Both the position numbers and the translations under genes were made by a program. From Carettochelys insculpta (lineage: Eukaryota > Chordata > Testudines > Carettochelyidae), in assembly GCF_033958435.1 (NCBI RefSeq), contig NC_134145.1, positions 37,599,501 to 37,663,500 on the forward strand: DNA of 64,000 bases, written 5' to 3'. Below the pieces are notes generated by a model. It did no database searches. It was not told the DNA's origin and was given only the letters and a program-made list of their open reading frames with translations. Of this stretch, positions 1 to 64,000 are shown piece by piece (positions within the stretch are counted from its first letter, which is position 1; every line of letters starts with the position of its first letter).

Positions 1-45
1 CTAATATCCTTGGACCAACACAGCTACAAGTACACTGCATGAACA
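1..45 (+). repeat. Penelope-like element terminal fragment
   Basis: The window opens inside a short segment with the phrase TTGGACCAACACAGCTACAA, which matches the remembered 3' end of a widespread sauropsid Penelope-like terminal repeat. The same repeat type is seen at 40068-40222 and, inverted, at 20940-21012. It is cut by the window edge. Confidence 0.4.
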
Positions 46-3000
46 AACGGTGTTGTATTACTGAGACTGAGGGGAACTTTATATGATAGTTCTGAGTGGT
101 TTAAAGTTCTCATCTCTGTGTTTTCTAGAGAGTTTAATATCAATATTAACTGTGATTATTTTAATATAAATAACCAGCCAATGTGTTATAGAACAGGTCT
201 ACATTATCTCCCACATCTTCTTGACACCAAATCCTGGCTATCCCTTACCTTGCTTCCAAAATCTTGAGCTTCCCCCGACTTTAATGCTAGTGATATTTCT
301 GACAACTGTGTTTAAAAACATCCTGGCTACGTCTACACTAGCCAAGAACTTCGAAATTATTCCTATTCACTTTTGCCAGGATCATTCTGGCTTTTGTGAT
401 TTTCTTTGCTGTGTGCTGGCACATGGAAGAAAGTATGCTATGTGCAATGCTGGTCATCCATCCAAAAATATGCCAGCTGTTTTTAGGATTGCTTTCATCA
501 CAGCAATGCCATTTCCTTCCAGATAAAAGTGGATAGTAAGCGATCTTTCATCTATGTTAGCACTTGAGTGCCAATTGAGCCATTCACTAATGAAAAGTGG
601 CCATTCAGTCTATGTGAGTATTTGTACAAACGCTTCTAAAAACACAAGTCCACATGACAGCAAAGCTTTCCACTTCCCAGAGGTCACTGTGGAAGTCTTA
701 AGTATATTCAGTCTGACTGACCTGAGGAGTGTTATAGATTGAACATCCAACATCCTTAGATAGTATTAAACCAACAGGGAAATACCAAAGCCAAGAGTCC
801 TTTGTTTACAATGCCGTGCCTGCATTTCTTCATGGATATCTAGGGCCTATAAATAAGAGTCCATATGGACAGAAGCTGTTTCAGTAGCTGCTCACTTCCT
901 CCCTCTACAAAAAAAAAATAAAAAAAAAAATTAAGCTCAGTCCTGGCAGCCTGCTAGTATAGCCATTCTTATTTTTCCTTCAATTCACCAGTCAGGAGGA
1001 ACCAAAATTTTAAAGAATCTGGAAAGCTGCTATTGTCTGCTGTTTCAAAAACTGCTGATAGCTTTCTAGAAAGCTAAACAAATGGACAATTGAAAAACCA
1101 CTCTTTCTCCAAAACCCTTTTCCATTCAAATATTTATATTTTATGTAAAGGCAATTCTGTCATCTCTAGTAGATTGCTTAAAAAGTTAAGCTTTAGTCCA
1201 TTTGCATTAATGTTTAACCAAGTGTGTCAGTAATTACCAAGTGTCAAATTCCAAGCTCAGAAACTTGACTTTATTTCATGCATGCAACAAGAACAGTCTT
1301 GTAATTCCGATTTTACGATGAATGATCACTGTTCAACTAGCAAAGTTTGTTGAAGTAAAAGTTAGAAAAACCTGGCAATTGTTTAACCAAGATGTATGTT
1401 GGAGTCCAAAGGTCAATTTTAATATTAGCAAAGCAATGCATGGACATAGGTTGGAGTGTAGAAATCCCCAGAAACTTGTCTCTTGGTGTGCGGCTCAAGT
1501 CACTGATGCCCACCTTCCTGCCCTCTGAGCTTCCTACCACCCTATCCTGCTGGACCAGAAGCTTTGATCTCCCTCAGCCAAAGCCCAGAGTTGAGGTAAT
1601 GATCCACATACACAGTAACCCAGATACTGAAACAGCTCAGCTCTTGGATGACTCAACGCTAAGGATTTTGACAACAAATAGAAACAGAGCCCCCAAAGAG
1701 GCTCAAACCCCCAAATAAATCCATTTTACCCTGTGTAGAAGTTTTACCATGAAAAGCTCATAAAGATGTCCACTCTCATTGCTCCATCCCCGGCTCCCTT
1801 CAGGTGGTAATTATTAACACTGGGCTTTATCATAAACAAAAATGTTTTGTTTTTCAATACAAAAAGTAGGATTTAAGTGCTAGTAACTTTGATCTGTCTG
1901 TTTTCACTTACAAAATTAAGCAAAAGATGCTAGCTAATTCTAATATTTTAATTCTTTATTATATACTCTAAGAAACTTCTTACATGCAAATTCTTACCCT
2001 CAACAGCTGTTCTTATCTCAGATAAAATGCTTCAAGTCAGAGCTGATCTTTATTCTGGCCTGGGTGGACAGCTGTTTTCAGCATTCTTACTTTGTTCACA
2101 GGTTTCTTCGAGTGTACCCTCTTAGATTGGGTGAGGCACTTTCAAAGGTCAGCTAATGATAAAGAGGTGATTGCTTTCCATTCTTTATGTAGACCTTCCC
2201 CCAGGGCAGGAACCTTTTGTTCAGTCTCCCTATGCCCATGGAAAAATGTAACATTTAAGATGGATTCCACTACTAGGCGCCATGGTCACATGTATTTCTA
2301 GGACCAACCACAGTTTGAGTTACAGAAAAAACAAGACCATTCACAGGTGGTGGTTTGACTACTGAGTCATTATGGTCCTAAAGTATCCCTAATTCTAAAT
2401 GTACTAATGAGGGCCATTAAGACCAGATTCACACTTCGTATTTCTAACTTCACATACAAGACTGATACATGCACAAAATAGGAATTACAGCCTCAGAAGA
2501 CTAACTTTAAAATTGATATGATACATGACTGCTTTTGGATAAATCATCTTCAAGTGATGCATACTCAAATTCATACTACATGCTACCCCCACCCCTTGCT
2601 TTGTATAATTGGCTACTTTTGTAATTAGAAATAAATTAATTTGATTACTTCTCAATTGTTTTTAAGTTTTGGGAAACATGTTTATTTAAATTGTAAATTA
2701 AGATTTTTTCAGTAGTGAGAATAACCATCTATACTTGAGCAGGTGCTCCATATGCCAAGAGCACCCATGGAATATGTTACTCTCTCAAGGAAAGTTATAC
2801 ATTCAGTTAACGTTTACCATTATTGGGAGGCTGGGTCAGAAAGTTGAAATCCAATTAAATCCTGACAAGTACCGAGCAGCTGATCTTACGCAAGAGCCCA
2901 CAGACATTTCATGTGCCCTTAAATATGTCCAGGGACATTTGTTAGAGACACCACCAGAATTTTCCATTTTGTTTTTAAAACTCATAGAAATAGGTTTTCT

Positions 3001-3244
3001 TTTCAGTTTCTTTAATTTCTTAATTTTTTTCCAGCAGTGCACTGTGCTTCCAACTAAAACAGCCATTGCAGTAGAAATACAAGTCTACAAGCTGGAGTAA
3101 GTCTGTTTTTCAAAGTGAAAGAGCAAATTGTAAATCAGGACCTAACCAGAAAATCCTTTTGTATAGAGTTTTCATTCTTAGCAAGAAAAAAATATGGCTA
3201 TATAGGTTAGGTCTCAGTATTTTTGGAAGCATCCTTAACATACA
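46..3244. other. Unassigned AT-rich intergenic DNA
   Basis: I see no supported gene, RNA or repeat here. Open frames are at most about 120 codons and show no recognisable domain or codon pattern. Short A/T runs (for example near 908-930) are the only low-complexity sequence. Ancient, highly diverged repeats could be present but cannot be named by eye. Confidence 0.4.
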
Positions 3245-3689
3245 GGCCAAAGTTACACTGGAAGCATCTGTTGACAGGCATTTCTGTCAGAAGAGATTTT
3301 TCTGACAAAATGTTGACAGAGTGCAGCCATACACTGAGGTGGATCAAAAGAACACTCTGCTCCGTCGACAAAGAGCAGCCAGACTGCCCAGCCCTCTCTC
3401 AACAGGATGGTGGGCTAGAAGTTCAGCAAACAGGGCTATCTGGTGAACCAGCAGCCCTGTCTATTGACAGAAGTCCCTTCCCCCACCCCGAGCATCCACA
3501 CAGCTTTTTTATTGAGAGAATCTATCAAGAAAGGCACTCTTCCTCATCTGAGAGAGTCGGAAGTTTGTCAGTGGAAGTGCCGACTTTCATCAACATACTG
3601 TCAACAAAATGTGTTTCGTGTGTGGACGTTCCATCAGTTTTGTCAACAAAACGGGCTCGTCAACAAAACTCTCTAGTGTAGCTATAGCC
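3245..3689. mobile_element. Non-autonomous DNA transposon, GTCGACAGA-rich family
   Basis: The ends are inverted: GGCCAAAGTTACACTGGAAG on the left, and the right end read backwards begins GGCTATAGCTACACTAGAG. The interior is packed with TGTTGACAG and TTTGTCAACAAAA motifs in both orientations, so the element is quasi-palindromic. Flanking trinucleotides are ACA and CCA, a possible 3-bp target duplication with one change. Relatives lie at 16054-16434, 26101-26660 and 53867-54213. It has no coding capacity and was probably moved by a Harbinger-type transposase, judging from the ends; that last point is inference. Confidence 0.65.
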
Positions 3690-4117
3690 CCATTATTCTA
3701 TCATAGAAACAAAGGAGAATAAATCTTAAATCAACATAAAAAATAACTGAAAGCTTTATTCGATCCAAATAGGGATTATCTCCCTTTATCATATTTTTCT
3801 CTGGGAGATTCCATCAAAATCTAAGAGGAAGACAATTACAGGAATGCAAAGTAAAAGTACATTTGAACCACCTTGTTTAGAAGGTTGCTCAGTGGTTCTG
3901 AAAATCAGGCCCCTACTAAGTTTCTAAAGGTGGGAATGTAAAAGTGAAAACTATTTTTGATTAATTTGAGCCTAAATCATCCAGTTAATGTTCTCCATTT
4001 GCAAAATGGAATAATTCAAATCTCAGAGGTGAGCTGATGGCCAGTTAGTTAATATTTGAAGATGAAAAGTTAATGTCAGACTTGCTATATTTTGCACCTG
4101 TCCCTCCAAGTTTTGTC
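3690..4117. other. Unassigned intergenic DNA
   Basis: No gene is seen. Around 3890-3930 the phrase CTCAGTGGTTCTGAAAATCAGGCCCCT resembles part of an old interspersed repeat common in sauropsids, but the match is too short to name. Confidence 0.3.
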
Positions 4118-4257
4118 CACTGGTTTATAGGACTGGAAGGGAGCTCAAGATGTCATCTAAGCCAGTCCCTTGCACTCATGGCAGTATTAAGTGTTATGTA
4201 GACCACCCTGTTATCTGAGAGGGCTTTGTTTAAGTTCTTCTCAAAAATGAATGTCAT
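4118..4257 (-). repeat. CR1 LINE 3' end fragment
   Basis: The stretch reading ATAGGACTGGAAGGGAGCTC, then a diverged 'catc-aagccagtccc-tgcactcatggcag' block, is the typical antisense 3' end of a CR1 LINE. Only the 3' untranslated part and a little coding sequence remain, so it is a 5'-truncated dead copy on the minus strand. Confidence 0.7.
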
Positions 4258-5388
4258 ACTTTTTGCATGGGCAATAAATCCTGATATGCATGAAAACAAA
4301 AACATTATCAGTGTATTTTAAATCAATATTCTCTCTGAGAGCATAAGGCAATCCATTTTTCTTGACTTTTCTTTTAATGTGAGGGGATATAAAGGAAGGC
4401 TGAAAGAGGGTTAATTTGTAAATATATAGCCAATGGAGCTGAAAGGAAATGGTTAATTGGGAATAGCTCTTAAGAGACTATGGTTTAGATTTAGTAACAG
4501 CACAGTAGAAGAAAACTTTATGAGCCAAATTAATCGTGGCCTCTTGACCTATGAATGTGTTTGGTGTGTATTGGTCACTCCCAGAATGTTAGTTTATTGC
4601 CTTGAATTGCAGCTGTTTTGTTACCATCTTGTAGAGTGGAAGAATTTAAAAAAAATCAGGAAAGAAATATAACGGGGCAGATACAGAAAGGCTCAGCTTT
4701 CCTAGATTGACATTGAAGCCTGAGGGTTGTTTTTTTTGTGGGGTGGGGATTTGTTTGTTTTTTGGTTCGTATTCAATTTTCTATTTCATTAGAGGTTTCT
4801 TTCCTGCTGCTCTTTCCTGATATTTTAAATCTGCAGTATCCACCTTTGTCCCCTGTTCCTGCAGAGAAGGAGATCGCTAAATTGCCTGGTAGGTCATGCT
4901 TGTCGTAGGAGATCAAAGGCTTTCATTGTCATCAGTCCAGGGATTTTACTAGGCAACCACTTTACTACCTCCAGTGCACTTGGACTTTTTCCAAACCAGT
5001 ATCTTGCAAACAGACATGCTTAATATCATAATAAAGTACCTTTTAATAGACTACAGTGTATGATTCACTAATATCCCAAAGGGGCTTATGTAAATTCCTC
5101 TACATCTTTTCTGCTGCCCTGGCCATTCTCGAGCAGACTTATTTCTTTGTCTTGTAAAGGTTTTTTTTTTTTTTTACCTTTCTCCTCTTCCTTTCATTCA
5201 TAGACAGCAGATATAAGAGGCAAGGGGGAGCAATCCCTTCCTCTGCGTGTTAATGCTAATAAAGTCATTTAACAGCTATGTGCCAACAAGGAGGCTTAAT
5301 TCACTGACCAAAAGATATCCCAAAATAGCTCCTGCCTTATAGACATAACCCTACGGCTCCACCCTGAGCCAAGGCCTGGGCTGATTAA
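4258..5388. other. Unassigned intergenic DNA
   Basis: No gene, RNA or named repeat is recognised. Poly-T runs near 4727 and 5161-5174 are the only obvious low-complexity tracts. Confidence 0.35.
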
Positions 5389-7922
5389 AGCTATGTCTAC
5401 GCTATGAGATAATGATTTTAAGTAATTCAGCCTGATTTTTCCAAGTGCCTGTCTTTACTGTAAATTCCATTAGCTCAACTTATGGGTGCACTAAAATCAA
5501 CATAATATTGATACTATAGTATTGTAGTAACCTGATGGCTGTAGCTTTCAGTTTGAATTTAAAATTCCAAATGAAGGGTAGTGAGGAAGTGCTATGTCTT
5601 TACATCGAATTCATTAGCCTCCAGACATGTCCCATATGTGCCCCAAATGCCCCACAGTTTTCTGCTCTGGCCTCTTCCATCTCCACCGCTCTCAGGTGCA
5701 GAGGAATTACACACCAGGAAGACTGTTTCAATTTGGCACCTGGAAGCCCATGACCATAGGGTCATGAGAAGCTGAAAAATCCCGTTTTTTTTTTTTTTGT
5801 CTAGTAGTGCAGCTGTGGGATCTGTGATTCTGTGTATACCCCATTAGCTGCCTTTTTTTCTGTGCTTCCTGGAGCCAGCCACTGCCTCCCCGCCCACCAT
5901 GTGGCAGCTAAGGTAGGGGGCATGCTTGTCTGATAGGATGAGAAACTTCAGCCATTTACATGTTGTCCCACTCCCACGTCCCTTTCTTTCCTCCCTGAGG
6001 GATGCCAAGCGTTCTGGAACTTTCCCTTGAATGCATCACATGGCAGCTAGTCTGTAGGTGGGGGCTGTGCTTGGACACAAAACTTCTTTTCAGCTACTTA
6101 CATTTTGTCCTGACTCCCATATCCCCTCCCTTCCCTCCTCCCAGAGGCACCACGCAGTTTAGAACTTTCCTGTGCCCAGCTGTTTCACGTAGCTGGGTCC
6201 CGAATCAGTAAAGGGATGTGCTGTGCAAGGTGCCAGGCAGCTTGCAGCTCCTGTATCCAGCCAGAGGAAGTCTCCCTGGTCAATCATGATTTTTGGGCAA
6301 CAGAAGAAAATAGTTCATAGCGTGTCTGTCCTCTCAGAGGAAATTTTTGGGTGGGCTTTAGACAAAGGCCAAGGGGCTGGCTGTAGTTGGGGATATTTTA
6401 ACTGCCCAGGAGAAGTCTCCCTTGGTGGTCACAATTTTGGGGGCTGGATGTAGTCTGGGGTCTTTCAGCCAACTGGGAGAAGTCTCCCTCTGCGGTCATG
6501 ATTTTCAGGGCTGGCTGTAGCCAGGGATCTTTTTGCCACCCCTAGCCATAACCGTTTCAGTGAAGGCAATGAAGGAGCTATACAAGTACCACAGTTCTCA
6601 AAGTAAGGCATACAGCAAGGAATATTCTTGTTCTGAGGGTCTTTTTTGGCAGGTCCAAACTTGGCAGGAGTGTGGGGTCTTTTAGCTGCTCAGGGGAAGT
6701 CTCCTACCATGGACACAATTTTCGGTGCTGGCTATAATCTGGGATCATTTACCCACCTTGAGCCATAACTATTTCAATGATTCCTTGACGTTTCAGTGCA
6801 GCACCCACGTCTACTTAAACATCTTCTTCTTCTAAGGTCTTCTTCCAAGATCCAAGCCTAGCCACTCTTTTAATAGGGGCAGCTATTTGTTCTCCCTGGG
6901 TGGTAGTGATTTTCAGGTGCTGGATTTAGCTGGGGTCTTTTAGCCGCCCCGAAACTTAACTGTTTCAATGAAGGCAGTGTAGTAGCTATACAATTACCAC
7001 AGCTCTTGAAGTAAGGCTAGCAGCGAGGAATATTCTTCTTCTGAGGGTCTTCTTTGCCAGGCCCAAACCTGGCTACAGTCTGGGTTCTTTTAGCCGCCCC
7101 GAGCCATAACCATTTCAATGATTGATTGATTGCGGTTTCAGTGCAGCATCCGTGTCTACTTAAACATATTCTTCTAAGAGTCGTCTTTTCCAGGAGGGCT
7201 ACATCCAGATGCAGGTCCAAGACTAGGCGCTCTGTTAATAAGGGCAGGTGGTGGGTCTCCCTGGGTGGTCACGCTTTTCAGGGTTAGCTGTAGCCGGGGG
7301 TCTTTTAGCCACCCCAACCTTTAATGTTCAGTGATTTATTACAGTTTCAGTGTAGCACCTGTGTCTATTTAAACAAATTTTTGTTATTAGGGTGTTCTTT
7401 GCCAGGATATCTAAATCCTGATCTAAGCCTGCAGCGATCCAGTGCTTTTGCATCCCATTTTCAAAAACCTGTTAGAAAGGAAACCCAAAATCTTTTTTCT
7501 AACCATTTGTAAGCACTTTATAAGCCTTCCCCTCCCCTCAATGATAAAAAACATATCTCTTCTAAAGGCAAGCCAGGCCCTGTCTGGAAAAAAGGGATTC
7601 TTGTTTAACACAGAAGGGGAAAGAAGGGAATGAAATGTGGGAAAATGTCATCAGATATCCACATCTAATTGTGGGTTTTTTTTTTCCCATGCTGCACCAA
7701 TGAAAATAGCCAGCATGCTATGGGGCTCAGGGAACTGTGGGATAGGTTCCCACAATACCTTGCTGCAACAGTTGATTTTGGCAACTTGTGTGTTGCAGCA
7801 ATAAGTCTATTTTGTGGGGAGCATGTGGGAAGGTGAGGATGCTCAAAACGGAATTGATAAAACCTAGTGTTAATAAATCAATTTTAATACATTCAATTTT
7901 AGCTCATGGTGTAGGTGCAGCT
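5389..7922. mobile_element. 2.5 kb non-autonomous DNA element with nested internal repeats
   Basis: The left end AGCTATGTCTACGCTATGAG is mirrored at the right end, which read backwards gives AGCTGCACCTACACCATGAG; both are followed by AT-rich sequence. I therefore read 5389-7922 as one inverted-terminal-repeat element. Inside there is a roughly 138-bp direct duplication (about 5898-6185), a series of AGTCTCCCT...GGCTGTAG...TTTTAGCC units from about 6240, and a larger block of about 400-415 bp occurring at about 6545-6950 and 6955-7320, with part of a third to about 7440. No open frame resembles a transposase. I could not find a convincing target-site duplication. Ends resemble those of the neighbouring palindromic elements. 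Confidence 0.55.
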
Positions 7923-7963
7923 CAACTATTCTTATAATACAGAAACTTGCTTCCAAACTCTCT

Positions 7964-8369
7964 GGCCATGGCTACACTAGCAGCCCCCTTTTGAAAGGGA
8001 GATGCTAAAGAGCCACTTTGACAGATGTTAATGAGGCGCTGCCATGCATATGCAGCGCCTCATTAGCATAATGGTGGCCCTGCGCATTTTGAAAGTGCCA
8101 CTTTCTAAACGTGTGCTGCCAGTGTCAATGGGGGCCTTTCAAAAGGACCCCGGACTTTGAAAGCCCCTTCTTCCCATTTGGATTTGGGAAGAAGGGGCTT
8201 TCAAAATCTGGGGGGGTCCTTTTGAAAGGCCCCCGCTACACCGGCCACATGCGTTTCAAAAGCAGCACTTTCAAAAAGTGCATGTGCAAGGCAGCACCTT
8301 ATTAGCATCTGCCAAAGTGACTCATTAGTATCCCCCTTTCGAAAGGGGGCTGCTAGTGTGGCCATGGCC
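7964..8369. mobile_element. Palindromic MITE, 406 bp
   Basis: It starts GGCCATGGCTACACTAGCAG and ends with the inverse, GCTAGTGTGGCCATGGCC. The two halves fold on each other through a centre near 8164-8200 (CCCCTTCTTCCC...GGGAAGAAGGGG). TCT flanks both sides (7961-7963 and 8370-8372), consistent with a 3-bp target-site duplication. It encodes no protein. The open frame across it is only a by-product of the inverted repeat. Confidence 0.75.
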
Positions 8370-8372
8370 TCT

Positions 8373-9873
8373 CTGTCCTTTCTGTTTAGCCCTGCTCTCC
8401 TTTCACTCCCCAGGGAACACAGTGCTTAAAGGAACAACAAGCCTTTTCTCGCAGACGGCTGGACAAATGAGTTTCCCTTTCTTCACTTCTGACTGTTTGA
8501 TAAACTAGTTTTAAGAGACCCCTCCAGCAAAACTGGTACTTTACTTGAATTACAAGCCCAAGCCATAGACTCGTGCAGGCCTTGCTAACTCTCTGCAATA
8601 ACTGACACCCTGAGATGCAGTGAGGTGGCCTGGCCTGGAACAAGCACAAAGTGGAGGAACCCTTCCACTGACCAACTATGCACCACTTTACTAATTAACA
8701 TTGTCTGCCTTTTACCATGTCTATGTCTACTACCATTGTTAAACATTTTCAATTTTCTCATTGGATAGCTAACATTAAACATAATCTTATCATCTGAATA
8801 AACACCACACTAAAAACTATACTAGAGGTAGCATTTTCCAAAACATTAATATTTTATCTCAACAGCTGTGAAAACCAATTTGGACCAAAATGTTTATATT
8901 GTGGCTGGGGGTTATTTCCAACTTACTTGTGAGGTTTCTCACTTCACTTTACTGCTATTTTCCAGGCCTCTCCTGATTATTGACCAGTCTATTTTTAGCA
9001 TATAGAATTTCAGACTACTAGCGTTTCAACACATTTCTATGCAAACATAAGCAAGCATCAGTTTTCTGGACTATAAAGGCCTCAAGGAAGGCAGTATAGA
9101 TTAAATAGGAATCTTTTAGGCTGGTGAGCAAATTCACCAGCTGGTGAAAATGGAATAAATTTCCTAACAGTTTAATCCAAGACTCTTGGATGGCTGCTTT
9201 TATTTTTAAACAAGAATAAATTAACATGAATACCAGGCAATAGCCACTCAAATGCTCCCACTTCTCCAAGGAGGGATGGGTGAGGATAAGCTCTGATGGG
9301 CTACCACAGAGTGATCCATGCTAGGGCTTCCCTGACCCTGAATTCCTCCTGCCTGTCGCTCTTTTCTAAGGAATTCTTATGTCTGAGTGCTAGTAGGTCA
9401 TTCATGGGCTGCAAAACATGTGTCATCTGACCATAGTTCTGAGTTTTAGAAGGTTGCAACAGATATGTGGGAACACAGGCATGCTCCTTGTATGACTGAC
9501 ATTTAGGAGAAGATGCAGATATGGTGGCTGGAGAAAGGAGGGTTCCAGGCATAGGTGAGGTTATTGGAGATGAGAGTGAGAAGGGAAAAAGAAATACCAT
9601 TTAGTGGGTAAGAGGTTCTGATGAAGCGCTGTGAATGAGACGGACTATAGATCCACAGATGAACAAACAGAAAACCTGCCACTTTGTCTCATTTTCTCTA
9701 AACACACAAAGAGGATCCTGAATAATAAGAGAGAAAATACGTAAAGTCTCAGTCACTAGAACTGCAGTGTATCTTCATCACTCTTTTTTTTAAAAAAAAA
9801 GTGAATACCCTACCTCATTTAATAATATGAAATAAAGCCATTTAAGGAAAATGTACTTTTAAAGGTAAAAAAC
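8373..9873. other. Unassigned intergenic DNA
   Basis: I see no recognisable gene or repeat. Frames of up to 99 codons (for example 9301-9600, minus strand) show no domain and no splice-site context that would support an exon. Confidence 0.35.
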
Positions 9874-9876
9874 TAT

Positions 9877-10177
9877 GGCTGGGTCTACACTTGCCCCCAT
9901 CTTCAAAGGGGGCATGTTAATCTGGGCAATGGGAGATTACTAACACACAGCACTTCATTAGGTTAATTCTCCCTGGTGACAACTTTGAAGTAGCGTCAAA
10001 GTGCCTCAAAATTTTGAGGAGTAAAGGCACTTGGAAGTAGTGTGGGCACTTCGAAATGCCTGCAGCTACACACAGGCTGGCACTTGAAAGTTGCCGCGGG
10101 GGAAAATTATCATATAATCTCCTGTCGTCCTGATTAACATGCTCCCTTCAAAGTTGAGGGCAAGTGTAGACAAGCCC
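9877..10177. mobile_element. Palindromic MITE, 301 bp
   Basis: The left end reads GGCTGGGTCTACACTTGCCC; the right end read backwards gives GGGCTTGTCTACACTTGCCC. TAT lies on both sides (9874-9876 and 10178-10180), a probable 3-bp target duplication. The interior repeats ACTTTGAAGTAG and GGCACTT motifs in both orientations. It is related to the copy at 17616-17951 and is non-coding. Confidence 0.75.
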
Positions 10178-10180
10178 TAT

Positions 10181-10898
10181 TTGTTTTAAAATTAAAATTT
10201 TGATAACTTAGCTATTAACACAGCTATCAGGATTCCAATTTATAGCACTTGCTTCACAAATTTGTATCTCAGCAGTTGCATTTGAGTCATACGATGCAAG
10301 GGTTGCTATGGGAATTCTTGCCGTTACTCAGAAAGCCATGTTTTGCAGGTTGGCAGTGATGATAAAAATGATTGCTGCATACATTCATTTGCTCTTTGTA
10401 ACATTTACCTAGCATGTTGCCCCTTTCCGAAAACAAGGGCACAGAAATCAGAACAAATGTTTTTCTTATTTTGTATATCAAGCTCTTGAAATACTTATTT
10501 GGATTTGGTTTAGCAAAACTGTTTGTTTATAATGTGTACATTGCAGGAGTGTGTGTTTTTTCCTTAGGAATCTCTCACCAGCAAAGTACACCAAAATAGT
10601 ACAAATAATTAGTACTGCATATTTGTGTTGAATAGCAAACAATAGGAAAAGTAAAACAGAGGTTCCCTCTAGCTAAGCTATGAACTGCTGTACTAGCTTG
10701 TTTTGAAGGAACTTTTACCTAGTGTGTTTCATTTGCATCACTATTGCACATATCACTATGTACAAACTCTACCTAAACTTCAGGCGCAATGAATATTTAA
10801 GTTCTGCTTCCTCAGACATTGACATTTTCTGAATGTGCTACTACAGTAATTGAGAGCAGGCAAAATATTTGTTCTAACCACCCCCAGGTTTAGCAGGA
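10181..10898. other. Unassigned intergenic DNA
   Basis: No supported feature. The sequence is AT-rich and without clear repeats or a domain-bearing frame. Confidence 0.35.
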
Positions 10899-11120
10899 TA
10901 GGAGTTCTTAAACTTCATTGCAGCATGAAGCTCCCTTCAGACAAGAAAGTTGCTACATGACCTCAAGGAGCAGGATGAAATGGAGGCTGTAGCCCTAACC
11001 CCATTGCCCAGGTGGGGATAGAGTTTGAGTTTCAGTGTCAGACTTGGATCCCACAAAACTAAGGCTGGCCCTGGTGACTCGCTAAAAATGGGGTCCAAGC
11101 CCACAGTTTGAGAACTGCTG
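10899..11120. mobile_element. Short hAT-like non-autonomous element
   Basis: The left end ATAGGAGTTCTTAAACTTC and the right end CAGTTTGAGAACTGCTG are inverted copies of the CAGNGGTTCTCAAACT terminus typical of hAT (Charlie-type) elements. The 222-bp interior has no coding potential. A clear 8-bp target duplication is not visible, so the left boundary is approximate. Confidence 0.55.
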
Positions 11121-11756
11121 TAATAAGGAGAGGAGAGGTTTTCAGAGCAGGGTCCTTAGCTGTGGACCTTGTTTTATCCTAGACGATTTCCAGAGCCTCA
11201 CTGTAGGTCATCCTACAAAGTTCATCTTTTCATGTAAGCTATTTTTGAAAATGTGAGCTCAATTGGCTATATGGTGTTGAGAGAGTTCTAAGATTGGCTT
11301 GTTTTGGTGGATATTGTGTTTTGGTTGCTGGTATTCACGTACATACTATATCGTTAACTAGGTGCCCAGAGTTTTAGATGGGTGGCCAGTGCTTCAGATG
11401 GATGACATTTCAAATAAATGTTCTAATTCCCCGTAAACAGATATGAGGAAAGAATGTGCACTCTCCTCATGTGTTGCATAGGAATATATGTGATGTGATA
11501 CAGAATAAAGGCTTTGTAGACACTTCTTTGAGATGGCTACCTCAGTCATGTGTGGCAAAATCATGAATGAGTTTTGCAGCTCATCACCCCCACTCCACCA
11601 CCATGCACCATGCTGAGGACACATGGGCCCTGCAACCAGGCTGCTCTGAGCAGAAAGCAGGGAGCCTGCCTGAGCCTCAGGTGGGCTGGATCTGACTGCT
11701 TGGTAGGCTGGGTACAGCCCATGGGCCATATTTTGCATGATCATGATTCAGCACAT
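11121..11756. other. Unassigned intergenic DNA
   Basis: No gene or repeat is recognised. A 116-codon minus-strand frame (11394-11744) has no detectable domain. Confidence 0.3.
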
Positions 11757-11759
11757 ATG

Positions 11760-12195
11760 GGCTACGTCCACATGTGCCCCAAACTTCGAAATGGCCACGC
11801 AAATGGCCATTTCGAAGTTTACTAATGAAGCACTGAAATGCATATTCAGCGCTTCATTAGCATGCGGGCAGCTGCAGCACTTCGAAATTGACGCGCCTCG
11901 CCACCGCGCGTCTTGTCCCAACGGGGCTCCTTTTCGAAAGAACGCCACCTACTTTGAAGTCCCCTTATTCCCATGAGCTGATGGGAATAAGGGGACTTTG
12001 AAGTAGGCAGGGTCCTTTCGAAAAGGAGCCCAGTCTGGACGAGCCGCGCAGCGGCAAGTGGCGTCAATTTCGAAGTGCCATGGCCGCCCGCATGCTAATG
12101 AAGCTCTGAATATGCATTTCAGTGCTTCATTAGTAAACTTCGAAATGGCCATTTGCGTGGCCATTTCAAAGTTTGGGGCACGTGTAGACACGGCC
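11760..12195. mobile_element. Perfectly centred palindromic MITE, 436 bp, copy 1
   Basis: The element runs from GGCTACGTCCACATGTGCCC to its inverse GGGCACGTGTAGACACGGCC. Nearly every block on the left (ACTTCGAAATGGCC, ATGCATATTCAGCGCTTCATTAGCATGC, GGGGACTT...) appears inverted at the matching distance on the right. The centre of symmetry is the GAGCTG at 11975-11980. ATG flanks both sides (11757-11759 and 12196-12198), a 3-bp target duplication. The copy at 51517-51952 has exactly the same length. All frames within are palindrome by-products. Confidence 0.85.
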
Positions 12196-12198
12196 ATG

Positions 12199-12640
12199 GT
12201 ACAGAAACAATTTCAAAACCTTTTAAAAAATGTTTGAAAACAGGATTTTGGATCCCTCCACCTATAAATGTTCCTTTTATCTAGATGCCAAATTTAAGAA
12301 CTGAAGAGGAGAGGGAAAATAACTAACCCACAACAAAAAAAATCACTAATGTTTAGACAGGGCTAGAAACAAACATGAGATAACTCATTGGAAAACAGGA
12401 TTCTCCTTTTCTCCTTGATCCCGTTTCTACCTGCATGTCCCTTGACAACTGTTAGTTCTGATGAAGTGCCAAGACACCTGCCTAATAATATTTCCTCAAT
12501 GTTTCTTTGTATTACTTTCCCAGCTGTTGGTATCCATCTCTTGTCTTACACTTAGACTGGGCTACGGGCCATCTTTTTATTCATATTTCTGCAGTGCCTA
12601 GTGCAATGGGTCCTGCACTATTTTTAGGGCTCATAGGTTC
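12199..12640. other. Unassigned intergenic DNA
   Basis: Nothing recognisable lies between the palindromic element and the Penelope-like copy. A possible diverged repeat precedes 12640 but I cannot name it. Confidence 0.3.
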
Positions 12641-13385
12641 ATTGCCCACAGACAACCTGCCAACCTGAAGCAAATCCTAACCAGCAACTATACATCGCAC
12701 CACAGTCACTCTAACTCAGGGACCCATCCATGCAACAAACCTCGTTGCCAGCTCTGCCCACATATCTACACCAGCAACACCATTACAGGACCTAACCAGA
12801 TCAGCCACACCATCGTGGGTTCATTCAGCTGCACATCTACCAATATAATTTATGCCATCATGTGCCAGCAATGCCCCTCTGCTATATACATTGGACAAAC
12901 TGGACAGTCTCTACGTCAAAGAATAAATGTGCACAAATCAGATATCAGAAATGGCAACATACAAAAACCCGTAGGAGAGCACTTCAATCTCCCAGCCCAC
13001 AAGGTAGCAGACTTAAAAGTAGCTATCCTACAGCAGAGAAATTTCAGGACCAGACTCCAAAGAGAAATTTCTGAGCTACAATTCATCTGCAAATTCGATG
13101 CCCTCAGCTCAGGCTTAAACAAAGACTGCGAATGGCTGGCTAAATACAGAAGCAGCTTCCCCTCCCTTGGTGTTCACACCTCCAGATCAACTGCTGGTAG
13201 TAAGCCTCACCCTTGCTGACTGAGCTACCTTGTTATCCCCACCCTTGCTCTGGCTTATTTATACCTGGCTCTGCAGATTTCCAAGACCAGCATCTGATGA
13301 AGTGAGTCTGTGCTCACGAAAGCTCATGCTCAAAACTTTTATGTTAGTCTATAAGGTGCCACAGGACCCTTCGTTGCTGTTACAG
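12641..13385 (+). mobile_element. Penelope-like element (PLE1), 5'-truncated 3' end
   Basis: This segment holds the C-terminal part of a Penelope-like polyprotein (linker and GIY-YIG endonuclease), then a 3' region with CATCTGATGAAG...CACGAAAGCTCATGCTC...TTAGTCTATAAGGTGCCACAGG. That tail is the repeated terminal sequence of this family and recurs at several sites in the window. The reverse transcriptase part is missing, so the copy is 5'-truncated. Confidence 0.85.
12644..13219 (+). pseudogene. Penelope-like GIY-YIG endonuclease C-terminus
   Basis: The continuous frame codes for a Cys-rich linker (PCNKPRCQLC, a CX2C-like pair) followed by a GIY-YIG nuclease domain. Visible core elements are IYAIMCQQC and AIYIGQTG (the two halves of the GIY-YIG signature), LRQRINVHKS (conserved Arg and His) and VGEHFN (catalytic Glu). 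In Penelope-like elements this domain cuts DNA for target-primed insertion. The frame stays open to a TGA at 13217-13219, and about 60 residues follow the nuclease core. It is not functional alone because the reverse transcriptase is absent. The first listed base is where similarity begins, not a start codon. Confidence 0.85.
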
Positions 13386-16050
13386 GTCCTACAGTAATAT
13401 TAATAATAAATAACTGAGACAGCCAAACTGAAGCATATAATTGTCCCAAGAGTCAATTGTGCTGTTCTGGGCATTTATTTATGGGGAAATTCCATATCTG
13501 GGGGGTTGAGAGTAAGGAAACCCTTCTGGCTCACATTTATCTTAGAATTTTTAAATGGGTGTTTGAAACTCTCTTGGGGTTGGAAGTGTTAGACTAAGTC
13601 CTGTTGAGGTGGATTAGTGGTCAGAGGACAGAAGAGATGGTAACAAGTGTTTTAGAAATGCAATTCACCACATGACTCTGCTACTTATCACAAGGATTTC
13701 CAATTCATAAATGCATATGTTTGTGGCATGTGTATGCGAGAAACTAGCACCTGACTATTTTATTTCTTTGTTCCGATTAATCTAACTCTTGATATTTGAC
13801 ACCCTTGACCATTATGAGACGAGCAGAGCACAAAACATTCCAGATTTGAACTTTGAACTTTCCATGAGCAATCACCTAAAGTCAGCATTTCTTGTTAGAT
13901 ATCAACTGTTGAAATTGCTTTTTAATCTTCAATCTTACTATTCACATGAATGCCCATTCATTTTGGGATACATGAAAATCCAAAAGCTGAGCTTTCAATT
14001 TTCCCTCAAATGCCACGAAAAGGTGGTTATAAAATATGTATTTCTTTAGACCTGGCTCAAAAGAGTCCTTTGACTTTGGTTGGCTTTTATAGCTCTTAAT
14101 ATGCAGTGTTTTAAACAAGCCACGAATTCTGATTAGTACATTTTGTATAGGGAAAATTGTTTCTTAAAGGAGCCCAGACAATTCAGTGCTGATCAGAATA
14201 CGTCTGAAGTTAATTTCTAAAAGTTTGGATAGGAGGTTTCAATGCAGCATTTTCCATTGTTTTATCTTAAGTGCCTCAGCTGTTTTCCATCAGTAGCAAC
14301 GTGTGTTGAATAGGAAAGCAATGAAGTTTTAATTATAGGACAATCCAACAGCTACAACTGCATGTTCTGCTGCTGCATGTTCTCCAGCAGGATGTAACCA
14401 ATTCACCCTCTTTTTGAATGATGTTTCAGTTTGTGATCTTCCAAACAGATCTTTAAATATCTATTTTATAAAGAAAGCTAAATTCCTGTAATTAGGAGGA
14501 TTTTCTGTTTTTTCCAAATTAACCCTAAAATGAAAAAGTGGGAGGTGAAGGTAAAGCAGCTTTGAACATGAACCCCTAGGGAGGGAACAGAAGGTTGTTA
14601 ATTTGATTTTTTTTTTAAGAAAAGAAGAACACAGTCATTAAACAAGAACAACAATTAAATGTAAAGTGTCAGAACTGAATTGAAAATGGTGCTTCTTTAA
14701 CACTGAATCCCCCAGTAATTAGCTTGGATGGGGAGGACTGACATTTACTGTTTTGGAATTCAAGCCCATGAAGTTCATATTCAACATTTGCATCATTCCT
14801 TCTGGACAGTGCAGCACCATGGCCAGGGTACTCCTGCTCAATCCACACAATGTTACCCTTCTGTTATGCTGGTTCATGCTGTGGACATGGCCACAAATGC
14901 CTGACATTTGCCATCTCTGCACAAAACACCACTGGCTTTTGCTTTGCACTGGCCATGGCTGAACATTTGCCTTTGTAGCAAAAGAATTGCAGACCACGTA
15001 GCAACATGTGGAACAGGTTGCAAAACTGGAATTTGTGTGCTCTTTTTTTGAGGTATTTTATTGTTTTTAACAGTTGTTTGGTTGTATGGCCAGTGATAAG
15101 GGTGCACAGCCATGATTGCTGATTATGGAACAGCCCCGTGTAAGCCATCAAACCAAGATGTAATTTAGAGCAGACCTGAGCCTGCTCTAAGGCACATCAG
15201 GGGACAAACAGACTTCCACAAGCCCAGGTAGCAGTGACTTACCCCACCCCACTCCACACACATGTACACCAGCTGCACACGCCCATCTTTCTTGTACATC
15301 TGATGATCCAATTCAGTACATCTTGTCCTGGGTCCATTTTTCTCTATCAAGAGAATCCCCCTCCAATTTAACCTTTTTGGAAAGACAGGATAGCTGAGAC
15401 TCTGCCACCGGTTCACAACCTTTCAGGGGTCCCACCCCTTTGTATGAGAACCCATGCTCATTACAACTCATGCACAATTCCTCTGTGAGAATGAGTGTAC
15501 TGAAACATGGTGGTGGTTTGATAGGTAATGGTGTAGTCATTATATACAAAAATTCACACTTCTGAAGATCCTAAGATCTCTGCACAAGTTCTTAGCTCTC
15601 TGAAAATATAAATTACAGCAGAATGCATAAAATTTTATGATACAAATAACTAGTGTTTTTAAAACCTGATTATTTATCTAACATTCTCCAAAAAACCCTC
15701 TTTTCTCCTCTAAAACTGGATACATTTGCATTCTTGACAGAGAAGAATATTTTTGGGAAAATAGATTTTATCCCTGACCAAAATGTGTGACTATTTTTTG
15801 CTTGTTCAAAAGACTGAATGTTCAGTGAGTTAATCTCTAAATATGTGTTTGGGATGTGTGTGTCAGAATGAGAAAGCAGGGAAGTGTATTTGGGGAAATG
15901 TTAAAAGTTCAAACCATTAAGAGTATTTGTATAGTGCCAAAATGCTTAATAAAAACTAATAATTTCTCTTTCATGAAGCACCTGTCTCTAAATTACTGGC
16001 AAACTACATAATTCCATCTCTGGATTTGGGCATGATGGAAAGACACACTC
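13386..16050. other. Unassigned intergenic DNA
   Basis: About 2.7 kb without a recognisable gene or repeat. The stretch at 14719-15151 has overlapping minus-strand frames of 79-95 codons, but no domain, start context or splice signals that I would defend. Confidence 0.35.
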
Positions 16051-16053
16051 TTA

Positions 16054-16434
16054 GGCTATGTCTACACAGGAAGCCTCTGTCGACAGAAGTCACTTTCGGA
16101 AGGGATTTTCCAGCAAAACTTCTGTCAACAGATTGCATCTATGCATAAGAAGAGGTCAAAAAAGCAATCTGCTCTGTTGACAGCGAGCAGCCAGACTGCC
16201 GAGCCCTCTCTCGACGGAAAGGCTCACTGGAAGCTCTGAAAATAGGGCTGCCCAGTGAACTGGAAGCCCTGTCTGTCGACAAAAGGGCCCCAGAGCATCT
16301 ACTTGGCTGTTAGGCCAACAGAACACTGTTGAGAAAAGCGTTATCCCCGAACAGGGAGAGGTATAACGCTGCCAGCAGATGCGCCGGGTTTTGTTGACAA
16401 ACTGTCAACAAAACGCATTTGGCCTGTAGACAGT
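16054..16434. mobile_element. Non-autonomous DNA transposon, GTCGACAGA-rich family
   Basis: It begins GGCTATGTCTACACAGGAAG, preceded by TTA, and contains the family motifs CTCTGTCGACAGAAG, CTGTTGACAGCGAGCAGCC and TGTCAACAAAACG. The right end (about CCTGTAGACAGTCC) is diverged, so the boundary is approximate and no target duplication can be confirmed. It is the best-preserved reference for the same family at 3245, 26101 and 53867. Confidence 0.65.
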
Positions 16435-17612
16435 CCATGAGTTTTATTTTTAATTGCTTTTCTGAGCAAATGTACAAGGGAAAATTTTACATGCCAACAT
16501 TGGGAACTATCCAGTATAGAGGAGACAGATGTCTATGGCTGCTTTTGCAAATGAGATATTCATTTGGCTATCAAACTCATGTAACTGTTTTTATCTATCA
16601 TTCTTCACGTTACAGGAACTATTTCAAAGCTTTGCTATCCACTGAAATTCTGAGCTGTATATTTGTAAAACAACTACTTGCAAAACACTGTCTGATGCAG
16701 ACCTTAGTAATATTTCTCCCATACACATGATCGTGGGTTTTAATTTAGTTGCTCATTTAAAGCTCAATCATATAGTGCTTCGTATTCCCAAATTAGCTCT
16801 TATTGAATGTAAGTGGCATGATTGCTACTGAAACCCATGACGGAGTGGGAAAGGGGTGGAGAGCCAATTTTCTAAGTGAAATTACTGGCTTGAAAGCAGC
16901 CTGCAGTGCTTCTGCTGTGGCCAACTTTTCACTTTCTTATCTTGCTACAGATGGTAAACTGGAGAGCATTCGCCTTTAGATATAGTTTTTTCTTAATACG
17001 GGATGAAAGTTAAATACAGCGCAGTTATAACATGAAGGCATCTGAATATTGCCCACCATACCCATACTGGGAAAAACAATTTTGCAGCTGTTGCAGAGAT
17101 CTTTTTGGCATTCACTGGTGGAGCAGAGTGCTGAGGACGGACAGCATATCAACAGTGGTATTGTAGTTTGAAGAAGACTGTTGTCACTGTGTTAAATCCT
17201 GAAAGCAGATGTTAGAGCCAGAAAAACTATGAACTCGAAGGTAAATATGGATGGAACTGGGTGGTAACAAATAAACAGTAATTAGTTATGAACTTTAGTG
17301 GTAGCATTTTAGTTTTACACATTAATTGCAGGGGTAGACACTGAAAACTTATTCAAATCTCAGGAGACTGTTGAGATGGCGTCTGAGACCTTATTTAATC
17401 CATAGCCCTTCAGATCTTACATATTCAGTCTCCAAGAAATTTGTTCATGTCCCAACTTGTTCCTGAAGTTTCTTTGCCAGCATGTAAAATACGGTTGAGT
17501 TGATCAGGGCCAAGAGTTAGGATGTGGGTATAGAGCATACAACACATGCAAAGCTACTGAGAAACCCCCTTCCTTTGCGTATACTTACATATCAGATCAC
17601 ATTGCTGTGCTC
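16435..17612. other. Unassigned intergenic DNA
   Basis: No gene or repeat is recognised. The 103-codon frame at 16419-16730 starts in the mobile element and lacks any known domain. Confidence 0.35.
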
Positions 17613-17615
17613 TAT

Positions 17616-17951
17616 GGGCTTGTCTAACCTACCTCACTACTTTGAAGGGAGGATGGTAACGAGGGTGGTCGGAGTTAATTAATGAGTGTTGCAGCGTATA
17701 TGCAGCGCTTCATTAAGCAAACTGCTTCTCTGTCCCCCGCAGCAACTTTGAAGAGTTAAACTTCAGAGGAGTAAAGGGACTTCGAAGTACCAGCAGGTGA
17801 GCCGCAGCTAGACACGAACTGGCACTTCGAAGTTTAACACTTCGAAGTTGCTGCGGATGGGAATTTCCTTAATGAAGCACTTCATTAATAAACCCCCAAC
17901 ACTCTACTTACCACCCTCCCTTCGAAGTAGGGAGCTAGTATAGACACAGCC
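17616..17951. mobile_element. Palindromic MITE, 336 bp
   Basis: The left end GGGCTTGTCTAACCTACCTC mirrors the right end (read backwards GGCTGTGTCTATACTAGCTC). TAT flanks both sides (17613-17615 and 17952-17954). The inner blocks ACTTCGAAGTACC, GCACTTCGAAGTTTAAC and CGCTTCATTAA occur in both orientations. It is related to the 301-bp copy at 9877-10177. Confidence 0.75.
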
Positions 17952-17954
17952 TAT

Positions 17955-19239
17955 ATAACGCATCGCATCTGGGGACTGACTTGATTAATTCTCAGGAACC
18001 CATCCCTGCTCATCATGCTTTGTCCACATGATGTCCGTGCTTGACTTTACTCTACTTCATCTTCATGTTCCTGACTTCTCTTATCTGTTTTCATCTTGCT
18101 GTTAGCACATAGTTCTTTGGGTGTACTCCCTAATATCTTAGCTAACTCAGTCATTCTGTCCTTTAGCTTCCTAACCCATTTACTCATCTTAGCATAACCA
18201 GTCTGTTTTCACTGTCTGCTGGTCTGATTCCTGCCCTAATCCTGTCTTCCTGTTTGATCCAGGAAAACTATCAGATTTATATTAAATGCAACCATTGGAA
18301 TCAGATTCTCCTTCAGGAATTATGACAATATAAATGATCACAAAAATTAACTTCAGAAATATAGATGATAAAATGAAATGTCGCATTTTGTTACATACTT
18401 TTGTTGCAACTGTCTGAGTGATTTTAAATGCCAGGTTTCCAAAGAGTGTGCTAGCAGGCCATGTCTTTCAGGGGATGTGGCACACAGCTGCCCAGGGCTT
18501 TTAGCATTTGCTTTGCATTAAAAAGATCATTTAGTATCACTATAAACTTCTGGGAGGGCAGGGGCAGTTGGGTTCTCGGTATGACACTAATCCATTCTCC
18601 ATCTGTTTTCCTTTTCTTGGTAAGGGTGGTGTCAGTTGCTGCCTGTTTTTAGCCTCTGTCATGCTGGCTCAGATATTGTGCTTTCTGTTGGTATATCCTC
18701 TTAATAGGCCATAAAGGGAAGCTGCCTCCTTGTCTTGGAGCTGTTCAGGCCATCTTTGCTTTCCCTTACCATGATTGTTAGCGTGTCAGTGATAAGCACT
18801 TATTTATTACTTTGGGCTTTTTTACTGACTGCAGTAGTTCCTTTGCTCATTATACAACAATGCTGCTGCTGCGTGGTACCAAATCCAGAGAATCATCGCA
18901 GGATGTTTTTAGTGCTCTTGTCCAGACAGACAGATGTAGGGTCTCTTTTGTGGGGTTTGGGACTACTGATGTTAGTCTGGGAAAGGCACGAGCAGTTTGG
19001 AGGATCAGTCCTTTCTACCAGACTGTTGCTGTAACTACCACTAGATATTCTTGGGATGGTTACACAGTCCAACCTTTGTATTTTGCTTAATGCTTCTCCT
19101 CCAGTTCCCCATATACACGATTCACCCTTCTGCTGACAGAAGTCACCAACACTCACCTGTCTCCTTTTCTGAAACAAGAAGAAAGCGCTGTACGGGGGAT
19201 GGTTAAGCTTTTGTCACGCAGATTCAGAATTCCCCTCTA
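17955..19239. other. Unassigned intergenic DNA
   Basis: No supported gene. Two overlapping plus-strand frames near 18735-19090 (92-99 codons) look like chance frames, because neither shows a domain and both disagree on phase. Confidence 0.3.
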
Positions 19240-19680
19240 GAAAAAGAATCCTGGAAGGACTAGGGCTGAAAGGGCCATCAAGAGGTCATGACGTCCAACC
19301 CTCCATACTGAGGTAGGGTCAGGTAAACTTAGACTATCCCTCACCAGTTTTAAAAACCCATTTTTAAAAACTTCCAGTGATGGGGAATCCACAACATTCC
19401 TTGGTAGCCTAATCAGGAGCTTAACTACCTTTGTCATTAGAAAGTTTATCCTAATACCAATTTATATCTTCCTTCCTTACATCCTCCTGTTGTATCTTCA
19501 GTGAACAGGGAGACCAATGGATCACTATCTTTTTTATAACAGCATTTAAGATGTTGGAAGACTATTACCAAATCCCTCCTCAGTCTTCTTTTCTCAAGAC
19601 AGCACATGGGCAATTGTTATAACCTTTCTTTACAGACCAGGTTCCATACACTTTTTACCATTTTTATTGCCCTCCTCTAA
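19240..19680 (-). repeat. CR1 LINE 3' end, older subfamily
   Basis: Antisense CR1 3' sequence is recognised from CTGGAAGGACTAGGGCTGAA, GATGGGGAATCCACAAC and the TTCCTTGGTAGCCTAATC block. The copy is heavily mutated and 5'-truncated. It directly abuts another CR1-related segment at 19684. Confidence 0.65.
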
Positions 19681-19683
19681 GAA

Positions 19684-20545
19684 CATATGAAGACAAGAGC
19701 TGCCACACTGGGTCAGACCAATGGTCCATCTAGCCCAGTATGCCATCTCCAGCCTTGGCCAGAACCAGAGCTGCAGAAGAAAAGAAGAAAGCAGGGTGAT
19801 TTTGGAGAGATTAAGCTCTATCTTTCCCTACCAGCTTCTGCCAGTCACAGGTTTAGAGGTGCATCTCACATGGGGCTTCCTCCCTGGTCCTTCTGGTCAA
19901 GAGGCATTGGCAGATTTATTCTCCCATTAAATGATAAGTTATATTTTGGCCATAACAACATTGAATGGCAACGCGTTTCACAACTTAATTGTGCTTAGTG
20001 CGTTAAAATATTTCCTCTTCTTTGTATTTAACCTGTTACCCATTAATTTCATTGTGTGAAAGAATAAATATCACTTCTATTTTTCAACATATTCATGATT
20101 TTATAGGCTCACTCATATCTTCCCGTAGTTGTCTCTTTCCTAAGCTGAACATTCTAGTCTTTTTCCTTTTCACTTGTTTTTCCAGATCATTCTAATGTCA
20201 ATCAGTAGATGGAGAGATACATTGTTTAGATTTCTCCATTGTGAAAACTGACCACTTATTCCTAGCCATCTAGTAATCCATGAGAGGACTTTTTTTTATC
20301 GTCTCAGGGCTATTTAATTCCTTTATATTTCAGAATAAATCTGCTGTGTAGACATACCCATAGATTATAGTTTTCTAGTTTGCCTATGACAATGTCATAT
20401 GGGTCTATGTTAAAAATCTTACCAAAATTAAGAGATACCATTTCTACTGGTCTTCTCCCATCACGTAAGTCAGTAAGACTGTCAAAGAGGGAAATAAGTT
20501 TGGAATGATTTGTTCTTGACAAATTCAAGCTGGCTAGACCTTATA
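19684..20545 (-). repeat. CR1-type LINE fragments, second subfamily
   Basis: The segment opens with AAGAACATATGAAGACAAGAG and CTGGGTCAGACCAATGGTCC, then carries the antisense CR1 3' region (ATTAATTTCATTGTGTGAAAG, ATTCATGATTTTATAGG). From about 20160 it jumps to a more upstream antisense part (AATCCATGAGAGGAC, then a minus-strand frame around 20310-20528 with residues NLGK and NIDPYD). The jump indicates internal deletion or two fused fragments. It is non-functional. Confidence 0.6.
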
Positions 20546-20939
20546 ACCCTATTTGTGCTAGGTGCTAACAATTTGATTGTTTAAGGGCATAGTTGTGTTG
20601 AAAGTTCAGCTCAGACTTTTAGGCTTGTTTGAGTTTTCTGCTTAGAAATACTTTGGGAAAATGAGCAGAGAAAGGACCAGGAGGAAACTATCTACGTAAT
20701 TAGGAAAAATAGGGGGATGGGAGAATGGAGAAAAAAGGGCAGAATGAAAACCAGAGAAGCTGTGATTATTGTATGCTTATTTTGTATTTCATGTGTCAGG
20801 CACCCATCTGTGCCAGCTGAGAGGTGTTCTTCTATTACTAATGCATCACAGACTTCCATGTAGCTAAGAAACATGCTTGTTTCTTAATTGAACTGACTGT
20901 GGAAGGAGAAAATGGGTTTATAAATGCCAAGAAAGAAGA

Positions 20940-21012
20940 TAAGAGAAAGTGGTTGGGGTGGTATCTTTTATTGGACCAATTTTTGTGGTGAAAGACACAC
21001 AATTTAAAGCTT
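20940..21012 (-). repeat. Penelope-like terminal fragment, inverted
   Basis: GGTATCTTTTATTGGACCAATTTTTGTGGTGAAAG is the reverse of the sauropsid Penelope-like tail seen forward at 40068-40222. It is inserted between two antisense CR1 segments. Confidence 0.45.
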
Positions 21013-21683
21013 ATAAAGATCTGAAGATGTAAATAACACGTCTTTATTCATTTTCTCCACATTGTTCCTGATTTTATAGGAAACTGTCACATTTATCTTG
21101 TAGTTGTGTCTCCTGTAAACTGAATGCTCCTGGTCTTTTTAATCTCTCATCCTAAAGATGATCTGAGCCCTTAATCAATTTTGTGCCCTTTTCTGTAACT
21201 TTTCCATTTCTAATATATGTTTTAAGATGGGGTGACCAGAACTGCACACATGATTCAATATGAAGGTTCACTATGGATTTATGTAGTGACATTGTGAGGT
21301 TTTCTGTCTTATGTTCTATGCTTTTCTTAATGATTTCTGATATTCTGTTAGCCTTTTTGAATGCCATAGTGCTTTGAGCAGATGTTTTCTGAGAGAACTA
21401 GCCTAAGTGACTCCAAGAACTCTTTTTTTTACTGATACCAACTAATTTAGACCCCATCATTTTATATGTTTAGTTGGGATTCCACTGGGATTTCCAATGT
21501 GCATTGCTTCACACTTACCAATGTTGAATTTCATCTGTTGTCTTGGTGCCTGATCGCCCAGTTTAGTGAGAGGTCTTTGTACCTGTTCAGCCAGACATTG
21601 ACTTAACATGCTTGATTTTGTATTATCTGCAAATTTTGCCACCTCACTCCCCCCTCCACGTTTTTTTTCCATATCGTTTACCT
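21013..21683 (-). repeat. CR1-type LINE, antisense fragment
   Basis: Antisense CR1 sequence is recognised from GATGGGGTGACCAGAACTGC, TTTAGACCCCATCATTTTAT, CAATGTGCATTGCTTCACAC and TTGTATTATCTGCAAATTTTGCC. It continues the second-subfamily copy of 19684-20545. It stops abruptly at about 21683, where a sense-strand CR1 begins, so the two meet tail to head. Confidence 0.7.
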
Positions 21684-21704
21684 GTAGACTATTACCCCGT
21701 GCTA

Positions 21705-21989
21705 ACGCTCCATGTAGGAAATAATGATACAGCCAAGAGCAACCTTGACAAGATCATGTTGGATTACGTAACCCTAGAAAGAAAGATCAAGGAATATGGA
21801 GCACAACTGGTGTTCTCATCCATCCTCCTGGTGGAAGGAAAGGGTCCAAGTAGAGATCGTCAAATCGCAGAGGTAAATACGTGGTTGCATAGATGGTGTC
21901 ACAGAGTTGCAGATAAAGATTTGGTTTCTTTGACTATGGGATTTTCTTTCGTGAGCAAGGATTGCTGGGAAGAGATGGGATCCACCTAA
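21705..21989 (+). pseudogene. CR1 ORF1 C-terminal esterase-like domain
   Basis: The frame reads LTLHVGNNDTAK, then LERKIKEYGAQLVFSSILLV, and ends CWEEMGST before a TAA at 21987-21989. HVGNND corresponds to the GxND block of the SGNH esterase-like domain found in ORF1 proteins of CR1 LINEs (consensus usually HVGTND). This protein binds nucleic acid and assists retrotransposition. The N-terminal half is missing because the copy begins at the CR1/CR1 junction near 21684. No internal stop is visible. Confidence 0.75.
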
Positions 21990-22143
21990 CGAAGAGAAGA
22001 AAGAGCATCTTTGCGGGCAGGCTTGCAAACCTAGTGAGGAGGGCTTTAAACTAGGTTCATCGGGGGATGGTGACACAAGCCCTGAGGTAAGTGGGAAAGG
22101 AGTAGGGAGCAATAAACTAGGTTTTCTGGGAGAAGAGGAGAAA

Positions 22144-22321
22144 GTGGGCCAATCGGCCCCTTCTCTAAGATGCTTGTACACAAATGCCAGAAGTCTGGGG
22201 AACAAACAGGAAGAATTAGAGGCCCTGGCACAGTCAAAGAAGTATGAAGTGGTTGAGATAACGGAGACTCAGTGGGACAATTTGCATAACTGGAGCATGG
22301 TTGTGGACGGTTATAAACTAC
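22144..22321 (+). pseudogene. CR1 ORF2 endonuclease N-terminus, interrupted
   Basis: The frame starts near ATG 22144 and contains LRCLYTNARSLGNKQEELEA and VEITETQWDN, the beginning of the apurinic-like endonuclease of CR1 ORF2. The Asn of YTNA and the Glu of ITET are active-site residues of that fold. Coding ends after VVDGYKLL, where the LTR begins. Only about 60 of roughly 900 or more residues remain. Confidence 0.8.
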
Positions 22322-22940
22322 TGTGACAGGGTGGGGCCAGGAGGGGAAAGGCATGAGTGAAAAACAGGGCTGACAATCAAAGTGGGAGCAGCTGAGGAGT
22401 AGACTGCCCTAAATCAATTAGGGCCAGTTGATCCCACTCAGGGCTACCTTTATAAGCCCTTCTCCATGCAGGGCAAAGGGGAGGAGAGTTTGGAAGGCAA
22501 GTGAGGTGAGGGAAGGAGACTGGGAGGAACACCAGAGACCACAAAAGAGGAGAGGAGCCTCAGCAACCCAGGGGGCTGAGCTACTCCAACCCAGGGGGCC
22601 TGAAGCCCAACCAGAGATTGTGGGGGAACTGGTCAGCTTGAGGAGCCAAACAAAGGAGCGGACTTGTTGCCATGGCTACGACTAGCAGAAGGAGGTAACA
22701 AGGGAATCGAATGGGGAAGTGGCCCAGGGAGAAGAGCGGTGGGGGCAAGGGCAATGGGAGTCAGCCCTCACTGGTAGCAGCCATCCAGGGTCCCTGGGCT
22801 GGAACCTGGAATGAGTGGGTGGGGACTGGGTTCCCCCTAAGGCCACCCCCTGCCTCAGCAAGGGTAACGGGGTTTGAATGGTGGGGCCAGTGGACTGATC
22901 AGAGGGTCTGGGGCCCAGGAACGAGACTGACCCTGCCACA
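22322..22940 (+). repeat. 5' LTR of a Ty3/gypsy element
   Basis: The 619-bp block begins TGTGACAGGGTGGGG and ends ACCCTGCCACA, so the ends are TG...CA with an 11-bp inverted repeat (one mismatch). TTTATAAGCCC at 22449-22459 is a suitable TATA box, and the downstream G-rich segment would be R/U5. Directly after it comes CA then TGGTGCCAGGGGTGGGAT, a primer-binding-site-like sequence starting TGG. I found no matching 3' LTR in the window. Confidence 0.75.
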
Positions 22941-22942
22941 CA

Positions 22943-22960
22943 TGGTGCCAGGGGTGGGAT
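22943..22960 (+). promoter_or_regulatory. Primer-binding-site-like sequence
   Basis: TGGTGCCAGGGGTGGGAT lies two bases after the LTR end, where reverse transcription of an LTR element is primed by a tRNA 3' end ending in CCA. The matching tRNA cannot be named with certainty. Confidence 0.5.
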
Positions 22961-23053
22961 GTATGCTGCTGTGAGATCCTGCAACAGACCCATCTAGAGC
23001 AGAACAAACAAGTAAACAAAACAGCACATTGTTGGTATAGTAAGACAGACACA

Positions 23054-23640
23054 ATGGAGGACATAGTGAAGGCCCTCATACAGGCTACTGCTGCCGAGCA
23101 AGAAGCCACCCAGGCTTATGCAGCCATGCAGCAGGAGTTCTTGCAGCTGCAGCAAGAAACTAACCAGCTGTTGATAAGCCAGGCTGCCGAGGACCAAGCG
23201 ACCCTAGAAGAGGTGGTGCTACAGCTGAAACCCCCGACTGACCGAGTACACTGCTTAGATGGGACCCGACCCCAGTGGACTGGTAACTTCCTCCAGAAAA
23301 TGACAGGAGAAGATGATGTGGAGGCTTACCTCTTGGCCTTTGAGAGGACAGCCACACAGGAAGATTGGCCCCAAGACCAGTGGGCCAGCATCCTGTCACT
23401 CCTCCTGTGTGGGGAGGCCCAGAAGACCTACTTCAATATGCCTGAGGAGGCAGCTGCCGAATACACCCGGTTAAAGACCGAAATCCTGGCCGGATCTGGG
23501 GTGAACGCTGCTGTTAGAGCCCAGAGGTTTCATGAGTTGAGGTACCAAGAGGGGAAGACCCCGAGGTCCCAACTGTTTGACCTAATCCACCTGGCTTGAA
23601 GGTGGCTACAACCCGAGCCCAACATGCCAGATGAAGAAAA
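23054..23640 (+). pseudogene. Gypsy (Gmr1-like) Gag with SCAN-like capsid domain
   Basis: ATG 23054 opens a 181-codon frame to a TGA at 23597-23599; the same frame continues RWLQPEPNMPDEE to about 23638, so the TGA is an in-frame stop (CGA to TGA fits CpG decay). The first 50 residues are Gln/Ala-rich and probably helical. Residues about 90-185 ([40 protein letters not shown]) match the layout of the Gmr1-like capsid from which the vertebrate SCAN dimerisation domain derives. Nucleocapsid knuckles, protease, reverse transcriptase, integrase and 3' LTR are all absent. The ATG is 114 bp after the LTR, as expected for gag. The copy is a dead 5' fragment. Confidence 0.75.
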
Positions 23641-23839
23641 TTGCATTATTTATTCATTTTTGTTCATGGTAATTTAACAACGACATTGATGTTTGGTGAC
23701 TAATGAAAACCAGATATGAACAAGTCATTTGTAAAGGCTGCTAAATTAGAAGTAAGAATTGTGAGTGTAGGCACTGCTGATAATTAGGGGTAAGATATTG
23801 ATCTCTGTTCACAAGGTGGAAGGGTAAAAAAGTGGCAGA

Positions 23840-24180
23840 GATGAGATAGCTGTTGATATGATCAAAACTGTTGGAGATAACTTGAGTAAAGTGGCTTCAC
23901 AGATACCAATGTGTTTGCTTGGACAAGTGGGGGTACCTGATAACTGGAGGACTGGACTGAATGAAATCCAAGGTAATACAGGAGGTACAATATGGCTTCA
24001 GAAGGGGAAGGAATGCCATAGATACAATATATGCACTGAGATAGACATTTGAAATAATGATGAATTTACATTTTATTGATCTTGAGAAAGCATATGACTT
24101 GGTTTCACTGGAGTTGGTGTGTGGGGTTTTGAGATGGGAGGGCAGAGAACTTCAAGAAGTGATACTCTTCTGAAAACTAA
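23840..24180 (+). pseudogene. RTE-like LINE reverse transcriptase relic
   Basis: A broken plus-strand frame contains VPDNWRTG (the 'P-W' block before the RT fingers) and then, after a frameshift, QYGFRRGRNAIDTIYALR and, past one stop, HFIDLEKAYDLVS. The FIDLEKAYD block is RT motif A with the first catalytic Asp, and QYGF..GR..ID is the preceding motif of RTE-clade LINEs. Motifs B and C (YADD) are not found afterwards. This is a short decayed fragment of a LINE different from CR1. Confidence 0.6.
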
Positions 24181-24691
24181 GGTGGTAATAATACACAGGC
24201 TTTCAAATGCAGATTCCATTTAGCTGTATTCTGATAATGAAGTTAATTAATAAAAGAATGAAGACTCTGGAATCATACAGAAACATTATGTAAGTTTCAG
24301 AGAGGTAGCCATGTTAGTCTGTAGCTTCGAGAACAACAAGAAGTCTTGTGGCACCTTATAGACTAGCTGATATTTTGGAGCATGAGCTTTTGTGGGCAAA
24401 AACCCGCTTCATCAGATGCATGAGTTGGGGGAGGGGTGGTTTCAGAGGGGTATTTAAAGAGTGGGGTTCCAGTAAAAGGAAGGGCCAGAGCTGACAAGGT
24501 CTATTCAGCAAGATGGAAATGGCCCAGTATCAACAGTACTTATCAAAGGAGGAAAAAACAAGTCAGATCAGGCAGGGGGATGCGAGCCTTTGTCAGCGTC
24601 TAATGGGGAGGTATTAACACCCAGAGCAGAGAAGCTGCCTTTGTAAACTACGAGCCACTCCCAGTCTCTGTTTAATCCATGGTTAATGGAG

Positions 24692-25335
24692 TCAAATTTG
24701 CAGCTCAGAGATTTCTCTCTCCATTTGATTTTTGAAATTTCTTTGTTTCAGGACAGCCACCCTTAAATCTGCTACTGAGTGTCCAGGGAGATTGAAATGT
24801 TCCCCCACAGGCTTCTGTACATTACCGTTCCTGATGTCTGATTTATGTCCATTTATTCTTTTATGGAGAGACTGTCCAGTTTGGCCAATGTAAATAGCAG
24901 TGGGGCATTGCTGGCACATGATGGCACATACTATATTAGTAGATGTGCAGGTAAAGAAGCCCCGATGATATAGTTGATTTTAGGTCCTGTGATGATGTCA
25001 CTGGTGTAGCTATGTGAGCAGAGTTGGCAGTGAGGACTGTTGCAGGGGCTGGTTCCAGGCCTAGAATCACTGGTTTGTGATTTGTAGGGGCTGGTGAGGA
25101 TTTGGTTAAGGCTGGCGGGCTGTCTGCAGGCGAGGACAGACCTGCCTCCCAAGGTCTGTGAGAGTGAAAGATCGTTGCTCAGGATGGGTTGCAGATCACT
25201 GATGATGCATTGGAGAGGCCTTAGGTGGGGGCTGGATGTGATGGTCAGTGGTGTTCTCTTGTTTTTCCTGCGGGGCCTGTCTTGTAGCAGGTGGCTTCTG
25301 GGTACCCGTCTGGCTCTGTCAATCTGTTTCCTCAT
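24692..25335 (-). pseudogene. Penelope-like linker and GIY-YIG domain (PLE2)
   Basis: The linker frame (25335-24931) carries SPCNSPHCQLCSH, the Cys-rich element before the nuclease. The nuclease frame (24919-24692) has MCQQCPTAIYIGQTGQSL, KRINGHKSDIRNGN and VGEHFNLPGH, giving the YIG motif, conserved Arg and His, and catalytic Glu. The two frames differ, so at least one frameshift separates them, near 24925, which removes the usual link between Cys motif and nuclease. A stop follows SELQI at about 24692, earlier than in PLE1. Confidence 0.8.
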
Positions 25336-25500
25336 TTCCTTAGGTGGATATTTTAGTTTGAGGAAGGCTTGGTAAAGGTCTTGTAGATGTTTGTCTCTGT
25401 CTGATGGATCAGAGCAAATACGGTTGTACCTCAGTGCCCAGCTGTAAACAATGGATCATGTAGTATGCCCTGGATGGAAGCTGGAAGCGTGTAGATAAGC

Positions 25501-25826
25501 TTAGCGGTCTGTGGGTTTTCGGTACAGGGTGGTATTTATGTGACCGTCGCTTATCTGCACAGTAGTGTCCAGGAAGTGAATTTCTTGTGTGGACTGGTGC
25601 AGGCTAAGGTTGATGGTGGGGTGGAAACTGTTGAAATCATGGTGGAACGCCTCAAGAGCCTCCTTCCCATGGGTCCAGATGATGAAAATGTCATCAGTGT
25701 AGCGCAGGTAGAGGAGGGGCTCTAGGGGACAAGAACTGAGAAAGCGCTGTTCCAGGTCAGCCATAAAAATGTTGGCATACTGTGGGGCCATGTGGGTGCT
25801 CATAGTAGTGCCACTGATTTGAAGGT
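25501..25826 (-). pseudogene. Penelope-like reverse transcriptase, C-terminal part (PLE2)
   Basis: The frame reads YLQISGTTMSTHMAPQYAN, then LEPLLYLRYTDDIFIIWTHG, HHDFNSFHPTINLSL and IHFLDTTVQI. YTDD is the catalytic motif C (usually Y-x-DD, here with Thr), and MAPQYAN is the preceding palm block. In Penelope-like elements this RT is related to telomerase and copies the RNA at a nick made by the GIY-YIG domain. The fingers and motif A are missing at the 5' truncation. Confidence 0.85.
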
Positions 25827-26100
25827 ATAATTATGTAAGCTGTTTTCACAGTCTGGCCCTTTTGGCTGACAGCCAAGAGGAATTGGTAAATATGGAGTTG
25901 GAGTGGCATCTGTGTTTGAAGACCTTAGTTTTAAGGTAAATACAAAGACAACTGAAAATATGCAAAGAGGGAAGGTGGAAAAGGAATTATTGATGGAAGT
26001 GTCAGTGACTTCTGAAGTGCACAAATTCTTTCTTCTAATTCAATTTCTCTCCTTAGTGTCATCAGACAGAAATCTGGAGAACTGAAAAGAATGAGTTCAC
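25827..26100. other. Unassigned spacer
   Basis: The sequence between PLE2 and the next mobile element shows no recognised feature. Confidence 0.3.
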
Positions 26101-26660
26101 ACACAAAAGCAGATTGAAAAGTGAGCTGCTCTGTCAACAGAGAGGTAGCCGTGTTAGTCTGTATCTTCAAAAACAACAAGAAGTCCTGTGGTACCTTACA
26201 GACTAATGGATATTTTGGAACATAAGCTTTCGTGGGCAGACCCGCTTCATCAGATGACTCATGCATCTGGCAAAGCAGGTCTTTGCCCGCGAAAGCTTAT
26301 GCTCCAAAATACCTGTTAGTCTTCTTGTTGTTTCTGTGAGCAGAGTGGCCAGACTGCCTGGCCCTCTCTCAACAGAATGTCTGATTGTAAGCACAGCAGA
26401 CAGGACTGCCCGGTGACCCAGATGTCCTATCTGTCAACAGAGAGGCCCCCCCAGAGAGTATCCACACAGTTTTTTTTGTCAACAGATTCTGTCAAGAAAG
26501 GCATTGTGCCTCATGGACGAGAAGCAGAAGGCTGTCAACAAAAGCGCTGAGTTCTGTTTATGGTATGGCGACAGAACATATTTTTAGTGTGGATGTTCCA
26601 CAGATCTTTGTCAACGAAATGCCTGTTTTGTCGAAAAAAGCCCTCTAGTGGAGGCATAGC
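26101..26660. mobile_element. GTCGACAGA-family MITE interrupted by a Penelope tail
   Basis: The pieces GTGAGCTGCTCTGTCAACAG (before 26141) and GAGCAGAGTGGCCAGACTGCC (after 26333) join to match the middle of the copy at 16054-16434. Downstream motifs CTGTCAACAGAGAGGCC and TTTTGTCAACAGATTCTGTC confirm the family. The right end is at about 26660 (CTCTAGTGGAGGCATAGC). The left third is missing. The Penelope-derived inverted pair is therefore the younger insertion. Confidence 0.6.
26141..26333. repeat. Inverted pair of Penelope-like terminal repeats
   Basis: 26141-26262 is the family tail in reverse (AGAGGTAGCCGTGTTAGTCT ... CCCGCTTCATCAGATG). 26263-26333 is the same tail forward (CATCTGGCAAAGCAGG ... 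CGAAAGCTTATGCTCC ... CTTCTTGTTGTTTC). The two arms are inverted copies and could fold into a hairpin. No coding sequence lies between them. Confidence 0.75.
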
Positions 26661-26825
26661 AATTGACTGTAAAATTTATCACCATGCAGCATACCCAACA
26701 AAAGGACTTTTGTTATTCATTACTGAATGCTATCCACTACACATAGCCCTTGTGCATCACACATGCTCATGAATCTGTAGAATCCAGAATCCTTGGTTAT
26801 ATATTATATTTGCTCAAAATGAGAG

Positions 26826-26828
<3 letters not shown>

Positions 26829-26866
<38 letters not shown>
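26829..26866. repeat. (AT)n microsatellite
   Basis: About 18 uninterrupted AT dinucleotides. Flanks are AT-rich. Confidence 0.95.
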
Positions 26867-26869
<3 letters not shown>

Positions 26870-27659
26870 ACAATATAATAATATTTATATTTTACATATT
26901 ACACATAAATACAGCATCTTAAATATAGTCTTCTGTTTGCATAGCTAACAACGACTTCTGATGGTAGTAGGTTTGTTATAGACACTAAGCCAATAGGAGT
27001 ACTTGGTTACAGGCAGTTCACAGAAGGTCTTGCACCTGGACAGGTTTTGAGGAACAAGGTTTGAAGATCTATAGAAAGATTATGGTTCCACCTTCATTTG
27101 CAAAGTGTGAAGATAAATACAGTGTCAGTTAAGTGTTTATATATTATAGCATGGTGTCTGTAGCGCCATAATTAAGCTTGAGTTGAGTTTTGAATTTAAA
27201 GCAGGGATTCACCTTTGTTATTTATGAAGAATACGTTGTAATCTCCCTAACTTTATGGTACTTACTCATTGAATACAGATTAGATTTTTCCGATAATTTA
27301 CAAGTAAATGGGTTAGTGTTAAAATTTAATTTTGAAAGAGATCCTTGAACAAATGCAGTACTCAGATATTTTTGTCCTGAAAAATCTTAACAGAATAATA
27401 CAGATTCATCAAACTTTCCATTACTGTTCAAACTCATTGAACTCTCATGCGTAGGCTGTGCTTCAGGAAATTAAGTTATAATTAAGCTAAAATAATTAAT
27501 GATTGTTATGATTAACAGCTCATTTATTCCACTTGAATACATCAGTGGGCTATTATAATGTCAGAGATAACTCAGTGAATATTCACCCTTCTTCTACAGC
27601 TAATTTGCTATAAGTTTGTTGACACTAATGAGTCAGTGGTATGAAGGAGACTGGACACT
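26867..27659. other. Unassigned AT-rich DNA
   Basis: No gene or named repeat is seen between the AT microsatellite and the CR1 3' end. Confidence 0.35.
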
Positions 27660-28481
27660 TGTCCACAACTGAACCGGGGGATCAGTCTTGGGTCTGGTTC
27701 TGTTCAATATCTTCATCAATGATTTTGATAAAAGTTTGCAGATTATATTATTCTGGGGTGGGTTAAAATGATTTTGGAAGATGCGATTTAAATTGAAAAT
27801 GAACTGAACAAACTGGGGAAATGGTCTGAAGTAGATAGGATGAAGTTCAATAAGGACAAATGCAAAGTACTCCACTTAGGAAGGAACAAACAATTGCACA
27901 CATACAAAAGGGGAAATGGCTGACGCGGAAGGAGTATTGAAGAAATGGATCTGGCATTCATACTGGATCACAAGCAGGAGTGTTGTAAGCAAAATATGAG
28001 AAGTAATTCTTCCACTGTACTCTGCTGATAAAATCTCACTTGGAGTAGTGTGTCCAGTTCTGGACATGACATTTCAGGGAAAATGTCGACAAATGGGAGA
28101 TCAATAAAAGGTTTGTTTAATCTGGAGAAGAGCAGTCTGAAGGAGGACGTGTCAACAATTTTCAAGTACCTAAAAGGTGTTTACAAGGAAGAGAGAGAAA
28201 ATTATTCTCCTTAACCTCTGAGGATAGGACAAGAAACAATGGTTTTAAATTGCAGCAAGAGAAATTTAGGCTGGTTATGAGAGAAAACTTCCTAACTGTC
28301 AAGGTAGTGAAGCACTGGAATAAATTACCTGGGGAAGTTGTGGAATCTCCACCATCGGAGCAGGTTAGACAAACACCTGTCAGGGATCATCTAGTTCATA
28401 CGTAGTCCTGCTTTGAGTACAGGGGCCTGGACCAAAAGACCTCTTGAGGTACCTTCCTGTCCTACACTTCTGTGACTCTAT
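27660..28481 (+). repeat. CR1 LINE 3' end, sense
   Basis: Sense CR1 sequence is recognised from GATCAGTCTTGGGTCTGGTT, AATATCTTCATCAATGATTT (the end of the RT region), GTACTCCACTTAGGAAGGAA, CAGTTCTGGACATGACATTT and the 3' end CTCTTGAGGTACCTTCCTGTCCTACACTTCTGTGACTCTATG. It is 5'-truncated, contains small deletions, and shows stops in all frames. Confidence 0.8.
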
Positions 28482-29546
28482 GTGCCAAGAGTTCTCTTGG
28501 TAACTTGTCCTGGGCTGGTGCTGTAGGAAGGTGGTTTGATTGTACAGGTGTGACTGTGATTTTACATGCTTTAAACATAGCTAAACTGGAGAGGATTCTA
28601 GGAGCAGAACATCTCTGAGCAGCAGTGTGGTAAAGGTGGCTTGATATATCACCATGACCAGGACTGTGAACTGGTTTGTGTGTACAATCAATATTGGACT
28701 TAGTGGTCAGTAAATATGGGTCTATGAGACAGTAAATGTCAGTTAAGGCACGTTCCAGTGTGGAGTACCACACTGACTGGGTCACCACAGCCTAGCACAA
28801 GAAGTCACACAAAAACCAAAGTGCATGAATGATGTGTAAATGAGAGTGGGATACCTCCCTTTTTAGTCCCTTTCCAAAATACTAATCAGGTCAGAATTAC
28901 CATACACACCCACTGGACAGGACTTTAAGATGTGGTGCCATTGAGAAGATAGCAGAAAATAGCAGTAATACCAGCAAAATCAGTTACAGGTTGTTGGTAG
29001 TGACAATAAGAATTAAGTCATGCCCTTCAAGATGCCCCACTGTGTGACTAAATAAGAGGGTTTCTGAGGCAACCTAGGCCTTTCTCCACTGGAAAAATCC
29101 AGACCCAGATGAGCTGAAAAGGAGTAGTCTATAGTTCGGTAAACACCTTCCCTTGTCCACCAGACATGTCTTCTGTGGGGTTGGCATGGGTACTGTCTGT
29201 GTATGTCTGTGAAAGAAAGGCTCATTTAAGGGAACATCTAGTTTCTGATGAATTGCTTTGTCCAATATAGAAGCTGTGTGCTTCATATAACTCTTTTCCA
29301 GCTCATTAAACTGGCCTGGGAGGCTTGGATTAAATTCTCTGATCTGACCTTGACACTGACAGTAAACAGTAATCATTTCTGCCGGGGGCCAGTACAGATC
29401 CATCGCAGACAAAGCGGGTGGGAAAGGGGACCAGGATGAGCCCATCGACTCCCAACTTGTCTAATAGCTTGCTTATCCCCAGCTCTTTTAAAAATACTAT
29501 TGCACGGGCATTGTTGGTTGTAAGACTCCACCACTGCTTGGTATCA
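28482..29546. other. Unassigned intergenic DNA
   Basis: About 1 kb with no recognised gene or repeat. A 123-codon minus-strand frame (29074-29445) lacks any domain I know. Confidence 0.3.
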
Positions 29547-29724
29547 CAGGGCTGCGTCTACACTACAAAATAACTTCAAAGTTAACTTTGAAGGAAGGAG
29601 CTACTTTGAAGTAGCCTTCAGAACGTCTACACGTACTTTGCCTTACTTCAAAGTTAACTTTGAAGCAAGGGAGGCTAACTTTGAAGTCCCTGCTTCATTC
29701 CCAAGAATGGAGTAGTGCCTTACT

Positions 29725-30012
29725 TTGAAGTTTAACCTGTCACCGGCCATCTGCCTCACACTGGCCCAGTGGCTGATGGCAGAGGCAGGCACACCTGGCC
29801 CAGCCCCATTGCCCCCCTGCACACCCTGTGGAGACCGAGCCCAGAGCACGCCCACCCCAGCCATACTTCCCCATGGTCCCAGCCCCTCAGGGGGCCCCAG
29901 AATTGGGGTGGTAGGGGCAGCCATGACTGATGTGACTCCTAGCCCCCCACACCCTGGGCTACTGAGCTGTCCCCCATTACAGTCCCCCTCCCAATTCAGT
30001 CCCCCCACCTAA
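29725..30012 (+). pseudogene. Possible remnant of the second Harbinger gene
   Basis: A Pro-rich plus-strand frame of 95 codons (FNLSPAICLTLAQWLMAEAG at its start) lies convergent to the transposase, where PIF/Harbinger elements usually carry a Myb/SANT-like DNA-binding protein gene. A poly(A) signal AATAAA follows at 30107. No Myb/SANT motif can be seen in what is left, so the assignment rests only on position and orientation. It could equally be non-coding GC-rich sequence. Confidence 0.25.
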
Positions 30013-30106
30013 CCCCAGCCTCCCTCCTGTGAACCCTTCCCCACATGCACTGTAAATAGTTTCACACGTTGTTCTCTTTTGTTGTACAATTATATTTATT
30101 CACCAA

Positions 30107-30119
30107 AATAAAGTTTATT
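30107..30119. promoter_or_regulatory. Back-to-back poly(A) signals
   Basis: AATAAAGTTTATT reads AATAAA on the plus strand (30107-30112) and AATAAA on the minus strand (30119-30114). It lies between the end of the minus-strand transposase relic and the plus-strand remnant, so it could serve convergent transcripts in both directions. Confidence 0.5.
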
Positions 30120-30304
30120 GTTCCCACCCTAACTCCATTTCTCTGGTGCGTGGTGGGAGGGGGTACGTTCTGTGGGGAAGCATGAAGGGTGAGCGATTGC
30201 GGGGGGGGGCCCATGTTGCAGAGTGTGGCTGGGAAGGTCAGGGCAGGCCCTGTGTGAAGGCCTGGCACAAGGCTTCCTGGACCCTGACCCCATCTCTCTG
30301 GGCC

Positions 30305-31480
30305 TCATGGCACAGGGCAACAGGTGGCTGTTGATACCCGGCCCCTGGGTCTGTGGCCCAGCCCTGGATAAAGGTCTTCCACCCACCCTCCACAAGGCTG
30401 TGGAGAGCACAGTAGGCAGCAATGACCCAGGGGACATCCAGCCTGGTGAGGAGACGGAAACCTCCCCTTCAGCCTCCCAAAAGCCCACTCTACTGTGCCC
30501 CTGGCATGGTTGAGGTGACCATTAAAGGTATCCAGCTGGCATGGTACAACCAGTATAGGGCCACGGGTGCAGTGGGTACGTGGCATTGGCCACACTGCAG
30601 GGGGGCATCATGATGTCCCCAAGCAGAAGCTCTCGTGCTGGGACATACGTGCTCTCCTGCCTCTGGTGTCCCAGCTATGAATTCCAGAACACCCAGTTGC
30701 TGTGGGCCCTGCCCAGCCACCCCACACACATGCACATGTCCAGGAAATGTCCCCTCACATCCATCAGGGCCTGGAATACCACAGACTGGTACCCTTTCCT
30801 GTTGATGGAGGCACCCCTGCTGTGGTCCGGAGCCTGGATTGCCATGTGTGTGTCCCATCCAGGGCTCTGAAACAATTGGGGAAGCCCAGGTCAGCAAACC
30901 CCATGAGGGCAGCATCTAGGTCCCCCAGGACCGCGTCACAGGAACACCATGTTGATGGCACCGACAACCTGCAGGGGCAGAGAAGGAGGAGGAGGAGGTA
31001 GAAGACAAGCCCCTGACCCCTCCCCATGATGGGTCCGTTGGGCAGGGCAGAATTACTTCTATCAGCACTGCTCTGATGGTGGCCTTGCTGCCGCCGAACT
31101 GGTGGCCAATGGACTCCGCAGCATGATGGTCACCCTCTTCCGCATAGAGAGGGCTGGTGGCATCCAGGTGTCCTGATGCTGGAAGACTGGGGCAAGCCAG
31201 TGGCAGAGGTTCTCAAATGCCTCATCCGAAAGTGCCGCAGCCACCGCTCGTCATCCCAAGCCTGCAGCACCAGCTGGTCCACCACTAGGAGTTGATGGTG
31301 AAGGCCCACTGGTGCTGGATCGGGGGTCAAGGGGAGGGACAGCAGTGCTGTGGGTGGGTCCCATGCAGGCAATCCGGCCACGCCACTGGAACAGCAGGGC
31401 GCCCAGCATGGCCAGCAGGCTGGTCAGGGTGCAATGGACATCGTCCTTGGGGTGGGTAGGAGTGGGCATAGTGTGCAGCT
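30305..31480 (-). pseudogene. Harbinger transposase pseudogene, copy 1
   Basis: Reading on the minus strand, fragments in shifting frames give an N-terminal helical region (FENLCHWLAPVFQHQDTWMP), then GFPNCFRALDGTH with the first catalytic Asp, INRKGYQSVVFQALMD, and VEWAFGRLKGRF with the catalytic Glu. The second catalytic block reads SVANATYP where copy 2 has VGDAAYP, so the Asp has become Asn. Several frameshifts and stops are present. A candidate intron at 30969-31056 separates the two coding parts. The enzyme family excises and inserts Harbinger DNA with 3-bp target duplication; this copy cannot encode it. Confidence 0.75.
30969..31056 (-). other. Candidate spliceosomal intron in Harbinger transposase, copy 1
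   Basis: On the minus strand the donor GAA|GTAATT is followed by a C/T-rich run and the acceptor CTGCCCCTGCAG|GTTGTC. Removing 88 bp joins V-L-I-E to V-V-G-A-I-N in phase 0. The intron sits at exactly the same codon as the candidate intron in copy 2 (44279-44421). Confidence 0.65.
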
Positions 31481-31747
31481 CTTCTCCTTAGCACGTGTGC
31501 TGCTGCTGTCCACATCCTGGCAGCCTTGAGCATGTGCGGGGATGGGGTGGTGGGAGGGGCCCTTTAAGGGGTCAGCTGGCTGCGAGCCCAGAAGGGCTTA
31601 TCCGGCCATGCAACCCCATGCCTGCATCATTCCTGGCCCCTTACTTCAAAGCAGGGGCTATTTGTGTGTAGATGTTTTACTTCAAAGGTGGCGGGGGGGC
31701 TACTTCAAAGTAAGGCAAAGTGCTTCTCTACTTTGAAGTTGCTTACT

Positions 31748-33960
31748 GAGGAAGGAGCACAACAGGCTTAAAGATAAAATTAATAAAAGTCAGTGTTCAG
31801 GAGCTGGTCTCCTTTCACCTCATCTTTACTTAGCACCAATTTTCCTATCAGAGACATTTTTATCATACACAGCCCTCAGGGACATCTCAGCTTTCCCCTC
31901 CCTCCTCATAAGTCCCCACCTTGCCCACTCACTTACCCCATAGAGCAAATGGGGATGGGAGTAGCCATCTCTGAGGGAGGCATGGGATGAGTGGTGCATG
32001 AGCGTGCCAGGTAGGTGAAGTGGTGAGCAGAAGAAAGGATAGCTGTACATGGGCCTGGGGGGAGGTGGGTGGGGAAAGGGCTGTGTTTGAGGAAGGTGCA
32101 TTAGAGATACCAGCAATATGCTGCAGGGACTAGCAGCAGTGGAATGAGGAGAGCTAAGAACTGCAGTACCAGTGATTCTGCACTTTGAGGATTCCCCAGC
32201 TGTGATGTCTTAAAGCACAGTACAGCTCAGGCAGCATGCTAACGGGAGCCTGATGCCTTGTCCCAGAGGCACACCCTTGTCACACACATGCTCAGGCCAG
32301 TCATGTGTGAAGGTGACAGCCATGTGAACAATTGCATTTATTTCCTATACCCTCATATTAGCTGTAACTGATTATCAGGGATCCTAGAAACCCATTTGCC
32401 ACGGGGAAAAAAAAACCCACAACATTTGCATTTTGACAGAAATGCTTTAGTTTTTTTTAATGTTGTGAAGAACTAAAAACATATATTAACTATTAGCTAA
32501 CTTTGACAAAGTACCATCAACATGTATTCAGTGAACATAAGCTCCTCCTTCATGGTTAATTTTTGAATGCATTTTAAGATTACATAAATAGAAGTGTATG
32601 CCAATAAACTGCATAGGGGGTTCATGTTTTAATTCATCTCAAATTTCACATCAGCCTCCAGATGTAATTAAAGTCATGAAAAGATTTCAAAAACTTTAAA
32701 AATCACCCTGAGAGCCCATGTCACTGAGTTTAACATGGACAGCGTTCACGTTGATGATGATGATGTGTTGTTCTGAACTGTGTGCAGCAAAGCTATGGAT
32801 TCTGTCTGAAGGCAGAGTATTGTGGAACATGTGAAAAGCACTAAATATATACTGAATGAAAACAAGAGTCTGAACCAGCAGGGCAATAAACAACAGTAAA
32901 AACAAGCTCTATGGAGAATTCCAGTATTTTTGTGCATTAATCTCCTGGGTTTTAGTAAACTATAATTACAGACACAGAAGTATTTGATACATATATGAAA
33001 TACAAATTGTAAGTCTATTAATTTTATTTTATTATAATTGATGGAAGTGGTTGTCTTTGAACTAGCTTAAAAATGTAAACATATCAATAAAACATTATGT
33101 TTAGCCAATAATTATATACTTTGTGGGCAGAGAAGCTAAAGTTCAGTGTTTCATTTTAATCATGGCAACACAAGTATTTTTTTTTATTCACTGTGGTGGC
33201 AGAGCTCCAGCTTCACCTTGGGGGCAGGGAGCGGAGGGGGTCCCATGCTTCTAGGTGGTTGGGGGTACCTCAGAGGCTCATTACCCTAAAAATACCTTAT
33301 GTAAGCTATCAATTTTAATTTTATGATCTGGTGGATCAGTATTTTCTATTTTTATGCATATGGCATTTTTGTATGTGAAGTTAGAAATATGGAGTGTGTA
33401 TCTATAGTTTTAAATGTGCTAATGAAGGTTGTTACAGGTGTCCCCAGGACCCTAATGAGTGGGTGATCAACTTGACAACTTGTCATAAGTGTTCATCCTG
33501 GAAGTCTAGAAGATGGATGGTGCTAGAAAGACATATGACTATACTACCTGGTATTGAAAGCCATTTTGATCCATTTTTTTTCCATGGAAAGGAGAGTTGT
33601 AAAACAAAGGTTTCCTGCCCTATGAGAAAGTCTATTTAAGTAATGGGAGTCAGATTTTTGTCTTCAGCCTACTTTGGAATCTGTTTGACAGACCCTAGGA
33701 GGGAACAAAGAGCTATGAAGGGTTGTGGACCCAAATCAGAGAGAAAGAACTGCTCTGGTTGGAAGATTTTACCTGACATGAGAAGAGCTGTTTAGCGTAA
33801 GAATCTGTGTGCAATAACTTTCTTAGGTAAGTTAGAACTGGTTATACAATTTTTTCCATTTCAATTTTGTAACTACTTTAATCTGTCTGTTTTCACTTAT
33901 AACCACTTAAATCCTATTGTGTATACTTAATAAAAACTCATTTCTCATCAAGCCCAGCAA
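31748..33960. other. Unassigned intergenic DNA
   Basis: About 2.2 kb with no gene or repeat that I can name. The stretch is AT-rich after 32340. A 81-codon plus-strand frame near 33394-33639 has scattered Cys residues but no recognisable zinc-finger spacing. Confidence 0.35.
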
Positions 33961-34075
33961 TAACAATGATAATAATAATAACAAAATTATTATAATAATA
34001 AAATTATTATTATTATTATTATTATTTATTATTATTTGTTATTGGTGGTGGTGGTGGTGGTAATAGTAGTAGTAA
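33961..34075. repeat. Compound (AAT/ATT)n and (GGT)n microsatellite
   Basis: AATAATAATAA passes into (ATT)n, then TTGGTGGTGGTGGTGG, then AGTAGTAGTAA. It is a simple-sequence block of about 115 bp. Confidence 0.95.
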
Positions 34076-35596
34076 TTCTTATCTGGGGTGGGGCACAACT
34101 GTGCATATCTGCCTTTCATTGATAAAAGGGGCTTACCTGATGAACCCCTCTGTGCAAAATATTTGCAAGGGGAGAAACAGATTTATTTGGGGTTTTGACC
34201 CCTTTTGGAGGCTGGTTTCTGGGGTATTGTATCCTAGAGCTGCACCTTCCCAGAGCTGAAGGGGTTCAGTGTCTGCATTGTTCTGCTAGGGAGTCATAAC
34301 CCCAACTATACCTTGGCTGGCGGAAACCAGAGAATCTGGCCCACCGGGTGTGTATGGTGAGGAGCCCTAGAGAGCAAGAAAGTGGATGTCAGTGGCATAA
34401 TCAGCACACCAGGCAACTATCCCAGGAAATCTTCAGTGACAGCACCCAGTCACACACCTGAATAGAGCTTTAAAAATTGCAATGTAGCCTGACTATACAT
34501 TAAAATTACTGCAGATGAAACAGGTAGCCATAGGTATGCCAGGGCTAATGTTATATTTTCAGAGCAATTGAATTTGAAAAAAATATCGTCCTCTTGATAA
34601 CACTTCATGGAAAACCATTGATAGATTCCAGCCACTCAGCCATGTTTTGGTTACTAATCATTGTGAGATAGGACAGCAGAAAACACAAAAATGGAGCTAG
34701 GCATAAAATATAATATTTATCTTTGTGGGGGAGGGGATATTCTGGTGTGACATGCAATAGTTATTGCAATTGGTTAATCAATGTTTCAGTTCAACATATA
34801 AGGCTCACCATTACTCATTTGCTGGATGTCTAACCCTTAATAATTGCAGCATTGTAACAGCCATAAGTCTGCAGCCTGTGGCATTTGTTCCATGAATGCA
34901 CTTGGTAAAACATACAAACTGACAGACAAAACCTTAAGAAAACAGAAACACTGCAGCTCTAATTAGATTAATGTGAACTAACAGTCTTTGAAACTATGGC
35001 ATCCTTCATCTAGCAAAGACAACTGGAAAATGAAACATAGGCAAGGAAGATTCTGGAGATGTAGGGGGTAATTAAGGAGATGTGTTGTATGACAATGAAG
35101 TGTACTTTTTATGGTTTCAGGCAGTGAGGATTCAGGCTAAAGGGAAAACAGTTTCTAATGCTTACCACTATACGTTTTGTGGTTAACTTGTCTGTAAAAT
35201 ATTACTTCCTGTTTTATTTTATGGCAAACTATTCTGGGACAATTTATTGATTAAATTAGTGACAAAGCAGATCTGCCTAATTCAGACTCAATTTACTCAA
35301 ATTTTCAGGATTCCTGAAATAATTTCAAAAGACAAACTCTTGCTGAAGAGATCACAGTTTAGTTGTTCTTAGTAAAATGATTTTAATCTTGGTAAAACCA
35401 AGCTTTTGGTTAAGGTGATTGAATACACTTTTTTACACTCTTCTCTTTTACTCAGTTAATGATTTATTGGGAACACAATATATCAACATGAGATAACAAC
35501 ACCAAAATAGACTAATGATCCCTAAAATCCAGGAATCCTTCCTCCTAGAACACTCATTTACCTCAATGGCAGTGAGAGTATTATACAAGGGGAGTC
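34076..35596. other. Unassigned intergenic DNA
   Basis: No supported gene or named repeat. Open frames are no longer than about 60 codons. Confidence 0.35.
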
Positions 35597-37262
35597 ATAG
35601 AATCATAGAGTGCTTGGACTGGAAGGGACCTTGACAGGTCATCGAGTCCAGCCCCCTGCACTCATGGCAGGACCAAGTACTGTCTAGACCATCCCTCATA
35701 GAAATTATCTAATGATCTGGACAAGCTGGAGAAATTTAAGAACCTCTTATAAATATCTCCAGAGATGGAGATTCCACAGCCTCCCTAGGCAATTTATTCC
35801 AATGTTTGACCACCCTGACAGGAACTTTTGCCTAATGTCCAACCTAAACCTCCCTTGCTGCAGTTTAAGCCCATTGCTTCTTGTTCTATCCTAAGAGGCC
35901 AAGAAGAACAAGTTTTCTCCCTCCTCCTTATGACACCCTTTTAGATACTTGAAAACCGCTATCACGTCCCCCCTTCATCTTCTTTTTCCAATCTAAACAA
36001 GCCCAATTCTTTCAACCTTTCTTCATAGCTCATGTTCTCTAGACATTTGATAATTTTTGTTGCTCTTTTCTGGACCTTTTCCAATTTGTCCACATCTTTC
36101 TTGAAAGGTGGCGCCCAGAACTGGACACAATACTCCAACTGAGGCCTAACCAGCCTTGTGTCTTGTTCACAACACATGTGTTAATGCATCCTAAAATCAT
36201 GTTTGCTTTTTTTGCAACAGCATCACACTGTTGATGCATATTTAACTTGTGATCCACTATAACCCCTAGATCCCTTTCTGCCATACTGCTTCCTAGACAG
36301 TCGCTTCCCATTCTGTATGTGTGAAACTGATTGTTCCTTCCTAAGTGGAGCACTTTGCATTTGTCTTTATTAAACTTCATCCTGTTTACTTCAGACTATT
36401 TCTCCAATTTGTCCAGGTCATTTTGAAATTTGACACTATCCTCCAAAGCAGTTGCAACCCCTCCGAGCTTGGTGTCATCTGCAAACTTAATAAGCATACT
36501 GTCTATGCCAATATCTAAATCGTTGATGAAGATATTGAACAGAACCAGTCCCAGTACAGACCCCTGTGGAACCCCACTTGTTATACCTTTCCAGCAGGAT
36601 TGAGAACCATTAATGACTACTCTGGGTATGGTTATCCAGCCAGTTTTGCACCCACCTTATAGTAGCCCCATCTAAATTGTATTTGTCTAGTTTATTGATA
36701 AGAATATCATGTGAGACTGTATCAGATGCTTTACTAACATCTAGGTATACCACATCCACTGCTTCTCCCTTATCCACAAGGCTTGTATGCTATCAAAGAA
36801 AGCTATCAGATTGGTTTGACATGATTTGTTCTTTGCAAATCCATGCTGGCTGTTCCCTATCAGTTTACCAGCTTCCAAGTGTTTGCAGATTATTTCATTA
36901 ATTTCTTGTTGCATTATCTTTCCTGGCACAGAAATTAAACTGACCGGTCTGTAGTTTCCTGTGTTGTTCTTATTCCCCTTTTTATAGATGGGTGCTATAT
37001 TTGCCATTTTCCAGTCTTCTGGAATCTCTCCTGTCTCCCGTGATTTTCCAAAGATGATAGCTAATGGCTCAGACACCTCCTCCATCAGCTCCTTGAGTAT
37101 TCTAGGATGCATTTCATCAGGCCCTGGTGACTTGCAGACATCTAACTTTCCAAAGTGATTTTTAACTTGTTCTTTTTTTATTTTATCTTCTAAACCTACC
37201 CCTTTCCCACTAGCATTCACTATGTTGGCCATTCCTTCTTCAGACTTCTCAGTGAAGTCACA
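35597..37262 (-). mobile_element. CR1 LINE, longest copy in the window (5'-truncated)
   Basis: Starting with the 3' end in reverse (AGTCATAGAATCATAGAGTG, CTGGAAGGGACCTTGACAGG), the segment runs through the CR1 3' region into the reverse transcriptase gene. It is about 1.67 kb and is better preserved than the other CR1 copies. It ends abruptly near 37262 inside ORF2, a typical 5' truncation. Confidence 0.9.
35962..37232 (-). pseudogene. CR1 ORF2 reverse transcriptase region
   Basis: The minus-strand frame at 37232-36741 reads [77 protein letters not shown] and [21 protein letters not shown]. These are RT motifs 0 to 3 of CR1 in order. Further fragments at 36380-36039 (KCKVLHLGRNN, DLGVIVDHKLNMHQQCDAVA) and 36177-35962 ([20 protein letters not shown]) are the C-terminal CR1 region. 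Frameshifts separate them, and the YADD region around 36400-36740 is broken. The missing N-terminal endonuclease and the frameshifts make it inactive. Confidence 0.9.
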
Positions 37263-38324
37263 ACATTGAAAACAAAATCAACATTATCTGATTTGTATAA
37301 TCTCTAAAAACTTACATCCTGAAATTAACCAGGTTTTGTCTGTTGTATCTCAGGCTCAATCCAGTCTTTTTGCAAACCATTAAAGAAATTCCTATGAATT
37401 CAATAGTAATTGCATAATGTATTGTTTTACTCTGATACTTTTGCAATAAATACATGGCTTACATTAATGAGAAAAATACTGCTGATGCAATATGTGTGTT
37501 TTGTTCAACAATGCTAGTTAATCAGGTTTCATCTGAAAGTAGGTGCCTTCGTATAAGCTTCAGTTAGGTCTGTGAAAATGTATATCCCTGCTAGAAGGCT
37601 AATAAAAACAAGTTTTTCCTGGCATAAGCTCTCCTTTAAAATATTGGCTTTAAAGGAAAAAAATATTTCACTTTGGATGCATGTGGCCTGAAAGAGATTT
37701 CCAGGTGCTTTTACACAATTTTAAAAACAATTTTTGTGTAGTAAAGTTATGATGGTTGCCAGGGGAAACAAGCAGAAGAAATTATAGAGATAAAGATAAA
37801 TTAAAAAAGTGTCCCCTACATAACAAGCATTTCAATAAACCTTCTGAAACCCACAATCACAACTGCCCCTCATAACTGATAGAAAAAAAGATGGGTTTGA
37901 CGTGTATCCAGAGAATCAGCAGATCAAGCTGGACGCCTGATTTCATAGTCATTCAGAATGAGGACCTCCACTCGTTGCAATAGCAGTGGGAGAGCTGGAT
38001 GAATACTACAAGGTTGCAAGAGTTAGCCAGAATTTTAAAATCCTTGGCTGTTCATGAGATTGACATCAAAATTCACTGCCTGCAAATAGCCATGCTAATA
38101 AAAAATCAATTGCAACAAAATCACATGCACAAGTAATCATGGAAACTGATTCTGAAACATTCAGTGTACCTGCACATACACTGAAGTATTTGTGCACATA
38201 TCAAGTCATAAAGCAGCGAGGATGCCATGTCACTTATCTGCCAGCACAGCTCTAGTTGTGCATATTGACTACTTGCAGTTCACAATTAATTCAGAGAAGT
38301 AAAACATTCACCATGGAAAACAAA
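37263..38324. other. Unassigned intergenic DNA
   Basis: No gene or named repeat is recognised. Confidence 0.35.
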
Positions 38325-38470
38325 AAATGCCAAACTGGATCAGGTCACAGGTCCATTTAGTTCAGTAACCTCTCTCAAAGCAGTCAGAACCACAAGAAGG
38401 TGTGTAGGAGACAATAATGGAATAATCTTCCCATAGGAGACACCTATTCCTCATCCTTTTGGATAGTGGG
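38325..38470 (-). repeat. CR1-type 3' fragment
   Basis: CAAACTGGATCAGGTCACAGGTCCATTTAG resembles the 'actgggtcagaccaatggtcc' block at 19700 and is probably a diverged antisense CR1 3' segment. The match is short. Confidence 0.4.
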
Positions 38471-38483
38471 TCAATTATGATAA

Positions 38484-38622
38484 TAAAAAAAAGGCAGTCC
38501 AGTAAAGCACTTTTTCATTTATTAGGTGGTGAGTTAGTTATTTTGTTAGTCTTTAAAGTGCTCCTGGACTGCTTTTTAGTTTTGATCGAATATAGACTAA
38601 CATGACTATCTCTCTGTTACTA
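38484..38622. repeat. Penelope-like tail with inverted head
   Basis: AAGGCAGTCCAGTAAAGCAC at 38491-38510 is the reverse of the AGTGCTCCTGGACTGCTTTT found at 38559-38578, and the forward part ends TAGACTAACATGACTATCTCTCTGTTAC. The forward part matches 57110-57272 and 61676-61820. The inverted head makes this a second hairpin-like copy. Confidence 0.65.
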
Positions 38623-39091
38623 TCTAAACTGATTGTGACTGTTTGCATACATGTATCTTATTCTTATTTTGATCTCACTAATCTCTTAGCCCCAATGACA
38701 TGTTATGGTAATGGGTGCACAGGTGAATTAGAAATGTAACCTCTAAAAGTTCCCTTGCTCTTAGATAATCTGCTCTTATATATTGTGATATAAGTTTTCA
38801 AATTCAATGTATTATTTTCTCTACCTGGTCTAAGTCCTCTCTTTATTTGTCTCATCACTACACTACACCACTTCCATCTTCTCAGTTTTTTCTCCTCATA
38901 AGGAAAGTTCTCCAGGCCTCTAGCTGCAACATAATTAACTGGATAATGAATACATTCAAATAAATCCATAAATAAGGCTGCATTCACCAGACAAATTATT
39001 CATTTCAAATCATTCATTTCAAATTGTACATTCATACCTAGGATATCATTCATTTTATGCTAGTAAATATAATTTGCTGATACATTACTTA

Positions 39092-39707
39092 AGGTGACCA
39101 TACCTCCCTTCAGCCAAATATGGAACACGGGGGTGTCCCGCTGAAATGGGATGGATGGTCACTCTGCCTGACCAGTAGGTGGGTGGTGGTGAGGGCTGCC
39201 ACTGTGCTGGAGGGGCTGCATGAGGATAGCTGCAGTTCTTGGCTGTTCCATAACTTGGGGCATTGGGAACAGGGCTGCTGCCCCATTAGCAAAGCTCCCA
39301 TCTTCCACCAGCTGTGAGAAGCTGGTCAGGAGCTGCACTCATCCAGATCCTGCCAGCCCAGGGAAGCCAGACCGCAGCCATGCAGGTCTAGTTCCCAGCT
39401 TCCCCAACCATGGGAAGTCAGGTGGCTGTTGCGCCACCATGTGGGTGAGGCTCCCGGCTCCCTGACCTGGGGGAAGTCAGGCAATAGCTGCGTGGGTCTG
39501 GTTCCCCCAGCTGAGGGAAACCAGGCAGCAGACACACAGGTCTGACTCCCAGCTCCCTCAGCTCTGGGGAGCAAGAACCAGTGGCTGCCACCTGCTAAAA
39601 ACATGGAATACAAGGCAATTAGCACCTTTGGCAAAATAAATTGGGATGCTGGGATGGCACCTGAAATACGGGACCTTCCCACCGAAAATGGGATGGATGG
39701 TCACCCT
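39092..39707. mobile_element. Non-autonomous DNA transposon with GC-rich internal repeats
   Basis: AGGTGACCATACCTCCC on the left mirrors GGATGGTCACCCT on the right. ACTTA flanks both sides (39087-39091 and 39708-39712). The centre (about 39350-39600) is an imperfect tandem array of about 50-58 bp units beginning GGGAAGCCAG or GGGAAGTCAG and containing a GGTCTGGTTCCCAGCT-like phrase. No coding frame is supported. The superfamily is uncertain. Confidence 0.65.
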
Positions 39708-40067
39708 ACTTATCCTTTTCAGTATAAGGTGGTACTACTGTTAAGCAGCATTGCTGTAGGGATTTCAGTATTAGTGCAGCGTCACGGTTTATTTTTCGTA
39801 TTCTTCCTTTTCGTCATAAACATGAGTTTGATTTTTCAAGAAGAAATATTGAGTTGCTCTCCACTCAAAGCAAAATGCAAACATCTTAATGAAAGTCATT
39901 TTTTTCTCTCTCATTGGTAAGCATGGCACATGAATCAAAAAACAAGGCAATTCCACAGTCATGAAACAGACCACAGATTTGTTAAATGTCTTTTTACCAT
40001 GGAGGCTGGCAATGCACACTGAAAGCCAAGCCGAGTGGGACAGAATCTTTGACTGGACCACCCTCTC

Positions 40068-40222
40068 ATGAGGAAGAAGAGCTTCTCCGAAGACAAGCTC
40101 TGTGTGAGCTCAAAAGCTTTTCTGTCTTACCAACAGAACCTGGTCCAATAAAAGCTACAGTGCCAGCCACTTGTCTGTAATATCCAGGGACCAGCATGAC
40201 TAAAACACACTGTATACAGAGG
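40068..40222 (+). repeat. Penelope-like terminal fragment
   Basis: AAGAAGAGCTTCTCCGAAGA, GAGCTCAAAAGCTTTTCTGTC, CCAACAGAACCTGGTCCAATAAAAGC and GGACCAGCATGACTAAAACAC are diverged pieces of the sauropsid Penelope-like tail, forward orientation. It matches the fragments at 1-45 and 20940-21012. Confidence 0.55.
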
Positions 40223-40249
40223 CCGTTGGCCTTGCCCGCAAGATCAGGG

Positions 40250-40471
40250 TCTAACTGACTGTTGTGTTTGGAGGGGGAAGCAATTTTGCACTGGGTCAGA
40301 TTGGCAGAGCCCCTGGTGAGGTGTTGCCTTTCTCTGAAGCACAGCTTATGGGTTTAAACCAGTGTAAATGGGGGGTTCTCTGGAGCTTGATGTTCATTAC
40401 TAAGACTAACTGATAAAGTCTATTACAGGAATAAGTGGATGAGGTTCTGTGGCCTACAATGAGCAGGAGAT
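40250..40471 (+). repeat. CR1-type LINE 3' end, left part
   Basis: The phrase GAGGTTCTGTGGCCTACAATGAGCAGGAGATCAG belongs to the sense 3' end of a CR1-type LINE. The matching right part, ending in AAAGTCTATGAGTTCATGAG, resumes after the hAT-like element at 41242. The upstream limit is approximate. Confidence 0.55.
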
Positions 40472-41241
40472 CAGCAGTTCTCAACCCATGGCCTGCAGGC
40501 TGCATGCAGCCTCATGAGCACACGCCTTTAGACCAGCTAAAAGTTGCCCAGTCTGAAGGACTCCAAGGTCTGGGGCTCCCAGACAACCCTTGGGTTGGCC
40601 CCATGTGTTCTCTGATCTAGGGCAGTAGCAATAGCTCTGGGAGGGGGTCCAGGGCAGGATCAAGGGCTTAGGACTCCCTACCAGCCCATCGGGTTGGGAG
40701 CCCGGGGTTGATGCCCCTCTGAGGTCCAGGATGGTAGGAGGGTCTGGGGTCCAGGACTGCCAAGCATCCCTCATAGGATACCAGAGACAGCATGCAGCTC
40801 AGGGTCAGGGAGCTGTTGTTTGGCTCCAAAGGGTAGGGAATCCAGGACTGCTCCTAATGTAGCAAACTTCAGGGGTCTGGGATAACTGTGCAGCAGAGGT
40901 CAGGGATCCGGGCATCCCCATCAGCTCCACAGGATGGGGCTCTGGGGCTGCTGCTCAGGTGGGGAGGAGGAGGCTCTGTGGCAGGTTGGGGGCGGGGTTG
41001 GACAGTTGTGCTGCTGTTCAATCCTGCGGAGAAGGAGGTCCTGGTCTGCTGCCTGCTCCTACAAGCTCCGGGGCTGTCACTCAGCCCTGCACCAAAGCTG
41101 GTGGCCACGGCTGCCTTGGGATCCCTCCAGTTCTGGGGTCCAGGGCAGTTGGCCAGCCCCATGTGGTGGGATGGAGTGTCTGGGAATGACTGCCTTGCCA
41201 GCATATGCACCCCATCATAATAAATGAATTGAGAACCACTG
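40472..41241. mobile_element. hAT-like non-autonomous element, 770 bp
   Basis: It starts CAGCAGTTCTCAACCC and ends TTGAGAACCACTG, the inverted Charlie/hAT-type terminus. It splits a CR1 3' end. An 8-bp target duplication is not clear. The interior is GC-rich with repeated GGTCTGGGG(C/T)-like phrases. Long frames across it (up to 133 codons) have no domain. Confidence 0.65.
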
Positions 41242-41300
41242 TACTCAATGATCCTGATGGGCCCTTCCATCTTTAAAGTCTATGAGTTCATGAGAGCTAA
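41242..41300 (+). repeat. CR1-type LINE 3' end, right part
   Basis: AATGATCCTGATGGGCCCTTCCATCTTTAAAGTCTATGAG is the terminal part of a sense CR1-type LINE and completes the piece before 40472. Confidence 0.65.
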
Positions 41301-42808
41301 AAACATTTCTCTAGCAAAGTACTCTGCTTTTACTTTTCTGCACAGGCGACATTCTGTGGTGACTGTCTGATGCTGAGAGAGAGTCAGAGACCACCACGTC
41401 TGACACACACCAGCTTATCTCTCAGAAATCAGGAACACAGATAATGCGCTAGTCAGAAGGAAAAAGCAGTTAAACGGGATCACGCAATCTGTCCGAAGGA
41501 AATGTTGCTATTGTAAAATCCGCAGTAGTGCCAAGCCCCCCTGTTATGTACTAAGCATCAAAGAACAATCCTGGTGATAAAAACCATAGAAAGAAAAGGC
41601 ACTTGCCCTGGCATGTGCAGTAAGGGTAAAATTCTGAATTCAGAGCTAATAAAAAAAAAATAAAACCCTAGCTTTTGCAGTGCTTCTTGAAACTGCCTCT
41701 TCATGACAGAATTCGGCACAGTACTTCAGATCTTCCCAACAGAAAGGCTAATGAGCTCTGTGGCAGCCACAAAGCTGCCAAGGCAATATTTCATCCAAAG
41801 GCACCAATGACAAGTCTCCTCCAAGTTGAGAGAAGTTCCCAGCTGGATGTCATTCTTGGCACTATCTGCAACTCCTCCTTGAAATTTCAGGGAAGCATCT
41901 TAATGGTGAAAATTTGAGTCGTAGCTCAGAATTGCTTCTAAATATAGAACAAAAAAAAGCTATAAAAAAAGTTGACAAAATGATCTTCCCTAGAACACTG
42001 GGCAAAGAGTGCTGTAATACCTTTGAGCAAAGAAAATGCATCACAGCCACAACTTGAAATAATTCTGAAAGACAATTGCATCTAATAGTTTTCTCAATGA
42101 AAAATAAAATAAATATTAATCAATTTTCTGCAAAGAACTGTTAATCTCAAGAGAAGATGAAGTGAGGATAATTTCCCCTTTCCCCTGCCCTCACGTAAAA
42201 TCCTCCCATTCTGGGAAGGGCAATGAATTTTGTTTTATGACTCTAGAATGATGAGTTCTTCATTTGGCAGTGATTTGATACAAGAAGGAATTTGTCATTG
42301 AACTGATAAAAACAAAAAGTTCCACATGCTCCAGTTGGCTCACCACCCACCCAGCTGTTTCAAGCAGTTAGTTGTGTCGAATAAAACTGCACAGTTTAAT
42401 TGCGCATTATCATCTATATACTACTCGGTAGGCCCAGAGGTGATCTGAACACTGCTAAAGGGAAAAGAATCGGCAGTAAGGAACATGATGAACATCATTC
42501 TTTGCTTATTTACTGCTTAGAACTATTTGAAATCTGTTTTTTTATTTCCAAATGATATCTTAGCTGGTAAACTCACAATGCGTATCATTGCATATCATGT
42601 AATGCATATCATAGATTATCCTATTAAGAGAACTGAACTACAAGTACATTTTGGTATAGGGCCAAGATTATTTATAGTGTTGGGACATTGCATTATAATA
42701 CAGTCAAAACACACACATTGCCAATACACTACTAGTATCAGCATAAAACTTCTATACAGCAGGCATGTCTGACGGAAGCAAAAGTACATGCTGTGGGGAA
42801 AAAAAATG
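41301..42808. other. Unassigned intergenic DNA
   Basis: No gene or named repeat is recognised in this 1.5 kb. Confidence 0.35.
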
Positions 42809-42816
42809 CTATAAAT

Positions 42817-43135
42817 CAGGGTTTCCCATACTTTATATAGTTGGAGCCTGGTTTTTTCCAGTACCGTTTTTTTGTTGCCCAAATATATAAATGTATATAA
42901 AACAATGAAAAATAAATAAGTTTTCATTGTTTATTATTTATTCACAACAATGATCGTACATAATAATATAAATCTTGACATAAAATCCTTAAGTGCCTAT
43001 CTTAATTATGTGGGAAAATATGAAATGTACCAAATTAATAGGATTGTGTGCGATAATTTGTATATTTTCTAAGGACCAGTTATTTTTTTCCCAAGGACTG
43101 GTACTGGGCTGCAGACTACACTTTGGGAAATGCTG
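42817..43135. mobile_element. hAT-like non-autonomous element with exact 8-bp duplication
   Basis: The 319-bp element starts CAGGGTTTCCCATACTTTAT and ends CACTTTGGGAAATGCTG. It is flanked by perfect copies of CTATAAAT (42809-42816 and 43136-43143). The 8-bp duplication and the CAGNGTTTCCCA ends support hAT. The interior repeats TGGTACTGG / CCAGTACCG in both orientations. It is non-coding. Confidence 0.85.
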
Positions 43136-43531
43136 CTATAAATTATTATAGAAGTTAATTTGTTACATGAAGATGACCTAGAGGTGACACAAATTCACAG
43201 TTATTTCATGATTTTAATGAAAGTTGGGGTTAGAGGGGCTCTTAATTGCATCCCAAAAGAATGTTCTGTGCCTTCCAGTATCAAAGACTTTATAAGTCAG
43301 TTTAATTATGATGCAAAATTTGGTATAGTTTAAAATAAGCCTAAGCGTGAAACTCAGATGTACTGAATTTTGTGAAATTTTTGGTTATGTAAATAATGAC
43401 AGTTTTATTTTTCAAAAAGCCTGTGTCCCATGTGCTTCTGGTGAGGGTGGGGTGTGGGTGCTCGGGTGGGGTGCAGGGATGGCCTGGGTGTCGCTCACTA
43501 GGCCACCTGATCAAAGTATTCCCTTAGGGCC

Positions 43532-43573
43532 TCCCGGACCTGGACCCGGACCCGGACCCGGACTCGGACCCCG
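43532..43573. repeat. Hexamer repeat (GGACCC)n
   Basis: Six imperfect GGACC(C/T/G)-type hexamers lie in the 3' part of the transposase relic. On the minus strand they read as alternating Val-Arg, Ser-Gly or Pro-Gly dipeptides depending on frame. A sequence of this kind is prone to slippage. Confidence 0.85.
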
Positions 43574-44278
43574 TCCTGGTGGGCCTGGTGGCTTGGGGCA
43601 GTGGCTGGCTGGGGATAGGCTGTTCCAGCCTCCAGTGCCCAGCCCTGCACACAGGCCTCCCCCTTGCTTTCCACCCGGTTGTGGAGCATTCAGCAGGCAC
43701 CCACAACCTGGGGGATGTTTTGGAGGCCCAGGTCTAGGAGTGTCAGGAGGCAACACCAGCGGCCCTTCAGGCACCCGAAGGTTCGCTCAACCACTTGGCG
43801 GGCACGGCTGAGTCGGGTATTGTAGCACTCCTGCCTAGAATTGAGGTGGCCTGTATAGGGCCGCATAAGCCAGGGCTGGAGAGGGGTAAGCCGCATCCCC
43901 CACAATGCAGAGGGGTACAGTGGTGGTATCCCCCAGAGGGATCTCCCTCTGGGGGATGTAGGTCCTCGCCTGCAGTTGGTGGCATAGTCCCGACTTCCAG
44001 AAAATGCATGCGTCATGGGTACAGCCGGGCCAGCCCACGTATATGTCCTGGAAGTGGCCACAGCTGTCCACCATGGCCTGCAGAACCACAGAGTGGTGGC
44101 CCTTCCTGTTGATCTAGCGGTCACCCCTGTGGTCTGGGGCACGGATGGGGATGTGGGTCCCATCGAGGGCTCCAAAGCAGTTGGGAAATCCCATGGCGGC
44201 GAATCCCTCGACAGCCGCGTCCAGGTCCCCAACTCGGATGACCCTCTTCAGCAGCAGGGCATTGAGTGCACGCACCAC

Positions 44279-44421
44279 CTGTGGAAAGGGAACATGGGTG
44301 CCTGTGAGGGTTTGCAGTGTGTGACCCCCCATCACCCAGGCCCCCCTCCTCAGGCCACCCTCACCCAGGACCCCCTCCCCAGGCCCCGCTCCCCAGGGGT
44401 TTCAGCCCCAAGCCTCCTTAC
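44279..44421 (-). other. Candidate spliceosomal intron in Harbinger transposase, copy 2
   Basis: On the minus strand the donor GATGGAA|GTAAGG and acceptor CCCTTTCCACAG|GTGGTGCG are both good consensus matches. Removing 143 bp joins V-L-M-E to V-V-R-A-L-N in phase 0, restoring a continuous transposase. Without removal the frame runs into non-homologous sequence (GAETPGERG). Confidence 0.75.
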
Positions 44422-45386
44422 TTCCATCAGGACAGCCCCAACTGTGGCCTTTCCCACTCCAAACTGCTGGCCCACGGAGTGGTAGCTGTCCAGAGTGGCC
44501 AGCTTCCAGACAGCTATTGCAACCCTCTTCTTGACGGGGAGGGCACACCACATCCGGGTGTCGTGGTGCCTGAGTGTGGGGGTGAGCCACTGGCAGAGCT
44601 CCATGAAGGTCTGCCGGATCATGCAGAAGTTCTGCAGCCACTGGTCATCATTCCATTCCCCCATAACCAGGTGCTCCCACCACTCAGTGCTGGAGGGGTA
44701 GCTCCAGAATCGGTGGGGCACCCGGCGGGGGGGGGAGCAGGAGGGCCTGATGGTCTGGGGTGTCTCCTGGTGACCCTGGGGAGGGCTCCTATTCCAGAAG
44801 CTGCTGGGCAGCTGCCCAGGCAGCATCTAGAAGGGCATCTGCTCTGCGGGAGGTGGCTTGGAGGGCTTCCAGCTGCTGCTGGACGTCCATGTCTGCAGGC
44901 TAGAGGGCTGCGAGGCTTGTATCACCAACACAGGGCTGCTCGTGTAGTGCAGGCTGGGTGTGTCTGGGAGGGGCCCTTTAAGGGAGCAGCTTGCAGCTGC
45001 CCTGGAAGGGCTAGTCTGCTCTATGACCCCATCCGCAGGCTTTCTTGGCCCCTTATTTCGAAAGAGGGGGGTTGTGTGTGTGGACGTTCCGAATTTCCTT
45101 CCGGGGCGGCTCCTTTTGACGTTCCCTGGCGCTACTTCGACATTGAATGTCGACGTCACCAGCCCTGGAGGACTTGTAGACAATCGTCGAAGTAGCCTAT
45201 TTCGATGTTCTTACTTCGAAATAGGCTACTTCGATGTAGTGTTCTAGTGTAGACGTAGCCTAAGCAGGCTAGCTATATTAAGTAACAGCTTACCCTCACG
45301 TCCATTAAATGTGGGCGTCCAGCAGCAAAATGTTGTGGAGACTTGACAAAAGAGCTTTTGAGTGCACGGAAGAGAAAGACTTTTAA

Positions 45387-45684
45387 AGGTATGTCCACAC
45401 TAAAAAAATCTGCAAAACCTGTAACAGTGAATCTCAGAGCCTAGGTCAACTGAGTAGGACTTGTGCAGCTCACAGTCTGAGGCTAAAAATAGCAGTGGGG
45501 GCATTGCTGCTGTGGCTGGACTTTGGGCTGTGAAACCCGGAAAGGGCTGAATCTCAGACCCCAAGTTCTAGCCTAACTGGGTACACCTACGGTGCTATTT
45601 TTATTCCTATAGTGAGAGCACAAGTCAGTTGAACTGGGGCTGAGCCTTGCTCCTGCATTTTGTTTTTGTTTTTGTGAAGTACCT
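45387..45684. mobile_element. TTAA-flanked non-autonomous element
   Basis: A 298-bp block begins AGGTATGTCCACACTAAAA and ends TTTGTGAAGTACCT. TTAA flanks both sides (45383-45386 and 45685-45688). A TTAA duplication is typical of piggyBac-type elements, but the termini are not classic CCYT ends. A non-autonomous element of another superfamily is possible. The interior has no coding potential. Confidence 0.5.
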
Positions 45685-45688
45685 TTAA

Positions 45689-46601
45689 GAGACATTTCAA
45701 CTATCTGCATAAAACCAATTTTTCAGTTCACTGATCAGCTATTTCTTAGCCTGATGTAGAATTTATTGATGAGTTTCTGACCATTCTTCAATTAAGCCTA
45801 TTTTTTTAATTTAAATATAAATCTGGGTCTGGGAAATCTTGAATGTTAATAAGGATTTGCACAGATTCCTGAAAGGTACATTTATGCTGACTGCAGAAAT
45901 TGCAAATATCAGATATTATCATGGATATATGTAAAAATCAGCTTGCTAAAATTTTTTCAAGACCTCCAAATTTTGTTTTGTTTTGTAGCGCTCTAGTTTA
46001 CAGGTTATTTTCTCGGTCATTCTGACCTCCTTTATAAACTAGTTCTTTTCATTAATGTTTGAGGCATATTTAATCCGTAGGGAAATGGACTGTGATTCTC
46101 AGACTTTTCTTCTCTGGCTCTTGTGTACGTACCAGTTTGTTCTACAGCTTTTGTTTTTTATTAAACTAGTAATAATCATGAACAGATGAGCCAGTTCAGG
46201 CATTGCATATTTACAAATACAATTGGTTTCATTCTCAAGGATCCCAAAGACTTCATTGTCTGCTAAAGACTATGCAGAGCTTAAAGCACTAATGTGCAAT
46301 CCTACGTGGGCTGCACAGGACTTGAGGGGAATTTTCAGGCCAGTGATCTGTCACTGGCAGCCAAATATGGCAGCTGCAGTGCTGGGGAGATGACAACAAG
46401 AGATGAAGTGTCTCCTCACTGCCTCAGAAGGCATGTATCTCCTCAGCTGAGTGACCATGGGCAAGAAATTGACTGAACAAAGTTGCCTGAAAACCTTAGG
46501 GACCTCTCAGAAAAGGAACCCTCCACTTCCTTGCTGCCTGACTGCCAAGCTGCATTATGTGGAACTGGCATATGAAAAGATAGGGTGCTAATTTACCACA
46601 T
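45689..46601. other. Unassigned intergenic DNA
   Basis: No gene or named repeat is recognised between the two mobile elements. Confidence 0.35.
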
Positions 46602-46604
46602 ATA

Positions 46605-47261
46605 GGCTACGTCTACACGTGCAGCCAACATCGAAATAGCTTATTTCGATGTTGCGACATCAAAATAGTCTATTTCGATGAATAACGTCTACACGTCCTC
46701 CAGGGCCGGCAACGTCGATGTTCAACTTCGACGTTGCTCAGCCCAACATCGAAATAGGCGCAGCAAGGGAACGTCTACACGTCAAAGTAGCACACATCGA
46801 AATAGGGATGCCAGGCACAGCTGCAGACAAGGTCACAGGGCGGACTCAACAGCCAGCCGCTCCCTTAAAGGGCCCCTCCCAGACACAGTTGCACTAAACA
46901 ACACAAGATACACAGAGCTGACAACTGGTTGCAGACCCTGTGCCTGCAGCATAGATCCCCAGCTGCCGCAGAAGCAGCCAGAAGCCCTGGGCTAAGGGCT
47001 GCTGCCCATGGTGACCATAGAGCCCCGCAGGGGCTGGAGAGAGAGCATCTCTCAACCCCCCAGCTGATGGCCGCCATGGAGGACCCAGCAATTTCGACGT
47101 TGCGGGACGCGGATCGTCTACACGGACCCTACTTCGACGTTGAACGTCGAAGTAGGGCGCTATTCCTATCTCCTCATGAGGTTAGCGACTTCGATGTCTC
47201 GCCGCCTAACGTCGAAGTTGGTGCCGCTACTTCGAAGTAGCGTGCACGTGTAGATGCAGCT
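46605..47261. mobile_element. Harbinger internal-deletion derivative, 657 bp
   Basis: Termini are GGCTACGTCTACACGTGCAG and, inverted, AGCTGCATCTACACGTGCAC. ATA flanks both sides (46602-46604 and 47262-47264). Subterminal regions hold repeated TCGAAATAG / CTTCGACGTTG motifs like those near 45120-45240. The middle keeps transposon leader sequence (AAAGGGCCCCTCCCAGACAC, near 46867-46886) that occurs inverted in copy 2 at about 44962-44981 and partly in copy 1 at 31552-31570. The transposase body is missing. It is therefore a deletion product of the same family, transposable only in trans. Confidence 0.8.
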
Positions 47262-47264
47262 ATA

Positions 47265-48865
47265 GGTATCTCCACTCACAAATAGCTACCTCTGAGGCAG
47301 AACTGGTTGGTTGATTTATGACATACAGCAGTATTATGGGTCAGCAGGACCATGAAGAAGAACAATAGAATGCTCTTATGCATTTTAGAGACAAAGGGGA
47401 TTACATTTGATTTTTTTTTCCGGCAGAATTGTGAATATGTTTCTTGGGCTTTGCTAAGAACGACTAGTTGAAAGGATCTTTTTGTTTTAGAGATGAACAT
47501 TTGTTTAGCTTCTCACAGTTCAACATGTTCCCTTCGGGGTTTTCCTTACTAGGTTGTTTGATTGGATAGATCCAATGGCTTTCAAGCTACATTTATATTA
47601 AACAATCATTTTGTTAGACTTGGGTGCAGAGTGTATTGATTAGAGGAACCATTATTCAAGGAGAGGATGTTAGGAATTCATGATACTGGAAGCGTAGCAG
47701 TGAGAGGAATCAAATGGGCAAGCAGATAGTCAGCTGGTAAATGTTTAGCAATTGCAAATGCAATGATCAGCCTATGGAAGATCTTGTACCTGAGCAACAT
47801 TTTGCATAGGAAAAGAGTGGCAGGCCAGCTGGCATAGAAAGGATGGGAGCTACAATGGTAGTCAAGGGGGAGCGCTAATCTGCTGACATTATATTATTTT
47901 AACACAGTGAAAATTCAGCTGCTGCATACTTTCTCTAGAGCCATTTTAGTTGTGTGACTGAACTAAAAGATGTAAGATATTGAGGCTGGGGGCGTACATT
48001 ATAGATCTGTTGGCACTCAGTGAATAGATCTGTTCTGCTCATCTGTGTCTTCAGGCAGTAGGCAGTTGGACATTGGTTTCCATCTTACAGTTTTGGGAGG
48101 CTGGCCTTCACCCAGTTCTAGCCAGACTATTTTGGAGGCATACACTCTGCCTGTTTCTCTGGCCTGTGAGCAAGAGCAGAAGTGGAAAATGCTTCTTTGG
48201 CCCAGATTTCATTTTCTTTTAGCCCTTTCCTTATTGTGGGGCTGACACACTTCAGAGCGCCCACCATGGTATGCAGGATGCTCCCAAAGAAAGAACCACC
48301 ACTACCGTTACTGTGTTTTGTTAGGGCAGGGGGATAAAACAAAAAATAGACTGACAACCTCTCATGCCTTCATACAATCTCTTCCTCCTTCCTAATCCCT
48401 ACTTTCTTTAGTAACTTCCACAGACCATGTGTTCCTAAAAGTAACTTGACAATTAGAGTGTGAGCTCTAAAAACTGTCAATAAACCTGGGTCTAATTATC
48501 CCGTTTGTTTTATCCAGAAGATCTTCAATTACTATAATTAGAAAACCTAAATTCCTTTAAAGAACAAAAATTAGAGTTGAGCAATGTTTTGCTATTGACA
48601 AGGTAGTAAATCAAGCTGCCTGGTTGTGATCCATATCTACTTTCATGTTTGTTCTCTATGGGTTTCCTTCATTAGTTTTTCTTCTCCTTGCACAGCTCCC
48701 CCCACAAATTGTTTCTTTTAAATAAAATCAGGGCTTCCTGATCTTGGGCTGTTTCTAATGAAAATGCCATTGTGCAGTGCATTGCAGGCATTGAGAGTTC
48801 AGTCCAGGAAAGAGACATTGTGAAAATAAATCCATCTTATGCAGATCTGTGCTGACAATTTATTT
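47265..48865. other. Unassigned intergenic DNA
   Basis: No gene or named repeat is recognised in this 1.6 kb. Confidence 0.35.
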
Positions 48866-48898
48866 GCGTCTCAGCCTTATGGCTAAGATCAAGTATAG
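48866..48898 (+). ncRNA. U2 snRNA 5' fragment (nt 4-36), pseudogene
   Basis: GCGTCTCAGCCTTATGGCTA and the following AGATCAAGTATAG match vertebrate U2 snRNA nucleotides 4-36 at 29 of 33 positions, as remembered (GCTTCTCGGCCTTTTGGCTA...). The similarity stops at once after the G of U2 position 36. This is not a working gene: the rest of U2 is absent here and no snRNA promoter elements were identified. The fragment is immediately followed by a LINE relic. Confidence 0.8.
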
Positions 48899-50614
48899 GG
48901 TTAGGGTCAGTGGGAAGGATTTGATGCGCCAGTCCTGGGTAGGGTTGTGTCAGCACTGCCAGGCCCTGGAGTGAAACCACATAGGACCTTCTTCACAGCG
49001 CTCTCCTCTGCCCCAATTGCTTCCCCTTTCCATGAGTCTGGACCTTTGAGGCCCTAAGCAATACACCCAGAAGGCCCACAACAAATGTGTTGCCTTCTGC
49101 TGCATACACTGCAGTCAGCTCTGCAAGACTCAGGAGAAATGCAAATACAGCAACTCCACCTACCCAATTCCAGAGAGTACCCCCCCCCCATACCCAGTAA
49201 TGACACTCCAGCCTCAATGCCTTCATCCTCATCCTCAGAACCATGAAATGACCAGGGGACCCAACTGCTAGCCAAGGAAGGAGTGATTCCCCTCCCACGA
49301 TTTGACAGACTAGCCACCATCACCAAAAGGACCAGCACAGTTTCAATCATCCCCATTCTGGACTTAACAGATAAAAGGATTATCACTTCATCTCAGGTCA
49401 ACAAGCTTTTCAGGCATCTCATCAAATACATGAAGAATGTTATACAAGGCATGGAGAATAGGCAGATCAGCAGTGTTGTGAAGATAACCTCATACTGGTC
49501 TTCCATTGGAGTAGCCAACCCCACTTCCTTGGCTGCCTAGCAGGTTCAAACTGGAGGACCCTTCTTCAGCCCACTGCTCCCACAGTGCCCCCTGCCCTGA
49601 AGCTGTCCAGAACTTCTTCCAGAGTCCCCCAACAAAACTCCCACTGCAGCAACTCCCCCATCCCACTGAGGATCCCCCAGCCAGATGCTACAGGAGGACC
49701 AGTGCAGGTGTCAGCACTTCTAGGCACAACTGCAGCCCAATAAGATCCAGCACTGGACCTCCTAGGACTCCATCCATTTGACACAAGCCAGGGCTGCTCC
49801 AGAGACACTGAGTGAGGTTCCTCTTGCCATACAAATATCCTCAACTCCATTCCCAGGCAGTCAGCAAGTTGTCCCCATGGCCCTTTCCCAGCCCATGCCC
49901 GAGAAGACCTGGCAGCATAGGGGAGGTGATTTTGAGTGGACTACCACACCATGGCAACTCCTCTGAACAGAGGAGCTGGCCAAAGCAGACACCTTTGCAG
50001 ACTTAGTGAATGGAACTGAGTGGTCACAGATCTGACTGCAGAAGCCATATCCTGAAGAAGTGTTCTGCAGGAGGACGCATAGCCTTCTTGCAGGCCTCCA
50101 GAAGCAAGATAGACCAATGATACCCAAGAAGACGGGAGACGGGATACTGGATGTCATGATAGTCCAGCTGCTGAGACTGAGTTACAGAGGCTGTACAGAT
50201 TGACCAATCCCAAAGCCATGAAGGAGATCCTTGATGTGACTCTGACCTACTCCACTATGATCTTCCTCCAGATGCTTTGGGACCTCTACAGTGACAGCAC
50301 GACTACCAATCACTCCACAGTGAGAAAGACGGTCGTTATCCCCATTTGAAGCAGGGCTGTCCCCCCCGGCCCCAGTTCCATTGTTTTCAACCTGGCCATG
50401 GACCTGCTTCTATGTGCCATCTCCTTTGGTCCAAACGAGTTCGACCTCCATGGCATGAGGGACAATGGAAGTGACTGAGACTGCTGATGAGGGACAAGGT
50501 CAGGGAAATCACCTGCTTCCTTTCCTGATGGACTCTGCTTCTTTTCACAAGAGGACCACCAAACAAAGACAGGATGTGCTCCACCCCTGAGGCTACGTAC
50601 TTTATCAGAGACTA
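48899..50614 (+). mobile_element. R2/NeSL-type LINE relic, probably Utopia (U2-targeted)
   Basis: The 1.7 kb between two U2-like segments contains an RT relic of the restriction-like-endonuclease LINE group (50173-50463) and upstream degraded sequence. A Cys-bearing stretch near 49085-49130 (CCIHCSQLCKTQEKC) may come from the N-terminal part, but no canonical zinc finger is clear. The family reported to insert into U2 snRNA genes and to occur in reptiles is Utopia. The RT type and the U2 flank both fit. The copy has lost most of the RT and the C-terminal endonuclease by internal deletion. The exact family name needs a search. Confidence 0.65.
50173..50463 (+). pseudogene. R2/NeSL-type reverse transcriptase fragment
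   Basis: One frame reads LQRLYRLTNPKAMKEIL, then MIFLQMLWDLYSDSTTTNHS, VVIPI, a TGA stop (50347-50349), SRAVPPGPSSIVFNLAMDLL and FDLHGM. The first block is the region before the RT fingers in NeSL/R2 LINEs. DLYSDSTT and the [GVxQGCPLSP]-like block with IVFNLAMD are the segment before and at RT motif B. The roughly 150 residues expected between these blocks, including the motif A Asp, are missing, so there is an internal deletion around 50230-50250. Motif C is not found. Confidence 0.7.
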
Positions 50615-50675
50615 AGTCTCTGTTCAGTTTATGGACAACACCCCTGAGGGCATTTATATACTGAGTTTTGGAAAC
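50615..50675 (+). ncRNA. Possible U2 snRNA continuation (from nt 35-37)
   Basis: AGTCTCTGTTC then AGTTTA resembles U2 nucleotides 35-56 (AGTATCTGTTC-ttatc-AGTTTA) with a 5-nt gap. Further on, CCTGAGGGCA and GAGTTTTGGAAAC resemble the U2 CCGAGGACA and Sm-site region GGATTTTTGGA. The match is much weaker than that of the 5' fragment. It begins where U2 should resume if a LINE had inserted after position 36. Confidence 0.4.
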
Positions 50676-51513
50676 CCGCCCACCTTAATCAGGGACAAGG
50701 TAGGTTATGCCTATTACTTTTAATGTGCTATGCTTCCTTGCTTCTCTTTAACCCAAACTTGATCCCTGGCTTCACTATGCCTTTTTTTTTTAATTTGTAC
50801 ATTCCATAACTTTCTTTGAAATATCCAGTCGAATAACTTTTTCAATCTATTCTTTTGTTCAATTTACATATATTGGAAGTTTCTCAATAAAGTGTCATGA
50901 AAAGCTGAGACAGAAAAATGACGGAAATCTATTTGCCTATCTTGAAACTGACATGGTGTCTTTTTATTAAAGAGTCAAAATGTTACAAGAAAGCATTTGA
51001 ATTTGGTTGGAATAAAGATGAATTTGTGCTGTTCTTCATGGATGGCATTTATGTTTAATAGCTTTAATGAGCATCTCTTCTTAAAAGAAATTAATATCTG
51101 TGGTTTAGTGTTTCCCTAACTTTTCTTGTTTCACTGTTCCTAGATTAAATTCCCTTCAGAGCCATAAACAATATTGTTGATTAGCTTTTAAAAGATGCTT
51201 ATTGCTATTATATTTATAGGCTGTGTGCTGCATCTTAAAGAATGCTAATGTCAGCTCCTGAATTACAGCCAAATATATTGCATTGGGGCAGGATACCAAC
51301 TTTGGCTTAGCCAGAAAAAGGTATTATTATAATTATTTTGTCCAATGGCCTCAAGTAGTCTGAGAGCTCGTCTGAGCTAGACATCACACAAACAGATATG
51401 GGTAGTCCCTGCCTGGCACAGATTATAATTCAAAAGATACAAAAAGAAGATTTGCAGCCAGGGATGTGACATACAAGCAAATATGGCTAGGAATTGGCAC
51501 AGTTTTGTTACTT
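50676..51513. other. Unassigned intergenic DNA
   Basis: No gene or named repeat is recognised. Confidence 0.35.
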
Positions 51514-51516
51514 ATT

Positions 51517-51952
51517 GGCTACGTCTACACTAGCCCCAAACTTCGAAATGGCTACGCAAATGGCCATTTCGAAGTTTATTAATGAAGCGCTAAAATGCAT
51601 ATTCAGCGCTTCATTAGCATGCGGGCGGCCGCGGCACTTCGAAATTGACGCGCCTCGCCGCCACGCGGCTCGTCCCAATGGGGCTCATTTTTGAAAGGAC
51701 CCTGCCTACTTCGAAGTCCCCTTATTCCCATGAGCTGATGGGAATAAGGGGACTGAGAAGTAGGCGGGGTCCTTTCGAAAAGGAGCCCTATTGGGACGAG
51801 CCGCGCGGCGGCAAGGCACGTCAATTTCGAAGTGCTGTGGCCGCCCGCATGCTAATGAAGCGCTGAATATGCATTTCAGTGCTTCATTAGTAAACGTCGA
51901 AATGGCCATTTGCGTGGCCATTTCGAAGTTTGGGGCTAGTGTAGACACGGCC
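51517..51952. mobile_element. Perfectly centred palindromic MITE, 436 bp, copy 2
   Basis: It starts GGCTACGTCTACACTAGCCC and ends GGGCTAGTGTAGACACGGCC. ATT flanks both sides (51514-51516 and 51953-51955). Length and block order equal those of 11760-12195. TTCGAA and CGCG sites are mostly intact, so this copy looks younger. Its 73-codon frames on both strands mirror each other and are not genes. Confidence 0.85.
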
Positions 51953-51955
51953 ATT

Positions 51956-52621
51956 GGCTCATTAGGATAGAAGGAGGGTGAGGAAATGGCATAGAAGGAT
52001 TGAGGGAATTAGTAAGAACAAGGGATAAGTAGAGGGATAGCAAAAGGAAAACGGGAAGAAAGAATGTCACATCTTGTCACCTGCCTAGGTGTGATCAGCA
52101 GGCTGTTATTTACCAGTGTCTTGGATGAACTTGAAAGAAAACAAAGGAGATACCTGTATGGATTTTGCTGTTCAACAGAAATAGCAAAGGTCTAGAAAGT
52201 TAAGGTGTTTTTAATATTATCTAAATTTCCATATGGGGACACACAGAAATGTGCTGAGCAAGTTAGGTAGTTGTCTGTAATGTATTCTAAGATGATTGAC
52301 AAGTTGTTAAAGAAAAGGGATGAAGATGATACATGTAAGTAATGCTAACTGAAGTAGAATGTAAAGTATAAACTGCGTGGAATGGAGAGGAATCTCATTG
52401 AAATGAATTGAATTTTTTTTAAAGCTAGATTAATGTAGGCTTCAAGGCTCCTTATGCCATCTGGCACTAAGAGCAATAAAAGGCCAATATGCAAGAATGA
52501 ATAAATTTGAGACATAATCAAGTATAGGACTAGACATATGAAAGGAAAAAAAAACACCTGTTACAGAGAGTGAATGGAAATTACATCCATCTACTACTCC
52601 AAGATTTAGAAATGACAGTCA
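51956..52621. other. Unassigned intergenic DNA
   Basis: No gene or named repeat is recognised. Confidence 0.35.
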
Positions 52622-52722
52622 TGAATGCATCTGATGAAGCAGGTCTTTGCCCACAAAAGCTTATGCTCCGATATATCTGTTAGTCTATTAGATGACACAG
52701 GACTTCTTGTTGTTTTCAGGCA
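52622..52722 (+). repeat. Penelope-like terminal fragment
   Basis: GCATCTGATGAAGCAGGTCT, CACAAAAGCTTATGCTCCG and CTGTTAGTCTATTAGATGACACAGGACTTCTTGTTGTTTTC are the family tail, forward. It is a solo tail without coding sequence. Confidence 0.75.
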
Positions 52723-53680
52723 CAATCGCATACTCTCACTGATAACCTGTCATACAGTGAACGGAGTATGCCAGGATGTCTTTAAGTTTTTAGAAAGTGT
52801 AATATCTGTGTTTGCATGATAATTCTTCTGTGCACCTGCTAAGTCAAAGAGTAGTCCCAAGAGGCAGCAGTAATTATAGCTTGTGCAGATACACTGTATC
52901 CGTTCTTGCTTCGTATCACAGTAAGCTCCAACACAACATAAAATACTATCACAGCAACATGACTATGCAAATCATCTCAAAAGCCTAAGACCATAAACAC
53001 TGGTCTGCCACACCCTGGAAGAGCATATTTCAAACATCTGGCACTGTTTTGTTTGAACTGAAAGGGAAGTTTTGAGACAGTGGCCACGTCATCCCACAAT
53101 GGTGGCTGTGTACACTATGACAGTGCCTTATGATTTCCCAGTTGGGCTACAGCTAATGCATCTATGCAGCTGCGATAACAGTCACTGCTAATGTAGGCAC
53201 ATGCTTGTATAAAACAGCTGTAATATTCTGTATTCTGGGTCGGTCACTTTTATAGCAATTGTATACAGAGCTGCTGCTATTTGGGCCATATACCAAGTCT
53301 TTGGCCTCCTCCTTGGTTGTCTTCCAACAATGATCATTGAAAAAGTCACCCCACCAGTATAACTCTGGGCTGTGTGATATGGTATGATATGGTCTGAGCT
53401 GCAAATATCACATGTGGGAAAAGAGATCTGTAACATCAGACCTGCATCATTAAAGAAACTAAAGAAGCCTCCTTTATATTGGACGTTGTCTTGATTATCC
53501 TCTTAGAATTTATTATAAAACTTTGCTTAACTTCTTACTGCTACTTTCAAGTGGCACCACTTTCTTTTCTTCCACTCCTCTAAAATATGCTTCCATATTT
53601 GTTTAAAGAATGAACTTTTTTCAAAAAGCATTTTATCGTTGGCAAAGACCTGAGCCCCATGTGAAAGTGCTGGAGGTTCA
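52723..53680. other. Unassigned intergenic DNA
   Basis: No gene or named repeat is recognised. Confidence 0.35.
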
Positions 53681-53856
53681 TAGAATCATAGAACAATAGA
53701 GCTGGAAGAGACCTAAAAGAGCCATTGAGTCCAGCCCCCTGCTCTAAGCAGGACCTACCCATCAGATCAGCCCCGCCAGGGCTTTGTCAAGGCGAGACTT
53801 AAACACCTCCAGGGATGGAGAGTCCACCACTTCCCTGGGTAAACCATTCCAATGCT
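53681..53856 (-). repeat. CR1 LINE 3' end fragment
   Basis: CATAGAATCATAGAACAATAGAGCTGGAAGAGACC followed by GAGTCCAGCCCCCTGC and ACACCTCCAGGGATGGAGAG is the antisense CR1 3' end. It is cut at about 53856, where the next mobile element begins. Confidence 0.85.
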
Positions 53857-53866
53857 ACTTTGGTGC

Positions 53867-54213
53867 TACTTTGGCAGAGTGTGGCCACACACAAAAGCTA
53901 AACAAAAGAGCACTCTTCTCTGTCAACAGAACAGCCGGACTGCCCAGCTGCTCTCTCAACAAAACAGGCACCCAGAAGCACAGCAGACAATTTGGCAGAG
54001 CTGTTGAGAGAAGCCCACCTGCAAAGTGTCTGCACAGCTTTTTTTGTCTACAAAAGACACTCTCTTTTATCTGGGAGAGGCAGAACATTGGTGGCAGAAG
54101 TGACAACTTTTGTCGACAGACTGTCAAAGCGTATTTTGCCTGTGGACGTTCTACCTATTTTGTTGACAAAACAGGGGGTTTTGTTGGCAAAAATCACCAG
54201 TGTAGCTGTAGCC
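53867..54213. mobile_element. Non-autonomous DNA transposon, GTCGACAGA-rich family
   Basis: The motifs CTCTGTCAACAGAACAGCC, CTCTCTCAACAAAACAGG, TTTTGTCGACAGACTGTC and the right end CCAGTGTAGCTGTAGCC identify the family of 3245-3689 and 16054-16434. The left end is lost or very diverged next to the CR1 fragment. The 144-codon frame that crosses it joins CR1 and transposon sequence and is not a gene. Confidence 0.65.
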
Positions 54214-55671
54214 AATGAGTGACAGTCCTAAAATAAGGGAAACGCCAAAAAAAAAAAATCACCAATTAGGGGACTTATGGGATTCCCTGTGCTAATATAA
54301 ATTAACTGTTACTTTAATCTCAGTTTTATTTTTTTTATTTAAATAGTGTGCAGTGAAAGAAAGTGTTCCCCAAATTTTGTGCAAATGTAGAAAACTTGGC
54401 ATAAAATGAATGACGTCCCTCAAAATGAGCTTTACTTAACAGTGTTTTTTCATCCCTTCATATGATGAATCTATGGCTGTCATGAACAGACTGAAGTAAA
54501 TAATAATTAATAATGCATGTTTTAGATTTTAGCACTACTTCCACCATTATAAAATGAAAATTTTGGGTCTTCACTTGTTATTTCATTGTGCATAGGAGAC
54601 AGCACACTTGCTGATGCCAGATTCCTGGATGGGAAAGTTACTTCAGGTGTCGGAGAACATAAATAAGTAATGCTGGCAACGTACAGAGTTGAATCCCCTT
54701 GGTACACATCCGAAAAGCTGACACAGAATTTTAGAATCAAACATATTGTTCATCTTTTTTCGCCAGCTAAAATGTGAAATGCCTGAAATGTATTTGTTCT
54801 AAATAAAACAACATGTCATCGCCAGGTTTGCTGTGGGAATGGTATCAGAGCCGGTTACACAAACTTTCAATACAACATACTTGCACCAATTGCCATTACA
54901 AGACCATCAACCCTTGCGCTTTTCCCTCCAGGAGGTCAAAATGGGAACACTTCTATATAATTCTCTCCTTTAGCAGAGTACAAGTAGTCTAGAGTCTTAA
55001 AATGATCTCTTTCCTATGTCAGATCCCTGTGTCAATAAAACTGTACATCTGTTTTGAAAGAAATCCAAAGGGTTTGCTGCAAGAGGAGAAGACTAGCATA
55101 TCTCAAAGCTCATATCCTTCTGTTTTTGCTAATTCTCCCAGAAAACAATTGGAAGTTGCCAACAAGATCCATAAAGATCCATCACACCCTACTTAACAGT
55201 AGTACAGCATATTGTCAAATTGCAAAGTCTTGTTTTATATGCAGTGTTTCCCAGCAGGACTATGTTCAAATCTTCTGTCTCAAACAGGAGCAAATGGCAT
55301 TTAAGGTTTTGTTTTGCTAAAATGAGCATGTTACTTTCATCACACCAGGCCTATTTTTAGACTGTCTGAGCCTGAAATCTTTATGTTGTCAGCTGGCACT
55401 GTGCAAATAGACAGTGCTAAGAAAGCAGCAGTCACTGCTTTGAAGCAGCAATAGTAGACTAGGGTGTAGAAGCAGACAATTTAGCCACAGAACAGTGTAA
55501 ATCGAAGCAAACAGTGTAAATCAGCAAATCGAAGCAATTCCCTTCTTCTGTTGCAATTTCAAGACTAAAGAAATCTTTGCTACCGAAGTAGTAGCTTTCT
55601 GTGCTGTATGAGATTAAACAAGTCTCTCTGAAGCTAGTGCATTTACTCTTTGCAATTTCTAAAATATTTTA
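54214..55671. other. Unassigned intergenic DNA
   Basis: No gene or named repeat is recognised. A short local duplication of GTGTAAATC(A)GAAGCAA-like sequence lies near 55496-55540. Confidence 0.35.
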
Positions 55672-55679
55672 GTGATAGC

Positions 55680-56461
55680 TAGAGCTCTGCCAAATTCATG
55701 GTCCATTCTGATGAGTTTTGTAATCTTAAATTTCACAGTTTCAGATATCTGAATCAGAAATGCCTGGTGGTGTAACTTGGGGTGGGAGGGGCACAGTGCT
55801 ACTGTAGAGGGGTCATGGTAACCCTTATTTAGATGCTCTTACCCTTATTTCTGAATGGCTGCTGGTGGTGGTTTTGGTACCCTCAGAAACTGGCATCTTG
55901 AGAATGTTGGCTGCTGGTGGGAGTCCAACTCTAAAGGCAGCACTATCAGAAGTAAGGGTGGCCTTGCATGGTATTGCCACACTCACTTCTGCACTGCCAT
56001 CGGAGGTAGTTCTGAATGACCTGTGCCACGGAACAAGAAGTCCCATACCTCTTCAGACCAGCCAAGGATACCAGGTGGAGCCTGGTGCATGGTGGGAATC
56101 CCTGGACAGTACATCCTCAGCCTTGCTTCTCCCAAGCTCTTTGGTATTAAAGGGGTCTGGGACTGTCTGTGCGAGGAGGAACTGTGGTGATCGCACTGCC
56201 ACCCCTGACCACATTGCCTGCCCATAAAGCTATCCCTTTCTCCCCCTCTTTCCCCCATTATACCACTCACTTCTGAGCTGCTGCTGGTAACAGTACTGTC
56301 TTCAGAGCTGGATGCCCAGCTATCAGCCGCTGCTCTGAAGGCAGTACAGAAGTAAGAGTGTTAATATCATAACCCCACTACAATTGCCAAATGTCATGGG
56401 GAAGACCAGATTTCACAGTCTGTGATGCATTTTTCATGGCTGTGAATTTGGTAGGGACCTA
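55680..56461. mobile_element. hAT-like non-autonomous element, 782 bp
   Basis: Ends are TAGAGCTCTGCCAAATTCA and, inverted, TAGGTCCCTACCAAATTCA (15 of 19 identical). Flanking octamers GTGATAGC and GTGGTAAC match at 6 of 8, an old 8-bp duplication. The interior has repeated CTGGTGG and TCTGCACTG-type phrases and no transposase. Confidence 0.65.
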
Positions 56462-56469
56462 GTGGTAAC

Positions 56470-56720
56470 AGAGGTTTCACTGGAGGAGAAAGACTCACAC
56501 TTGAGCATCTTTGAATTTCACCGTCTCTCTCACTCATTTTGATAATGGCTTTTCATGACATCAGTTTTTCGCTTATAATAAGTCAGACAAATGATTGTTT
56601 TTGTTTTCAGGATATCTGTTTATCTCAGACACCTCTAAGGATACCTGACACCCTGGAATCTCAATGGAATCACAGTTATGTTAAAAGTAGCAAACAATAC
56701 TCTAGTTGTGTCCCTTCCTT
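56470..56720. other. Unassigned spacer
   Basis: Nothing recognisable. Confidence 0.3.
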
Positions 56721-57109
56721 CTCCCTCTCTGGAGATGTCTGGATTGCCAGATGCATGTAGTGGAAATTCCAGAGGCAGGTATAAATATACAGGCACATGA
56801 AAAGAAGGGAGTACCAATGAAGAGGAAGGCCAGAGTTAATGAGGCCAATTCAGTCAGGGAGGATGTGGCCCACTTCCATCAGCTGATGTGGAGGTATGAA
56901 CAGCAAGAGAGGAGAAACTGCTTTTGTAGTTGGCCAGACATTCCCAGTCTTTGTTCAATCCTAAATGGATGGTGTCAAATTTGCAAATGAATATTAGCTG
57001 TTCAGTTTCTCTCTGAAGTCTGTTTTTGAAGCTTTTTTATTGCAGGATAGTTAATTTTAAATCTGCTACTGAGTGTCCAGGGAGACTAAAGTGTTCTCCT
57101 ACAGGTTTT

Positions 57110-57272
57110 CAAAACAAAACAGACCCACTTCTTCAGACCATAGCCAGACCAGAAGTGGGTCTGTCCCACGGAAGCTCACCTAACAAACTATTTTGCTAGT
57201 ATTTAAAGTGCTACTTGACTGCTTTTTTGTTTTGATAGTGTATAGACTAGCACGGCTTCCTCTCTGTTACTA
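57110..57272 (+). repeat. Penelope-like tail inserted into PLE3, 13-bp target duplication
   Basis: The 163-bp insert (GAAGTGGGTCTGTCCCACGG ... AGTGCTACTTGACTGC ... TCTCTGTTACTA) is flanked by TCCTACAGGTTTT at 57097-57109 and 57273-57285. PLE2 at the matching position has a single uninterrupted CCCCACAGGCTTC sequence. The insert matches 61676-61820 and the forward part of 38484-38622. Confidence 0.85.
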
Positions 57273-57510
57273 TCCTACAGGTTTTGTGTATGTTACCATT
57301 CCTGATACTTGATTTGTGACTATTTATTCTTTTACATAGACAGTGTCCAGTTTGGCCAATGTATATGGCTGAAGGGTATTGCTGGCGCATGATGGTATAT
57401 ATTTCATTAGTAAATGTGTAGGTAAATGAGCTGCTGATCATATGGCTGATGTGGTTAGGTCCTGTGACGCTGTCACTGGTGTGTTGATCTGTGGGCAGAG
57501 TTGGCACCAA
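57247..57510 (-). pseudogene. Penelope-like GIY-YIG domain (PLE3), interrupted
   Basis: The minus-strand frame reads SVTGPNHISHMI, then TFTNEIYTIMRQQYPSAIYI, GQTGHCLCKRINSHKSSIRN and GNIHKT before running into the inserted tail. The GIY-YIG signature (IYTI and AIYIGQTG), Arg and His are kept; the catalytic Glu block lies beyond the insert and is separated from it. The Cys pair before the nuclease (CQLC in PLE1) is degraded here. Confidence 0.8.
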
Positions 57511-58119
57511 GGAGTGTTGCAGGGATTGGTTCCTGAGTTAGTTACTGTGGTGTGGTGTATAGTCACTGGTGAGAATTTGCTTCAGGTTGGTGGGCTGTCT
57601 GTAGGTGAGGACTGGCCTGCCTCACAAGGTCTGTGAGTGTGAGGGATCATTGTCCAGGATGGGTTGTAGATTACTAATGATGCGCTGGAGAGGTTTTAGC
57701 TGGAGGCTTTAGGTAATGGCCAGTGGTGTTATTCTCCTTGTTGGGCTTGTCTTGTAGCAAATGGCTTAAGGGTATACATCTGGCTCTGTCAATCTGTCTC
57801 CTCACTTCCTCAGGTGGCTATTGTAGCTTTAAGAATGCTTAGTAAAGTTATTGTAAGTGTTTGTCTCTGTCTGAGAGATTGGAGCAAATGCAGTTGTACC
57901 TTAGTACTTGGCTGTAGCAATGGATCGCGTGGTGTGCCCTGGACAGAAACTGGAGACATGTATGTAAGCGTAGTGGTCAGTAGGTTTCTGGTATAGAGTG
58001 GTGTTTATGTGACCATCACTTATTTGCACTGTAGTGTCCAGGAAGAGGATTTCTTGTGAGAACTGGTCCAAGCTGAGATTGGTGGTGGGGTGAAAACTGT
58101 TGAAATCATGGTGGAACTC

Positions 58120-58640
58120 TTAAAAAGCCTCCTTCACATGGGTCCAGATGATGAAGATGTCATCACTGTAGTGCAAGTAGAGGAGGGGCACTAGGGCATA
58201 AGAACTGAGGAAGTGTTCTTCCAGGTCACCTCTAAAAATTTTGGCATACCGTGGGGGCATGTGCGTGCCCATAGTGGTGCCACTAATTTGAAGGTATAAA
58301 TTGATCCCAAATCTGAAATAGTTTTGGTTGAGGACAAAGTTGCAAAGCTCTGCCACCAATTGTGCCTCAGCTTCATCAGGGATACTGTTCCTGCAGGCTT
58401 ATACTCCATCTACATGTGGGATATTGGTGTAGAGAGCCTCTACAGCCATGGTGGCTAGGACAGTGTTTTCAGGAAGATCACCAATGCATTGTAGCTTCCT
58501 CGGGAAGTTGGAGGTGTCCCAAAGATAGCACAGATAGTTCTGGTAGCATAGAGTCTGAGCAGAGAGTCCACATATCCAGACAATCCTGCAGTGAGAGTGC
58601 CAATGCCGGAGATGATGGTGTGTCTATGGTTTGCAGCTTT
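58120..58640 (-). pseudogene. Penelope-like reverse transcriptase core (PLE3)
   Basis: Minus-strand fragments read IISGIGTLTAGLSGYVDS (near 58620), LPENTVLATMAVEALYTNIP (near 58440, motif A region, where the usual Asp of M-D-V is Ala), VAELCNFVLNQNYFRFGINL, ISGTTMGTHMPPRYAKIF and PLLYLHYSDDIFIIW (motif C, YSDD). Frameshifts separate the blocks. Loss of the motif A Asp means the domain could not polymerise even if the frames were intact. Confidence 0.8.
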
Positions 58641-58649
58641 ATGGATCTC

Positions 58650-58830
58650 GAGTAGTAGATAGAATAACCCCGACTGGAAGGAGAATTACCACATTCTACA
58701 GGCTACTCTCCTCTGATCCCACTGAGAAGTACATAAAGAAATTACACCAGCTGCTCAAGATACTACCTACAAAAGCACAGAAACAAATCTACAGAGACAT
58801 ACCCCTAGAGCCCATCATTCTTTATGCCAA
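58650..58830 (+). pseudogene. Inverted N-terminal RT segment of PLE3
   Basis: The plus-strand frame reads ITPTGRRITTFYRLLSSDPT, EKYIKKLHQLLKILPTKAQK and QIYRDIPLEPII. In related elements this block precedes the RP-IVSGIGTLTAG block, which in this copy is on the opposite strand at 58620. The segment is therefore the same gene turned around. About 20 residues between the two blocks are missing at the junction. Confidence 0.75.
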
Positions 58831-60238
58831 TGGGGGTGGGTATTATGTGTCCATAAAACGTATTGCCCCCATTTTCTGCTGACATGCCACAGGGTTACCA
58901 AAATTAAATGTGTGTTAAAAGCTCCGTGCTAGCAGAATATAAAACTAGACCAAGAAATGCACTGCTGCACTTGCAAGGATCCCAGAGACCAGTAGAATTA
59001 GAAAGAAGCAAAAACTTGCACAGCAAATTGCATCTGAAAATTAGTAACATTATTTCCTTTTAATATATATTGTTAAAAATAAACATTTTTACAAGATGAA
59101 TAGATGTAAATCCAGATGCTGTTGTTGTATGTCTTGTGCATTTCATGGTTACAAAAACTACAGAATACATAGCAGGCCATCTAAAATGGTAGGAGCCCAG
59201 CTGGTGTCCCCATATGCCTTGTGAATTTCACCATTATGGACACAGCAGAGTGTATATGGGCTTGGCAGAATTTGATTTTTATTTGTTTATTTTTAAGCAT
59301 TTTTACATTAATTTAAATTTTCACAGTTGGGAAAAAATAGGGGGAAGACAATAGTTCTTTAACGATAGATGTTGAGATTCAAAGAGCTAAAGTTTGCGAC
59401 TGTTAGAGCACAGTGTCAACATCACATGTCAAAACACACAGATACAGATCCTTAAATCAAATGTTATGTGCTCAAGCAGTGTCTTTCTAACTTTACGTAA
59501 TTTTTCCATTGGTTTGTGTGAGTGGTGAAATCACCTTTTACAGCTATTTACTGATAAAAATCTATCTACTATCTAATAGCAGCAGAAGTCATTTCTGTAT
59601 CTTAGGCATCTCATATTTAAACTACACAAGTGGGATTTGCTGCACTGAAGTGTTCTGTATCATGTTAAAAATGGGCTCATTAAGAATTCATGAAAATGCT
59701 GATATTTGAAAATAACTGAAATTTTACAGCTGACAATGTGCTTTACTGGGAACACCACTGGCTTACCTAATATATCTTCCAGGAGGGTCATGATTGATGC
59801 TTAGTAAGGAAGTCTCAGACCTACATGGTATCATAAGATTCTAAAAAAGCCCTGAGGGTAGTGACACAGGTAAACAATATGGTACCCTGACCGCTACCTA
59901 AGTGCAGTTAGACCAGCTCCCTTACTGTGCATTGTAAATGAAGGCTACAGTTAAATACCATGCAGCTACATCATGGATTTCTAGTGCATCCTATAATAAT
60001 GAAGACAGTCAGTATGAACTTTTAAATTACTCAACATGGCTTATTTACCTGTAAACTGTCCACTGACTATGGGCACATATTACTTGTCTAAAAAATACTA
60101 TACCTACAAATGAAAAAATTAAAATAAAAATACAGTACAGTGTCACTTTTTGTTTATCTGCATCTGATAAGTTAAATCAAGGTATGTAACTTGCAAGCTG
60201 AGGGCAGGAGAGAGTGAGAGACCCAGTTACAAGCTGAA
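58831..60238. other. Unassigned AT-rich intergenic DNA
   Basis: No gene or named repeat is recognised. Confidence 0.35.
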
Positions 60239-60240
60239 TA

Positions 60241-60597
60241 CAGTCGGGTCTCAACATTCGCAAGTGCCACATTTGCGAATTCAATTATTCACAAGTGGCC
60301 TCGCTTCCCTGGGGCTCCCTGCCCGGGAGCGCTGGCACCCATGGGGTCCCGGGGTCGGGAGTGGTGGTGGTGGCTGCAGGTTCCCTGGGGCTGGGAGCGC
60401 CAGTGGCAACCATGGGTTCCCTGGGGCTCCGGGGCTGGGACCACTGGCAGCCTTTGCTTCCTGAGGCTGCAGGGCAGGGAGCACCTGCAGCTGCTGCTTC
60501 CCAGGGCTCTGAGCCTCCCCACTCCCACACATTTGCAAAAATCAACATTCATGAGGGTTCTGAACACAGAACCCTCACAAATGTTGAGACCCTACTA
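60241..60597. mobile_element. pogo/Tigger-like non-autonomous element
   Basis: CAGTCGGGTCTCAACATTCG on the left mirrors AATGTTGAGACCCTACTA on the right, with TA on both sides (60239-60240 and 60598-60599). The TA duplication and CAGT-type ends fit Tigger/mariner. The 250-bp centre is a GC-rich imperfect tandem repeat (GGTTCCCTGGGGCTGGGAGC-like units of about 55-60 bp). Frames of 85-133 codons through it are products of this repeat. Confidence 0.7.
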
Positions 60598-60599
60598 TA

Positions 60600-61065
60600 T
60601 ATACAATATGCTTATAAAACCCTCAACATATAAGAGCCTCTTAATAATCTTATATAAAATTTGCAGGGCCACTACCATACAAATATATATATATATAGTG
60701 ACCCCTTCACTTAAAACTGTACATGTGAGAGATCGGTCCTAAACAGCTAGAGTAGGACAGGTGATGTGCAGCAGTGGTGCACACATCTGAGATGTGCTAC
60801 AATTTTTAAACAATGGCTCTTTTAATGAACATTGCTGTCAATAAGGCAAGTAGCATTGTGGTTGACTACGGACTTGAGTCTTGCTTTCTTCTGTATTCTC
60901 AGGTTAGCTGGACACGTATATAATGTGTTCTGTGTTCTACTCAAACAATTTTTGCTGCCAGTCCTCCAGGCAGTGTTTAGATTATTATGATTTATTTAAA
61001 TGGTCATTCTTTTTATTGACCAAATGAAGAGAAAGTATAGGTTTAAACATACAGTATACACTTGA
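60600..61065. other. Unassigned intergenic DNA
   Basis: A short (AT)6-7 run at about 60682-60696. Otherwise nothing recognised. Confidence 0.35.
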
Positions 61066-61545
61066 TATCATGGAATCATAGACTACTAGAACTGGAAGGG
61101 ACCTCAAGAGGTCATCAAGTCCAGTACCCTGCCCTCAGGGCAGGACCAAAAACCATCTATATCATCCCTGTTAGACATTTATCCAACCCGTTCTTAAATA
61201 TCTCTGCAACCACCCTAGGCTATTTATTCCAGTAATTAACCATCCTGACAGGAATTTTTTCCTACTGTCAAATCTAAACCTACCTAGCAGCAATTTAAGC
61301 CCATTGCTTCTTGTCCTATTATAAAAGGCTAAGGAGAATAATTTTAGTCCCTCCTCCTGGTAACACCTTTTTAGGTACTTGAAAGCTGCTCTCATGTCCC
61401 CTCTCTTTTCCAAACTAAACAAACCCAGTTATTTTAATCTTCTCTCACAGGTCATATTTTGTAGACGTTTATTTTACTTCCTCTTCCCCTGGACCCTTTC
61501 CAATCTGTCCACATTTTTCTTAAATGATTGGGCAGCCTGCATTAC
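61066..61545 (-). repeat. CR1 LINE 3' region, antisense
   Basis: CATGGAATCATAGACTACTAGAACTGGAAGGGACCTC and the following TTAAATATCTCTGCAACC, AGCCCATTGCTTCTTGTCC and CTTTCCAATCTGTCCACATTTTTC are the antisense CR1 3' part, with residues RGDMRAAFKYLKRCYQEEG visible on the minus strand. It is 5'-truncated at about 61545. Confidence 0.9.
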
Positions 61546-61675
61546 TGGTTAGTGCACAGGCACTAACAGAAAGCATGAACAATGCAAGGCTTTGCATGTT
61601 CTGCTTGTGTCAACAGATCTACCAACACTACTTGCTTACTGTTTTTGGTTCTCTGTGCCTTAAATATTGAGTCTG

Positions 61676-61820
61676 TTCTGGTCTGGCTATGGTCTGAAGA
61701 AGTGGGTCTGTCCCACGAAAGCTCACCTAATAAGCTATTTTTCTAGTCTTTAAAGTGCTACTTGACTGCTTTTTGTTTTGATAGTGTATAGACTAGCACG
61801 GCTTCCTCTCTGTTACTATT
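61676..61820 (+). repeat. Penelope-like terminal fragment
   Basis: GAAGAAGTGGGTCTGTCCCACGAAAGCTCACCTAATAAGC through TAGACTAGCACGGCTTCCTCTCTGTTAC. It is nearly identical to 57110-57272 but without a visible target duplication. Confidence 0.85.
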
Positions 61821-63412
61821 CTTGATGTGAATAGCATTGTATCTGCAATCGCCAAAACTAAATCTTCAGCAATAGGTCAAGCCTACATTCTATTGATCAG
61901 TTGCAAACACTTTTGAGCTTGCACCACTGTAAAAGTACTCTATGTAGGCCAAAATCAGCAATATTGGAGAGTTGGATTGCCTTTAGACAAGTAGGTTTGA
62001 TAGGATCATGAACAATAAGTGGAAAAAGAAGATGAGTGCCTGGAATTAAAGACAATTCAGGTTATCCGTTACACATTACAGAAATGGTTGGAAGTCATTC
62101 ATCTGAACTATGTCCCCTGTGATGCTACCAAGGTTAGTAGAATTGCTTAAATATATGTATTCTGGTCATGTAAGCTAAAAGGTTTTGTACTGTTAGTTAG
62201 GTGCTGCACTTAGTGTTGTGACACCTAACTGATTTAGGAGTCTAGGTCTAATTTTCAAAGCTATTTAGATACTTGGGTGCCAAAATCTCCTTAATAGCTC
62301 ATTGACAACACTAAGCCTATCAATGTCTAAACACCTTTAAAAATTTGGGTCAAGATGTCTATAAGACATCTTACATTTTTCCACAAGTTTCCCAAAACAA
62401 AAACATAAGATAGAAAAATATGTAAATTGCTCATTAGGTTGGTTCCACCTTCTCCTTCATCCCTCATTTCACTGGTGCTGGAACTAGCATTGCAGGAGGT
62501 ACTGCAGCATCCAAGGCTTGATGTGGTTTCTATCCTATAGAAGCTTTATAGTTTGATTCAACGACTCATAGCGCTCTGGCCTGATTCATCTTGGCATATA
62601 CTTTTCCAACATACTAATAGGGTGTCCTGAGATGCACAACAAATATTTGGAGGGAGGATATAGACCTCACGTGGTTTCAGTGCTCTGCAGTAGTTGTACT
62701 TCTCCTGATAGTCTCAGACATGGAGCCTTTAACCCAGAATGAGAAATCATTATAAAGAAGGATATATACCAATGGCCAGAACTTCTATATTTTGTCATTT
62801 CCTTTATCCTAGATACATTGTACATCATCCAAGACATTTTAGAACTATATATCAACACTGGACTCCCCTTATGTCAGGAAAATATCCAAATAAACTTTTA
62901 ATTATGATACAATACTTATTACAGTACAAATTGGTATTTTTTTCTTCAAAAGCAGAAGCACCAGTCTGACAAGTAACATAGGGTATGAATGATGTCTTAA
63001 GTGAAATACAGCATAGTACAGTGAGCAAACAGCATTTTAGTACTGAACATTTTAAAAAAAAATACACAGAAATTTGCTCAAATGGAAAACAATGTCATGC
63101 TAAATTAAAAACTCAGATTTTAGAAATCCAAATAAATCAGAACATGATGTACTGCTGAATAGATACATGAATAATTAAAATAATTAGCCAAAAAAAGGCT
63201 ACAGAGGGCACTGTCATACAAACATGACTAGTGTTCAGGTTCCTCCCCACCCTTAAATAAATACATAAATTGTGGTGCAATGCTTTTGTTGGAAAGTAAA
63301 GTGAACTTTTAATATTTAAGAAGCATTCTTCAAATGTTGATGTAGTTTTAATGCTGTAAAAATCAAGTTATATGTCAGAATTTTTACTCTCTTATTTTCA
63401 ACACGTCAGTTA
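61821..63412. other. Unassigned intergenic DNA
   Basis: The stretch at 62200-62370 (ACCTAACTGATTTAGGAGTC, TTTAAAAATTTGGGTC) resembles an old palindromic repeat with AGGNNCCTAAAT motifs, but is too decayed to delimit. If the exon candidate at 63413 is real, the part just below it would be its 3' untranslated region, with ATTAAA on the minus strand at 63313-63308. Confidence 0.3.
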
Positions 63413-63506
63413 TTATGAGTGGACTGTGAAAAGAGATGATGTCCAGTGCAGTGAATACACATCAGCTTCATCATCATGTGACTTCTGCAAAGGCCGTGAG
63501 GAGGTT
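63413..63506 (-). CDS. Candidate terminal coding exon, unknown gene
   Basis: On the minus strand a pyrimidine-rich tract and acceptor (CTTTTTTTTTAAACTTATAG) precede an open segment starting at 63506. In the frame beginning at 63505 it reads TSSRPLQKSHDDEADVYSLH, then WTSSLFTVHS and a TAA at 63415-63413. The composition looks like a genuine protein end (acidic patch, aromatic residues). ATTAAA, a poly(A) signal variant, lies about 100 bp downstream on the same strand. I do not recognise the protein. A 31-codon frame after an acceptor can occur by chance, and no other exon of such a gene is in the window, so this is only a candidate. Confidence 0.22.
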
Positions 63507-64000
63507 CTATAAGTTTAAAAAAAAAGATCAAAAGCACATGGTTAGATATGAATAATCACCATAACTGAAAGTATTCCTATTTTTGACTTTTCAGACATTC
63601 TTCTGCAAGGAGAATTTTGTAATATAATTTTGTAGTAGTATAAATAAAAATGTTTCTAATTGCTGTGCTGTCAATTCCTTCCCATGGCAAATATTTTTTT
63701 TAAATGTTGCAAAACTTGTATACGTAAGTACCATGAACAAAGTAACTCAGTGTTATAGTTCTACAGCATGTTAGCTTTTAATTTATTGTTCATTTATAAC
63801 AATTTGAATAATTAAATTTGTTGTCATTTTATTACGGTCTTATTTATAATTAAAAGCTCAATTTCTGGGAATGAAAACTTGTCAGCTGATAATATTCTAT
63901 TTTAGTGTTAATACAATTTTAATGTTGCATTTTTTTTAAGTTTAATTGCTCCCTGTGAGCCAGATGGCATGGAATAAAGTAGTAAAATGCTAGAATTCAC
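63507..64000. other. Unassigned AT-rich DNA at the window end
   Basis: No feature is recognised. If the preceding exon candidate is real, this would be its upstream intron. Confidence 0.3.

Follow-up and report, generated by a model that had tools for sequence, protein, structure and literature searches.

Does a decayed LINE in the turtle Carettochelys insculpta still lie in the U2 snRNA sequence into which it may once have inserted, and how much of that target has survived? The question is raised by a U2-associated LINE relic at 48866..50675 of a 64 kb stretch of contig NC_134145.1, called the window here, to which all coordinates refer. Utopia is a LINE of the restriction-like endonuclease (RLE) type that targets the U2 snRNA gene (Kojima and Jurka 2015, PMC4640811). 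According to that study the insertion site is U2 nt 38/39, the 3´ flanks of Utopia begin at U2 nt 39 and the reptile families make 20-bp target duplications (U2 about 39-58), so that a reptile copy is expected to read U2 1-58, Utopia, U2 39 to the end. Few U2-flanked copies are reported there for reptiles. The original prediction saw in the relic such a copy with U2 sequence on both sides. Our analysis shows that the locus is one more, rather scrambled, case of this known insertion type, Utopia beside U2.

U2 snRNA sequence borders the relic on the left

The 33-bp match to U2 nt 4-36 that had been noticed at the left edge was confirmed. At 48866..48898 on the plus strand, 29 of 33 positions agree with U2 (a divergence of ~12%), and this is the top 33-mer on both strands of the window, the runner-up on either strand reaching 20/33. 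With the Rfam U2 model the alignment starts from U2 nt 1 at 48863; it scores 25.2 bits, under the gathering score of 46, with E 0.018 (2.2 kb against 4227 families). A default Rfam scan of the whole window returned no family at thresholds, hence no U2, and also no rRNA family, which would represent the 28S target of R2. In a gapped alignment with whole U2 the 301-nt neighbourhood scored 26, compared to a mean of 13.7 and a maximum of 29 in 5000 shuffles (Gumbel p ~0.001); this test is milder than the 33-mer ranking, with at least one of the 5000 shuffles above the observed score. For all fractions computed by script, here and below, the background consists of shuffles or slices of the single 64-kb window.

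No continuation of U2 beyond nt 36 was detected on the left (score 6.5, equalled or bettered by 78% of slices). A recognisable 20-bp duplication was not found either, the left U2 match stopping at nt 36 and the candidate duplicates being unlike each other, and a duplication bracketing 48863-51100 was rejected (33% by chance). Target duplications are seldom recognisable for crocodilian Utopia insertions outside U2 (PMC4640811). The copy had been expected to fix the insertion point after U2 nt 36; with a published site at nt 38/39 and 20-bp duplications in reptiles (PMC4640811) it does not do so, and the known Utopia insertion site is not moved by it. Right at the U2/Utopia junction, the sequence TAGGGTTAGGGT (48896-48907) equals about two units of the vertebrate telomere repeat, which may be chance or repair filler. 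The 5´ junction gave no sign of a self-cleaving ribozyme, no such family being included in the 7 matches that Rfam lists for 48700-50900.

The LINE belongs to a Utopia-like turtle lineage

Used as a query, the reverse transcriptase (RT) fragment of the copy gave one match, a protein of the turtle Pelodiscus (E 1.6e-5, one among 19 candidates). Searching with this protein brought up turtle relatives, the longest of 1,677 aa, followed by proteins of ants, wasps, nematodes and scorpions. Altogether 297 proteins at E 1e-10 were found among 7,986 scored candidates, and the best 120 of the 297 were used as relatives. Pelodiscus sinensis, Camponotus floridanus, Nasonia vitripennis and Dendroctonus ponderosae were among the matches listed, and the same four species stand in the Utopia host table of PMC4640811.

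The RT fragment aligned with a median of 53.5 bits to the rows of the turtle group (13/13), of 29.8 bits to 106 of the 107 other listed relatives (one, a Gopherus protein, reached 52.4) and of 24.6 bits to 112 of 120 R2 hits. In a tree of 43 rows, hand-picked from 240, the turtle group forms one clade (SH-aLRT 99) and the ten R2 rows a separate one (support 100). Three turtle R2 proteins compared with the region by tblastn gave no match at E 0.05. The two peptides that had been read as an R2/NeSL-type RT fragment, DLYSDSTT (50281-50304) and IVFNLAMD (50380-50403), lie in the same frame and are separated by a stop codon.

Utopia elements have one to three N-terminal zinc fingers, and the copy contains an aligned N-terminal zinc-finger region. 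In the relatives the cysteine/histidine pattern of these fingers was recognised by eye; Pfam annotated none of them in 3/3 turtle proteins. A C-terminal zinc finger and a restriction-like endonuclease were recognised in the relative P0003 by eye and by alignment to R2. Absence of the R2-type Myb domain is a further Utopia criterion (PMC13188248), and none was found in 3/3 turtle relatives; this is a weak test because the control, which saw the domain in 3/5 R2 proteins (one below cut-off), missed it in the 2 turtle R2 proteins. Pfam found nothing above cut-off in three raw fragments of the copy, and the RT fragment had no match in PDB. Pattern matches to the relatives in IMG/VR (19) and in prokaryote contigs (54) yielded 0 confirmed cases. 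Both the predicted Utopia lineage of the LINE and the U2 sequence on its 5´ side are thus supported. The ordered alignment to turtle proteins and the tree apart from R2 place it in a Utopia-like turtle lineage and not in R2; the identification of this lineage as Utopia is based on hosts, architecture and U2.

Additional copies were not found inside the window, the best of 15 BLAST matches being 21 nt long with E 0.13. A fragment of a different LINE reverse transcriptase, presumably CR1-like, lies on the minus strand at 36759-37130 (27% identity to relative P0001, E 1.3e-8).

The copy is decayed and starts with an inverted piece

The copy was aligned block by block, allowing for frameshifts, to a profile of 13 relatives, with amino acid numbering after P0003 (1586 aa). 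On the plus strand four blocks follow each other in order: the N-terminal zinc-finger region (aa 302-351, 48997..49145; one stop, one frameshift; score 79.0, 0/60 shuffles), the region ahead of the RT (aa 643-750, 49940..50259; four stops, one frameshift; 125.7, 0/40 shuffles), the RT fragment (aa 964-1030, 50263..50460; 110.6, 0/60 shuffles), which is preceded by the loss of aa 751-963, and a region past the RT active site (aa 1094-1125, 50501..50597). This last block is the weakest: its score of 35.2 is reached by 0/100 shuffles (maximum 33.4), alternative penalties give 36.2 against a shuffle maximum of 36.4 (60 shuffles), and with lenient penalties inside 50470-50760 13/60 shuffles are equal or better. 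Besides aa 751-963 the copy lacks aa 1031-1093 and at least most of aa 1126-1586. An imperfect 20-nt motif (ATGAGGGACAATGG...) occurs three times in the degraded 3´ portion of the LINE (50455-50474, 50487-50506 and 50688-50707).

That the LINE begins where U2 ends, as originally stated, is correct for the position; what starts there, however, is an antisense shred. At 48911..48973 on the minus strand we found a piece from the C-terminal part of Utopia (P0003 aa 1429-1449; profile score 48.4, 0/100 shuffles; 0/40 shuffles against the whole profile), which is the sole piece from the side of the C-terminal zinc finger and endonuclease found in the copy. By tblastn it matched P0003 with E 0.03, extending to 48902 (aa 1452), and P0002 with E 0.04. 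The gap between the end of U2 and the shred is at most 12 nt by the profile and 3 nt by tblastn. It is highly improbable that U2 1-36 is part of the family's own 5´ UTR, since the neighbour of U2 is this inverted C-terminal shred and not a 5´ UTR, and the about 300-390 aa that precede the zinc fingers in the relatives (predicted turtle proteins) are missing here.

A better candidate for the right flank lies farther downstream

The original prediction let the element end at 50614 and U2 resume at 50615, and neither position could be upheld. The similarity to U2 is weak: 50610-50690 against U2 37-106 is equalled by 2-16% of slices in six schemes, and the 50615 region against U2 37-188 by 16% of 201-nt window slices. 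Simulated U2 39-188 at 12% divergence has a mean score of 102, compared to an observed 14 at the claimed flank. Favouring 50615, no more than 0.8-1.3% of the 28-mers in the window align to U2 39-58 as well as 50613-50640 does. Utopia coding (aa 1094-1125 of 1586) persists to 50597, 17 nt short of 50614. In LINEs of R2 type copying starts at the 3´ end of the RNA, and a genuine 3´ junction must therefore come after the 3´ UTR. With coding at aa 1125 of 1586 so close to it, 50614 does not mark an intact 3´ end; a junction there would be possible only as a later deletion chancing to end at U2 nt 39. A reading of 50615 as coding for the conserved SLLAPW stretch was dropped because 50598-50760 was no better than shuffles (42/100) and 50614-50706 against the profile was matched by 47/100; the case against a junction at 50614/50615 thus rests on the block 50501-50597.

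The better candidate for the 3´ flank, as judged by alignment, is 51070..51100 on the plus strand, which resembles U2 nt 35-63 with a 2-nt insertion. Among the matches to U2 33-63 on both strands of the 64 kb it ranks first under four of five scoring schemes and shares first place under the fifth. Of 700-nt slices, 0.55% score as high under four schemes, and 1.5% and 4.0% do so under two harsher ones. When 161 U2 27-mers were compared with 50600-51299, the top scores belonged to those beginning at 37-38, where the left flank stops. No U2 64-188 was detected after 51100 (37-87% of slices are as good); either the target was not a complete U2 gene or the remainder is gone. The interval 50706-51069 is AT-rich like the outer flanks, and no significant Utopia coding was found in it. 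Farther on, at 51528-51800, a repeat starts that is rich in TTCGAA and has a partly palindromic look (GCTACGTCTACACTAGC...); we take it to resemble repeats that are common in turtles.

We consider it close to an even chance that the relic is an old copy of the turtle Utopia lineage inserted into U2-derived sequence at the known site, with U2 1-36 on the left, U2 35-63 on the right and subsequent decay. That U2 resumes on the right at 51070 where the left flank leaves off speaks for this reading, as does the position of the inverted shred, no more than 12 nt from where U2 stops. Should the match at 51070 be a chance one, the left U2 1-36 would still be target flank, of a U2 gene or pseudogene, and the right flank would have been deleted. 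This is a serious though rather unlikely alternative: coding breaks off after aa 1125 and nothing significant of it follows, the sequence is AT-rich like the host flanks from about 50700, and 700-nt stretches as good as 51070 do occur at the frequencies given above (0.55-4%), but the match begins exactly where U2 ought to resume.

A U2-like stretch adjoins the U2 segment on its left

Directly left of U2 nt 1, the stretch 48845..48862 on the plus strand resembles U2 nt 38-56. Of the 25-mers in the window, 0.3-1.5% do as well in five schemes and 4.8% in the harshest; the stretch is possibly a target duplication or else chance. Together with the U2 35-63-like sequence on the right and the absence of U2 1-37 farther left, it would fit the insertion of a chimeric U2-Utopia RNA into a U2-like site, accompanied by a ~20-bp duplication. 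Such an RNA could come from a U2 promoter or from a template jump to U2 snRNA. U2 1-36 would then be cargo; fusions of snRNAs with other LINEs have been described (PMC4476161, PMC13174262). We regard this as improbable. The supposed duplicates at 48845-48862 and 51070-51100 are alike only at chance level (21-22%), as is the other pair (4-12%); the antisense shred that separates U2 from the sense ORF demands an extra template change; and a U2-driven transcript of a reptile-type copy ought to carry U2 1-58. A search for U2-encoded peptides in the 120 relatives gave a single 6-residue match, in a nematode protein.

The inverted C-terminal piece and the several losses could also stem from a later rearrangement that joined a U2 pseudogene to an independent fragment of Utopia, the inverted shred included. 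Such an origin is still harder to believe, given that the distance from the end of the U2 segment to the known Utopia site 38/39 is no more than 2 nt.

Discussion

Insertion into U2-derived sequence, followed by decay, is the reading we prefer. The target was probably a 3´-truncated U2 pseudogene of about nt 1-63; truncation has to be assumed since no U2 64-188 follows 51100. In mammals, 3´-truncated snRNA pseudogenes are a described class (PMC4476161). In line with the known behaviour of the family, the lower strand would have been nicked at U2 nt 38/39 and the element RNA copied from there, with 50706-51069 as the 3´ UTR, and synthesis of this cDNA would have ceased prematurely, near aa 302. 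Primed from nt 36 on the upper strand, a short second copy of Utopia RNA might then have been made, giving the inverted shred (aa 1429-1449) in a manner similar to twin priming. Afterwards aa 751-963, aa 1031-1093 and at least most of aa 1126-1586 would have been lost, and stops and frameshifts accumulated. Besides the truncation that has to be assumed, several observations count against this reading: the left flank ends at nt 36 and not at the predicted 58, the interval 50706-51069 is AT-rich without significant Utopia coding, and the U2 38-56-like stretch on the left lacks an explanation.

In textbook twin priming the inverted piece originates upstream of the sense part. The copy departs from this because its inverted piece originates downstream of the sense part. 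We propose only tentatively, and as an unlikely event, that a second Utopia RNA was reverse-transcribed from the upper-strand end at U2 nt 36, with a second-strand cut near nt 36 and the 5´ inversion as the result. If true, this cut would lie ~22 nt from the one inferred for reptile families, and the locus would preserve, in fossil form, a case of twin priming by a LINE with a restriction-like endonuclease.

The copy shares with the reptile Utopia described in PMC4640811 the RLE-type LINE lineage, turtle hosts and an association with U2 at or near nt 36-39, but its left flank stops at nt 36 rather than 58. By description, it also differs in having no recognisable 20-bp duplication and an inverted C-terminal shred at the 5´ end. 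R2 LINEs, which insert into 28S rDNA and are also present in turtles, have a related architecture of RT and restriction-like endonuclease; they form a clade separate from the lineage of the copy, and the turtle R2 proteins did not match the region at the tblastn threshold given above. Keno uses the same U2 site and is set apart, by its description in PMC4640811, through an endonuclease of the apurinic type. Chimeras of snRNAs and LINEs, which arise by template switching or twin priming, likewise join the 5´ part of an snRNA to a 5´-truncated LINE, and inverted snRNA/L1 chimeras are attributed to twin priming in PMC4476161. Those described in PMC4476161 and PMC13174262, however, concern other LINEs and mostly U6, whereas here the inverted part is a LINE piece beside U2, and U2 is broken 2 nt away from the site that the LINE itself targets.

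Since U2-flanked Utopia copies reported from reptiles are few (PMC4640811), each of them aids in placing and dating the point at which target specificity loosened. The copy would in addition bear on second-strand priming in LINEs with a restriction-like endonuclease, provided that its 5´ inversion is original.
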